In this document: positions 1 through 41,613 of the stretch, piece after piece
How the letters are laid out: each line of letters opens with the position of its first letter
Position numbering within the stretch: position 1 is the stretch's first letter
Source: Acidimicrobiaceae bacterium
Lineage (GTDB): Bacteria; Actinomycetota; Acidimicrobiia; Acidimicrobiales; Palsa-688
Assembly: GCA_003156595.1 (NCBI GenBank)
Contig: PMHH01000179.1
Span: forward strand, 1 to 41,613
DNA: 41,613 nt
Reading direction: 5' to 3'
Notes under the pieces: model-generated
What the model was told of the DNA's origin: nothing
What the model saw: the letters and a program-made list of their open reading frames with translations, nothing else
The model's database searches: none
Made by a program: the position numbers and the translations under genes

Positions 1-2
1 GC

Positions 3-68
3 GGCGGCTTCCCCGCCGACCGAGTCTCGCGCATCACCACCGAGATCGACCCCTCCACCGGCGACTAG
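3..68 (+). CDS. 3' end of an unidentified gene cut by the window edge
   Basis: Frame 3 is open from the first base to a TAG at 66-68 and encodes a 21-residue tail ending in PSTGD. It sits 10 bases before the GTG of the OsmC-like gene on the same strand, so the two could be co-transcribed. There is too little sequence to name a family. The other two frames are also open here, so this is only the most economical reading. Confidence 0.4.
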   Translation, partial: GGFPADRVSRITTEIDPSTGD

Positions 69-78
69 GCGCCAGGCC

Positions 79-579
79 GTGGACGCCGCCCAGCTAAAAG
101 ACATCCAGCGCCCCATCAAACAGCGCTACCGCGACGACCCAGGAGCGGCAATCATCACCCTGCGAGCACAGGGGCAGCTCTCAGACAGCGAGGTGGCCTG
201 CTCGGTGGCGACCGGTCACGCCCTGGTCGAAGCGGGGTTACACCCCGCCACCGGCGGCGACGGCTCGCTGGCCTGCTCAGGCGACATGCTGCTCCAAGCT
301 CTCGTGGCCTGCGCCGGCGTCACCCTCCGCTCGGTCGCCACCAACCGCGGCATCGAGGTGACCGGAACGATCACCGCCGAAGGCGACCTCGACTTTCGGG
401 GCACGCTCGGCGTCGACCGGGATACCCCGGTCGGTTTCGGTGAGATCCGCCTGCTCTTCAACCTCCACTCCACCGCCCCGTCCGACGACCTCGACCAGCT
501 CGTGGCAACCACCGAACGGTACTGCGTCATCTACCAGACCCTGGCCGCGCCACCTCGACTCGTGGTTCACCGCACCTGA
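79..579 (+). CDS. OsmC family protein
   Basis: This 166-residue protein is predicted to be a cytosolic OsmC/Ohr-like protein. Members reduce organic hydroperoxides with two cysteines, although many paralogues have no proven peroxidase role. The central block CSGDMLLQALVACAGVT (about residues 66-82) matches the OsmC helix that carries the first conserved cysteine (ALVACAG). A second cysteine lies in RYCVIYQTL near residue 149. Length is close to the usual 140-180. The GTG start at 79 has no strong Shine-Dalgarno, so translation may be coupled to the upstream partial gene 10 bases away. The remaining doubt is peroxidase versus generic OsmC-like protein. Confidence 0.85.
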   Translation: MDAAQLKDIQRPIKQRYRDDPGAAIITLRAQGQLSDSEVACSVATGHALVEAGLHPATGGDGSLACSGDMLLQALVACAGVTLRSVATNRGIEVTGTITAEGDLDFRGTLGVDRDTPVGFGEIRLLFNLHSTAPSDDLDQLVATTERYCVIYQTLAAPPRLVVHRT

Positions 580-738
580 CACACGTCGAAACGCGCCCCA
601 CCAAGCCAGCAGGAAAAGCGAGATCGCCAGAGTGGCATCCAAGGCGGGTCCCCGGTCGGTGACTGCCGCCAGCAGGGCCAGACCGATTCCGCAAGTACCC
701 ACGTGCAGTCGTCTTCAGCGAATTCTTTCCGCCCAAGC

Positions 739-807
739 TTGACAGCCATACTATCAGTATGACAAGATCCATACCGAGAGTATGACTCCGACGTACCACA
801 GGTACGT
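739..807 (+). promoter_or_regulatory. Promoter-like region with three palindromes upstream of the lectin gene
   Basis: A perfect -35 hexamer TTGACA lies at 739-744, and CAAGAT at 763-768 could be a weak -10 with 18-bp spacing. The palindrome CATACTATCAGTATG (747-761) lies between them. A second copy, CATAC-N5-GTATG (770-784), is centred 23 bp downstream. A third, unrelated perfect palindrome is ACGTACC-ACA-GGTACGT (791-807). Both CATAC palindromes are preceded by C and followed by AC, so they look like duplicated operators for one dimeric repressor. The lectin start is about 100 bases further on, leaving a long leader. The remainder of 580-909 shows nothing else I can support. Confidence 0.6.
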
Positions 808-909
808 TGGATTGGAAATAGGGCAAACAACGGGGGCCCCGACGCTTTCGATGGTGGCTTGTCCCACCCTGAGAGCGGCGCGGCCCGCCCCTACACGACA
901 AGGAGAAAG

Positions 910-1467
910 ATGATGAAAAGAGCATTCAGCAAACTGCTAGCAAGCGTTGTAACAGTGGCAACCGCCTCTAGTCTGGCGTTGCTGGCGTTCCCGTCGGTAG
1001 CCCACGCCGATACCGACCTTTACGCGATCGAGAGCGGCTTGAGCGGCAAGTGCCTCCAGCCCGCCCCGGGAGATCTGGCCCAATCAACCGGGGACGCGAT
1101 TGTTGAGGAGCCCTGCAACGGCAACTCCCTTCAGCAATGGGGGGTACAGGGCTCCGGACATGACATCAACTTCGAGAACGAGGGAAGCGGGTGGTGCCTT
1201 GATGCCTTGGGTGGGGCCACCGACGGAACCCGCATCGTGCAGTGGAACTGTGAGCCGATCACCAACCAAAACTGGGGCTGGGGTGGTTATGGCGGAAACA
1301 ATTTGGTGTCGTGGGTTGCCAACAGCGGGACCCAGTCCATCTTCACACCGGGAGTGGCCAACGGCACCGCGGTGGAGTTGTATGCCAGCACCTTCAACGC
1401 CGACGAGTACTTCGAACTCGTCGTGAATGGCTGGATCACCGAGTGCAACCCGTGTGGCTGGCTTTAA
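910..1467 (+). CDS. Secreted ricin-type beta-trefoil (R-type lectin) protein
   Basis: The protein has a classical Sec signal peptide: MMKR, a hydrophobic stretch, then a cleavage motif FPSVAHA before DTDL. The mature part of about 150 residues resembles one RICIN/CBM13 beta-trefoil, with the Q-x-W signature as QQWGV near residue 85 and a related NQNWGW later, plus paired cysteines around GKCLQP, EEPCNG, SGWCLD and QWNCEP. Such domains bind carbohydrate; no catalytic domain is attached. I start it at 910 because AAGGAGAAAG lies directly upstream (899-908) and the signal peptide begins there; the longer reading from 859 has no purpose. ATG 913 is an equally good start. The gene is monocistronic, between a palindromic promoter region and a strong terminator. 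Confidence 0.85.
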   Translation: MMKRAFSKLLASVVTVATASSLALLAFPSVAHADTDLYAIESGLSGKCLQPAPGDLAQSTGDAIVEEPCNGNSLQQWGVQGSGHDINFENEGSGWCLDALGGATDGTRIVQWNCEPITNQNWGWGGYGGNNLVSWVANSGTQSIFTPGVANGTAVELYASTFNADEYFELVVNGWITECNPCGWL

Positions 1468-1487
1468 TGGTCCACGGGTAGCCGGGC

Positions 1488-1525
1488 AGAAGAGCGCCGA
1501 ACCGCGAATGGTTCGGCGCTCTTCT
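1488..1525 (+). terminator. Hairpin terminator after the lectin gene
   Basis: A perfect 16-bp inverted repeat (arms 1488-1503 and 1510-1525, loop GCGAAT) begins 20 bases after the lectin stop. The 3' arm ends in CTCTTCT followed by GTCTC, so the U-tract is weak, but the stem is very stable. It is the clearest terminator in the window. Confidence 0.85.
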
Positions 1526-1735
1526 GTCTCTACGAGTTGCAGGCTGACTCCCAGAGCGTCCGGAGTCGGCTCGACGGTCTGGCGGCAGCGTACATACGGC
1601 TGGAAAGGACCAGGGCGTGCCGGTACCGGACCAGCGCTGTTACGAGATTCTGAGCCTGGCCGGGCGAAGCTGAGAAGACAAGGCGAGGTTCGATAAGAAT
1701 GCCTCGCGCACGTTGGACCGACGTAGGGGAAACTA

Positions 1736-3561
1736 GTGCCAGCAAGGATCGAGGACTACGCCATCATCGGTGACACCAGAACGGTCGCGTTGGTCGATCG
1801 CCACGGATCTATCGACTGGTGGTGCGCCCCGCGAATCGATTCCGGGGCGGCCTTTGCAGCTCTGCTGGGGACCAAAGACAATGGTCGCTGGTTGATTGCC
1901 CCCAAGGAAGCTGTCCTGTCCGTGTCCCGCAGCTACGAAAAGGAGACACTGGTCCTGGAGACCGTATTCGAGACCGCATCAGGCCGCGTGGCGGTGATCG
2001 ACTTTATGCCGCCCAACTACACGGACCCCACCGTTCATCGGATCGTGGAGGGGCGGGATGGCACGGCGGAGATGGAAATGGAGTTGATCGTACGATTCGA
2101 GTACGGGGCCATCACCCCCTGGGTTACTGCCACCGGCGACGGTCTAGTGATGGTTGCGGGCAGCGACGGCCTGCGCTTCCACAGTCCCGTTCCGCTGACC
2201 GGAAAAGACCAAGCCACCGTGGCCTCCTTTGAGATTGACCCAAACACGCGCCGATCATTTTGCTCACCTGGTTCCCCTCGACGGGACCGACCCCTCCTCC
2301 ACTGGACAGCCTGGCGGCCCGAACTCACGCCCGGCGTTGGTGGCGCGACTGGGTCAGTCGTTGCACCTACGAGGGCGAATGGCGCGACGACGTAATCCGA
2401 TCGCTGATAACCCTCAAAGCCCTGACCTACGAGCCAACTGGGGCGGTGTGTGCTGCCGCCACTACGTCCTTGCCGGAGCAGCTCGGAGGTGCTCGCAACT
2501 GGGACTACCGTTATTCGTGGTTACGCGACGCCACCTTTACCTTGGCGGCGTTTCTACTTTCTGGCTATACCGACGAAGCGGCCGCTTGGATCCGTTGGCT
2601 CCGACGGGCAGTGGCTGGCAGCCCGGGCGAGTTGCAAATCATGTACGGCGTCGGCGGCGAGCGGCGCCTCACTGAGTTCGAACTCGATGCGCTTCCGGGC
2701 TACCAGGAGTCAAGGCCGGTGCGGATCGGCAACCAGGCCTCGACGCAATTCCAGCTCGACGTATTTGGCGAAGTGTTGGACTCAGCGCTGACCGCAGCCA
2801 GAAACGCCTTCCCCCGGGAGGTCGACTGGAGTGCAGACCTACTGTTGGCCATCCTGGACCACCTGGAGCAGGTCTGGGACCAACCCGACGACGGGATCTG
2901 GGAGGTGCGCGGCCCGCGCCGCAATTTCACGCACTCAAAGGTCATGGCCTGGGTGGCGTTCGACCGGGCTATCCGACTAGCGCAGGACTACCAGACTCTG
3001 CCAGAGGATCGAGTGGCGCACTGGACGCAGCTGCGGGATCGGATCCATGACCAGGTTTGTGACAGAGGCTTCGACAAGGACACCAACTCCTTCACCCAGT
3101 ACTACGGGTCCACGTTGCTCGACGCCAGTCTGCTGATGCTCGGTCCCGTGGGCTTCCTCCCACCCGACGATCCCCGTATCGTGGGCACGGTAGCGGCCAT
3201 CCAGAAGGAGTTGGTCGAGGACGGCTACGTTCGCCGGTATCAACTCGATGGCGGCGTCGATGGGCTCGCAGGGACCGAGGGTACATTCCTGATGACCACC
3301 TTCTGGCTGGCCGACAATCTGGCCCTCATGGGTCGCGTCGACGAAGCCCGAGAGATTTTCGAGCGTCTGCGCGCCCTCAGCAACGACGTCGGCTTACTGT
3401 CCGAAGAATACGACCCCTCCAAAGGTCGTATGCTCGGCAACTTCCCACAGGCCTTCTCTCACGTGTCGCTGATCAACACGGCCGCCAATCTGTCCACGCC
3501 ACGAGGGCCATCGCTCATGCGAAGTGGCCAGGTCGGAGTAGCCCCACGCCGTCCGCGCTGA
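1736..3561 (+). pseudogene. GH15 family glucoamylase/trehalase-like protein, split by a one-base frameshift
   Basis: Two overlapping frames together encode one GH15-type (alpha/alpha)6 enzyme of about 608 residues, the usual length for actinobacterial GH15 trehalase/glucoamylase-like proteins. The first frame (GTG 1736) begins IEDYAIIGDTRTVALVDRHG and covers the N-terminal beta-domain. It leaves the family alignment at TRRSF and runs to a stop at 2395. The second frame resumes with LLTWFPSTGPTPPPLD and carries EQLGGARNWDYRYSWLRD, RPVRIGNQAS, GIWEVRGPRRNFTHSK and LLSEEYDP, the motifs that hold the general acid and base glutamates in this family. Adding one T to the T-run at 2258-2261 restores a continuous frame through F-L-L-T-W-F-P. 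This is therefore either a sequencing error or a recent inactivation. The GGGGA before GTG 1736 is a weak ribosome site. Confidence 0.85.
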
Positions 3562-3577
3562 GACCGAATATCGGTCT
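3561..3577. terminator. Short palindrome after the GH15 gene
   Basis: The perfect inverted repeat AGACCGA-ATA-TCGGTCT starts on the last base of the GH15 stop codon. There is no T-tract. It may be a weak bidirectional terminator between this gene and the convergent formate dehydrogenase gene that ends at 3645. Confidence 0.35.
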
Positions 3578-3644
3578 ACTGCATCACTTCGCCAGCCGGT
3601 GGAGGGGAATGGAGCACAAGAGCCCGATCAGATCGATCCAAGGA

Positions 3645-4832
3645 TCACTGTCCGCTACTCCCCGGGCTCGCCGTCCCGCCAAGGCTATATGAGACTGCGC
3701 CAGTGCCGGCGAGATGCCCCCCGTGCACGATGAGATACTCCTCTCGGATAGGTGTCCCGCCGAAGTAAGCCTCGAGGATCTCGCGGGTTCCGGCCGCGTA
3801 GCGGGCTTGGGCTGACAACGAGGTACCTGATGTATGCGGGGTCATGGCGTTGTAGGGCATTTCACGCCACGGGTGGTCGGCAGGCGGGGGCTGCGGGTAC
3901 CAGACGTCGCCTGCGTACCCGGCTAGCTGTCCCGATTCCAAGGCCCGCACCACGGCGTCGCGGTCCATGATGGCGCCGCGGGCCGTGTTGACGATGTAGG
4001 AGCCTCGCTTCATTTGACCTAGCAGTTCGTCGTTGAAGAGTTGGTAGGTCTCCGGGACGAGTGGGCTGTGGATCGACAGCACGTCAACGCTGGTGGCGAG
4101 CGATCGGGCGTCGGGGTGGAAGGTCAGGCCGAGTTCCTGCTCTGTCTCTGCTGGCAGTCGGCGCTTGTCGCTGTAGTGCAGGTGGACGTCGAAGGGGGCC
4201 AGGCGGCGCAGGACCGCCAGGCCGATCCGACCGGCGGCGAGCACTCCAACGTTCATGCCTTCGAGGTCGTACGAGCGCTCGACGCAGTCGGCGATATTCC
4301 ATCCGCCCTTTACGGCCCACTCGTGGGAAGGGACGAAGTTGCGGACGAGAGCGAGGATTTGCATGACCGCGTGCTCGGACACGCTGACGCTGTTGCACCA
4401 GGTGACCTCGGCGACTGTGATCCCTCTTGCGATAGCCGCGTTGAGATCGACGTGGTCCGATCCGATTCCCGCGGTGACGGCGAGTTTGAGATTCGGTGCT
4501 TTCGCGATGCGCTCCTCGGTCAGGTAGGCCGGCCAGAAGGGCTGAGAGATGACGACGTCGGCGTCGACGAGTTCCTTCTCGAACGTCGAGTTCGCGCCCT
4601 CCTTGTCGGATGTCACTACCAGGGCGTGGCCGGCAGTCGCCAGGTACTGACGAAGTCCTAGTGCTCCCGAGACGCATCCGAGCAGCTCGCCGGGTGTGAA
4701 GTCGATGGCCGCGGGACTGGGGAGTGTCGTGCCGTCGGGGTAGTGCTCCAGGGTGGGGATGTCATCTCGCGCGTACTTGGGCGGGTAGCCGTTGACAGGG
4801 TCGGGGTACAGCACACACAGGATCTTGGCCAT
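3645..4832 (-). CDS. fdh: NAD-dependent formate dehydrogenase
   Basis: This 395-residue cytosolic enzyme of the D-2-hydroxyacid dehydrogenase superfamily should oxidise formate to CO2 with reduction of NAD+. It closely follows the Pseudomonas sp. 101 type in order and numbering: WCNSVSVSEH with Asn147, NAD-binding AAGRIG at 199-204, HYSDKRR with the NAD-selective Asp222, NTARG with Arg285, WYPQPPP with Gln314 and PHTSG with His333. These equal the family's catalytic N146, R284, Q313 and H332 shifted by one. AAGGAGG lies 12 bases before the ATG. It is the last gene of a minus-strand series (MBL hydrolase, SDR, small ORF, esterase, FDH), 68 bases after the esterase. It could supply NADH during C1 or formaldehyde metabolism. 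No metal-dependent FDH subunits are present. Confidence 0.95.
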   Translation of the reverse strand: MAKILCVLYPDPVNGYPPKYARDDIPTLEHYPDGTTLPSPAAIDFTPGELLGCVSGALGLRQYLATAGHALVVTSDKEGANSTFEKELVDADVVISQPFWPAYLTEERIAKAPNLKLAVTAGIGSDHVDLNAAIARGITVAEVTWCNSVSVSEHAVMQILALVRNFVPSHEWAVKGGWNIADCVERSYDLEGMNVGVLAAGRIGLAVLRRLAPFDVHLHYSDKRRLPAETEQELGLTFHPDARSLATSVDVLSIHSPLVPETYQLFNDELLGQMKRGSYIVNTARGAIMDRDAVVRALESGQLAGYAGDVWYPQPPPADHPWREMPYNAMTPHTSGTSLSAQARYAAGTREILEAYFGGTPIREEYLIVHGGHLAGTGAVSYSLGGTASPGSSGQ

Positions 4833-4900
4833 GGCTTGGGAGTTCCTCCTTGGAGCTAGGGGTGCTCGGCCGTCGGGCGAACGATTGTATTGGCGTGGGT

Positions 4901-5689
4901 CTACTCGGTCCCGAATGCTCGCCGGAGGACGGCTCCTGCGAGACTGATCGCCGCCTGCGTCGATTCGGAGTGACCGAGGGCGTTGAGGCGCATGAAGTCG
5001 TGGATCGTGCCGTTGAAGCGCACGGACGTCGTGAGGACGCCGGCGTTACGGAGCTTGTCGGCGTAGGCCTCGCCTTGGTCGCGGAGTACGTCGTTTTCGC
5101 TTTCGGAGTCCTCTGCGTTGGCATCGGTCATCGGGTAGTAGAGGGATTGGTGGACGAACCGGACGTCACCGCGTTGCTTCGCCATGATGGCCAGGACCGT
5201 GGCCATGTTCCCCCCGGCTGAGTCACCGGCGACGGCGATACGGGTCGTGTCGAAGCCGCCGCTTGTGCCCTGCTGGATGATCCACTGGGCCGCGGCGTAG
5301 GACTGCTCATTCTGCGTCGGGTACTTCGCCTCGGGCGCTAGTGAGTACTCGACGAACGCGACGACGGCGTTGGCTCCGACGGCCAGCCGCCGGGTGAGAA
5401 GGTCGTGGGTGACAGAACTCCCCAGGATCCATCCGCCTCCGTGGAGGTACACTATGACTGGCAAGGGGCTCGCGACGCCTTGGGGCCTGACGAGGCGGAC
5501 CCTCACCTGACCGAAGTTCGACGGCACGGTGACCCATGATTCGTCGATGTCGGGCATAGGAATGGGAGCCGATTGGGCTGCTGCGACCGCCTTACGGGCA
5601 TCGGACAAGGGGACCGCCGCGAGCGGTGGCGCCTTGGACAGCGCATCGGTGAGCTGCTTGGCCGACTTTTCCAGGTTGAAGGTCGTCAT
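4901..5689 (-). CDS. HSL-family alpha/beta hydrolase (esterase) with an internal deletion
   Basis: This carboxylesterase/lipase-like protein of the hormone-sensitive-lipase family has the oxyanion motif HGGGW (about residue 84) and the nucleophile elbow GDSAGG. The C-terminal block DVLRDQGEAYADKL carries the acidic residue and GTIHDFM the histidine. All three triad positions therefore remain. Homologues are about 310-320 residues, whereas this one has 262. The sequence goes from YYPMTDAN almost directly to ENDVLRD, losing about 55 residues that normally include the cap-side helices and the strand before the acid. The frame is intact across the junction (about 5098-5125). I start at ATG 5689 because GGAAGGTGA precedes it and MTTFNLEKSAK is the usual N-terminus. 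Activity is doubtful. Confidence 0.8.
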   Translation of the reverse strand: MTTFNLEKSAKQLTDALSKAPPLAAVPLSDARKAVAAAQSAPIPMPDIDESWVTVPSNFGQVRVRLVRPQGVASPLPVIVYLHGGGWILGSSVTHDLLTRRLAVGANAVVAFVEYSLAPEAKYPTQNEQSYAAAQWIIQQGTSGGFDTTRIAVAGDSAGGNMATVLAIMAKQRGDVRFVHQSLYYPMTDANAEDSESENDVLRDQGEAYADKLRNAGVLTTSVRFNGTIHDFMRLNALGHSESTQAAISLAGAVLRRAFGTE

Positions 5690-5693
5690 GGGG

Positions 5694-5849
5694 TCACCTT
5701 CCCTCCACGAACTCGAAGACAGCCCCGTCGATGTCTCGGGCGAGCCCACTTCCCGACGAACCGAGGGACCCCGCCAGGGTCCAGCCGGTTTCCTCCGAGG
5801 GCAGATCGGCAGTGATGTCGCCGGTCACGACCGCAACTCGCTCAGACAT
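5694..5849 (-). CDS. 51-residue ORF wedged between SDR and esterase genes
   Basis: An ATG at 5849 opens a 51-codon frame ending at TGA 5694-5696. It starts 6 bases after the SDR stop and ends 4 bases before the esterase ATG, a spacing that suggests a real, translationally coupled gene. The N-terminus MSERVAVVTGD resembles the first strand of a Rossmann or SDR protein, but no nucleotide-binding glycine pattern follows, and the rest (ending AVFEFVEGR) is unfamiliar. It may be the remnant of a second dehydrogenase after an in-frame deletion, like the shortened esterase next to it, or a small protein. Third codon positions are GC-rich, which fits coding sequence. Confidence 0.4.
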   Translation of the reverse strand: MSERVAVVTGDITADLPSEETGWTLAGSLGSSGSGLARDIDGAVFEFVEGR

Positions 5850-5855
5850 CACGCC

Positions 5856-6554
5856 CTATTCGCCCGTGAAGCGGAACTCGGACTGCCAAGGACCGTCGAA
5901 ATGAACGACCTCCCAATAACGCTTGGCGATGTTCTGGGGATCGAAGGCGGTGCCCGCAACGATCTGCCCAGCGATCGTCAATGTCGCCACCCGGATGCCA
6001 TCTGGCTCCAAATCGGCTCCGAGCATGGTGGCGGCGGATCGCAGCGCGGCTTTGCCGAGGGAGACGGTCGCCAGGGCTGGGATCGGGTGATCTGCGAAAC
6101 CGCCTCCCGTCACGATGATGGTGCCGGAGCCGCCCACCCGCATGGCCGGGGCGGCGACCTGCGTCACGACGATGGCGCTGATGACGTCAACCGCATAGGC
6201 CGTCTGCAGGTGCTCGACGCTCGAGCTCAGGAGCTTGTCCGGAGCCCCCATGACTGCGTTGTAGATGATAAGCCCGGGAGCACCCTGCTCGTCATATAAC
6301 CTAACCATCCGAGCTCGCAGACCTTCAGGGTCGCTGGCGTCTGCGGCGATCGTGTCAATGTGGGCTCCGGTGTCAGCCAGGCCGTCAGCGAGATCAGCGA
6401 GTCCGTCCGTGCTGCGAGCCACCAAGGTCACTCGATAGCCGCCGTCGGCGAAGCGACGAGCCACGGCCATCCCAAGACCCGGCCCGGCACCGACCAGCAG
6501 AAGGTGGCGGTTGTCGATCGAGGATCCGGAGTCGCCTACTGAGTCGTCGGGCAT
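5856..6554 (-). CDS. Atypical short-chain dehydrogenase/reductase
   Basis: This 232-residue Rossmann-fold protein has the cofactor motif GAGPGLGMAVARRFA (about residues 23-37), a variant of TGxxxGxG, and VARS after strand 2, which suggests NADP(H). The NNAG motif is replaced by YNAV. In the catalytic segment ATVSLGKAALR the lysine of YxxxK is present, but the position of the tyrosine is valine. It is thus a divergent SDR that may have lost classical oxidoreductase chemistry or use another residue. AAAGGAAG precedes the ATG. It lies 198 bases after the MBL gene and directly before the small ORF and esterase. Its substrate is unknown. Confidence 0.85.
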   Translation of the reverse strand: MPDDSVGDSGSSIDNRHLLLVGAGPGLGMAVARRFADGGYRVTLVARSTDGLADLADGLADTGAHIDTIAADASDPEGLRARMVRLYDEQGAPGLIIYNAVMGAPDKLLSSSVEHLQTAYAVDVISAIVVTQVAAPAMRVGGSGTIIVTGGGFADHPIPALATVSLGKAALRSAATMLGADLEPDGIRVATLTIAGQIVAGTAFDPQNIAKRYWEVVHFDGPWQSEFRFTGE

Positions 6555-6690
6555 GAGCCTGCTTCCTTTCGCATCGAATGTTGTCCTGGGAGGTAGCCCT
6601 CACATCGTTTGCCAGCCCGGACGGACTCGCATCTAGGAAACCCCTAGTCGGTTGCTGACCCGTGAGTGTCCGAGCCGACCCTTCCCTAGT

Positions 6691-6756
6691 TCGATGCCGC
6701 CGGTGCTCGTCCATCGAGGACAGGAGGTTCCGGTACTGTTCATCGCCGAGACTCAC
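6691..6756 (-). other. Possible gene-start remnant coupled to the MBL stop
   Basis: A GTG at 6756 overlaps the MBL-fold stop codon as GTGA and opens a frame beginning V-SLGDEQYRNLLSSMDEHRR. That reads like a natural helical N-terminus, and the overlap is typical of coupled genes. Further on the frame becomes unconvincing and runs into the SDR gene in a different frame until 6394. I mark only the credible part. It may be the start of a deleted gene, or chance. Confidence 0.25.
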
Positions 6757-7691
6757 GGATGAACCTGCGACGCGTAGCCAAGGTCGAGGCGCATCGATTG
6801 GACGACCTGGAACGTGGTACTGGCAGTGAAGAGGTCTGCGGCCTCGAGAATGCCCGAGTACTTCTCGATGACCGGCGCCGCCGCGGCTGCTGTGGTCGCG
6901 TTCAGATACTCCCTGATCGCGGCCCAGGTGTTGTCAGCGTGCTTCGCGAAATAGAGCGTGGGATCGATGGTGTCCAGCGCCTTTCGTGAGCTGTCCCCGA
7001 TGTCTGCCATGTACCGCCGGTGCGTGGCAACGTCGTGGCGCGTCCCAAGCCGGTTCATGTGACCAGCAATGAAGTACTTCCACGGGTAGGTGAGCGCGTA
7101 GTCAGCCGCCCCGATGTAGCCGGGTATGTCGTTGGCCAGGTTGCTGTGGCAGACCGCTGCGGAACCTGGGTTCACTATGTCGACAAGCATGAGCGCGGCA
7201 TGACCGGGCAGATGGATAAAGATGTTGTCGGGCGAGTGATTGGAGCCGTGCCAGGCCAGCTCGATCCGCTCGCCGCCGATCTCGAGGGTGCGGCGGTCCA
7301 AGAAGGTTTCCTCTGGTGCGGGCCTCGCCGGGTCGTCGTCACGCAGCAGTAGCTTTCGCGTCTCTTCGTGGCCGATGCGGGTGATGTTCCGGTCAAACAG
7401 CGAGGACGCCCCGGCGTGATCGGCGTGGTGATGCGAATAGATGAGATAGGTCACTTTGTTGCTTACGCCGGTGGCCGTGGCGACCTCATCCACGGCACGC
7501 TGAATGTTGTGACCGATAGTGGCAGGCGCGTCGAACAGCACGACGCCCTCGGATGTCGTCATGAACGCACACTGGTAGGTCCCGTCCGTGATTCGGTAGA
7601 GGTTCCCCTCGACCCGCCCGACGTAGTAGCCCTGCCCGCTGATGCTGGGGGCGATCGCCACACCATCCACTGTGTGGCACCGTAACGTCAC
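6753..7691 (-). CDS. Metallo-beta-lactamase-fold hydrolase
   Basis: This 312-residue MBL-fold hydrolase has the zinc motif SHHHADHAG (HxHxDH, about residues 86-94). Further candidate metal ligands lie in NHSPDN (His about 151) and AGHM (about 210). The N-terminal segment GNLYRITDGTYQCAFMTTSEGVVLFDAP is typical of the family's first beta-sandwich. There is no signal peptide, so it is probably cytosolic. It starts with GTG at 7691, 130 bases from the divergent LAL regulator, and heads the minus-strand series that ends in formate dehydrogenase. Glyoxalase II-like thioester hydrolysis would fit a detoxification context, but the specific substrate is not visible. Confidence 0.85.
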   Translation of the reverse strand: MTLRCHTVDGVAIAPSISGQGYYVGRVEGNLYRITDGTYQCAFMTTSEGVVLFDAPATIGHNIQRAVDEVATATGVSNKVTYLIYSHHHADHAGASSLFDRNITRIGHEETRKLLLRDDDPARPAPEETFLDRRTLEIGGERIELAWHGSNHSPDNIFIHLPGHAALMLVDIVNPGSAAVCHSNLANDIPGYIGAADYALTYPWKYFIAGHMNRLGTRHDVATHRRYMADIGDSSRKALDTIDPTLYFAKHADNTWAAIREYLNATTAAAAAPVIEKYSGILEAADLFTASTTFQVVQSMRLDLGYASQVHP

Positions 7692-7821
7692 TGCGGGGCG
7701 TTCGAATCCAGGAATTCCTTAGCTTAGTCGTGGCAACTCCAGCCGTACCCCCGAGCGCCGTTCTCGGCAATGATGTCCGTCGAAGAGGGAATGGTTCGTT
7801 CGGTTTTCGTCAGGAGGGCAG
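7692..7821. promoter_or_regulatory. Divergent intergenic region with a palindrome and a strong ribosome site
   Basis: This 130-bp region separates the divergent MBL and LAL-regulator genes and must hold both promoters. It contains the perfect 10-bp palindrome AGGAATTCCT (7710-7719) close to the MBL start. AGGAGGG (7812-7818) is an ideal Shine-Dalgarno and fixes the regulator start at the unusual TTG 7822. No clear -35/-10 pair can be assigned. Confidence 0.5.
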
Positions 7822-10521
7822 TTGTTCGGCCGTGAACGCGAGCGTGAGATCCTCGACCGACTGCTGCGCGTCGGGCGCGGCGGCGTGTTGGTCGTGCACG
7901 GCGAAGCAGGCGTCGGCAAGACCGCGCTGCTCGAGTACGAAATAGAAGCTGGGCGCGAGTTTCGGGTCGCTCGGACGTCCGGCGTCGAAGCGGAGATGGA
8001 GCTGCCGTTCGCGGCGCTTCAGCAGCTGTGTTCCCCGTTCCTTGACCTTCTGGACCGTCTCCCGCAACCCCAGCACGTGGCGCTCGGCGTCGCATTTGGA
8101 CTCACGAGTGGGTCGGCGCCGGATCCGTTCCTAGTCGGATTGGCAGTCCTGGGCCTCCTGTCCGAGGCGTCCGAGGAGCAGCCGCTCCTCGCTGTTGTTG
8201 ATGACGCACATTGGCTGGACCAGGCGTCGGCGCGGGCCCTTGCCTTCGTGGCTCGCCGCCTGTTGGCGGAGCAGATCGTCCTCCTATTCGCCACGCGCCA
8301 AGTCGACGACGCGCTCGGCGGCCTACCGGAGCTCTTCATCTCGCCCTTGGGACATCGAGATGCGCGGGCGCTGTTGAAGTCGGTCCTGCCCGCTCCGCTC
8401 GATGAGCCCGTCTTGGAAAGGATCGTTGTCGAGACGCGCGGGAACCCCCTCGCGCTGCTGGAGTTGCCGAGGGGGCTAACCCCGACTGAGCTGGCGGGCG
8501 GATTTGGCCTGCCGGCGGAGATGCCCCTGTCTGCCAGCATCGAGAAGAGCTTCATACGGCGACTGGTAGGTCTTCCAGACGATGTCCGTCGCTTGTTGCT
8601 CGTGGCGGCAGCCGACCCGGTCGGCGATCCGGCCCTCGTGTGGCGTGCGGCGGATCGACTCGGAATCCCAGAGTCGGCTGGGGACAAGGTTGAGTCGGAA
8701 AACCTATTGGTTCTTCGCCCACGGGTGGTGTTCCGTCATCCGCTGGTTCGTTCGGCTGTCTACCGGGCAGCCACCCCGAACGAGCGGCGCGAGACCCACC
8801 GCGCCCTTGCGGAGGAGACCGATCCGGTACTCGATCCGGATCGGCGCGCCTGGCACCGGGCGCAGGCGGCCCAGAAGCCCGATGAGGAGGTTGCCGCGGA
8901 GCTAGAGGAGTCTGCAGCTCGGGCGCAAGCGCGTGGTGGTTACGCGGCCGCCGCGGCGTTCCTGAGTCGAGCCACGGAGTTGACGCCCGAGGAGTCACAA
9001 AGGTCGGGGCGTGCACTCGCGGCGGCCCAGGCAAAGTTGCAAGCCGGAGCGTTGGATGACGCTTTACGCTTGGTCGCAACGGCTGAGGCAGGGTTTCTCA
9101 GTGAGTCAGAGCAGGCGAGGGCAGGTTTGCTCCGCGGCCAGATAGCGTTCCTCGCGACGCGTAGCGGCGACGCCGCAACACTGCTGCTCAAAGCCGCCGA
9201 ACGGCTCCGAGAGGTCGATCCTGAGCTGGCCCGGGAGACATACCTGGAGGCGCTGACGGCGGCCATCTTCGCTGGACCGCTGGCCGGACCGGGCGCAAGT
9301 CCGCTCGAGGTAGCAGAAGTTGCGAGTACTGCACCGCGGGCCCGGAAACCACGCGGACCGGATCTGCTGCTCGACGCTTTGGTTGCTGTCGTCAGCGACA
9401 ACTATGGCGCCGCCGTGCCGACTCTGCGCCAGGCGCAGTGCGCGATTGAGGGCGAGATGTCGAGGACTGAGCGGCTGCGCTGGATGTGGGGAGCGACCGT
9501 CGCAACACAGCATCTTTGGGATGACGAAGGTTGGAAGCGGTTTGCAGATCTACACCTGCAGCTGGTCCGCGAGACCGGAGCGCTCAGCGAACTGCCGATC
9601 GCCCTTAGTCACGTGGGTCAGATGCACGTGTTCGCGGGCGAGCTGCCATTGGCGGCATCTATCCAGGAGGCTCTCCAAGATGCATCGGAGTCGAACGGAA
9701 GTCCCCTTGCCCCGTACCACGGCGTGAGCCTCGCAGCCATGCGCGGTCGCGAGGTCGAAGCGAGACATTTATTCGATACCGCTCGTGGCGAGCTGATCGG
9801 GCGCGGAGAGGGGGCAGGTCTGTCGTTCGTAGACAGGGCGGAGGCCGTTCTCTACAACGGGCTCGGACGGTTCGCGGAGGCACTGGCGGCCGCGCGCCGG
9901 GTGGTTGGTCACACCCAGCTCGTCACCTCAAACTGGGCGATGCCTGAATTGATCGAGGCGGCAGTGCGAGTTGGGGCTTTCGAGCTTGCCGCCGAGACCG
10001 ATCGGCACCTGACGGACAGGAGTAGTGCGAGCGGGACGGATTGGGCCTTGGGGATTGCCGCCCGCTCGCACGCACTACTTCAGGACGACGTCCACGCGGA
10101 AGACCACTACGTCGAAGCCATCGAACGCCTAGCGCGGACGCGAGTCGCAGTCGACCTGGCCCGCGCTCACCTACTTTACGGCGAGTGGCTCCGACGTCAA
10201 CGTCAGCGCCTGGACGCTCGTCACGAGTTGCGAACTGCTCACGAGATGTTCACCGGTTTTGGAATGGAGGCATTTGCCGAGCGAGCACGGGTTGAGCTGC
10301 GGGCGAGCGGGGAGACGGCGCGGAAACGAACTGTAGACACGCTCGACCAACTCACCCCGCAGGAGTCACAAGTCGCCCGCCTGGCTGCAAAGGGAAGTAC
10401 GAACAGAGAGATCGCTGCTCAACTCTTCATTAGTCCGAACACCGTCGAATATCACCTGCACAAGGCGTTCCGCAAGCTGGGCGTCAAGACACGGACGCAG
10501 CTCGCGCAACTCAAGTTGTAG
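7822..10521 (+). CDS. LuxR-family (LAL-type) ATPase transcriptional regulator
   Basis: This 899-residue regulator has the LAL (MalT-like) layout. An N-terminal AAA/NACHT-type ATPase carries Walker A GEAGVGKTALL at residues 27-37 and Walker B LLAVVDDAHWLD near 122-133. A long Ala/Leu/Glu-rich helical middle resembles TPR repeats. The C-terminal LuxR/GerE helix-turn-helix, about residues 838-899, contains LTPQESQVARLAAKG and NREIAAQLFISPNTVEYHL. Such proteins bind ATP and an inducer, then activate target promoters. Length is typical (850-1000). TTG 7822 is chosen for the AGGAGGG eight bases upstream. The obvious candidate target is the divergent MBL-SDR-esterase-FDH group. Confidence 0.93.
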   Translation: MFGREREREILDRLLRVGRGGVLVVHGEAGVGKTALLEYEIEAGREFRVARTSGVEAEMELPFAALQQLCSPFLDLLDRLPQPQHVALGVAFGLTSGSAPDPFLVGLAVLGLLSEASEEQPLLAVVDDAHWLDQASARALAFVARRLLAEQIVLLFATRQVDDALGGLPELFISPLGHRDARALLKSVLPAPLDEPVLERIVVETRGNPLALLELPRGLTPTELAGGFGLPAEMPLSASIEKSFIRRLVGLPDDVRRLLLVAAADPVGDPALVWRAADRLGIPESAGDKVESENLLVLRPRVVFRHPLVRSAVYRAATPNERRETHRALAEETDPVLDPDRRAWHRAQAAQKPDEEVAAELEESAARAQARGGYAAAAAFLSRATELTPEESQRSGRALAAAQAKLQAGALDDALRLVATAEAGFLSESEQARAGLLRGQIAFLATRSGDAATLLLKAAERLREVDPELARETYLEALTAAIFAGPLAGPGASPLEVAEVASTAPRARKPRGPDLLLDALVAVVSDNYGAAVPTLRQAQCAIEGEMSRTERLRWMWGATVATQHLWDDEGWKRFADLHLQLVRETGALSELPIALSHVGQMHVFAGELPLAASIQEALQDASESNGSPLAPYHGVSLAAMRGREVEARHLFDTARGELIGRGEGAGLSFVDRAEAVLYNGLGRFAEALAAARRVVGHTQLVTSNWAMPELIEAAVRVGAFELAAETDRHLTDRSSASGTDWALGIAARSHALLQDDVHAEDHYVEAIERLARTRVAVDLARAHLLYGEWLRRQRQRLDARHELRTAHEMFTGFGMEAFAERARVELRASGETARKRTVDTLDQLTPQESQVARLAAKGSTNREIAAQLFISPNTVEYHLHKAFRKLGVKTRTQLAQLKL

Positions 10522-10654
10522 TGGATGTGCAGGACATCGAGCGACCGTGTGCCAATGGAGAACCCGAGCGAAGCGAGGTATCCCATACCAGATCGGATGG
10601 ATATTCGGGGTCCGTAAGGAACCTCGAAAGTCTCCAGCCTCCGAGGCCGCACAA

Positions 10655-10879
10655 TCATCGAACGACGTGATGCAGGATGTCGCAATCGGTCCGAATGTCT
10701 GGTCTTGCCTTGCCTAAGTCGCGGCAGAGGACTTCATCCGATGAGAGGAACGGATCGGACATCCCAAGTTTAGCGAGGAACGTGAGAAGTGCCGCATTGA
10801 CCTCTTCGGGGTGAGTCCACGCGATGTTGTGCGGACCGCCGCGGTAGGCGTGCACGGCGATGAGGTTGCGGTGGTCGTG
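10655..10879 (-). pseudogene. Remnant of an alpha/beta hydrolase C-terminus
   Basis: The frame is open from just after a TAG at 10880-10882 to a stop at 10655. It contains RGGPHNIAWTHPEEVNAALL, the characteristic histidine region and last helix of chloroperoxidase-like alpha/beta hydrolases (the usual form is 'GPHxxxWTHxxEVNxALLxFL'). All upstream catalytic parts are missing. The protein also continues about 35 residues beyond the usual end, so the 3' end is altered too. No start codon or ribosome site is convincing. It stands back to back with another 5'-truncated remnant at 10902. Confidence 0.6.
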
Positions 10880-10901
10880 CTAGCTCCAGACCTCAGCGTG
10901 A

Positions 10902-11168
10902 TCCCGGAGAAGTGGCCGGAGCTCACCCGACGCTTTCGGCAAAAAGCATGTCGAGTGTCTGGTAGCAGCTCGCTTTGAACGGAGAGTCCTCGACGGTGTC
11001 GAGTGGAACGTCGCCGACGCCCCCACCATCTTCAATGATGTCGCTAGCGAGAAGCTTTTTGAGCACGTCGGAAGAACAGGCGAGTTCAAGCCCCTCGATC
11101 TCAAAACTGAGCCAGACCTAAGGGCCCTCCTCGCAGAAGTTGATCTCTCCGAGCTCGCGGAGGAGTAG
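10902..11168 (+). pseudogene. 5'-truncated unidentified coding remnant
   Basis: From a TGA at 10899-10901 the plus strand is open for 88 codons to TAG 11166-11168. The translation looks like natural protein with a mixed, charged composition: HVECLVAARFERRVLDGVEW, then ASEKLFEHVGRTGEFKPLD, ending LLAEVDLSELAEE. There is no ATG or GTG near the beginning of the frame, so the 5' end appears to be lost. I do not recognise the family. Its missing start lies within about 20 bases of the missing start of the minus-strand hydrolase remnant, which suggests a deletion junction. Confidence 0.45.
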
Positions 11169-11370
11169 AGGTACCGCTTCCCCGCTCACCTTCGCGCCCC
11201 ATGGGTAGATGCGCGGCGACGGCGTTCACGGTCTCCACCCCAACCGCCGCCAACCCAAGGTCGAGCGTGCGAGCGATCTGAGCCATTCACATTCACCCGA
11301 ACGCGTGGCCACGGAGAAATCTCCTGGCAACGGCGATCGGGCCCGGCCGAACTGGTGGGATCGGAGGTTG

Positions 11371-11880
11371 ATGTCGACGATGCCTCGCGAACGGTTGTAC
11401 GAGTCGAACGCATAGCGTCAGGCGGCCTACCGGGCCCGACTAGCCGATCGCTTCGCTCTGGCCGGTACCGACGAACTGGCAGCGCGGCTGCGGCAACTCG
11501 AGGCAGCCGTGGCCGACGCCGAACGCCGGGCCGAGGTCGCTGAGGATGCTGCGGCGAAGGCGGAGGGGCAGTTGCAGTCCGCTCAACGCGCCCAGGCCGC
11601 GGCCCCGCCGACGCAGCTAGCGGACCGTGTCAGCGGCGCTTCGGGTCGATTTCGTAGCGCCCATGATCGTCAGCGTCTGATCGATGCTCTGGCCGAGGTG
11701 GCCGTCCTTGAGACCGCGGTCAAGGACCTCCGCGAGCGGCTCGCGGCCGCGGAGTCGCGGGCAAGACACGCCGGCATGGGAGACGAGAGCGGGCAATCTT
11801 GGTCGTCCTCGGCCAAGACGCCGGGCTCAAATCGAGCGGAGCGCCGCCGATCCGCGCGCCGGCAGCGCAAGGGGCGTTGA
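11371..11880 (+). pseudogene. Coiled-coil protein gene interrupted by an amber codon
   Basis: A GGAGG at 11363-11367 precedes ATG 11371 (MSTMPRERLYESNA) and ATG 11380. After 14 codons the frame meets TAG at 11413-11415. In the same frame it continues RQAAYRARLADRFALAG and about 155 residues to TGA 11880. The junction ESNA-(stop)-RQAAYRAR looks like an original glutamate codon (GAG to TAG), giving ESNAERQAAYRAR, a pattern I recall for small actinobacterial helical proteins. The body is rich in Ala, Arg, Glu and Leu with heptad-like spacing (LAARLRQLEAAVADAERR) and ends in a basic tail. Function is unknown. Restart at GTG 11509 is possible. An alternative is one sequencing error. Confidence 0.55.
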
Positions 11881-12095
11881 GATCCGTGGCGCCGGAAGGT
11901 GGAGACAGGTGCATCCCCGCCAACATCCTGCCGGCGGTCAAGGAGCCTGGCTCGCCAGCGCCCAGATCACGCGGATCAAGAGTCGTCGCCGTCGCCATTC
12001 GCGCCCGCAGCGCGCCCAAACGTCCTAACGGCGAGCCTTCGAGGGTGGCCGGAGAGCGTGATAAATAGGCTCTTACCTGCGGTTGAGCCCCTTGG

Positions 12096-12168
12096 CAGCC
12101 CCAACGGGATTCGAACCCGTGTCTCTACCTTGAGAGGGTAGTGTCCTAGGCCACTAGACGATGGGGCC
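12096..12168 (-). tRNA. tRNA-Glu (CTC)
   Basis: The complement strand folds as a 73-nt cloverleaf. The acceptor stem is GGCCCCA with TGGGGCT (first pair G-U), the D-arm starts TCGTCTAG, the anticodon stem CTACC/GGTAG flanks loop CTCTCAA with anticodon CTC, and the T-loop is GGTTCGAATCC. CCA is not encoded. It decodes GAG. The matching synthetase gene, gltX, lies about 5 kb away. Confidence 0.95.
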
Positions 12169-12251
12169 AAGCGGCGGCGCACCAGTGTAGCCCTACCACT
12201 AAACCGCCCGGCAGTACGAATAGAGGCTCGTTTCAGCGATAGAAGGCCTGT

Positions 12252-12282
12252 GGGAGGGTCAGTCCGCCTGACCGACCCTCCC
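12252..12282. terminator. Hairpin with two alternative pairings
   Basis: GGGAGGGTC (12252-12260) pairs perfectly with GACCCTCCC (12274-12282). Inside it GGTCAG (12257-12262) can instead pair with CTGACC (12268-12273), so the two folds exclude each other in part. No T-tract follows on either strand. It is followed by CCGGGATGCTGCTC, which recurs after another hairpin beside tRNA-Gln. The rest of 12169-12469 holds nothing I can assign. Confidence 0.4.
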
Positions 12283-12469
12283 GGGATGCTGCTCCCTCTT
12301 GCGGACGAGAGTAGACGTCAAATCCGGCCACCGCAAGTGGTGATGGCCGCACTGCGTGGTAATGCTTCCTGCTTTTCCTCAAAGGGAAGCCGCGTGGACG
12401 CGGTTAGGGCAATCGGTGCCGCCGACTCCAACTAGCGTCGGAGCGGTCACGGCCTGGAACGGAGTTCAG

Positions 12470-12541
12470 ATGCTGATCTCGACCTTTGACGACCTGCCCG
12501 GCTACGACGTCCGCGGTGTCGTGGCTGAGGCGCTCGGCTAA
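12470..12541 (+). pseudogene. Truncated YbjQ-like (UPF0145) gene start
   Basis: After GGAG at 12461, ATG 12470 opens a 23-codon frame reading MLISTFDDLPGYDVRGVVAE and stopping three residues later. This matches the N-terminus of YbjQ/UPF0145 heavy-metal-binding-domain proteins ('MLxTTxxxIPGYxVxxxLGxVxG'). The normal protein is about 105 residues and continues with a conserved Arg/Ser-rich segment, none of which appears downstream in any frame. It looks like a gene start left after deletion of the rest. Confidence 0.4.
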
Positions 12542-12571
12542 GCACCGAGGAACCATGAGGACCGGCCCCCG

Positions 12572-13351
12572 GTGACGATGCCAGGTGCACGCGCCCGCCG
12601 AGTGGTCCCCGGGGTCCTGTTCGCGGTGGCGCTGGGCGCGTGGTGCGGATGGGCCAGTGGCTTTCACCAATCCACCACGGGCGCCTTCGCCACCTGGGCC
12701 GCTTCCCTTGCCGGCGTGGTCGCAATCGACCTCCTGCTCTGGCGCGGCCGGGGCCACCGCCGACTGGCCTGGGCCGTCTCGCCAGCGGAACAGCACTGGC
12801 CGCGACCGGGCCAAGGTGGTCCTCGCCGGGCGCTCCTCGGTGTAGCGCCGTGGCTGGTCCTGTTCCTCGCCATCCTGGCCTGGGAGCTGCTTGGTATCGA
12901 CACGCCCCCGAAACAAATCCATCTGACTATCAGCGCGCTCGCCCAAGAGTTTCGTCCCCTCGATGCGGCCCTGCTGCTCCTATGGATATTGGTCGGGATC
13001 GGCTACGGCGTCACCAGGGCGAGAGCGCCCACCCTCAGTAGGCCGGCTAGCGGGCTGGGTCGAGGCCACTCGCAGGACGGGTCCGCGAGCGCGGTCGCGG
13101 TGGCGGCCGTGTCCGTCGGGCACCTGACACCCATACCCGCCCTCCTCCTCCCGCAGGACCGAGCCGTCGGTGTGGCCTTCTGGCTAGCCGTCATTGTGGT
13201 AGCCATGTTCGTCGACTTCACCGCCCGACGCTCCCGGGGTCGTGTGGCCACCGGCGAGGAGTTCCTGCGATTGATCTCAGGGCCACCAGTCGCTCGTTTT
13301 TTTCTCATCGTGGCCTGGACCTTCGGCGGCTGGCACCTGTTCGCGCACTGA
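12572..13351 (+). CDS. Multi-pass membrane protein, DUF6186-like C-terminus
   Basis: This 259-residue integral membrane protein shows hydrophobic segments near residues 12-30 (VLFAVALGAWCGWASG), 40-55 (SLAGVVAIDLLLW), 90-108 (WLVLFLAILAWELLG), 130-146 (LLLLWILVGIGYG), 200-216 (FWLAVIVVAMFVDF) and the end (FFLIVAWTFGGWHLFAH). The last segment, with GEEFLRLISGPPVARFF before it, resembles short actinobacterial DUF6186 proteins. The rest appears to be an N-terminal extension. The GTG at 12572 has no clear ribosome site; an internal ATG lies two codons later. It converges on the phosphoesterase gene 19 bases away. No function can be inferred. Confidence 0.7.
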   Translation: MTMPGARARRVVPGVLFAVALGAWCGWASGFHQSTTGAFATWAASLAGVVAIDLLLWRGRGHRRLAWAVSPAEQHWPRPGQGGPRRALLGVAPWLVLFLAILAWELLGIDTPPKQIHLTISALAQEFRPLDAALLLLWILVGIGYGVTRARAPTLSRPASGLGRGHSQDGSASAVAVAAVSVGHLTPIPALLLPQDRAVGVAFWLAVIVVAMFVDFTARRSRGRVATGEEFLRLISGPPVARFFLIVAWTFGGWHLFAH

Positions 13352-13370
13352 CAGACGCCGGGAGAGCGCT

Positions 13371-14924
13371 TCAGTCGGTCGGGGTTGTAGCACCCGGCGA
13401 CGGCGGCACGGGTTGACCTTGGTAGCCCTGGAGCAACTCAGGCAAGGGGTTCGCCGGTTGGGCCAGCGCAGGAGGTTCGGCGAAGGCCATCCGTGAGGTG
13501 TCCAGGAAATCCATCAGCGAGGCCGCATTGGCGTCTCGGTAAGTGAGCGCGGGCAGGTTCCACTGCTGCTCGACGGTAGCCAGGATCGAGGTGTGGTCGT
13601 GCACGACGTTGGTCACATCGTGCTTGCGCGCATAGGGGCTCACCACGACGACCGGTACCCGTATGCCGTAGAGGTTGTACCCGCCCGGTGGGTCGCTGGG
13701 GCCGATGTCCGGTGGGGTGGCGTCCGGAACCATCGCCGGTGGCGGCGCCACGTGGTCGTAGTAGCCACCGTGCTCGTCGTACATCCAGACCAGGAGGGTG
13801 CGGCGCCAGGCCGGCCCGGACATCACCGCGTTGACCACGCTCGCCACGAACGCCTCGCCCAACTGCACGTCCTCGGGGTTCTCCTCCGACTGGCAGGTCG
13901 TGTTGATGACGAGGTCCGGCGTGGCCGCGAAGGTGGGTACCGGATACGGCAGATCCCCCACCACTGATGGGATCTCCCCTTGGATGGCGCCCATGTTGCA
14001 ATCCACCAGGCTCACGGAAGGCAGGGTCCCGAGGGCGGCGTCGACGAAGAACTCCTCGATGCGACCGATGTTGAGCGGATGGTTCAGCACCGTGTCGAGG
14101 ATGATCGCCGTCGTCGGAGCATCGCTGAAATAGTTCCGCCACGAGATGTTGTGCGCGCTCAAGCGGTCCCAGATCGTCCCGTTGGGCGGGTTAACGGTGA
14201 CGTTGTCGATGTCGGTCGAGACGATCCCCGACGCGGTGCCGGCCATGAGAAAGCGGCGGTTGGGGTAGGTCTGCGCCGGGACGGAGCAGAACCAGCGATT
14301 GGCCAGGGTGAAGGTCTTCGCCAGGGAGTAGTAGAAGGGCAGGTCGTCCTCGGTGTAGTACCCCATCGATCCCGGGCCGGTGCCGGCAAAACCATTCATG
14401 GCCCCGTAGTTGATCTGATCGTGCGAGTCGTCCCAGCTCTGGCTGCCGGAGTCCTGGGCACCAATGGCACCCGCCTGGTGGTACGCGTACATGCGCTCGC
14501 CGTCGACAGGGTTCCAGTTGAGCGGCTCATCGGCTTTGTTGAACGTGAACCCGTCTGCCTTGGGCTGCCCACTCACCGGCAACATGCCCAGGTAGTTGTC
14601 GAACGAATGGTTCTCCTGCATGACGATGACGAGGTGGTCGAAGGGGAATGCCCCGGTGTACTGACCAACCGGCAGCGTGGGGTAGGGCACGGCGCCCGGC
14701 TGACGAAGTCTCGACGGCGAGGCTGCCTTGGCAGCCGCGGCCAGGCCACCAACGCTCATCGGGAGCATGGCCCCTGCGGCGGCGGCACCCAAGCCGAACC
14801 GAAGGACCGTTCGGCGGTCGTAGCGGCGGTGATCGGCTCCATCCATACCCAGATTGTTCGCTGCGCATCGACCCGAACCCTGCGTCTCCCCCACATGGTT
14901 ACCTGACTGTCGCCTTGAATTCAC
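13371..14924 (-). CDS. Tat-exported phosphoesterase (phospholipase C / acid phosphatase family)
   Basis: This 517-residue enzyme belongs to the PF04185 phosphoesterase family, which cleaves phospholipid head groups or phosphate monoesters outside the membrane. The twin-arginine signal is DRRTVLRFGLGAAAAGAMLP (about residues 36-55). Family metal and active-site motifs follow in order: VIVMQENHSFDNYLGML, SQSWDDSHDQINYG, WMYDEHGGYYDHVAPPP and HDHTSILATVEQQW. The GTG at 14924 gives a long N-region; ATG 14846 (MDGADHRRYDRR) places the Tat motif nearer the start and is equally likely. Neither has a strong ribosome site. Substrate class (phosphatidylcholine or other) cannot be decided. It is monocistronic. 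Confidence 0.92.
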   Translation of the reverse strand: MNSRRQSGNHVGETQGSGRCAANNLGMDGADHRRYDRRTVLRFGLGAAAAGAMLPMSVGGLAAAAKAASPSRLRQPGAVPYPTLPVGQYTGAFPFDHLVIVMQENHSFDNYLGMLPVSGQPKADGFTFNKADEPLNWNPVDGERMYAYHQAGAIGAQDSGSQSWDDSHDQINYGAMNGFAGTGPGSMGYYTEDDLPFYYSLAKTFTLANRWFCSVPAQTYPNRRFLMAGTASGIVSTDIDNVTVNPPNGTIWDRLSAHNISWRNYFSDAPTTAIILDTVLNHPLNIGRIEEFFVDAALGTLPSVSLVDCNMGAIQGEIPSVVGDLPYPVPTFAATPDLVINTTCQSEENPEDVQLGEAFVASVVNAVMSGPAWRRTLLVWMYDEHGGYYDHVAPPPAMVPDATPPDIGPSDPPGGYNLYGIRVPVVVVSPYARKHDVTNVVHDHTSILATVEQQWNLPALTYRDANAASLMDFLDTSRMAFAEPPALAQPANPLPELLQGYQGQPVPPSPGATTPTD

Positions 14925-14963
14925 ATGCGGAAAAAGGGGTTTGCGCCGCGGTCAATGTGGCGA

Positions 14964-15113
14964 TCAGCCGGGAGGTGTCAGCCGGCCCAGCGCTTCTGCC
15001 AACTGGTCCACTGCCGTGCGTAGCTCTTGCACCCATTGGTGGATTTCGTTGATCTGCTCAGCGATCCGCGCTGATTCTCCGAATTCGGACGCTCCTGTAT
15101 CGTTCTCAGTCAC
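14964..15113 (-). CDS. Small 49-residue helical protein downstream of GNAT
   Basis: GTG 15113 (TGGAG just upstream) begins a 49-residue acidic, amphipathic protein with the segment RIAEQINEIHQWVQELRTAV and a heptad pattern to the end (DQLAEALGRL), suggesting a short coiled coil. It follows the GNAT gene by 25 bases on the same strand. The longer frame to 15413 overlaps GNAT and becomes Ser/Arg/Pro-rich, so I reject that start. Function is unknown. Confidence 0.55.
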   Translation of the reverse strand: MTENDTGASEFGESARIAEQINEIHQWVQELRTAVDQLAEALGRLTPPG

Positions 15114-15138
15114 AGGCTCCAGGCTACACACCGGTGGC

Positions 15139-15927
15139 TCACGGCTCGACCGGGGGACACCAGATGTATGGAGTAGTCGACGCAATCGAGACGAACCCGA
15201 GGTGCTCGAGGATGGGTTTGCTTTGCGAGGAGGCATCCACTTGCAGGTAGCGGTAGCCGCGAGCGGCCGCCAGTTGGGCGCGATACGCGACGAGAGCTCG
15301 ATAGATCCCCTTCTGGCGCCAAACGGGAAGAGTCCCGCCGCCCCACAGGCTGGCGAAGTCTCGCCCAGGATGGAACTCGACACGGCCCGAGCACACCGGC
15401 TCGTCGCCGGCAATGGCCACGACCATGGCTACCGTCGCGGCCGGTCCTAGCTGGGCAGCCAGCGATCGCCGCAACTGTGACTGATCGTTGCCGAACACTC
15501 GCTCGTGCACGTCGATGAGCAAATTGACGCCCTCCTCGTCGGTGACGGCCACCAGACCCACCCCGTCGGGCAAGCGCACCTCGGTCGACACCGCCGACAC
15601 CTCGGCGATCATCAACGTTTCCTCGTCCTCTGCCGCGAAACCGGCGGCTAAGAGGCGGGCCGCCAGGTCCGACGGTCTGTCGTAGTCATACAGCTTCCAT
15701 TCGAAGCACTGCCCGCGGGCCAGGAAGAACGCGACCTGGGCGGCCACCTCATCGTCGGCGTTGCTGGCATCGAGATGCGACCAGGTGATCCCCGACCAGT
15801 CGCCACCATCTGCTGCCACCCATCGCACGATTCGGCTACTGGACTCGACGACTACCCCGGTCCCCTCAGCCTGGGCACTGTGCCGTACTTGGGTGTCGTA
15901 TGCCTCGCGCAGCCCCAAAAGGGTCAT
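15139..15927 (-). CDS. GNAT family N-acetyltransferase
   Basis: This 262-residue GNAT-fold enzyme should transfer an acyl group from acyl-CoA to an unidentified amine. The C-terminal half shows strand 4 (VAIAGDEPVCSGRVEFH), the acetyl-CoA loop region LPVWRQKGIYRALVAYRAQL (a variant of the Q/RxxGxG/A P-loop, with GIY for GxG) and the motif B end YLQVDASSQSKPILEHLGFV. The N-terminal half is probably a degenerate second GNAT-like domain. The ATG overlaps the TGA of the upstream secreted-protein frame (ATGA), so the genes appear coupled. The 49-residue protein follows. Confidence 0.85.
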   Translation of the reverse strand: MTLLGLREAYDTQVRHSAQAEGTGVVVESSSRIVRWVAADGGDWSGITWSHLDASNADDEVAAQVAFFLARGQCFEWKLYDYDRPSDLAARLLAAGFAAEDEETLMIAEVSAVSTEVRLPDGVGLVAVTDEEGVNLLIDVHERVFGNDQSQLRRSLAAQLGPAATVAMVVAIAGDEPVCSGRVEFHPGRDFASLWGGGTLPVWRQKGIYRALVAYRAQLAAARGYRYLQVDASSQSKPILEHLGFVSIASTTPYIWCPPVEP

Positions 15928-16425
15928 CGACCGGCGTTCGATGCGTTGATGAAGTGGTGGCGTCCCTGGCCGGTGACGTCGCCGACGAAGCTGATGAAAC
16001 CCGTGTTGTTCAGCACGCCGCTGTTGTAGGTCCCGTTGAGCTGCACGTCCAGGACCTTTCCTCCCTTAGCGAGGGGACTCACTCGTCGATATATCAGGAT
16101 TGAGTCTGCTCGGGATGGTGGTCGTATAGGTCACGGAATAGGAGGTGATGACACCGTTGGAGTAGCACCACTTGGTCCGCAGGGTGGCCTTATCGTTTGG
16201 CTCCCAATAGAAATTTCCTTGCGAGTAGTAGCCGCCATCGCCCGTGTATGAAGTCCTCTTGCAGCCGCTCGGGCCGGTCTGCGCTGAGGGCCTGACGTGC
16301 TTGAGGGGGCTGGGCTCGAGGGGGCTGGCCGACGCGGTCGCGGCGCTCGTCCCGATGAGGCACGCGGCCGATGCCAGGCAGACTAACAAGGCTCTCATTC
16401 CGGTCGCTCGCCGGTTTGGACGCAT
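15924..16425 (-). pseudogene. Small secreted protein with a one-base frameshift, coupled to GNAT
   Basis: ATG 16425, or the internal ATG at MRALLV, starts a Sec signal peptide (RALLVCLASAACLIGTSAATASA), followed by a mature domain with two cysteines (SGCKRTSYTGDGGYY and TKWCYSNG). The frame stops at 16066 after SESPR. In the neighbouring frame the sequence continues naturally: LAKGGKVLDVQLNGTYNSGV, then FISFVGDVTGQGRHHFINAS, ending at TGA 15924-15926, which overlaps the GNAT start as ATGA. Removing one base from the four-base run at 16073-16076 joins the frames into about 166 residues. I recognise no family. The ATGA overlap argues that the joined frame is the natural gene. Confidence 0.65.
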
Positions 16426-16573
16426 TTGGGGACTCTATCGCTCCCGGACGGCAAGCCGCCTGGCTAGTGGCGCCGGTGCTGGCGCTGGCTGGTTGAGCGC
16501 TCGGGGGTGCCGGACGGCTCGGCTAGGTTCCTTCCCAAAGGGATATTCACCGTTGATGCCTGCGGAGGTAGAC

Positions 16574-16690
16574 ATGGATCGTGACAGTTTCATCGAGTCG
16601 TTGAACGAAGATCTGCGTACTGAGTTCCAGTCGGTGGTGCAATATGTGCAGCACCGTCCAGATTCAGTAGGGGTTGTCACCACTGACTAA
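16574..16690 (+). pseudogene. Truncated ferritin-like domain gene start
   Basis: GGAGGT (16564-16569) lies just before ATG 16574. The first 27 residues, including SFIESLNEDLRTEFQSVVQY, match the first helix of ferritin-like/bacterioferritin-type proteins, including the Glu and Gln/Tyr positions. It then diverges (HRPDSVGVVTTD) and stops at 38 residues, where family members have about 150. No continuation is found before tRNA-Gln. It is a gene start without its body, like the YbjQ-like fragment at 12470. Confidence 0.5.
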
Positions 16691-16713
16691 CACTTCATGG
16701 CGTTTCACCCCGA

Positions 16714-16746
16714 GGAGACAAGCCGCTGACCTGCGGCTTTGTCTCC
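16714..16746 (-). terminator. Hairpin downstream of tRNA-Gln
   Basis: Arms 16714-16726 (GGAGACAAGCCGC) and 16733-16746 (GCGGCTTTGTCTCC) pair over 13 bp with one bulged base and loop TGACCT. On the minus strand the hairpin begins 9 bases after the tRNA-Gln 3' end. It fits a terminator or processing barrier without a T-tract. Confidence 0.55.
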
Positions 16747-16755
16747 GGGATGCTG

Positions 16756-16827
16756 CTCGGGGGGGAGGACTCGAACCCCCAATGACAGGGCCAGAACCTG
16801 TTGTGTTGCCTATTACACCACCCCCGA
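16756..16827 (-). tRNA. tRNA-Gln (CTG)
   Basis: The complement strand folds as a 72-nt cloverleaf. The acceptor stem TCGGGGG pairs fully with CCCCCGA, the D-arm is TGGTGTAATAGGCA, the anticodon loop TTCTGGC carries CTG, and the T-arm is GGGGG-TTCGAGT-CCTCC with one G-U pair. Discriminator is G and CCA is not encoded. It decodes CAG. Confidence 0.95.
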
Positions 16828-16854
16828 AGGGTGCCTGGTCACTCTAGCCGCCGC

Positions 16855-17502
16855 CTAGGGGCCGAGGCTTACGGGTCGCATCTGCTGGTCCAAGACGTTG
16901 GCCAGACGCCGGAACCCGATGATTCGCCCGACGGCCACCTCGATCGTCTCCTTGGCGAAGTAGGGCACCTGGGCCGTGCCTCGGATGGGGGACGTTCGGG
17001 TCGGCGACACGTATGGGGTCAGGCCCACCTCCTTGGCTATGAGCGAGATGCGCTCGTCGTGGAACGGGTCGGACACGAGCAGGACCCGGGTGATGTGGCG
17101 AGGTTTGAGGAAGTTGGCCACCGCGGAAAGAGATTCCCATGTGTCACGACCCTGGACTTCACGGAGGATGTCGTTCTGCGGCACGCCCTTGGACGCCAGG
17201 TAGTTGGCGCCGGCGGTGGCCTCGGTGTAGATGTCGCCGGGCTCCTTGCCGCCGGTGACCACGATCAACGGGGCCAGCCCGGCCTGCCATAGAGTCAGGG
17301 CGTGGTCGAGGCGGGCCTGGAGGTCCGGAGAGGGCACCCCGTCGTACTGGGCGGCCCCGAGCACGATGATGGCCTGGACCGGACGAGCCTGGTTTTCCCG
17401 GGACGCCCACCACACCTGAAAGAAGGTCACGATCAGGTAGACGACACCCACGCCGATCACCGAAGCCGCCACCAACAACGGCCAGCGGAGCCTCCGCAGC
17501 AT
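16855..17502 (-). CDS. YdcF/SanA-like DUF218 membrane-anchored protein
   Basis: This 215-residue protein has one N-terminal transmembrane helix (LLVAASVIGVGVVYLIVTFF) followed by an extracytoplasmic DUF218 domain. Family motifs visible are AIIVLGAAQYDG (acidic pocket), ARLDHALTLWQAG, IVVTGGK, EATAGANYL, DTWESLSAVANFL and LLVSDPFHDERI. DUF218 proteins are linked to envelope integrity, with no settled biochemistry. ATG 17502 is chosen because it lies 13 bases after the gltX stop and places the membrane helix at the N-terminus; the longer frame to 17613 overlaps gltX. It is probably co-transcribed with gltX. Confidence 0.85.
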   Translation of the reverse strand: MLRRLRWPLLVAASVIGVGVVYLIVTFFQVWWASRENQARPVQAIIVLGAAQYDGVPSPDLQARLDHALTLWQAGLAPLIVVTGGKEPGDIYTEATAGANYLASKGVPQNDILREVQGRDTWESLSAVANFLKPRHITRVLLVSDPFHDERISLIAKEVGLTPYVSPTRTSPIRGTAQVPYFAKETIEVAVGRIIGFRRLANVLDQQMRPVSLGP

Positions 17503-17515
17503 CAGCGCCAAACGA

Positions 17516-18904
17516 TCAGCCGCCCGATTCCAGCCGGCGCTGGGCCTCGGCCAGGCGGGCCAGCGTCCGGTCCCGGCCGAGCGCCTCGAGCGACTCCCAC
17601 AGCGGCGGCCCAACCGAGCGACCGGTCACCGCCAGGCGGACCGGAGCCTGGGCCTTGCCGAGCTGGGCCACGCCGGCCTCCTCCCCGGCGGCGACGGTGG
17701 CGTCGTGAATGACCGCCGCCTTCCACTCATCGATCTCCGTATACCGCTTGGACGCGGCCGCCAACACGGCGGCGAAGGCCGGGTGCTTGCGCACGCCGCG
17801 GGCCCACTCCTCGGCGTCGACCACCAGCTGCGGCAGGTACAGGAAGTCGGTCATGGAGTACACCTCGGCCAGGGTCCGAACCCGCTCCTGGACCAGCGCC
17901 GCCAGCGGCTGCCACCGGGTCAGCAACCAGGCCTGGGCCCGGTCCACTAGATCGTCGACGGTGAAGGCGCGGAGGTATTCGGAGTTGACCGACTGCAGCT
18001 TGCGCTCGTCGAAGATGGCGCCGGCGCTCTTGACATCTTCCAGGCGGAACTCAGCCACCAGCTCGTCCAGGGTGAGGATCTCCCGGTCGTCCCCCGGCGA
18101 CCACCCGAGCAGGGCCAGATAATTGCGCAGGGCCTCGGGCAGGTAACCCTCGTCCCGGTAGTCCTCGACGGCGACCTTGTCCCGGCGTTTGGAGAGCTTC
18201 TTGCGGGCCTCGTTGAGCAGCAGTGGCAGGTGGGCGAAGACCGGCCGAGGGCCGTAGCCGAGGGCCTCCCAGAGCAACAGGTACTTGGACGTGTTGGAGA
18301 CGTGGTCCTCGCCACGGATCACGTGGGTAATCGCCATCTCCGCGTCGTCGACGACGTTGGCCAGGAGGAAGAGCGGGTCCCCGTTGGACTTGCGCACCCC
18401 GAAGTCCTCGATCTTGGCGTTGTCCACCGTGACGGTGCCGCGGATCACGTCGTCGAAGGAGCTCTGGCCAGTGTCGGGGGTTCGGAACCGCACCAGGCGC
18501 CCGGCGAGCGGTTCGAGCCCCCGGTCCCGGCAGAAGCCGTCGTAGCCGGGGGTCTTGTCGCCTCGCTGCCGGGCCCGCTCCGAGACCGCATCGGGCGTGC
18601 AGTCGCAGGCGTAGGCCGCCCCGGATGCCAGCAGGCGCTCGATGGCGTCGGCGTACAGGGCGGTCCGCTCGGACTGGAAGTAAGGGCCTTCGTCCCAGTC
18701 CAACCCCAGCCACTGCATGGCCCGGAGGATCCCGTCGACATGCTCGGGCCGGTTGCGGGCCGTATCGGTGTCCTCGATGCGCAGGACGAAAGTGCCCCCC
18801 TGCTGGCGGGCGTACAGCCAGTTGAACAACGCCGTCCGCCCCGTTCCCACGTGGAAGAAACCGGTTGGCGAGGGGGCAATGCGCACGCGAGGACCGTCGG
18901 TCAC
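17516..18904 (-). CDS. gltX: Glutamyl-tRNA synthetase
   Basis: This 462-residue class I synthetase charges tRNA-Glu. Visible features are RIAPSPTGFFHVGTGRTALF at residues 8-27 (HVGT is the HIGH motif), LRIEDTD, the GluRS insertion with RDRGLEPLAGRLVRFRTPD, VIRGEDHVSNT, KKLSKR (the KMSKS equivalent), and a C-terminal anticodon-binding helical domain. The insertion cysteines CDCTPD are present, but the usual fourth zinc ligand pattern is incomplete. Length is typical. A tRNA-Glu gene and a tRNA-Gln gene flank this region; if no glnS exists, this enzyme might also serve Gln via GatCAB, but that cannot be decided here. Confidence 0.96.
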   Translation of the reverse strand: MTDGPRVRIAPSPTGFFHVGTGRTALFNWLYARQQGGTFVLRIEDTDTARNRPEHVDGILRAMQWLGLDWDEGPYFQSERTALYADAIERLLASGAAYACDCTPDAVSERARQRGDKTPGYDGFCRDRGLEPLAGRLVRFRTPDTGQSSFDDVIRGTVTVDNAKIEDFGVRKSNGDPLFLLANVVDDAEMAITHVIRGEDHVSNTSKYLLLWEALGYGPRPVFAHLPLLLNEARKKLSKRRDKVAVEDYRDEGYLPEALRNYLALLGWSPGDDREILTLDELVAEFRLEDVKSAGAIFDERKLQSVNSEYLRAFTVDDLVDRAQAWLLTRWQPLAALVQERVRTLAEVYSMTDFLYLPQLVVDAEEWARGVRKHPAFAAVLAAASKRYTEIDEWKAAVIHDATVAAGEEAGVAQLGKAQAPVRLAVTGRSVGPPLWESLEALGRDRTLARLAEAQRRLESGG

Positions 18905-19342
18905 GGCTTCCCAGGCTACCGATCACGCCCCTGAGGCGTTCTTGGTAGCAACTTTCGTTATTGGTAGCTGACGGGACCTTAAAGGGGCCTTAAAGGGGCT
19001 CCGGCGGTACCAATAGCGGCAACTGTTACCAAGAAGGCTGAAGGTAACTCGCTCAAAATCATCAAACTACATTGAAAATAGCAGACCAGGAGGCCCGCCA
19101 CCGCCGGCGAGAAGCTCACACGGGCCGGGGCTCGCCCAAGAGGTCCCCTGTCCAAGGATCCGGCAAGCGACCTGAGGCCGGCGGCGTGGCGACAGTCGCC
19201 GGCGGGCCTCTCACCGCGGGACGACGAGGGGTGCTGGTCGGCAGGCGTGACAGAGAGGCGGGGCCGGCACGGCAAGACGCCGATCCGTTCATACCGGATC
19301 GGCGGCTTGGCGATGCGGGGCCCGCCAAGGCCCCTGTGGTCG
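18905..19342. promoter_or_regulatory. Intergenic region with TTGGTA half-sites and a tandem 11-bp repeat
   Basis: Upstream of gltX (minus strand) lie two direct TTGGTAGC copies (18942-18949 and 18961-18968) and two inverted copies TACCAA (19008-19013 and 19027-19032). Together they form four half-sites spaced 14-47 bp apart. Between them CCTTAAAGGGG occurs twice in tandem (18977-18987, 18988-18998). GTTACC (19025-19030) and GGTAAC (19043-19048) form another inverted repeat. The region is locally AT-richer than its surroundings. It could be a regulator-binding platform for gltX. No gene is supported here. Confidence 0.45.
19278..19304 (-). terminator. Terminator downstream of the sigma factor gene
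   Basis: A perfect 10-bp inverted repeat CGCCGATCCG / CGGATCGGCG with a 7-base loop begins 38 bases after the sigma-factor stop. On the minus strand it is followed by TCTTGCC, a weak U-tract. Confidence 0.65.
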
Positions 19343-20305
19343 TTAGCTGGCGAGGAGATCGTGAGCGTCGCCGCCGGCGAGCTGCCGGCGCAGCTTGCCC
19401 AGGGCGTCGCGCTCGATGCGGCGAACCCGCTCGGCGGTGAGCTGGAGGGCCTGGCCTACCTCGCCCTGAGTGCGGGGTTCGCCCCGGTCCAAGCCGTAGC
19501 GCAGCTCCAGGACCTGGCGCTCCTCATCGGAGAGGCGGTCGAGGAAGCGGGCCACCTCGTCGGGCAGCAGGCTCTTGGCGACGGCTTCGAAGGGGCTCTC
19601 GGCCGTCCGGTTGACGACCAGGTCGCCCAGGCTGGTGTCGCCGTCCTCCCCCACGGCCACGTCCAGGCTCATCGGGTCGGTGTCGTAGCGGAACAACTCT
19701 GACAGAGCAGATTCGGTCGTACCCAGGGCCTCCGCCAGCTCCGAGAGGGTGGGCGGACGCCCGATACGGACCTCCATCTCGGCCTGCAGCCGGCGGGCCC
19801 GGCGGATCTCGTCGCCGACGTGGGCGGGGACCCGCACGGTGTGGGCGGTATTCTCCACCGCCCGACCGATCGACTGCCGGATCCACCACGTGGCGTACGT
19901 CGAGAACTTGAAGCCCTTGCGCCAGTCGAACTTCTCCACCGCGTGGATCAGGCCCAGGTTGCCCTCCTGGATCAGGTCGCCGAGGGGCAAACCAGACCAT
20001 TGGTACTTTCGGGCCACCGAAACGACCAGCCGGAGGTTGGCGTTGATGAACTGAGTGGTGGCCTCAGCAGCTGCGGCCACCTGCTTGTGCAGGTTACGGC
20101 GCTCTTTGGCCGTAAGCTTCTGACCAGTGTCCAGAGTGGCTTGGGCAGCTTGGCCTTCTTGGATAATTTGGCCTAGGCGCATCTCGTCGGCCTTGGTGAG
20201 CAGCGGAAAGCTGCCCGCCTCGTCGAGGTAGAGGCCCAGCAGATCGGGAGAGTACGAAAGCGTCGGATTCATTGCATAGTGAAATAACCCCGTCGAGTGC
20301 GGCAT
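19343..20305 (-). CDS. Sigma-70 family RNA polymerase sigma factor (HrdB/SigB-like, group 1 or 2)
   Basis: This 320-residue sigma factor contains region 1.2 (DLLGLYLDEAGSFPLLTKAD), region 2 with the core-binding and -10 recognition segments (NLRLVVSVARKYQWSGLPLG, GLIHAVEKFDWRKGFKFSTY, WWIRQSIGRAVENTAHTVRV), region 3, and region 4 (LDRLSDEERQVLELRYGLD, then a helix-turn-helix). It lacks the long acidic region 1.1 of primary sigma factors, so it may be a non-essential group 2 factor, although compact primary factors exist. Start choice: ATG 20305 (MPHSTG) or ATG 20272 (MNPTLSYSP); neither has a clear ribosome site. A CRP-like palindrome lies about 22 bases upstream. DUF2630 is divergent. Confidence 0.92.
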   Translation of the reverse strand: MPHSTGLFHYAMNPTLSYSPDLLGLYLDEAGSFPLLTKADEMRLGQIIQEGQAAQATLDTGQKLTAKERRNLHKQVAAAAEATTQFINANLRLVVSVARKYQWSGLPLGDLIQEGNLGLIHAVEKFDWRKGFKFSTYATWWIRQSIGRAVENTAHTVRVPAHVGDEIRRARRLQAEMEVRIGRPPTLSELAEALGTTESALSELFRYDTDPMSLDVAVGEDGDTSLGDLVVNRTAESPFEAVAKSLLPDEVARFLDRLSDEERQVLELRYGLDRGEPRTQGEVGQALQLTAERVRRIERDALGKLRRQLAGGDAHDLLAS

Positions 20306-20326
20306 TATGCCGACACCCGTCAGGTT

Positions 20327-20352
20327 GCGACTGTGACAAAGGGCACAGTCGC
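20327..20352. promoter_or_regulatory. CRP-like palindrome between sigma factor and DUF2630 genes
   Basis: The inverted repeat GCGACTGTG-N8-CACAGTCGC has perfect 9-bp arms. Its core TGTGA-CAAAGG-GCACA (20332-20347) differs at one position from the CRP/GlxR consensus TGTGA-N6-TCACA. It lies 15 bases from the DUF2630 ATG and 21 bases from the longer sigma-factor start, in a position to control both divergent genes, most likely as a repressor site or overlapping the transcription start. Confidence 0.6.
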
Positions 20353-20367
20353 GGGTAGGAGCCCCCA

Positions 20368-20610
20368 ATGAACGACGCTGAGATCGTTGACCATATTGAC
20401 AAACTCGTCGCCGAGGAGCACCAACTTGAGCGCGAGCACGGTGAGCAGGGCTTATCGGAAGAGCAGCGCCAACGGCTTCAGCAGATCGAGGTGCAGCTCG
20501 ACCAGTGCTGGGACCTGCTGCGCCAGCGCCGGGCCTTGCGAGATTACGGTGAGGATCCCAGAGAGGCCGAGGTCCGTCCCCCCGACGTCGTGGAGCACTA
20601 CCAACAGTGA
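20368..20610 (+). CDS. DUF2630 family protein
   Basis: This 80-residue acidic protein matches DUF2630, an actinobacterial family with a helical hairpin. IDKLVAEEHQLE and LQQIEVQLDQCWDLLRQRRA are the signature segments, ending VRPPDVVEHYQQ. It is predicted to form a coiled coil; its role is unknown. GGAG lies close before the ATG. Its TGA overlaps the GTG of the aldehyde dehydrogenase gene (GTGA), so the two are translationally coupled. Confidence 0.9.
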   Translation: MNDAEIVDHIDKLVAEEHQLEREHGEQGLSEEQRQRLQQIEVQLDQCWDLLRQRRALRDYGEDPREAEVRPPDVVEHYQQ

Positions 20611-22097
20611 CCGCGCCGTCTTCGGACAAGCAGGCCGCTGACGAGCAGCGGGTCCTCGACTCGGTCCCGAACGGCCTCCTGATCGACGGCCGGTGGCGCC
20701 CGGCGGCCAGCGGGCGAACCGTGCGAGTCGAAGACCCCGCCACGGGCGAGTCCCTGATCGAGGTGGCGGACGGCGCCGCCGCTGACGCCCTCGACGCCCT
20801 GGACGCCGCCCACCGCGCCCAGCCGGGATGGGCGGCCACCCCACCCCGGGAACGTGGGGAGATCCTCCGCCGGGCGTTCGAGGCCCTCACCGCCAACGCG
20901 GGAGACCTGGCGTTGCTCATGACCTTGGAGATGGGCAAGCCCGTCGCCGAGTCCCGGGCCGAGATCACCTACGCCGCGGAGTTCTTCCGCTGGTACTCCG
21001 AGGAGGCCGTGCGCATCGCAGGGGACTACCGCGTGGCCCCCGCGGGTGGCAGCCGGCTGCTCGTCACGCGCCAGCCAGTTGGTCCGTGCCTCTTCATCAC
21101 CCCGTGGAACTTCCCGATGGCGATGGGTACGCGCAAGATCGGGCCGGCCGTCGCCGCCGGCTGCACCATGGTGCTCAAGCCAGCCACGCTCACTCCCTTG
21201 TCCTCGCTCGCCCTGGCCCAGATACTGATCGACGCCGGCCTGCCCGACGGGGTCCTCAACGTGGTGACCACCAGCGCCGCCGGCGGCACGACCGGACCAC
21301 TGATTGCCGATCCACGGCTCCGCAAACTGTCCTTCACCGGCTCGACCGAGGTGGGCAAACGGCTGATCGGAGCGGCCGCCGAGCAGGTGCTGCGGGTGTC
21401 CATGGAGTTGGGCGGGAACGCCCCGTTCCTGGTGTTCGCCGATGCGGACCTCGATCAAGCGGTCGAAGGCGCCATGCTGGCCAAGATGCGCAACGGCGGC
21501 GAAGCCTGCACGTCCGCCAACCGCTTTTACGTGCAACGCCAGGTGGCCGACGACTTCGCCAATCGCTTGGCGCAGCGCATGGGCTCCCTCCGGATGGGAC
21601 GAGGCACGGAGGAGGGCGTGACGGTTGGACCGTTGATCGACGACGACCAGCGCGCCAAGGTGGCCCACCTGGTTGACGACGCGAAGGCGAAGGGGGCCCG
21701 GGTCCTCTGCGGCGGGGGCGCACCGAGCGGACCGGGCTATTTCTTCGAACCGACCGTCCTTTCAGAGGTTCCGGACGATGCCGAGCTACTGCGAGAGGAG
21801 ATCTTCGGACCGGTGGCGCCCATCGTGGCGTTCGACACCGAGGAGAACGCAGTGGACGCCGCCAACGCCACCGAGTACGGCCTGGTCGCCTACGCCTACA
21901 CGACGGATTTGGACCGGGCGGTGCGGGTGGCCGAGGGGATCAAGGCCGGCATGGTCGGGCTCAACCAGGGGGTCGTGTCCAACCCGGCAGCCCCCTTTGG
22001 CGGCGTCAAGCAGTCCGGCTTCGGGCGGGAAGGCGGCCGCGAGGGCATAGAGGAGTACCTCGACGTCAAGTACATCGCCATCAAGGCCGGCTTCTAG
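20607..22097 (+). CDS. NAD(P)-dependent aldehyde dehydrogenase, succinate-semialdehyde type
   Basis: This 496-residue ALDH oxidises an aldehyde to the acid. Catalytic residues seen are Asn168 (PWNFP), Glu267 (MELGG) and Cys301 (GGEACTSAN); cofactor motif is FTGSTEVGK. The overall sequence (ALLMTLEMGKPVAESRAEI, IFGPVAPI, PFGGVKQSGFGREGG near the end) resembles GabD-type succinate-semialdehyde dehydrogenases, but substrate use is not certain from motifs. It starts with GTG overlapping the DUF2630 stop. A MerR regulator is encoded convergently 21 bases after its stop. Confidence 0.92.
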   Translation: MTAPSSDKQAADEQRVLDSVPNGLLIDGRWRPAASGRTVRVEDPATGESLIEVADGAAADALDALDAAHRAQPGWAATPPRERGEILRRAFEALTANAGDLALLMTLEMGKPVAESRAEITYAAEFFRWYSEEAVRIAGDYRVAPAGGSRLLVTRQPVGPCLFITPWNFPMAMGTRKIGPAVAAGCTMVLKPATLTPLSSLALAQILIDAGLPDGVLNVVTTSAAGGTTGPLIADPRLRKLSFTGSTEVGKRLIGAAAEQVLRVSMELGGNAPFLVFADADLDQAVEGAMLAKMRNGGEACTSANRFYVQRQVADDFANRLAQRMGSLRMGRGTEEGVTVGPLIDDDQRAKVAHLVDDAKAKGARVLCGGGAPSGPGYFFEPTVLSEVPDDAELLREEIFGPVAPIVAFDTEENAVDAANATEYGLVAYAYTTDLDRAVRVAEGIKAGMVGLNQGVVSNPAAPFGGVKQSGFGREGGREGIEEYLDVKYIAIKAGF

Positions 22098-22118
22098 CAA
22101 CCGGCCCCGGCGGCTCCA

Positions 22119-22646
22119 TCAGATTTGGAACGTCGGGGTGCAGGTCTGGGGGAGCGTGATGTGGTACTCGGCGGCGAAGGACCGATGCTCATCGGCGCTG
22201 GCTTCGAGGTCGGCTAGGAAGGCCTGCAGGGTGGCGAACTTGCGGACAACTTGTTCCTGGGTGCGGGCGTTGCGCTCGGCGACCTCGATGATGATCTGGG
22301 CCCTCCGCTCGGCGCTGACATCGCCCTGATACTCGCGCTGTAGTTCGCCCAGACTGTCCTCGGCGGCCAGGATGTCGGCGATCTCCTCGAGGTCGAAGCC
22401 CATCACCGCCTGCAATTCGCGGATCCGCACCAGCCGCACTATGTCCGCCTTGGTGTAGCGGCGGGATCCCCCGGCAGTGTAACTCGACGGCTCGGCCAAT
22501 CCGAGCTCTTCGTAGTAGCGCAGCGTCCGGGTGGACACGTCGAGCCGATCCGCCACCTCCCCGATGCGGTAGAGCTCCTGGCCCTCGGATTCGTCGCGGC
22601 CGTCTACGACACGGCCCAGATCGACGGCCGGCCTCCGCTTCTTCAT
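22119..22646 (-). CDS. MerR family transcriptional regulator
   Basis: This 175-residue regulator has the MerR N-terminal winged helix (YRIGEVADRLDVSTRTLRYY, then EELGLAEPS and GSRRYTKADIVRLVRI, about residues 27-85). A long coiled coil with REYQGDVSAERRAQIIIEVA follows, and the C-terminus has one cysteine (PQTCTPTFQI). No metal-binding cysteine set is seen. I use ATG 22646 because upstream codons are low-complexity, though no good ribosome site is present. A 16-bp ACGT palindrome lies 70 bases upstream and is the likely operator. Neighbouring targets may include the GAF-ANTAR gene and itself. The ACGT palindrome type recalls LiuR-like MerR proteins of acyl-CoA degradation. Confidence 0.9.
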   Translation of the reverse strand: MKKRRPAVDLGRVVDGRDESEGQELYRIGEVADRLDVSTRTLRYYEELGLAEPSSYTAGGSRRYTKADIVRLVRIRELQAVMGFDLEEIADILAAEDSLGELQREYQGDVSAERRAQIIIEVAERNARTQEQVVRKFATLQAFLADLEASADEHRSFAAEYHITLPQTCTPTFQI

Positions 22647-22716
22647 CACAGGGGAGGCCGCTGACCCTGACCGCGTGGGGCGGCTAGGTAGTACGGCTGA
22701 TGACTTGATCCTGATG

Positions 22717-22732
22717 TTAACGTCGACGTAAA
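22717..22732. promoter_or_regulatory. ACGT palindrome, probable MerR operator
   Basis: TTAACGTCGACGTAAA is a 16-bp inverted repeat with 7 of 8 positions matched, in an AT-rich patch between the divergent MerR and GAF-ANTAR genes. The form resembles the ACGT-containing palindromes described for LiuR-type MerR regulators. The rest of 22647-22947 contains two T-runs (22814-22832) but no stem that would make them terminators. Confidence 0.5.
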
Positions 22733-22947
22733 TTTCGTATTCACATTGTTGGCTGCCTCGAGAACACGAAAGGTCATGCCATCCATTATTTCCAGCACTC
22801 CGCCGCTCAACGCGTTTTTGCCAGCTTTTTTTCCACCGAGAGCGTTGCCGCCGGCTTGGAGTCGTGGAATGGCAGAACCCGCTCGTGGGATGCGATGGGG
22901 GAACCCAACCGGCGTCCGCCCGCGCCATAGCTCGCCGGCCGAGGACC

Positions 22948-23718
22948 ATGGACGATAAGCAGGCTCCCGCCGGCGACGACTCCATCTCGGCTCTGACTGC
23001 CGATTTCCTGCAGACCGCCCGGGCCCTGTTCTCCGCGGGCAACGTGCAGGACACCTTGACCAAGGTGGCGGAGCTGGCCGTGGCCACCATCGAGGGCTGT
23101 GCCTTCGCCGGCGTCTTCCTCGTCGCGGAGGACCGGGTCACGACTGCGGTGCACACCAACCCCGCCATTGATGAAGTCGACGCTATCCAAATCCGCATCG
23201 GCGAGGGGCCCTGTCTCGACGCTATCGCCAGCGGCGTGACTTTCTATGCGGAAGAACTCGCCGCAGACTCCCGTTGGCCCCGCTTCGGGCCCGTGGCGAC
23301 CGAGGGCGGGATACGAAGTGTGCTGGCCCTGCCTCTGCTCGCGGCCGACTCCTCCCTCGGAGCCCTCAACCTCTACGCCTATTACCCCCGCGCCTTCGGG
23401 GTTATCGACCGGGCCAGGGGCCTGATCCTGGCCTCGCTGGCCGCCCTGGCCCTCTCCACTGCCCAGAGCCACTCAGACGACGAACGACGAGCCGCCAACC
23501 TCCGCGCCGCGGTGGCCACCCGGGAGATAATCGGCCAGGCGATCGGGATTCTGATGGAGCGCGAGCGCATTCCCGCCGATCAGGCTTTCGACGTCCTGCG
23601 CCGGGCATCCCAGCACCTAAAGCTCAAGCTCCGCGAAGTTGCGCAGACCCTGGTCGACACCGGTGAAAGTCCCGACACCGGGCCAACGGCTCCTGAGCGC
23701 CCGCCGCCAAACAACTAA
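22948..23718 (+). CDS. GAF-ANTAR domain protein
   Basis: This 256-residue cytosolic protein has an N-terminal GAF domain (about residues 20-165: AVATIEGCAFAGVFLVAED, IRIGEGPCLDAIASG, RSVLALPLLAADSSLGALNL) and a C-terminal ANTAR domain (about 180-240: ATREIIGQAIGILMERERIP, AFDVLRRASQHLKLKLREVA). ANTAR domains bind paired RNA hairpins to control termination, so this is a sensor and antiterminator candidate. ATG 22948 is used because GAGG precedes it and the GAF domain starts soon after. Two such hairpins with ANTAR consensus were not located nearby. Confidence 0.9.
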   Translation: MDDKQAPAGDDSISALTADFLQTARALFSAGNVQDTLTKVAELAVATIEGCAFAGVFLVAEDRVTTAVHTNPAIDEVDAIQIRIGEGPCLDAIASGVTFYAEELAADSRWPRFGPVATEGGIRSVLALPLLAADSSLGALNLYAYYPRAFGVIDRARGLILASLAALALSTAQSHSDDERRAANLRAAVATREIIGQAIGILMERERIPADQAFDVLRRASQHLKLKLREVAQTLVDTGESPDTGPTAPERPPPNN

Positions 23719-23723
23719 AACGA

Positions 23724-24080
23724 CTAGTCGCCTTCCTTCCAGTGCTGGCGCCCGAACAGGCGACCGAACCGTGCGGTCAGAGAAGGCCCCTCATCACGAG
23801 CGACATCGGGATGGAGCACGAGAGTGCCCTGTGGTGCCGGCAGCGATGCGGCTTCATCATCGGTGAGCGCACAGCGCACCAAGGTGGTGGTGATGTCGGT
23901 GATCTGGTCTCGGTCCACGAAGCGCGGGCCGTGCTTGGTCTTCACGGCGATGCCGTCGAAGAGGTCCAGGTCGGCAACCTGCAGGACGTGCTCGACTTTG
24001 CCGAATGCCGTTCCCGTCGAACTGAGAACATCTGTTCCGACCGTGAGTGCCATGTATGAGATAGGCCGGCCTTCGTCCAT
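23724..24080 (-). CDS. PRC-barrel-like / DUF2171-like small protein
   Basis: This 118-residue protein has the beta-rich segment YMALTVGTDVLSSTGTAFGK, then VLQVADLDLFDGIAVKT and GPRFVDRDQITDITTTLVRC, the usual pattern of PRC-barrel or DUF2171 proteins of stress and photosynthetic-reaction-centre type. The C-terminus is basic (ARFGRLFGRQHWK). AGAGGAA lies six bases before ATG 24080, which decides the start over the longer frame. It follows the CoA-transferase gene on the same strand by 22 bases but faces the GAF-ANTAR gene convergently, 5 bases apart. Function is unknown. Confidence 0.7.
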   Translation of the reverse strand: MDEGRPISYMALTVGTDVLSSTGTAFGKVEHVLQVADLDLFDGIAVKTKHGPRFVDRDQITDITTTLVRCALTDDEAASLPAPQGTLVLHPDVARDEGPSLTARFGRLFGRQHWKEGD

Positions 24081-24102
24081 AGGTTCCTCTTTCAAGGTCT
24101 GC

Positions 24103-25308
24103 TCAGAGCGATGCTACCGATTGGAGCGCGGGCCGATGTTCCGGGGCTGCCACTGAGATGAGCCGAACGGCCCGCTCTCGGTCATCGAGGTGTCGCAAAT
24201 CGGCGACGCCATGTTCAGTGACGACCACGTCAACATCAGAGCGAGGGGTCGACACCACTTCGGGAGTGGCGACGATCGTCGAGCGGTCGCCGGCGGTGGA
24301 TGGCAAGGCGACGATCGACAGCCCGCCGGGCGAACGGGAAGCCGCCGCGCAGAAGTCCGGGTGTCCGCCGGGGCCGGCCACGACTCGGCCCCCAACCTTC
24401 TCCACGTTCACGGCGCCGTCGAGCCCCACTTGCAGGGCGGTGTTGATGGCCACCAGCCCCTCGATGGCCGACAGAGCGGTCAGATCATGGGTGTGCTCGA
24501 CACCCAACAACGACAGGAGCGGCGTGCGGCCGCCGGTCATCTCCCACAGGTCCGGTCCTCCCCACAGGTAAGCGGCCTCGGCCGCGCCGATGAGCAGACC
24601 GCGCCTCGACAGCGCGACCAGTTCGTCGGTGACCAGGCCGCTTCGGACCCGGACCGGCGAGGTAACGGCCTCGACCACTGAAGCCCCGATCACGCCGGGA
24701 CCCCACTGGATGGTCGCCCCCTCCGGGATCAATCCGGCCACCAGTTCGCCGATGCGGCGGTGCTCGGGGCCGGCCCGGTTCGCCGGTGGCAGCGGGTCCA
24801 GCGGGTCCGTGCGATCGAGCACCGCCACCACCGATGCGTCCAGGAACGGGCCGGGCGGGCCGGGCGGGCCGGGCGAGCCGGGCGAGCCGGGCGATGATGA
24901 CGACGGCGCGGGCCAGCGCTCGATGACCACCGCGTCGGCGCAGCGGGCGGCGGTGCCCGCCCAGGCGGGGCTGCCGGCCAGACGCCACCCCTTCCCATCC
25001 GGGTAGGCGGCCACCACCGCCACGGCCGGACGCAGGCGACCAGCCAGCAGTCTCGGCACTGCGGACAGCCGGCTCGTCACCGGTCGGACCCGACCGGCCG
25101 CCACCGCGGCCCGGGTGCCCGGACCGGTCTGGAGGGTGGTGACGGGCAGGGCCGTCGTGGCCAGCCACGCAGGCGTTCGTACGATCCAGCCCAGGATGAC
25201 CTCGGGGTCGTCGAAACCGGCGAGCGCGGCGACGGTGGCCGGATCGGGCAGCGGCCCGTCTGGCCCGTCCGCCATGACCAGGCGGGGTCGGACGGTGCTC
25301 GAGGTCAC
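24103..25308 (-). CDS. Acetyl-CoA hydrolase/CoA-transferase family protein with Gly-Pro-Pro insert
   Basis: This 401-residue protein belongs to the family of acetyl-CoA hydrolases and 4-hydroxybutyrate/succinate CoA-transferases (class I). Conserved pieces are QWGPGVIGASVVEAV, VRSGLVTDELVALSRRGLL, GLVAINTALQVGLDGAVNVE, a GGHPDFCAAASRSPGG region and TEHGVADLRHLDDRERAVRL near the end. The N-terminal half is shorter and more divergent than usual. Residues about 139-152 are a collagen-like run, PGSPGSPGPPGPPGP, encoded by a 9-bp minisatellite. The gene lies 30 bases after the ThDP enzyme and closes the four-gene operon, where it could move CoA between a pathway intermediate and an acid. Confidence 0.8.
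   Translation of the reverse strand: MTSSTVRPRLVMADGPDGPLPDPATVAALAGFDDPEVILGWIVRTPAWLATTALPVTTLQTGPGTRAAVAAGRVRPVTSRLSAVPRLLAGRLRPAVAVVAAYPDGKGWRLAGSPAWAGTAARCADAVVIERWPAPSSSSPGSPGSPGPPGPPGPFLDASVVAVLDRTDPLDPLPPANRAGPEHRRIGELVAGLIPEGATIQWGPGVIGASVVEAVTSPVRVRSGLVTDELVALSRRGLLIGAAEAAYLWGGPDLWEMTGGRTPLLSLLGVEHTHDLTALSAIEGLVAINTALQVGLDGAVNVEKVGGRVVAGPGGHPDFCAAASRSPGGLSIVALPSTAGDRSTIVATPEVVSTPRSDVDVVVTEHGVADLRHLDDRERAVRLISVAAPEHRPALQSVASL
24851..24895. repeat. 9-bp minisatellite inside the CoA-transferase gene
   Basis: Five tandem 9-bp units (two CCGGGCGGG, two CCGGGCGAG, and a last unit CCGGGCGAT) run without interruption. On the minus strand they encode Gly-Pro-Pro/Ser-Pro-Gly repeats. Unit length is a multiple of three, so copy-number change keeps the frame. 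Confidence 0.85.
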
Positions 25309-25338
25309 GGCGACGGCGAACTCAAGTCAGGCTCAGTC

Positions 25339-27003
25339 TCAAAAGGGCCCGCTGAGCTCGCCGAGGGCCGTGGTGATCCGCATGTTCTCCGAGTAGTCGA
25401 CCGGACAGGCAATGACAGAGACGGTGTCGGCGGCCAACGCCTCCGATAACACCGGGAGCAAGTCGTCGGCGGCGTCGATCCGATATCCGCGCGCCCCGAA
25501 ACTCTCGGCGTACGCCACGAAGTCTGGATTGGAAAAACGGATGGCGACGTCGTAACCCAGCTCCATCTCCATTTTCCATTTGATCAGCCCGTAGGCGTCG
25601 TCCTGCCAGACCAGCACGGTCAACGGGACCCGCTCCCTTACCGCGGTCTCCAGTTCCTGGGAGTTCATGAGAAACGCACCGTCACCGACGGCGGCGAGCA
25701 CGCGCCGGTCGGGCCGGGCCAGCTTCGCCGCGATGGCGCCGGGAAGGGCGAACCCCATGGTCGACAACCCGTTGGAGATGAGGCAGGTATTGGGCTCGTA
25801 CGTCGGGTACAGCCGGGCCATCCACATCTTGACTGCCCCGGTATCGGCCAGCACGATGTCACCGCGGCCCATGGCCGCCCGGGTGTCGGCCACCACCCGC
25901 TGGGGTTTGAGCGGAAACCCGTTGTCGGCCGCCCCTCGCTCCAACTCGTCGATCAAGAGGCGGCGGATCCGCTCGCCGCTGGCGGCCGCCTCGAACCGTC
26001 GGGTGGTGGCCGCGCTCAGGGCGTCGAGGGTGCGGCTGAGATCAGCTTGCACCCCGACCTCGACGTCGTAGTGATTGTCGACCTCGGCCGGGAAGCGGCT
26101 CAAGTGCAGTATGCGCTTGTCGCCGTTCGGATTGATCCGGACCGGGTCGAACTCCTGAAGTTCATAACCGACGCAGACGACCACGTCGGCCTCGTCAAAA
26201 CCGAAGTTGACGTAGTCGTGCCGCATAAATCCGACGGCACCGAGGGAATTCGGGTTGTCGTCGGGGAACACACCCTTGCCGTGGAAGGTGGTCGCCACCG
26301 GCAGGCCGAGCTCGGTGGAGAACCGCATCAGGGCGTCGGCCGCGCCCGCTCGGGCCGCCCCGTGCCCGGCCAGCACGATCGGGCGGGTGGCGGAATCGAG
26401 CACGGCGGCCGCCCGGGCGATCTGTTCAGTCGACGGCTCGTCGGGCCGGGGGACGTTGATTTCCAGGGGAGCCGACCCGGCCGGAGCCGGCGCGGCTTCA
26501 ATGTCTTCGGGGACGGCCAAGTACACGGCGCCCGGCCGTTCGGTCTGGGCCAGCTTGAAGGCCTTACGGATCATCTCGGGCACGGCGCCGGGCGTGAGCA
26601 CCATGCTGGCCCACTTGGTGACCGGAGTGAACATCGACACCAGGTCGACACTCTGATGTGACTCCTTGTAGATCCGGTTGAGCCCCACCTGAGCCGACAG
26701 CGCCAGCATCGGAGTGCTGTTGGTGGTGGCGTCGGCCACGCCGAGCAGCAGGTTGATGGCGCCGGGGCCGAGGGTGGCCGAGCACACGCCCGCCTCCCCG
26801 GTGAGCCGTCCGTGGATCTCCGCCATAAAGGACGCGGCCTGCTCGTGGCGAACCAGCACGTAGCGGATGGAGGAGCGCACCAGGGCATCGGTCAAGCGAA
26901 TGTTCTCCTCGCCCGGGATCCCGAAGACGCAGGTGACCCCCTCGTGCTCGAGGCATCTGACCATCAGGTCGGCCACCGTCGCCGGGTCGCCTCCGCCGCT
27001 CAT
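25339..27003 (-). CDS. Thiamine diphosphate-dependent enzyme, acetolactate synthase large-subunit-like
   Basis: This 554-residue ThDP enzyme has the POX/ALS layout. The PYR domain has Glu54 in LVRHEQAASFMAE, which activates the cofactor, and the central domain resembles a DHS-like fold. The PP domain holds the Mg-ThDP motif GDGAFLMNSQELETAV. The segment RIYKESHQSVDLVSMFTPVT is typical of acetolactate synthase-like proteins. Related enzymes include catabolic acetolactate synthases, carboligases and 2-hydroxyacyl-CoA lyases; the present substrate is unknown. No small regulatory subunit is nearby, which fits a catabolic rather than ilvB role. ATG 27003 overlaps the TGA of the DUF35 gene (ATGA). 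The longer ORF start is a shadow. Confidence 0.88.
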   Translation of the reverse strand: MSGGGDPATVADLMVRCLEHEGVTCVFGIPGEENIRLTDALVRSSIRYVLVRHEQAASFMAEIHGRLTGEAGVCSATLGPGAINLLLGVADATTNSTPMLALSAQVGLNRIYKESHQSVDLVSMFTPVTKWASMVLTPGAVPEMIRKAFKLAQTERPGAVYLAVPEDIEAAPAPAGSAPLEINVPRPDEPSTEQIARAAAVLDSATRPIVLAGHGAARAGAADALMRFSTELGLPVATTFHGKGVFPDDNPNSLGAVGFMRHDYVNFGFDEADVVVCVGYELQEFDPVRINPNGDKRILHLSRFPAEVDNHYDVEVGVQADLSRTLDALSAATTRRFEAAASGERIRRLLIDELERGAADNGFPLKPQRVVADTRAAMGRGDIVLADTGAVKMWMARLYPTYEPNTCLISNGLSTMGFALPGAIAAKLARPDRRVLAAVGDGAFLMNSQELETAVRERVPLTVLVWQDDAYGLIKWKMEMELGYDVAIRFSNPDFVAYAESFGARGYRIDAADDLLPVLSEALAADTVSVIACPVDYSENMRITTALGELSGPF

Positions 27004-27401
27004 GCCACCTCGAAGACGGGGACCACTTCTCCCCCTTCGGCCCCCTCGAACCCGATCCGCAGCCGCTGACCCTCGGCCAGCGACCCGGGATCGGCGCCGA
27101 CGATCTGTGACCACCACCACGGGCCTTCGTCAAGCTCGCCGACGACCACCACGATGGACGGCCCGGGTGCATCGTCCTCGCCCCCGCGCCGGCCGGGCAC
27201 CACCGCCCAGCTCACCAGCCGGGCTCCGCCCGACGCCGGCACCCAGCGCAGCTCGGTCGAGCCACACGTCGAGCACTGCCTTACCTGCGGCCGAGACGCA
27301 TGGCCTGCCGGCGAGCAGCGCCGGATCAAAAACTGGCCCGCCGCCGCGCCGTCGAAGAACGCGGCCGTCGTGGCGTCGCGGCCGACCAGTCCGACAGTCA
27401 T
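27000..27401 (-). CDS. DUF35 OB-fold protein (thiolase partner)
   Basis: This 133-residue protein has an N-terminal rubredoxin-like part followed by an OB-fold (RLVSWAVVPG, SIVVVVGELDEGPW, GQRLRIGFEG). DUF35 proteins pair with SCP2-type thiolases or aldolases and bind acyl-CoA. The zinc ribbon seems incomplete: the second CxxC is present (RQCSTCGS), but the first knuckle is CSPAGH instead of CxxCG, so zinc may be bound by Cys3His or lost. It overlaps both neighbours by ATGA, ideal for producing a stoichiometric complex with the upstream thiolase. Confidence 0.85.
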   Translation of the reverse strand: MTVGLVGRDATTAAFFDGAAAGQFLIRRCSPAGHASRPQVRQCSTCGSTELRWVPASGGARLVSWAVVPGRRGGEDDAPGPSIVVVVGELDEGPWWWSQIVGADPGSLAEGQRLRIGFEGAEGGEVVPVFEVA

Positions 27402-28633
27402 GGCGGCCCCGTCCCAAGCACGAGCGTGGCGTGATGGTCGAGGATGCCACCGTTGCCGCTGACGAGCACCACGTCATGCGGGTCGGCTTGGCGCGCCCCG
27501 CCCTGCCCTCGCACCTGGATCACCGCTTCGGACAACGGCGTCATGCCCCACATGTAGTACGACGAGAGCTGACCACCACCGGTGTTGCACTTGAGCTTGC
27601 CATCCGGGCCGAGGGCACCCCCGGACACGAAGGCGCCCCCCTCGCCCTTTTCACAAAATCCGTAGTCCTCCAGGGACACCAACACCGTGTACGTGTAGCA
27701 GTCGTACAACTCGGCCACATCGACCTCGGCGAGCGTGACCCCGGCCATTCCCAGCGCGGCCGGACCAGACTGGGCCGCTCCCGTCACCAGACCGAAGTTT
27801 TCATCCCGGTCAAAGAGGCGACCCGGGTGACTCTGCGCCCATCCCAGCACGTGAACCGGTGGCTGGGCCAGCGACCTGGCTCGCGCTTCACTCGTCACTA
27901 TCACCGCGATCCCGCCGTTGGAGACCAGGCAGCAGTCGAGCAAGTGGAACGGTTCCACGATCCAGCGGGACGCCTGGTGGTCGGCGAGGGTGAGCGGCTC
28001 GCGCATCTGGGCGAGAGGGTTGGTGGCGGCCCAGGCCCGCTGGGCGACCGCGATGGCGCCGAAGTCCTCGGTGGTCGTGCCGTAACGGAGCATGTGCCGC
28101 CGAGCGGCCAGGGCATACAGCGTGTTGGCCCCGCTGACGCCGGTCGCCGCCAGCAGCCCGCCCCAGCCGGTCGGGATCCGGCGCTCGGCCCGACCGGTCC
28201 CGGCCCGCGGGCCGCTGTACACGTCGCCCGCCGACCGGCCCGGCCGCAGCGGGGCGTCCGCGAACACGCACGCCACCATCTCGGCCATGCCCGCCTGCAC
28301 GGCCATGGACGCCACCTGCACCATCGCCCCGGCGGTCGACCCGTAACCGTGCATCTCCGACAACAGCTTCAGGTCGTGCAGATCCAGGTCCCGCTGCAAC
28401 CCCAAGCCCACTCCCCCGCTGCTCCCGTTGGAGGTAAGCAGACCGTCGACGTCGCCGAGGGTGCAGCCGGCGTCCGCCACGGCCAAGCGCACCGCTTCGG
28501 CCGCGAAGCTGGCGGCCGACCGGCCGTACACCTGGCCCAGCTCGGTCATGCCGAGGCCGGCGATCACCGGACGTCGGTCGAGGTTGGCGGGCACCGGCCC
28601 CGAAGGTAGCGTCCGGCCGGCTGCTGCGGCCAC
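27398..28633 (-). CDS. Thiolase-like lipid-transfer protein (Ltp/SCP2-thiolase type) lacking the usual cysteine
   Basis: This 411-residue thiolase-superfamily protein begins AGLGMTELGQVYGRSA. Where thiolases carry the nucleophilic cysteine (NxCxSG), this one reads MHGYGSTAGAMVQ (residues 94-106). Near the C-terminus the GHPxG histidine block is replaced by GGGQLSSYYMWGMTPL (about 352-367), with tyrosines in that area. The segment ELYDCYTYTVLVSLEDYGFC is a hallmark of actinobacterial Ltp-type proteins. Ltp2, a related enzyme of steroid side-chain degradation, is a retro-aldolase that works with a DUF35 domain and uses tyrosine rather than cysteine. The directly coupled DUF35 gene supports the same role here, with an unknown substrate. 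Confidence 0.88.
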   Translation of the reverse strand: MAAAAGRTLPSGPVPANLDRRPVIAGLGMTELGQVYGRSAASFAAEAVRLAVADAGCTLGDVDGLLTSNGSSGGVGLGLQRDLDLHDLKLLSEMHGYGSTAGAMVQVASMAVQAGMAEMVACVFADAPLRPGRSAGDVYSGPRAGTGRAERRIPTGWGGLLAATGVSGANTLYALAARRHMLRYGTTTEDFGAIAVAQRAWAATNPLAQMREPLTLADHQASRWIVEPFHLLDCCLVSNGGIAVIVTSEARARSLAQPPVHVLGWAQSHPGRLFDRDENFGLVTGAAQSGPAALGMAGVTLAEVDVAELYDCYTYTVLVSLEDYGFCEKGEGGAFVSGGALGPDGKLKCNTGGGQLSSYYMWGMTPLSEAVIQVRGQGGARQADPHDVVLVSGNGGILDHHATLVLGTGPP

Positions 28634-28699
28634 CTGACCGGCCCCCGGACAGCGGTCCAGCTTGGAAGTCCGGTGACGGTGCGGTCAGAATGACTCTTC

Positions 28700-29008
28700 G
28701 TGGATCTGAAACCGGGTGTGAGACTCCGTTCACCGGTATGTGAGGTCGAGGCGATCGTCATCAAGGCGCCGCCGACGTCCATCGACCTGCGCTGTGGGGG
28801 CCACCCCATGCTGGCGATTGATGCCACTCCCCCGGCGGCCTCAACCGCAGAGCCCGGATTCGATGGAGGCAGCGCCCTCGGCAAGCGCTATACGGACGGG
28901 GAAGGGACCCTAGAGGTGCTCTGCACCAAGCCCGGCCCTTCGTCTCTGTCGGTGGGCGACAAGCTGTTGCAGATCAAAGAAGCCAAGCCGCTGCCGTCCT
29001 CGGATTAG
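28700..29008 (+). CDS. Conserved small protein with Cys-Gly-Gly-His motif next to an acyl-CoA ligase
   Basis: GTG 28700 opens a 102-residue protein with three cysteines (SPVCEVEAIVIKAP, LRCGGHPML, LEVLCTKPGPSSLSVGDK) and a C-terminal LQIKEAKPLPSSD. I recall similar actinobacterial proteins located beside AMP-ligases, but no function. The CGGHPM motif could bind a metal. It is 8 bases before the ligase gene and divergent from the Ltp operon, sharing a 66-bp intergenic region (28634-28699) that contains CCGGAC-N17-GTCCGG (28645-28673). Confidence 0.6.
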   Translation: MDLKPGVRLRSPVCEVEAIVIKAPPTSIDLRCGGHPMLAIDATPPAASTAEPGFDGGSALGKRYTDGEGTLEVLCTKPGPSSLSVGDKLLQIKEAKPLPSSD

Positions 29009-29016
29009 GACCGCCC

Positions 29017-30537
29017 GTGCATTTGGCGATGCTCCTACAAATGGCCGCTGACGGCATGAGCGACCGGGTCGCCGTGGGGACCCTCGCGGCGCCGATGACC
29101 ATGGCGGAGCTGGGTGAAGGTTCGATGCGGGTCGGTAGTTTTCTGGCGGCGCAGCGGGGTGATCGGGTCGGCCTGATAGACCTCAACTCCGAGGCGATCC
29201 CCCTCACCCTCTTCGGGGCCGCGCTCGCCGGCAAGCCTTTCGTGCCACTCAATTACCGGCTGACCGATGATCAGCTGCGAAGCATCGTGGCCCGGATCGC
29301 CCCCGCGACCATCGTGGTGGGAGAAGGAATCGCGGCGCGACTCGGCGACCTCGAGGACATCGTCGTGGTTACCAGGCAGGAGCTGCTCGCCGTCGCCCGT
29401 GACGCAGGCCAGCCGCTCGCCGATCCGTACGGCGGAGACCCCGAGTCGATCGCGGTCCTTCTCTATACCAGCGGCACGACCGGCGAGCCCAAGGCGGCCG
29501 TGCTGCGCCACCGCAACCTGGCCTCCTACATCCTGTCGACCGTCGAGTTCGCGGGTGCTGCTCCCGACGAGGCCGCTCTCGTCAGCGTGCCGCCCTATCA
29601 CATCGCCGGCTTGTCCGCCGTGTTGTCCTCGACGTATGCCGGGCGCCGGATCGTGTACGCCGAGACGTTCGAGCCGGCCTCGTGGGTCTCGCTCGTCCGA
29701 TCCGAGCGCGTCACTCACGCCATGGTCGTGCCCACCATGCTCAACCGGATTCTCGACGTCGTCGACGTTGTCGACCACGGCGGGCTGCCCTCGCTGCGGA
29801 TCGTCTCCTACGGGGGCGGGCCCATGCCGGCGGAGGTGATAGGGCGCGCCATGGAGCTGCTGACCGGGGTCGATTTCGTCAACGCCTATGGCCTGACCGA
29901 GACCTCGAGCACCATCGCCCTGCTCGGCCCCGAAGACCACCGGGAGGCCTTCGCCAGCGGCGATTCGGCCGTCCGAGCCCGGCTGGGGTCGGTGGGCCGT
30001 CCCCTGCCGACGGTCACCGTCACGATCCGCGGGCCGGGCGGGGAGCCGCTCCCGACCGGTCAACGGGGAGAGATCTGGGTCCAAGGGGAGCAGGTTTCGG
30101 GCGAATATCTCGGGGCCGGGGCTGGGGCCGCCGACGGCTGGTTCCATACCCGCGACGCCGGTCATCTCGATCAAGCCGGTTTCCTCTACGTCCACGGTCG
30201 CCTGGATGACGTGATCGTCCGGGGAGGCGAGAACCTGTCGCCGGGCGAGATCGAGGCCGTGCTGGTCGAGCATCCCGCAGTGTTGGCCGCCGCCGTAGTT
30301 GGCGTGCCGGACACCGAGTGGGGCGAGAAGGTTGTCGCCGCGGTCATCCTGGCCGATGGCGCTCACGCCAGTGAGGATGAGCTCCGCAACTTCGTCCGTG
30401 CTCGCCTGCGCTCGACCAAGACGCCCGAGCGGATCCAGGTCCGGGCCGAGTTGCCCTTCAACGAGACCGGCAAGCTGCTCCGCCGGGTCCTACGAGAAGA
30501 GCTGGCGGCCGCGTTCGTCAGCCCCATTGCGAGCTGA
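29017..30537 (+). CDS. AMP-forming acyl-CoA synthetase
   Basis: This 506-residue ANL-superfamily ligase converts a carboxylic acid, ATP and CoA to acyl-CoA. Core motifs in order: YTSGTTGEPKAA (150-161, P-loop), NAYGLTETSS (A5), GWFHTRDAGHLD (A7), GRLDDVIVRGGENLSPGEIE (A8 hinge) and NETGKLLRR (A10 catalytic lysine). It is shorter than usual at the N-terminus, consistent with medium-chain or aromatic acid ligases. GTG 29017 follows the small Cys protein by 8 bases; the LLM oxidoreductase begins 8 bases after its stop. It probably activates the substrate for the divergent Ltp/DUF35/ThDP operon. Confidence 0.93.
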   Translation: MHLAMLLQMAADGMSDRVAVGTLAAPMTMAELGEGSMRVGSFLAAQRGDRVGLIDLNSEAIPLTLFGAALAGKPFVPLNYRLTDDQLRSIVARIAPATIVVGEGIAARLGDLEDIVVVTRQELLAVARDAGQPLADPYGGDPESIAVLLYTSGTTGEPKAAVLRHRNLASYILSTVEFAGAAPDEAALVSVPPYHIAGLSAVLSSTYAGRRIVYAETFEPASWVSLVRSERVTHAMVVPTMLNRILDVVDVVDHGGLPSLRIVSYGGGPMPAEVIGRAMELLTGVDFVNAYGLTETSSTIALLGPEDHREAFASGDSAVRARLGSVGRPLPTVTVTIRGPGGEPLPTGQRGEIWVQGEQVSGEYLGAGAGAADGWFHTRDAGHLDQAGFLYVHGRLDDVIVRGGENLSPGEIEAVLVEHPAVLAAAVVGVPDTEWGEKVVAAVILADGAHASEDELRNFVRARLRSTKTPERIQVRAELPFNETGKLLRRVLREELAAAFVSPIAS

Positions 30538-30545
30538 GTACAGAC

Positions 30546-31580
30546 ATGCAATTCGACCTCATGGCCCGTTCGTCCACCTGGGCGGCAATGGCCCGGTTGG
30601 CCCAGGATGTGGAGGCGGCCGGCTTCTCGGGGATGCTGTTTACCGAGACGACCCAGACCCCGTGGATGTCGATCGCGGCGGCGGCGACCGCCGCCCCGCG
30701 GCTGGAGTTCTGCACCGGGATCGCCGTCGCCTTCCCCCGCAGCCCGATGATCGCCGCCGGCCTGGCTTGGGAGCTGGCCGAGAACACCGGCGGAAGGTTC
30801 CGGCTCGGCCTCGGCAGCCAGGTGCGAGCCCACATCGAACGCCGCTACAGCGCCGTGTTCGACCCGCCCGGCCCCCGGATGCGGGATTACGTCCGGGCGG
30901 TCAAGGCCTGCTTCCGCGCCTTTGGCGGCGAGGAGCCGCTGCACCACGACGGGCCCTACTACCAGCTGTCGCTGTTGCCCGCGGCCTGGGCGCCCCGGCG
31001 CCATGCGTACGGCGACATCAAGGTCGACGTGTCGGCGGTCGCGCCCTGGATGGTTGCGATGGCCGGGGCGGAGGCGGATGGCATCCACGTCCATCCCTTT
31101 CACTCGGTGCCGTACCTGCGCAACCGGCTGTTGCCGGCGGTGGCCGAGGGGGCCGCAGCAGCCGGCAGGCCGGCGTCGGAGGTCGACCTGATAGTCCCGG
31201 TGTTCGCCATCCCCGGGGACACGCCGGAGCAACGGGCCCCGATGCTGGAACGGGCCCGGGCCCAGATCGCCTTCTACGGGTCGACCAAGAATTATGCGTT
31301 CCAGTTCGACGACCTGGGCTTCGAAGGGACCTCGGCCCGCCTCAACGAGAAGCTCAAGGCCGGCGACCTCGCCGGCATGGCTGCCACCATCACCGACGAG
31401 ATGCTGGAGCAGTACGCGGTGGTTGCCACCTGGGACGAAATGGCCGGCGCCCTCGAGGCGCGTTACGCCGGCGTCGCCAGCCGGCTGGTCATGTACCTGG
31501 CTGCCGAGTCGATCGCCGCCGACCCGACGACACTTGGTCGTTGGGGTGAGATCGCCCGGTCGGTGACCAACCAGGTCTAG
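30546..31580 (+). CDS. LLM-class F420-dependent oxidoreductase (TIGR03617-like)
   Basis: This 344-residue luciferase-like monooxygenase-fold enzyme shows the family beta/alpha barrel. Typical pieces are MLFTETTQTPWMSIAAAATA, IAVAFPRSPMIAAGLAWELA, NTGGRFRLGLGSQVRAHIER and PPGPRMRDYVRAVKACF. The segment around LGLGSQVRAHIERRY is what I associate with the TIGR03617 group. It probably uses reduced or oxidised F420, or flavin, to oxidise an acyl-CoA or alcohol. It is third in a plus-strand cluster (small protein, ligase, LLM). No F420 biosynthesis gene is in the window. Confidence 0.9.
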   Translation: MQFDLMARSSTWAAMARLAQDVEAAGFSGMLFTETTQTPWMSIAAAATAAPRLEFCTGIAVAFPRSPMIAAGLAWELAENTGGRFRLGLGSQVRAHIERRYSAVFDPPGPRMRDYVRAVKACFRAFGGEEPLHHDGPYYQLSLLPAAWAPRRHAYGDIKVDVSAVAPWMVAMAGAEADGIHVHPFHSVPYLRNRLLPAVAEGAAAAGRPASEVDLIVPVFAIPGDTPEQRAPMLERARAQIAFYGSTKNYAFQFDDLGFEGTSARLNEKLKAGDLAGMAATITDEMLEQYAVVATWDEMAGALEARYAGVASRLVMYLAAESIAADPTTLGRWGEIARSVTNQV

Positions 31581-31691
31581 TTCCCGCGAGGCCTTTCACA
31601 AACCATTCACGCACGAGGCGGCGTCGATTGCTACTCTCACCCGCTGGGCGCCCGGTCGTCCCGGGTGGACCACTGAGGACAGGGAGGGCAC

Positions 31692-33404
31692 ATGTCAACA
31701 GCGGTGGAACAAGACCCAAACCTGGAGGCCGAGCATCTCAGTCGGGATGTCGGCATCTTGGGCCTCCTGTGGGCGTCAGAAGGGTCGATCATCGGCTCCG
31801 GATGGCTCTTCGGGCCCTTGGGGGCACTGGCGGTGGCGGGCCCATCGGCGATCATCGGCTGGGTCATCGCCTCGGTGATCATCATGGTCCTGGCGCTGGT
31901 GCACGCCGAGCTCGGAGGGCTCTTCCCCGTCTCGGGGGGCACCAGCCGCTTCCCGCACTACGCCTTCGGCAGCTTTGCCGGTGCGGTCTTCGGGTGGTTC
32001 TCCTACATCCAGGCCGCCGCGGTAGCCCCAATCGAAGTGGCGGCCATGCTGCAGTACCTGTCGTCGGTTACGTGGGCGCATGGCTTCTTCAATGCCAACA
32101 AGGGTGTACTCACCGGCTCGGGACTCCTGATCGGCGCCATCCTGATGGTGTTCTTCGTGGCGGTCAACCTGCTCGGTATCCAATGGCTGTCCCGCTTCAA
32201 CACCGGCATAACCACATGGAAGGTGCTGCTCCCGATCTTCGCCGTCATCGTGCTGCTGCTCACCCACTTCCACAGCGGCAACTTTTCCGCCGACGGCGGG
32301 TTCTTCATCAAGGGCAGCCAGGGTGGGTTCAAGGCCATCGTGGCGACGTTCCCGGTCGGGGTGATCTTCGCCTTGCTCGGTTTCGAGCAGGCGGTGCAGC
32401 TCGGAGGTGAGAGCAGTAACCCCAAGCGCGACCTGCCTCGGGCCGTCATTGGGTCCGTGGTCATCGGGGCCGTCATCTACGTCCTGGCCCAGGTGGCCTT
32501 CATCGGAGCGCTCGATCCCAAGCTGATCGCCAGCGCGGGTACCTGGGCCAAGGTCGGCAGCATTGCGGCCCTCAAGCAGGGACCGTTCTACACGGTGGCC
32601 AAGCTCGCTACCCTCGGATGGCTGGCCTGGCTGCTGCGCTTCGACGCGGTGGTGTCCCCGGGCGGCACCGGGCTCATCTACCTGACCTCGGCGTCAAGGA
32701 TCAGCTTCGGGCTGAGCAAGAACGGCTATGTACCAGCCGCGCTCGAGGACACCAGGATCCGGAAGGTGCCGTGGATCGGGATCATCATCACCGCCGCCAT
32801 CGGCTTCCTCTTCCTCCTCCCGTTCCCGAGCTGGGCGTCGCTCGTCAACGTGGTGACCTCCGCCTCGGTCATGATGTACGGCGGTGCCCCGCTCGCCCTG
32901 GGGGCCCTCCGCAAGCAGAAGCCGGAGCTTGATCGGGTGTACACCCTCCCGTCCGCCCGAGTGTTGGCCCCCGTGGCGTTCACCCTCGCCAACTTCGTCG
33001 TCTATTACTCGGGTTGGCAGACCTACACCACCCTGATGTTCGTCCTGATCGTCGGCCTCGTCATCATGGCGGTGTCCTTCGTCTTCAAGCTCAATCCCAA
33101 CCAACCGGTGGTGGACTGGACGGCTGCCATCTGGATCTTCCCGTACCTGATCGGGATGGGGGTGATCTCGTTCTGTGGCGGCTTCGGGCACGGACCCATG
33201 TTCGACGGCCTGTACGGCTTCCAGCACCTGTGGGTCGGCGGCAACAACCACATAGGCATCGGCAAGTACCACATCGGCATTGACAATCTGGTGCTGCTGG
33301 TCTTTAGCTTCGCCATCTACTACCTGGCCGTGTACCTGCGGCTGCCGGAGGCCAAGGTCGACGAGTACGTCCGCGAGGTCTACCCGCCGCCGCTGGGCGA
33401 ATAG
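31692..33404 (+). CDS. APC superfamily amino acid/polyamine permease
   Basis: This 570-residue integral membrane transporter has about 12 hydrophobic helices. Typical APC features are the N-terminal SEGSIIGSGWLFGPLGALAV (unwound TM1 GSG), HAELGGLFPVSGGTSRFPHY in TM2-3, and FALLGFEQAVQLGGESSNPK in TM6 with the conserved Glu. The C-terminal part has two extra segments (FPYLIGMGVISFCGGFGHG, then NLVLLVFSFAIYYLAVYL) beyond the core 10. A good ribosome site (GGGAGGG) precedes ATG 31692. It lies 111 bases after the LLM gene and may import its substrate (amino acid, amine or acid anion). Confidence 0.9.
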   Translation: MSTAVEQDPNLEAEHLSRDVGILGLLWASEGSIIGSGWLFGPLGALAVAGPSAIIGWVIASVIIMVLALVHAELGGLFPVSGGTSRFPHYAFGSFAGAVFGWFSYIQAAAVAPIEVAAMLQYLSSVTWAHGFFNANKGVLTGSGLLIGAILMVFFVAVNLLGIQWLSRFNTGITTWKVLLPIFAVIVLLLTHFHSGNFSADGGFFIKGSQGGFKAIVATFPVGVIFALLGFEQAVQLGGESSNPKRDLPRAVIGSVVIGAVIYVLAQVAFIGALDPKLIASAGTWAKVGSIAALKQGPFYTVAKLATLGWLAWLLRFDAVVSPGGTGLIYLTSASRISFGLSKNGYVPAALEDTRIRKVPWIGIIITAAIGFLFLLPFPSWASLVNVVTSASVMMYGGAPLALGALRKQKPELDRVYTLPSARVLAPVAFTLANFVVYYSGWQTYTTLMFVLIVGLVIMAVSFVFKLNPNQPVVDWTAAIWIFPYLIGMGVISFCGGFGHGPMFDGLYGFQHLWVGGNNHIGIGKYHIGIDNLVLLVFSFAIYYLAVYLRLPEAKVDEYVREVYPPPLGE

Positions 33405-33483
33405 ACCAAGAACTCTGCGGTTATTCGGCCGCCGGGGCGAACTCCAGCGTCAATACAGGAAGCGCTCGACCCAGGGAGCCAGG

Positions 33484-34426
33484 ATGCCCCATCCCCGGCA
33501 GTTCCGTTTCGGAGTACAAGTCGCCAGCGCCGCTGACGGCCCATCGTGGTCAGAGTTAGCCCGCAAAGCAGAAGATCTTGGCTTCTCCTCCTTCTTCCTG
33601 CCCGACCACTTCGGGGACCAACTGGCCCCGGTGCCGGCCCTGATGGCCGCCGCGGACGCCACCCACCACGCTGCGGGTAGGCGCCCTGGTGTGGGACAAC
33701 GACTACAAGCACCCAGTGGTGCTGGCCAAGGAAGCTGCCACCATCGACATGCTCTCGGGCGGGCGACTCGAGTTCGGCATCGGCGCCGGGTGGATGAACA
33801 CCGACTACGAGCAATCCGGCATCGCCAAGGACCGGGATGGGGTACGCATCGCCCGCCTGCTCGAGGCCATCGCCATCTACAAGGGTCTTTGGACGACCGG
33901 GTCGTTCAGCTTCGAAGGCGAGCATTACCGCGTCTCGGATCTCGATGGCCTGCCCAAGCCGGCCCAGCAACCCCACCCCCCGATTCTGATCGGCGGCGGC
34001 GGCCCGAAGGTCCTCGGGATCGCCGCCCGTGAGGCCGACATCGTCGGCATCAACCCCTCTCTTCCGAAGGGGTACATCGATGCCTCCGCGTCTACGGAAG
34101 TCGTCCCGGACAAGCTCGACCAGAAAGTCCAGTGGGTAAGGGACGCCGCGGGTGACCGCTTCGACAACCTGGAGCTCAACATCCTCGTCTTCGCGGCGAC
34201 CGTCGGTCCGGGCGCCGGCGAGACGCGCCAGCAGCTAGCCCAACTCTTCTCCATCTCTCCAGAGGACCTCGACGCCTCGCCGTATGCTTGGGTGGGTGAA
34301 GCCAGCACTGTCGCCGACCAGCTCAGAGCGGCTCGTGACCGCTGGGGGACGAGCTACTTCGTGGTACAAGGCGACGCCGTGATGGATCAGATCGCCCCCA
34401 TCGTCGCCGAGCTCGCGGGTACCTGA
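33484..34426 (+). pseudogene. LLM-class F420-dependent oxidoreductase (TIGR03621-like), frameshifted
   Basis: The first frame from ATG 33484 (after GGGAG) reads FRFGVQVASAADGPSWSELA and FFLPDHFGDQLAP up to AAADATH. The family continues in the next frame with TLRVGALVWDNDYKHPVVLA, then MLSGGRLEFGIGAGW and PILIGGGGPKVL, ending at 34426. Removing one C from the run at 33662-33664 joins both into about 313 residues, the normal length. The overall sequence resembles the MSMEG_2516/TIGR03621 group. It is either inactive or affected by a base-calling error. Confidence 0.85.
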
Positions 34427-34430
34427 CTCG

Positions 34431-35261
34431 TCAGCACTGAAACTGCCCGTGGTTGGGATCGACGAAGTGGCCGTCTGACAGGGTGACCGAGAAATAGCAC
34501 GATGTGATCGACGCGGGTGCGTTGGCATTGAAGGTCAGCGGCGGCGCTAAGCCGCCGAGGTCGTCATTCTTGATCGTCCACAGTCCCTGGAGAAACTGAG
34601 TCGAGGTTGGGATAGGGCCCAGGTCTTGCGACCCGGCCACGGCCAGCATCCCCGCCGTCCAAGCCGCCGCAGTCGCCGGAGAGCTGACCAGACCCGGGGC
34701 GTATGTTGCGATCGCCTTCTGGTAGGCAGCTTGGGCCGTGGTAAAACTGTCCATCCAGGGAAAGGTGGCCTCCGTCGCGATCATCCCGTCCAGTTGGTCA
34801 TCGCCCTGCATCGATGGGCCGGCCGCAAAGCCGGAAGCGGCGTAGAGCGGGTAGTAATGCCCGGTGGAGCAATCCCCGGCGAGGCGTTCCAGGCTGTCGG
34901 CGTTCCCCGTTAGAAAGATCACGTTGGCGCCCGCATCTTGCGCTTGCGCGCATTGGCTAGCGAAGCTCGGCTGGGCGAGGCTGAAGTCCGACTCGTACAC
35001 CGCATCGGCGCCGTCCGCCCGATCAACCGCCATACCCACCACCGGCTGATTGAGGTGAATGCCGCCCGTCGAACCATAAAACCGGGCGTCACCAAAGCTA
35101 AAGACCCCGCCGTCGCGGGCGACCAACCAATACCCGCCCCCATCCGGCGTCACCGCTGCCTTGCCAGCAAACCAGCCACCAACACCGCCGCCGCCAACCT
35201 CGCGGGCGCCAAACCCGACCAGGCCCGCTCCCGCAACCAAGCCCGCATCGGACACCCCCAA
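34431..35261 (-). CDS. Chimera of a GYWLV-repeat fragment and an ABC substrate-binding protein C-terminus
   Basis: This 276-residue frame joins two unrelated parts. Residues about 37-76 ([36 protein letters not shown]) are one repeat of the actinobacterial '[22 protein letters not shown]' surface-protein family. From about residue 85 ([41 protein letters not shown]) it is the second lobe of a branched-chain-amino-acid-type periplasmic binding protein, ending in a cysteine. The signal peptide and first lobe of the binding protein are missing, and the Gly/Val-rich N-terminus lacks a normal start. It is probably a recombination product or mis-join, not a working transporter component. Confidence 0.6.
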
Positions 35262-35359
35262 CTTTGAGTAACGGCACAGTAGCGCAGCCCATCTCTATTG
35301 GCTCAGTAGTAGGCGCCGACTAGCCGGTCTCCACGTCGCCTCGTCTAAAGTGGGCCGGC

Positions 35360-36238
35360 GTGGACGGGTCGATCCGGGTGTCGACGAACCCTGGTGCCGG
35401 GGACGAGCCCGACGTCGAAGCAGTCGGAGCGACACCGGCTCTGCCGTTGCGATCGGCAATCCGACGCTATAGGGGTTATCGAACCGTCGGGCCGCCGGCT
35501 ATCCACCGAGGTCTGCCGTCCGGACAGCTGACGTTCATCGTCAGCCTCGACGACCCGGTCGACATCGCCCGTATGCCACACGGCAATCAGGCGCCCGGAA
35601 GGTTCCAGGCCTTCGTCGGCGGCCTGCACGCCAGCCCGGCGTACATCCGCCATGACGGGTATCAGTACGGCATCTCCCTCGAGCTCACCCCGTTGGGCGC
35701 AAGAGCCCTGCTGGGCGTTCCCGCCGGAGAGCTGGCTGACGCCGTGGTGGATCTCGAAGATCTCCTCGGGCCCAGCGCGGCGAGGCTGGTCGACAGACTG
35801 GTCAATGCCGGGGGCTGGCGGGAACGCTTCGCGGTGTTGGACGAGGTACTGGTCCGGCAGCTACAAGCGGGACTCAGTCCTCCCCGCGAGGTCGAGTGGG
35901 CCTGGAAACAGCTCGTCTCTAGCGGTGGCGCCATCGAGGTGTCGGCGCTGGCCGCCGAGACGGGCTACAGCCGCCGACACCTGGGGGAGCTATTCCGGCG
36001 CGAACTGGGTCTGGCCCCCAAGGTGGCTGCCCGCGTACTGCGCTTCGACCGCTCCCGGCATCTCGTCGCCTGCCCGGAGCGGCCCGCGCTAGCGACCGTG
36101 GCCGCCGTATCGGGCTACTACGACCAAGCCCATATGAACCGGGAGTGGCACGAGATCGCCGGATGCAGCCCCACGACGTGGATGGCCGAGGAGCTCCCAT
36201 TCGTACAAGACGAGACGGTCGAACTCGATACAAGCTGA
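35360..36238 (+). CDS. AraC-family transcriptional regulator
   Basis: This 292-residue regulator has an N-terminal DUF6597-like sensor domain (IRRYRGYRTVGPPAIHRGLP, FVGGLHASPAYIRHDGYQYG, GARALLGVPAGEL) and a C-terminal AraC double helix-turn-helix (SALAAETGYSRRHLGELFRR, then VAAVSGYYDQAHMNREWHEI, ending GCSPTTWMAEE). GTG 35360 is used. Its stop lies 4 bases before the VOC gene, forming the common AraC-VOC pair; it probably regulates that gene. Confidence 0.9.
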   Translation: MDGSIRVSTNPGAGDEPDVEAVGATPALPLRSAIRRYRGYRTVGPPAIHRGLPSGQLTFIVSLDDPVDIARMPHGNQAPGRFQAFVGGLHASPAYIRHDGYQYGISLELTPLGARALLGVPAGELADAVVDLEDLLGPSAARLVDRLVNAGGWRERFAVLDEVLVRQLQAGLSPPREVEWAWKQLVSSGGAIEVSALAAETGYSRRHLGELFRRELGLAPKVAARVLRFDRSRHLVACPERPALATVAAVSGYYDQAHMNREWHEIAGCSPTTWMAEELPFVQDETVELDTS

Positions 36239-36242
36239 GGGT

Positions 36243-36641
36243 ATGACCGAAACCAACCTCCCGATGGTCTGGCCTTCGCTGCGAAGCCAGGATGCCAAGG
36301 GCCTGATCAAGTTCCTGACCGATGCCTTCGGGTTCGAGGAGAGCCTGATGGTCGAGGACGCCGGCGTCGTGCACCACGCCGAGTTGCGGTGGCCTCTCGG
36401 CGGTGGCCTGATGCTCGGTGACAAACGAGCGTCAGACGACGACGTCCACGATCGACTTCCAACCGGCCCGGTGTCCGTCTACGTCGTCTGCGACGATCCA
36501 GACGGCCTCTTCGAGCGGGCCCGAGCTTGTGGCGCCGAGGTGTTGCAAGGCCTCAAGGACGAGGACTACGGCTCGCGGGGATTCGCCGTACGCGATCCCG
36601 ATGGGAACGTCTGGACCTTCGGCACTTACCAGGGCGCCTAG
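36243..36641 (+). CDS. VOC (glyoxalase/bleomycin-resistance) family protein
   Basis: This 132-residue single-domain protein has two beta-alpha-beta-beta-beta modules: MVWPSLRSQDAKGLIKFLTD and AFGFEESLM, then VSVYVVCDDPDGLFERARAC and a final AVRDPDGNVWTFGTY with the metal-ligand glutamate position altered. It may bind a small ligand or catalyse an unknown reaction. It is 4 bases after the AraC gene. Confidence 0.88.
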   Translation: MTETNLPMVWPSLRSQDAKGLIKFLTDAFGFEESLMVEDAGVVHHAELRWPLGGGLMLGDKRASDDDVHDRLPTGPVSVYVVCDDPDGLFERARACGAEVLQGLKDEDYGSRGFAVRDPDGNVWTFGTYQGA

Positions 36642-36661
36642 GCGTTGTACAGCCCGGCGCC

Positions 36662-36933
36662 ATGGACGTCGATTTTGACAGCAGGAGTTCGCTTGCCACT
36701 GGAACCAGGGCTGGTCGGACGGAATGGGAGTGCTCGGGTTCAAAGTCGACCGGCGGGAGCGCGTGGATGAGATCTACGCGGACTTGACCGGCGCCGGGTA
36801 CCGGGGCCAGCAGCCGCCCTACGACGCGTTCTGGGGTGCCCGGTACGCGGTCGTCGAGGACCCCGACAGCAACGCCGTCGGGATCATGAGCCCAGTGGAC
36901 CCCGAGCGACGTAGCGAGTATCGCTTTCCGTAA
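36662..36933 (+). pseudogene. 5'-truncated and frameshifted VOC-family remnant
   Basis: ATG 36662 begins MDVDFD, then a frame change near 36674-36680 leads to QQEFACHWNQGWSDGMGVLG, continuing FKVDRRERVDEIYADLTGAG, YDAFWGARYAVVEDPDSN and VGIMSPVDPERR to a stop at 36931. The latter part is the C-terminal half of a VOC domain; the first half, about 45 residues, is missing. Its 3' end overlaps the convergent MarR-GNAT gene by 50 bp. It appears to be a decayed gene next to an intact relative. Confidence 0.6.
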
Positions 36934-37837
36934 GGACGTCACCCACGCCGTCGCCGAGCTGCTTCTCGAACCAGTGGTCGCCGTACGGCTCGTCGTTGAA
37001 CGCATCGACTTCCCTATAGCCTGCGGAGCGGTACATCGCGACCGCCTCGGTGAGCGCCCGGTTGGTCTCGAGTCGGATGGCGCGGCTGCCGCCTTCGAAC
37101 GCCCGATTCTCGAGTTCTCGGAGTAGGCGACGACCGACTCCCAGCCCCCGAGCGGTCGGTGCCACCCACATTCGCTTCAGTTCGGTTGGTTCGTCGCCGT
37201 GGAATTTCAAGGCGCCGCACCCGATGGGATCCTGCGACAGAGACGCGACCAGGAAGATGCCGGCTGGGGGCCGCATCTCGTCTGGAGGGGCGGGGAGGCT
37301 GTTGGCCAGATCGAACCCAGCGTCGAACCGCCGGTCGAGCTCGGCGAAGTACTGGCGCAGACAATGCTGCGCTATGGGGTCGACCGGGTCAACGACCTGG
37401 ATCTCGATCAGGGACACAGTCAAGAGCTTCTGGACCTGGCTCATGGCGGACACCAGGCGTTCGCGCTGCGCCACGGTGAGAGGGTCGAGCATCGACCGCG
37501 CCAAGGCGTCGCTGCGCCGGTCAAGTTCCGCCCGTTCGGCCCTACCCGTCTTGGTGAGCCGGGCCGTTCGGACGCGCTTGTCTTGCTCGCTCGTGCTCAT
37601 GGTGATCAAGCCGGCGGCCTCCAGGGACCGCAGAATTCGGCTGAGGTACCCCGAATCCAGGGCCAGCCGCGACCGGATGACGCGGACGTCGCAGCCCTTC
37701 GTACCGATCTCCCAAAGAACTCGGGCCTCACCGAGCGGCCGGTCCCGCGCCAGGTAGTGGTCGTCGAGCGCGCCCACTCGTTGTGTGACTGCCCGATTGA
37801 AGCCACGCACCGTATCGATCTGAGGGTCACTGCTCAC
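36884..37837 (-). CDS. MarR-GNAT fusion regulator/acetyltransferase
   Basis: This 317-residue protein combines an N-terminal MarR winged helix (GEARVLWEIGTKGCDVRVIR, DSGYLSRILRSLEAAGLITM, DKRVRTARLTKTGRAE) with a C-terminal GNAT domain (LKRMWVAPTARGLGVGRRLL, RLETNRALTEAVAMYRSAGY). Such fusions are common in actinobacteria and may acetylate a small molecule that also controls DNA binding. GTG 37837 is chosen because upstream codons (Ser/Gly-rich) look non-coding, and a palindrome CTCTGA-N6-TCAGAG overlaps the ribosome site, fitting autoregulation. Confidence 0.9.
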   Translation of the reverse strand: MSSDPQIDTVRGFNRAVTQRVGALDDHYLARDRPLGEARVLWEIGTKGCDVRVIRSRLALDSGYLSRILRSLEAAGLITMSTSEQDKRVRTARLTKTGRAERAELDRRSDALARSMLDPLTVAQRERLVSAMSQVQKLLTVSLIEIQVVDPVDPIAQHCLRQYFAELDRRFDAGFDLANSLPAPPDEMRPPAGIFLVASLSQDPIGCGALKFHGDEPTELKRMWVAPTARGLGVGRRLLRELENRAFEGGSRAIRLETNRALTEAVAMYRSAGYREVDAFNDEPYGDHWFEKQLGDGVGDVLTESDTRYVARGPLGS

Positions 37838-37839
37838 TT

Positions 37840-37857
37840 CTCTGATGTTAGTCAGAG
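37840..37857. promoter_or_regulatory. Palindrome at the MarR-GNAT start, probable autoregulatory operator
   Basis: CTCTGA-TGTTAG-TCAGAG (perfect 6-bp arms) lies 3 bases upstream of the GTG and includes the ribosome site (CAGAGAA on the coding strand). Binding here would block initiation, the usual MarR autoregulation geometry. Confidence 0.55.
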
Positions 37858-37883
37858 ATTTGGCCGCGCGTCTCAGGAAACTG

Positions 37884-38002
37884 TTCCGCAGCGGAAGCGA
37901 GCCGCTGCCGGGGAAGCTGATGCCCGGGCCGGGCCTCAGCTGCGCCAGCCAACCCCACGATTCCGCGGAAGCGCCTCCCGATATTGTTTCCGCGGAAGCG
38001 CC
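37884..38002. repeat. Three TTCCGC-GCGGAAGCG palindromic repeats
   Basis: TTCCGC-A-GCGGAAGCG occurs at 37884-37899, and TTCCGCGGAAGCGCC occurs exactly twice, at 37961-37975 and 37988-38002 (27 bp apart). All three contain the TTCCGC/GCGGAA dyad in the same orientation with the same GCG tail. They lie in the 237-bp region between MarR-GNAT and the nucleotidyltransferase gene and could be operators for the latter. Confidence 0.6.
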
Positions 38003-38074
38003 GGCCCAGCTCCTCGCCCACACTGCAAACACCCCTCCAGCCGTGCACCCAGCCTCACTCGGTACATTTGCTGG

Positions 38075-39064
38075 GTGAGCGAGTCAGCTGATTGTGGTGG
38101 ATTCGTTCCGCTACTCGAGGCATTGGAGCGCCTGAAGGACTGCGACGTACGCCTGGGTGGTGGCTGGGGGGTCGATGTCCTGGCTGGGCGGGTCAGCCGG
38201 AGCCACCACGATGTCGATCTCTTTGTACCCAGGGACGGGATGGTCGCCGCCGCTTCCCGTTTTATTGACCGCGGCTTCGATGCCGTGCTCGAAGAGCCGC
38301 CAGACAGGATGGTGTTGCAGTCACGCGGCGGCCAGCGGGTCGATCTCAACGGGCTCGTTTACCGCGCTGATGGCCACGCCGTCCAAGTCGACCACGAAGG
38401 CGACCTCGAAATCTTTCCGGCGTGGGGCTGGGTGCAGCGCGCCGTGGCGGGCCAGCGGGTGGTGTGCCTCAGCGCCGAGGCGCAGCGGCTCAAGCACCGC
38501 GGCTATCCACCCAGGCGGACAGACGAAACCGATCTAGCTGCCATCGCCCACATAAACGAGCCGCCGCGGTTCGACCCGGCCGTTCGGCCCATGGAGGCGG
38601 GCGAGGAGGATCTGGTGGCAGGTATCGAAACGGCCTCAGATCGACTGCTTCGACCGTTCGGAATGTGGCCACTGCCCCCTTCCCACCCGGAAGCTATCGC
38701 AGCCGAGAGGGCCCGGACCGTAGCCGTCTTGGTGGCTGGACGCCCATCCATTGGCTTCTCGCGCCTGGAGCTGGTCGACGGTCACGCCCACATCGGTCAG
38801 CTGTCGGTGCTGTCCGAGTACGGTCGCCTCGGCATCGGGGCATCGCTGGTCGAAGCGAGCTGCCAATGGGCCTCTCGTCATGGCAATCGCCTCATCACCT
38901 TGACCACCTTCGTTGAAGTGCCCTTCAATGCCCCCTGGTACCGCCGGATCGGATTCCGTGAGTTGCCCGACGCGCTCGATTTCGAGCTGGCAGAAGTGGT
39001 GGCGCAGGAGGCTGACCTGGCGGCCTTCGGAGCACGAGTCGTGATGGCCCGCACCCTCGGCTGA
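38075..39064 (+). CDS. Nucleotidyltransferase-GNAT fusion protein
   Basis: The N-terminal half (residues about 10-150) resembles small aminoglycoside/lincosamide nucleotidyltransferases (LinB/ANT(2'')-like), with LGGGWGVDVLAGRVSRSHHD at 27-46 and DVDLFV directly after, the Gly-rich/DxD catalytic pattern; a third acidic residue may lie in QRVDLNGLVY. The C-terminal half (about 165-329) is a GNAT domain: IGFSRLELVDGHAHIGQLSV, LGIGASLVEASCQWASRHG, and NAPWYRRIGFRELP. A single protein that could both nucleotidylate and acetylate is unusual. GTG 38075 begins VSESADC; no strong ribosome site exists. Resistance to an aminoglycoside-like drug is a speculation from the domains. Confidence 0.8.
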   Translation: MSESADCGGFVPLLEALERLKDCDVRLGGGWGVDVLAGRVSRSHHDVDLFVPRDGMVAAASRFIDRGFDAVLEEPPDRMVLQSRGGQRVDLNGLVYRADGHAVQVDHEGDLEIFPAWGWVQRAVAGQRVVCLSAEAQRLKHRGYPPRRTDETDLAAIAHINEPPRFDPAVRPMEAGEEDLVAGIETASDRLLRPFGMWPLPPSHPEAIAAERARTVAVLVAGRPSIGFSRLELVDGHAHIGQLSVLSEYGRLGIGASLVEASCQWASRHGNRLITLTTFVEVPFNAPWYRRIGFRELPDALDFELAEVVAQEADLAAFGARVVMARTLG

Positions 39065-39107
39065 GAGGGTCTGCGCTGAGATCTGAGCAGCCCGGTAAAG
39101 TTCGGGG

Positions 39108-39941
39108 ATGCGCTTCGCTTTCAAGACCGCCCCCCAGCACACCACCTGGGCCGACATGCTGGCCGTTTGGCAAGCGGCTGACGACATCGAAGTCTTCGAG
39201 TCCGGATGGACCTTCGACCACTTCTACCCCATTTTTTCCGATAGCACCGGCCCCTGCCTGGAGGGCTGGACGACCCTGATCGCCTTGGCGCAGGCCACGC
39301 GCCGACTCCGGCTCGGCACCCTCGTCACCGGCATCCACTACCGCCATCCGGCTGTCCTCGCCAACATGGCGTCGACGCTCGACATCATTTCCGGCGGCCG
39401 TCTCGAGCTCGGCATCGGTGCCGGGTGGAACGAGCAGGAGTCGGGCGCATACGGCATCGAGCTCGGCACGCCCCGCCAGCGGAGCGACCGCTTCGAGGAG
39501 GCCTGCGAGGTCCTCGTCGGCCTACTCAGCCAGGAGACGACGACCTTCAAGGGCGAGTACTACCACCTGGTCGATGCTCGCAACGAGCCCAAAGGCGTGC
39601 AGCGACCCCATCCCCCGATCTGCATCGGTGGCAGCGGGGAGCGGCGCACCCTGCGCACTGCTGCCCGCTTCGCCCAGCATTGGAACTTCGTCGGCGGAAC
39701 GCCCGAAGAGTTCGCCCGCAAGCGCGAGGTCCTCCACGCGCATTGCCACGACATCGGCCGCGACCCCGGGGAGATCCTCCTGTCCAGCCACGTCATGTTC
39801 GACGGAGATCCATCTGCGGCGGCGGCTGCCGCGGCCGCCCTGGGCGACGCCGGTGCCGACTTGGGCATCGTGCACATCCGGCCACCGCACACTCCCGCCG
39901 TCCTGGAACCGCTCGCCGCGGCGTTGTCCGAGCTGGGCTGA
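39108..39941 (+). CDS. LLM-class F420-dependent oxidoreductase (TIGR03560-like)
   Basis: This 277-residue flavin/F420-dependent oxidoreductase has the family pattern WTFDHFYPIFSD, TRRLRLGTLVTGIHYRHPAV, LANMASTLDIISGGRLELGI, AGWNEQESGAYGIELG and RPHPPICIGGSGERRTLR. Its short C-terminus is typical of the TIGR03560 group. It is monocistronic, 43 bases after the nucleotidyltransferase-GNAT gene. The electron donor is probably F420H2; the substrate is unknown. Confidence 0.9.
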   Translation: MRFAFKTAPQHTTWADMLAVWQAADDIEVFESGWTFDHFYPIFSDSTGPCLEGWTTLIALAQATRRLRLGTLVTGIHYRHPAVLANMASTLDIISGGRLELGIGAGWNEQESGAYGIELGTPRQRSDRFEEACEVLVGLLSQETTTFKGEYYHLVDARNEPKGVQRPHPPICIGGSGERRTLRTAARFAQHWNFVGGTPEEFARKREVLHAHCHDIGRDPGEILLSSHVMFDGDPSAAAAAAAALGDAGADLGIVHIRPPHTPAVLEPLAAALSELG

Positions 39942-39995
39942 CGCTGATTCGTTCGTTAGAAGGAGCCCAGTGACAGGAGAGGCATCGACCTCCTG

Positions 39996-41613
39996 CTACA
40001 CCGGTACCGGAAGGCGCGGGTTGACGCGGCTCGTAGTCGGAGTCGTCAAGATGCCGACGTTGTCAGCAGACATGGGTCGGGCAAAGTAGAAACCCTGGCA
40101 GGATTCGCTGCCTAGCGCGGCTACTTGGGCGTGCTGTTTGGCTGTCTCTACGCCTTCGGTGACGACCTTCATACCGAGTTCGTGAGCGAGCGCGATGACC
40201 GCAGACACGATGGCGCTACTCGTCCGGTCTCGGGCCAGGTCGGCGATGAATCCTTGGTCGATCTTGACGACGTCGACCGGGAACCTTTGGAGGTAGCTGA
40301 GCGATGAATACCCGGTGCCGAAGTCGTCGAGAGCCAGCAAGACCCCGAGGCGTTTCAGGTCATTTAGCACGATGAGCGCTCGATCGGCGTCTTGGATGAA
40401 AACACTCTCGGTGATCTCGAGCGTGAGAAGCTCCGGGCTCGTGCCGGTACTCGCCAGTACGTCTGTCACCATCGTCACGAAGTCGGGTCCCATGAGTTGG
40501 TGCGCAGACACGTTGACCGCGATCCCGATATCGTCGTGGCCCGTTTCGCGGACCCAGCGGTGTCGGTCGGCGCAGGCCTGTCCCAATACCCACCGCCCGA
40601 TTTCTCCTATGAGCCCGCATTGCTCGGCGAGTGGGACCAGCAACAGCGGTGGGATCGGGCCCCGGACGGGGTGGTCCCAGCGCACGAGAGCTTCCACGCC
40701 GATAATCCGGCCGTCCTCGGTGTGGACGATCGGCTGATATTCGACTCGGATCTCCCCTCGCCCCAACGCGCCACGCAAATCGCTTTGGAGGCCGGTGCGG
40801 CGCTCTGCCAGTTGTTGCTCGCGCAGGTCGATGACCTGGTGGTCGTGGCCACCTTTCCGTTTGGCCTGGTACATGGCAATATCGGCGTCTTGGAGCAGCT
40901 GCTCAGGGACGTGTTCGCCCGGGCCGGTGTAGGCGATGCCGACGCTGGCCGATATCTCCACCTCGACGCCCGTGAGCTCGAAGGGCTCGGACAGAGCCGT
41001 GACGACACGCCTGGCGATCACCTGGACTTGGTTTTCCTCTTCGAGATCCTCGCAGAGGATGACGAACTCGTCACCGGACAGGCGGGCCAGGGTGTCGCCC
41101 GGGCGTAGTAGCCCGGTGAGTCGCGCCGCTACGGCGATGAGCAGCTCGTCGCCGATCAGGTGTCCGTGCATGTCGTTGACCGACTTAAACCGGTCGAGGT
41201 CGGCAAAGAGGACGGCCACCATCTTCCCGGACCGCCGTCCCCGGGCCAGCGAATGCTCCAGGCGCTCGAGGAGAAGGACCCGATTAGGGAGCCCGGTCAA
41301 GGCATCATGCAACGCGCTTTCCCGGGAGCGGTCCGAGGAATCCTGCAGATCGGCCCGAGCTTGGGCGTTGACCAGATAGGCCGCGGTCACGTCGGCCAAG
41401 GTTTGCGCCGCCTCCATATCATCATCGTCCAACAGGCCGGGTGAGTCCCGGTACAGGTCGAGCGCGCCGAGGAGCCTGTCACCTTGGCACAGCGGGAAGG
41501 TAAACACGGCGACGAGCCCGATCTCGACCGCTCTGGGCCCAAACACCGCAAAGCGATCATCGGTTCGCAGGTCCGCCACCATGACCGCCACACCGGTCCG
41601 GTAGGCGGCCAGG
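39996..41613 (-). CDS. GAF-GGDEF-EAL protein (c-di-GMP turnover), 5' end beyond the window
   Basis: The frame is open to the window edge, so the N-terminus is missing. A GAF C-terminal part (LAAYRTGVAVMVADLRTDDR, then PLCQGDRLLGALDLY) precedes a GGDEF domain (LTGLPNRVLLLERLE, LFADLDRFKSVND, RLSGDEF) and an EAL domain (IIGVEALVRWDHP, NVSAHQL, LEITES, LDDFGTGYSSLSYL, VKIDQGFI, VVTEGVET). The GGDEF core is SGDEF, often active, and RPGD lies five residues before it, fitting the inhibitory I-site. EAL metal residues appear intact. It is probably a bifunctional cyclase/phosphodiesterase responding to a GAF ligand. Confidence 0.92.
   Translation of the reverse strand, partial: LAAYRTGVAVMVADLRTDDRFAVFGPRAVEIGLVAVFTFPLCQGDRLLGALDLYRDSPGLLDDDDMEAAQTLADVTAAYLVNAQARADLQDSSDRSRESALHDALTGLPNRVLLLERLEHSLARGRRSGKMVAVLFADLDRFKSVNDMHGHLIGDELLIAVAARLTGLLRPGDTLARLSGDEFVILCEDLEEENQVQVIARRVVTALSEPFELTGVEVEISASVGIAYTGPGEHVPEQLLQDADIAMYQAKRKGGHDHQVIDLREQQLAERRTGLQSDLRGALGRGEIRVEYQPIVHTEDGRIIGVEALVRWDHPVRGPIPPLLLVPLAEQCGLIGEIGRWVLGQACADRHRWVRETGHDDIGIAVNVSAHQLMGPDFVTMVTDVLASTGTSPELLTLEITESVFIQDADRALIVLNDLKRLGVLLALDDFGTGYSSLSYLQRFPVDVVKIDQGFIADLARDRTSSAIVSAVIALAHELGMKVVTEGVETAKQHAQVAALGSESCQGFYFARPMSADNVGILTTPTTSRVNPRLPVPV

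Follow-up and report, generated by a model that had tools for sequence, protein, structure and literature searches.

The DUF35-dependent aldolases of the thiolase fold that we found characterised in the literature are all enzymes of steroid side-chain degradation. Two catalytic pairs have been described among them, Tyr294 and Tyr344 in Ltp2, and Tyr302 and Cys304 of a YDCY motif in CtSal (PMC12329534). A related structure from Sphaerobacter, 4u4e, is an uncharacterised thiolase. For the other enzyme types considered here, described relatives include the alpha-ketoglutarate decarboxylase of Microcystis (MaKGD), which binds its substrate through Lys386 and Lys471 (PMC10418658), and ThnP of anaerobic naphthalene degradation, which is active despite lacking the catalytic Glu (PMC11659651). 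In a literature search on the ThDP enzyme family PRK08322, we found no papers.

Locus layout

We analysed a stretch of 41,613 nucleotides from an Acidimicrobiaceae bacterium, hereafter the window, in which genes for a thiolase, a DUF35 protein, a ThDP enzyme, and a CoA-transferase-like protein follow one another in this order as a minus-strand operon (Table 1). The thiolase/DUF35 and DUF35/ThDP junctions are ATGA overlaps (CCATGACT and GCATGAGC), and 30 bp separate the ThDP gene from the CoA-transferase-like gene. Coordinates, overlaps, and gap all agree with a preliminary description of this DNA, whose interval (25339-31580) left the CoA-transferase-like gene outside. The ThDP gene starts at an ATG, and the mechanical call of a GTG start at 27120 is wrong. 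An acyl-CoA ligase and an LLM oxidoreductase are encoded on the opposite strand. Domains identified across these genes with Pfam and NCBIfam were Thiolase_C_1, OB_ChsH2_C, three TPP domains, AcetylCoA_hyd_C, AMP-binding, and the LLM model TIGR03617, while a scan for promoters and terminators returned sites no commoner than in shuffled sequences.

Table 1. Genes of the operon and its surroundings in the window
Feature	Coordinates	Strand	Basis
Thiolase-fold CoA aldolase candidate, 411 aa	27398..28633	-	Residues, conservation, fold
Stand-alone DUF35 (OB_ChsH2_C), 133 aa	27000..27401	-	Pfam and C3H1 pattern
ThDP enzyme, 554 aa	25339..27003	-	NF006187/PRK08322, named acetolactate synthase
CoA-transferase-like protein, 401 aa	24103..25308	-	Cat1 / 4-hydroxybutyrate CoA-transferase kin
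Succinate-semialdehyde-dehydrogenase (SSADH)-like aldehyde dehydrogenase	20607..22097	+	
Acyl-CoA ligase	29017..30537	+	AMP-binding
LLM oxidoreductase (F420-type)	30546..31580	+	TIGR03617

Elsewhere in the window, a MerR-type ORF (22119-23198, minus strand) overlaps a GAF-ANTAR ORF (22864-23718, plus strand) by about 330 bases, and one of the two starts is probably too long. A tRNA-Gly called by ARAGORN (35539-35624, plus strand) falls within an AraC-type ORF (35360-36238), so that either the tRNA is likely spurious or the ORF misplaced. Two further ORFs, with GNAT/aminoglycoside adenylyltransferase-like and MarR-GNAT domains, overlap on opposite strands (37199-39064, plus, and 36884-38032, minus).

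The thiolase–DUF35 pair and its neighbours

The position of the nucleophilic Cys of SCP2-thiolases is occupied by Tyr97 in the window thiolase, and the His of the GHP motif is absent. This was as the preliminary description had reported, and it extends to all relatives aligned, with the Cys missing in 85 of 85 and GHP in none. Because all 85 relatives lack both residues, a sequencing error is ruled out as the source of the missing Cys. The description had overlooked a YDCY motif containing Tyr310 and Cys312; a further residue, Tyr360, aligns with Tyr344 of Ltp2. All three are invariant across the 85 relatives, within a motif reading YDCY in 79 and YDCF in 6, and are predicted to be the catalytic residues of the window thiolase. 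The best sequence matches in the PDB were Ltp2 (6ok1, 229 bits), 4u4e (226 bits), and Sal (9myr, 145 bits), and the same three entries ranked highest in a fold search with an AlphaFold model (mean pLDDT 78.8, poor at around residues 223-236 and 353-359).

Phylogenetically, the window thiolase belongs to a separate, fully supported clade, and a tree joining this clade to Ltp2 was rejected (AU p = 0.005, with a long-branch caveat). Sal grouped with 4u4e at 80/43. The exact sister of the window clade is uncertain owing to long branches; the 4u4e group is the probable one. The window thiolase is best read as a DUF35-assisted CoA aldolase from a clade of its own. Of the earlier proposal of an Ltp-like aldolase, the aldolase-like thiolase and its DUF35 partner stand, as kin of Ltp2 but not identical with it.

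Of 80 loci, which come almost entirely from Actinomycetota, 78 have a DUF35 gene adjoining the thiolase gene. The window DUF35 is most similar to that of CtShy (9myr_B, E = 1.4e-7) and displays a C3H1-type zinc-finger pattern (C29, H34, C43, C46), which is kept in its closest relatives and is C4 or lost in more distant ones, for example in Nocardia. Four loci from Nocardia and Rhodococcus (L006, L007, L013, and L035) encode a DUF35 without the zinc-finger Cys next to an aldolase with intact residues. The thiolase and DUF35 are a widespread enzyme pair, which probably cleaves C–C bonds in CoA-bound acids outside of steroid breakdown.

Across the 80 loci, a crotonase gene was found within 6 kb of the thiolase in 27, and was directly upstream on the same strand in most of the crotonase loci shown. 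Other neighbours included a doubled CaiB-type CoA-transferase (21 loci), nitronate-monooxygenase-like genes (27 loci, chiefly Actinomadura), an aldehyde dehydrogenase in several loci, and amino-acid transporter genes. These neighbours would suit a hydration followed by retro-aldol cleavage. In the window itself, no hydratase gene is adjacent to the thiolase, and no steroid genes were found among the ORFs scanned, in line with what had been stated before.

Within the window's own family, five genomes (G006, G007, G014, G020, and G027) carry the thiolase, DUF35, and CoA-transferase genes without an intervening ThDP gene; of the six closest relatives, five have DUF35 leading directly into the CoA-transferase gene, and another genome, G001, has the thiolase–DUF35 pair without a CoA-transferase gene. 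What is conserved in the neighbourhood is therefore the thiolase–DUF35 arrangement, with or without the CoA-transferase, and not the ThDP and ligase genes. Every genome checked contains a homologue of the ligase (closest ones 49-64%), but always on a different contig from the thiolase. On G001:C251 and G058:C43, homologues of the window ligase have other Ltp-like thiolase paralogues within a few kb of them. In G001, an LLM copy (78% identical) and the thiolase are divergent neighbours; in G014, the copy (73%) is unlinked to the thiolase, and no close copy was detected beyond these two among the genomes checked.

In the CoA-transferase-like protein, the catalytic Glu of the HTE motif is replaced by Gly, in the window and in its orthologues, i.e., across the whole clade, a substitution missed in the preliminary description, while the QxGxG loop is retained as QWGPG. 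Since ThnP is active without this Glu, the window protein need not be dead; the label “CoA-transferase” is nevertheless unsafe for this gene. The window copy also includes a Gly/Pro/Ser-rich low-complexity insert at residues ~137-156.

The ThDP enzyme and its genomic context

The ThDP enzyme scored 770 bits against NF006187 (acetolactate synthase, PRK08322; cut-off 509), consistent with the acetolactate-synthase-like enzyme originally proposed, but its active-site lysines match alpha-ketoglutarate decarboxylase (KGD) and not AlsS. Based on published MaKGD residue numbers only (PMC10418658), 12 of the 16 residues compared match the window enzyme, with the numbering shifted uniformly by 4 and, further on, by 6. 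The two substrate-binding lysines correspond to K392 and K477, where AlsS has His and Gln, and both are kept in 15/15 homologues from the order and in 6/7 plasmid homologues, the Leisingera copy having His at the second. Three pocket residues differ (V382 to T388, H385 to V391, and A408 to S414) and Gly437 of MaKGD is also unmatched, so that the substrate may be other than 2-oxoglutarate. An OGDH-type protein is present in the window's genome, and its detection in 13 of 14 genomes checked weakens closure of the TCA cycle as the sole role of the ThDP enzyme. Judging from these residues, we consider the enzyme to be a KGD-like 2-oxo-acid decarboxylase with fair, not high, confidence. By extension, the name acetolactate synthase (PRK08322) is probably carried by many genes for KGD-like 2-oxo-acid decarboxylases.

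No ThDP gene was found in any of the 80 neighbourhoods of thiolase relatives, and among 397 genomes of the order none apart from the window's carried thiolase and ThDP genes on one contig, which rules out the conserved thiolase–DUF35–ThDP unit previously envisaged. Of the genomes examined, this is the only one with a ThDP gene between DUF35 and the CoA-transferase-like gene. ThDP orthologues (70-80% identity; G001, G014, G018, G058, and others) are either on a different contig from the thiolase or in a genome that lacks it, and the two relatives carrying both genes (G001 and G014) have them unlinked. The gene gltX, near ThDP in G018 and near the thiolase in the window's family, was dropped as a link between the two because it is a housekeeping gene. 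The ThDP gene thus seems to encode a keto-acid decarboxylase unrelated to the rest of the operon, which it appears to have entered in this one genome.

A recurring neighbour of the ThDP gene is an aldehyde dehydrogenase, which adjoins it in 8 of 15 contexts from the order (some with a flank of only 1.5 kb); the one in G304 is 70% identical to the dehydrogenase of the window. On plasmids, the ThDP gene overlaps an annotated SSADH in Haloarcula, is preceded by an aldehyde dehydrogenase in Leisingera, and stands alone in Streptomyces and Roseomonas. The window's own dehydrogenase gene, which had gone unmentioned, lies ~3 kb from the ThDP gene. Its product is closest to E. coli GabD in the PDB, and scores 575 against TIGR01780, below the cut-off of 646. 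The TRK, MRN, VSN, and GEAC segments align with GabD, and include the Arg/Arg/Ser positions and the Cys that we take, from SSADH structures, to be the substrate site and the catalytic residue. The regulatory Cys of SSADH is a Ser in this protein. Orthologues are found close to the thiolase–DUF35 cluster in G001, G007, and G020, and this type of dehydrogenase is common to thiolase clusters and ThDP homologue contexts.

Possible functions and comparison with described systems

We lean towards reading the operon as two enzymes of different origin, namely a thiolase–DUF35 CoA aldolase and an inserted KGD-like ThDP decarboxylase. The thiolase–DUF35 complex would cleave a beta-hydroxyacyl-CoA by retro-aldol chemistry, with Tyr310 deprotonating the beta-hydroxyl, Cys312 and/or Tyr360 protonating the enolate, and DUF35 shaping the substrate cleft, yielding an aldehyde or ketone and a shorter acyl-CoA. 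In other actinobacteria, the hydroxyacyl-CoA would come from the crotonase, and the aldehyde may be cleared by an aldehyde dehydrogenase. The ThDP enzyme would decarboxylate a 2-oxo acid, as a member of the alpha-ketoglutarate-decarboxylase-like family, and would have an SSADH-like aldehyde dehydrogenase as its natural partner; in this lineage its gene presumably entered the operon at the junction of DUF35 and the CoA-transferase-like gene, is probably co-transcribed, and would be linked to the aldolase at most via a common aldehyde dehydrogenase. Counting against this reading, the ATGA coupling could mean genuine functional coupling, and some ThDP homologues stand alone; the altered pocket residues of the ThDP enzyme, the OGDH-type protein of the genome, and the lack of a hydratase gene next to the thiolase in the window also speak against it. 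The tight spacing of all four genes would also fit the single dedicated pathway of the preliminary description, in which the ThDP enzyme carboligates or cleaves the aldehyde or acyl fragment released by the aldolase, as would the joint presence of close ThDP, LLM, and thiolase orthologues in G001 and G014. This co-occurrence may, however, reflect plain relatedness, and such a pathway seems improbable given that the ThDP gene is absent near every thiolase relative and unlinked in these same two genomes, that DUF35 directly meets the CoA-transferase-like gene in five relatives, and that the ThDP enzyme has KGD-type lysines and an aldehyde dehydrogenase as neighbour.

The ThDP enzyme could also be a genuine catabolic acetolactate synthase of the AlsS type, as its family name and its resemblance to AlsS in the PDB would suggest, and the operon would then serve to produce or consume acetoin or branched-chain precursors. 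At E <= 1e-60, the window's genome has no further ThDP match. This genome is only 77% complete, however, so that a missing ilvB says little, and the replacement of His and Gln by lysines renders this reading unlikely; no acetolactate decarboxylase gene came up incidentally either. Least probable, and in our view very unlikely, is that the operon serves steroid or sterol side chains in the manner of Ltp2/ChsH or Sal/Shy. The thiolase fold, the pairing with DUF35, the YDCY motif, and the C3H1 zinc finger speak for it, but a clade with Ltp2 is rejected, DUF35 is not fused to a MaoC hydratase, the window ORFs scanned include no steroid genes, and the neighbours elsewhere are genes for crotonase, CaiB, nitronate monooxygenase, and amino-acid transporters. 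Steroids are unlikely aldolase substrates.

Returning to the aldolase of the two-origin reading, we tentatively suggest, as a plausible though far from secure extension, that its clade is a widespread third one of thiolase-fold, DUF35-assisted CoA aldolases, which combines the Cys of Sal with the second Tyr of Ltp2 and acts in an undescribed non-steroid actinobacterial pathway of CaiB-type CoA transfer, crotonase hydration, retro-aldol cleavage, and aldehyde oxidation. A common actinobacterial clade with such a mixed active site would carry aldolase chemistry to other acids, and would permit a direct mutational test of Cys312 or Tyr360 as the proton donor.

Compared to described systems, the ThDP enzyme resembles the cyanobacterial alpha-ketoglutarate decarboxylases (SynPCC7002_A2770, sll1981, and MaKGD) as a ThDP enzyme named acetolactate synthase, with Lys386/Lys471 and 10 of 14 other named residues in common and an SSADH-like gene nearby, but differs in three pocket residues, in the OGDH-type protein of its genome, and in its location within an aldolase operon. 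The CoA-transferase-like protein shares fold family, C-terminal domain, and QxGxG loop with the Cat1 family and 4-hydroxybutyrate CoA-transferase, from which the Gly at the Glu position sets its clade apart, and the missing catalytic Glu with ThnP (PMC11659651). The aldolase has the thiolase fold, DUF35 partner, and Tyr pair of Ltp2–ChsH2 (Y294/Y344, corresponding to Y310/Y360), yet Ltp2 belongs to a separate clade and has YDHF instead of YDCY, and the ChsH2 DUF35 is fused to a MaoC hydratase whereas that of the window stands alone, away from steroid genes. The Sphaerobacter 4u4e and its actinobacterial kin are similar in score and fold, but have YDSF, and an HP motif where the window clade has Tyr360. 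CtSal–CtShy (PMC12329534), finally, is less similar in sequence, has Gln352 in place of this Tyr, and lacks the separation of DUF35 from hydratase seen in the window, but is alike in the YDCY motif with its catalytic Tyr and Cys and in the C3H1 zinc finger of DUF35.
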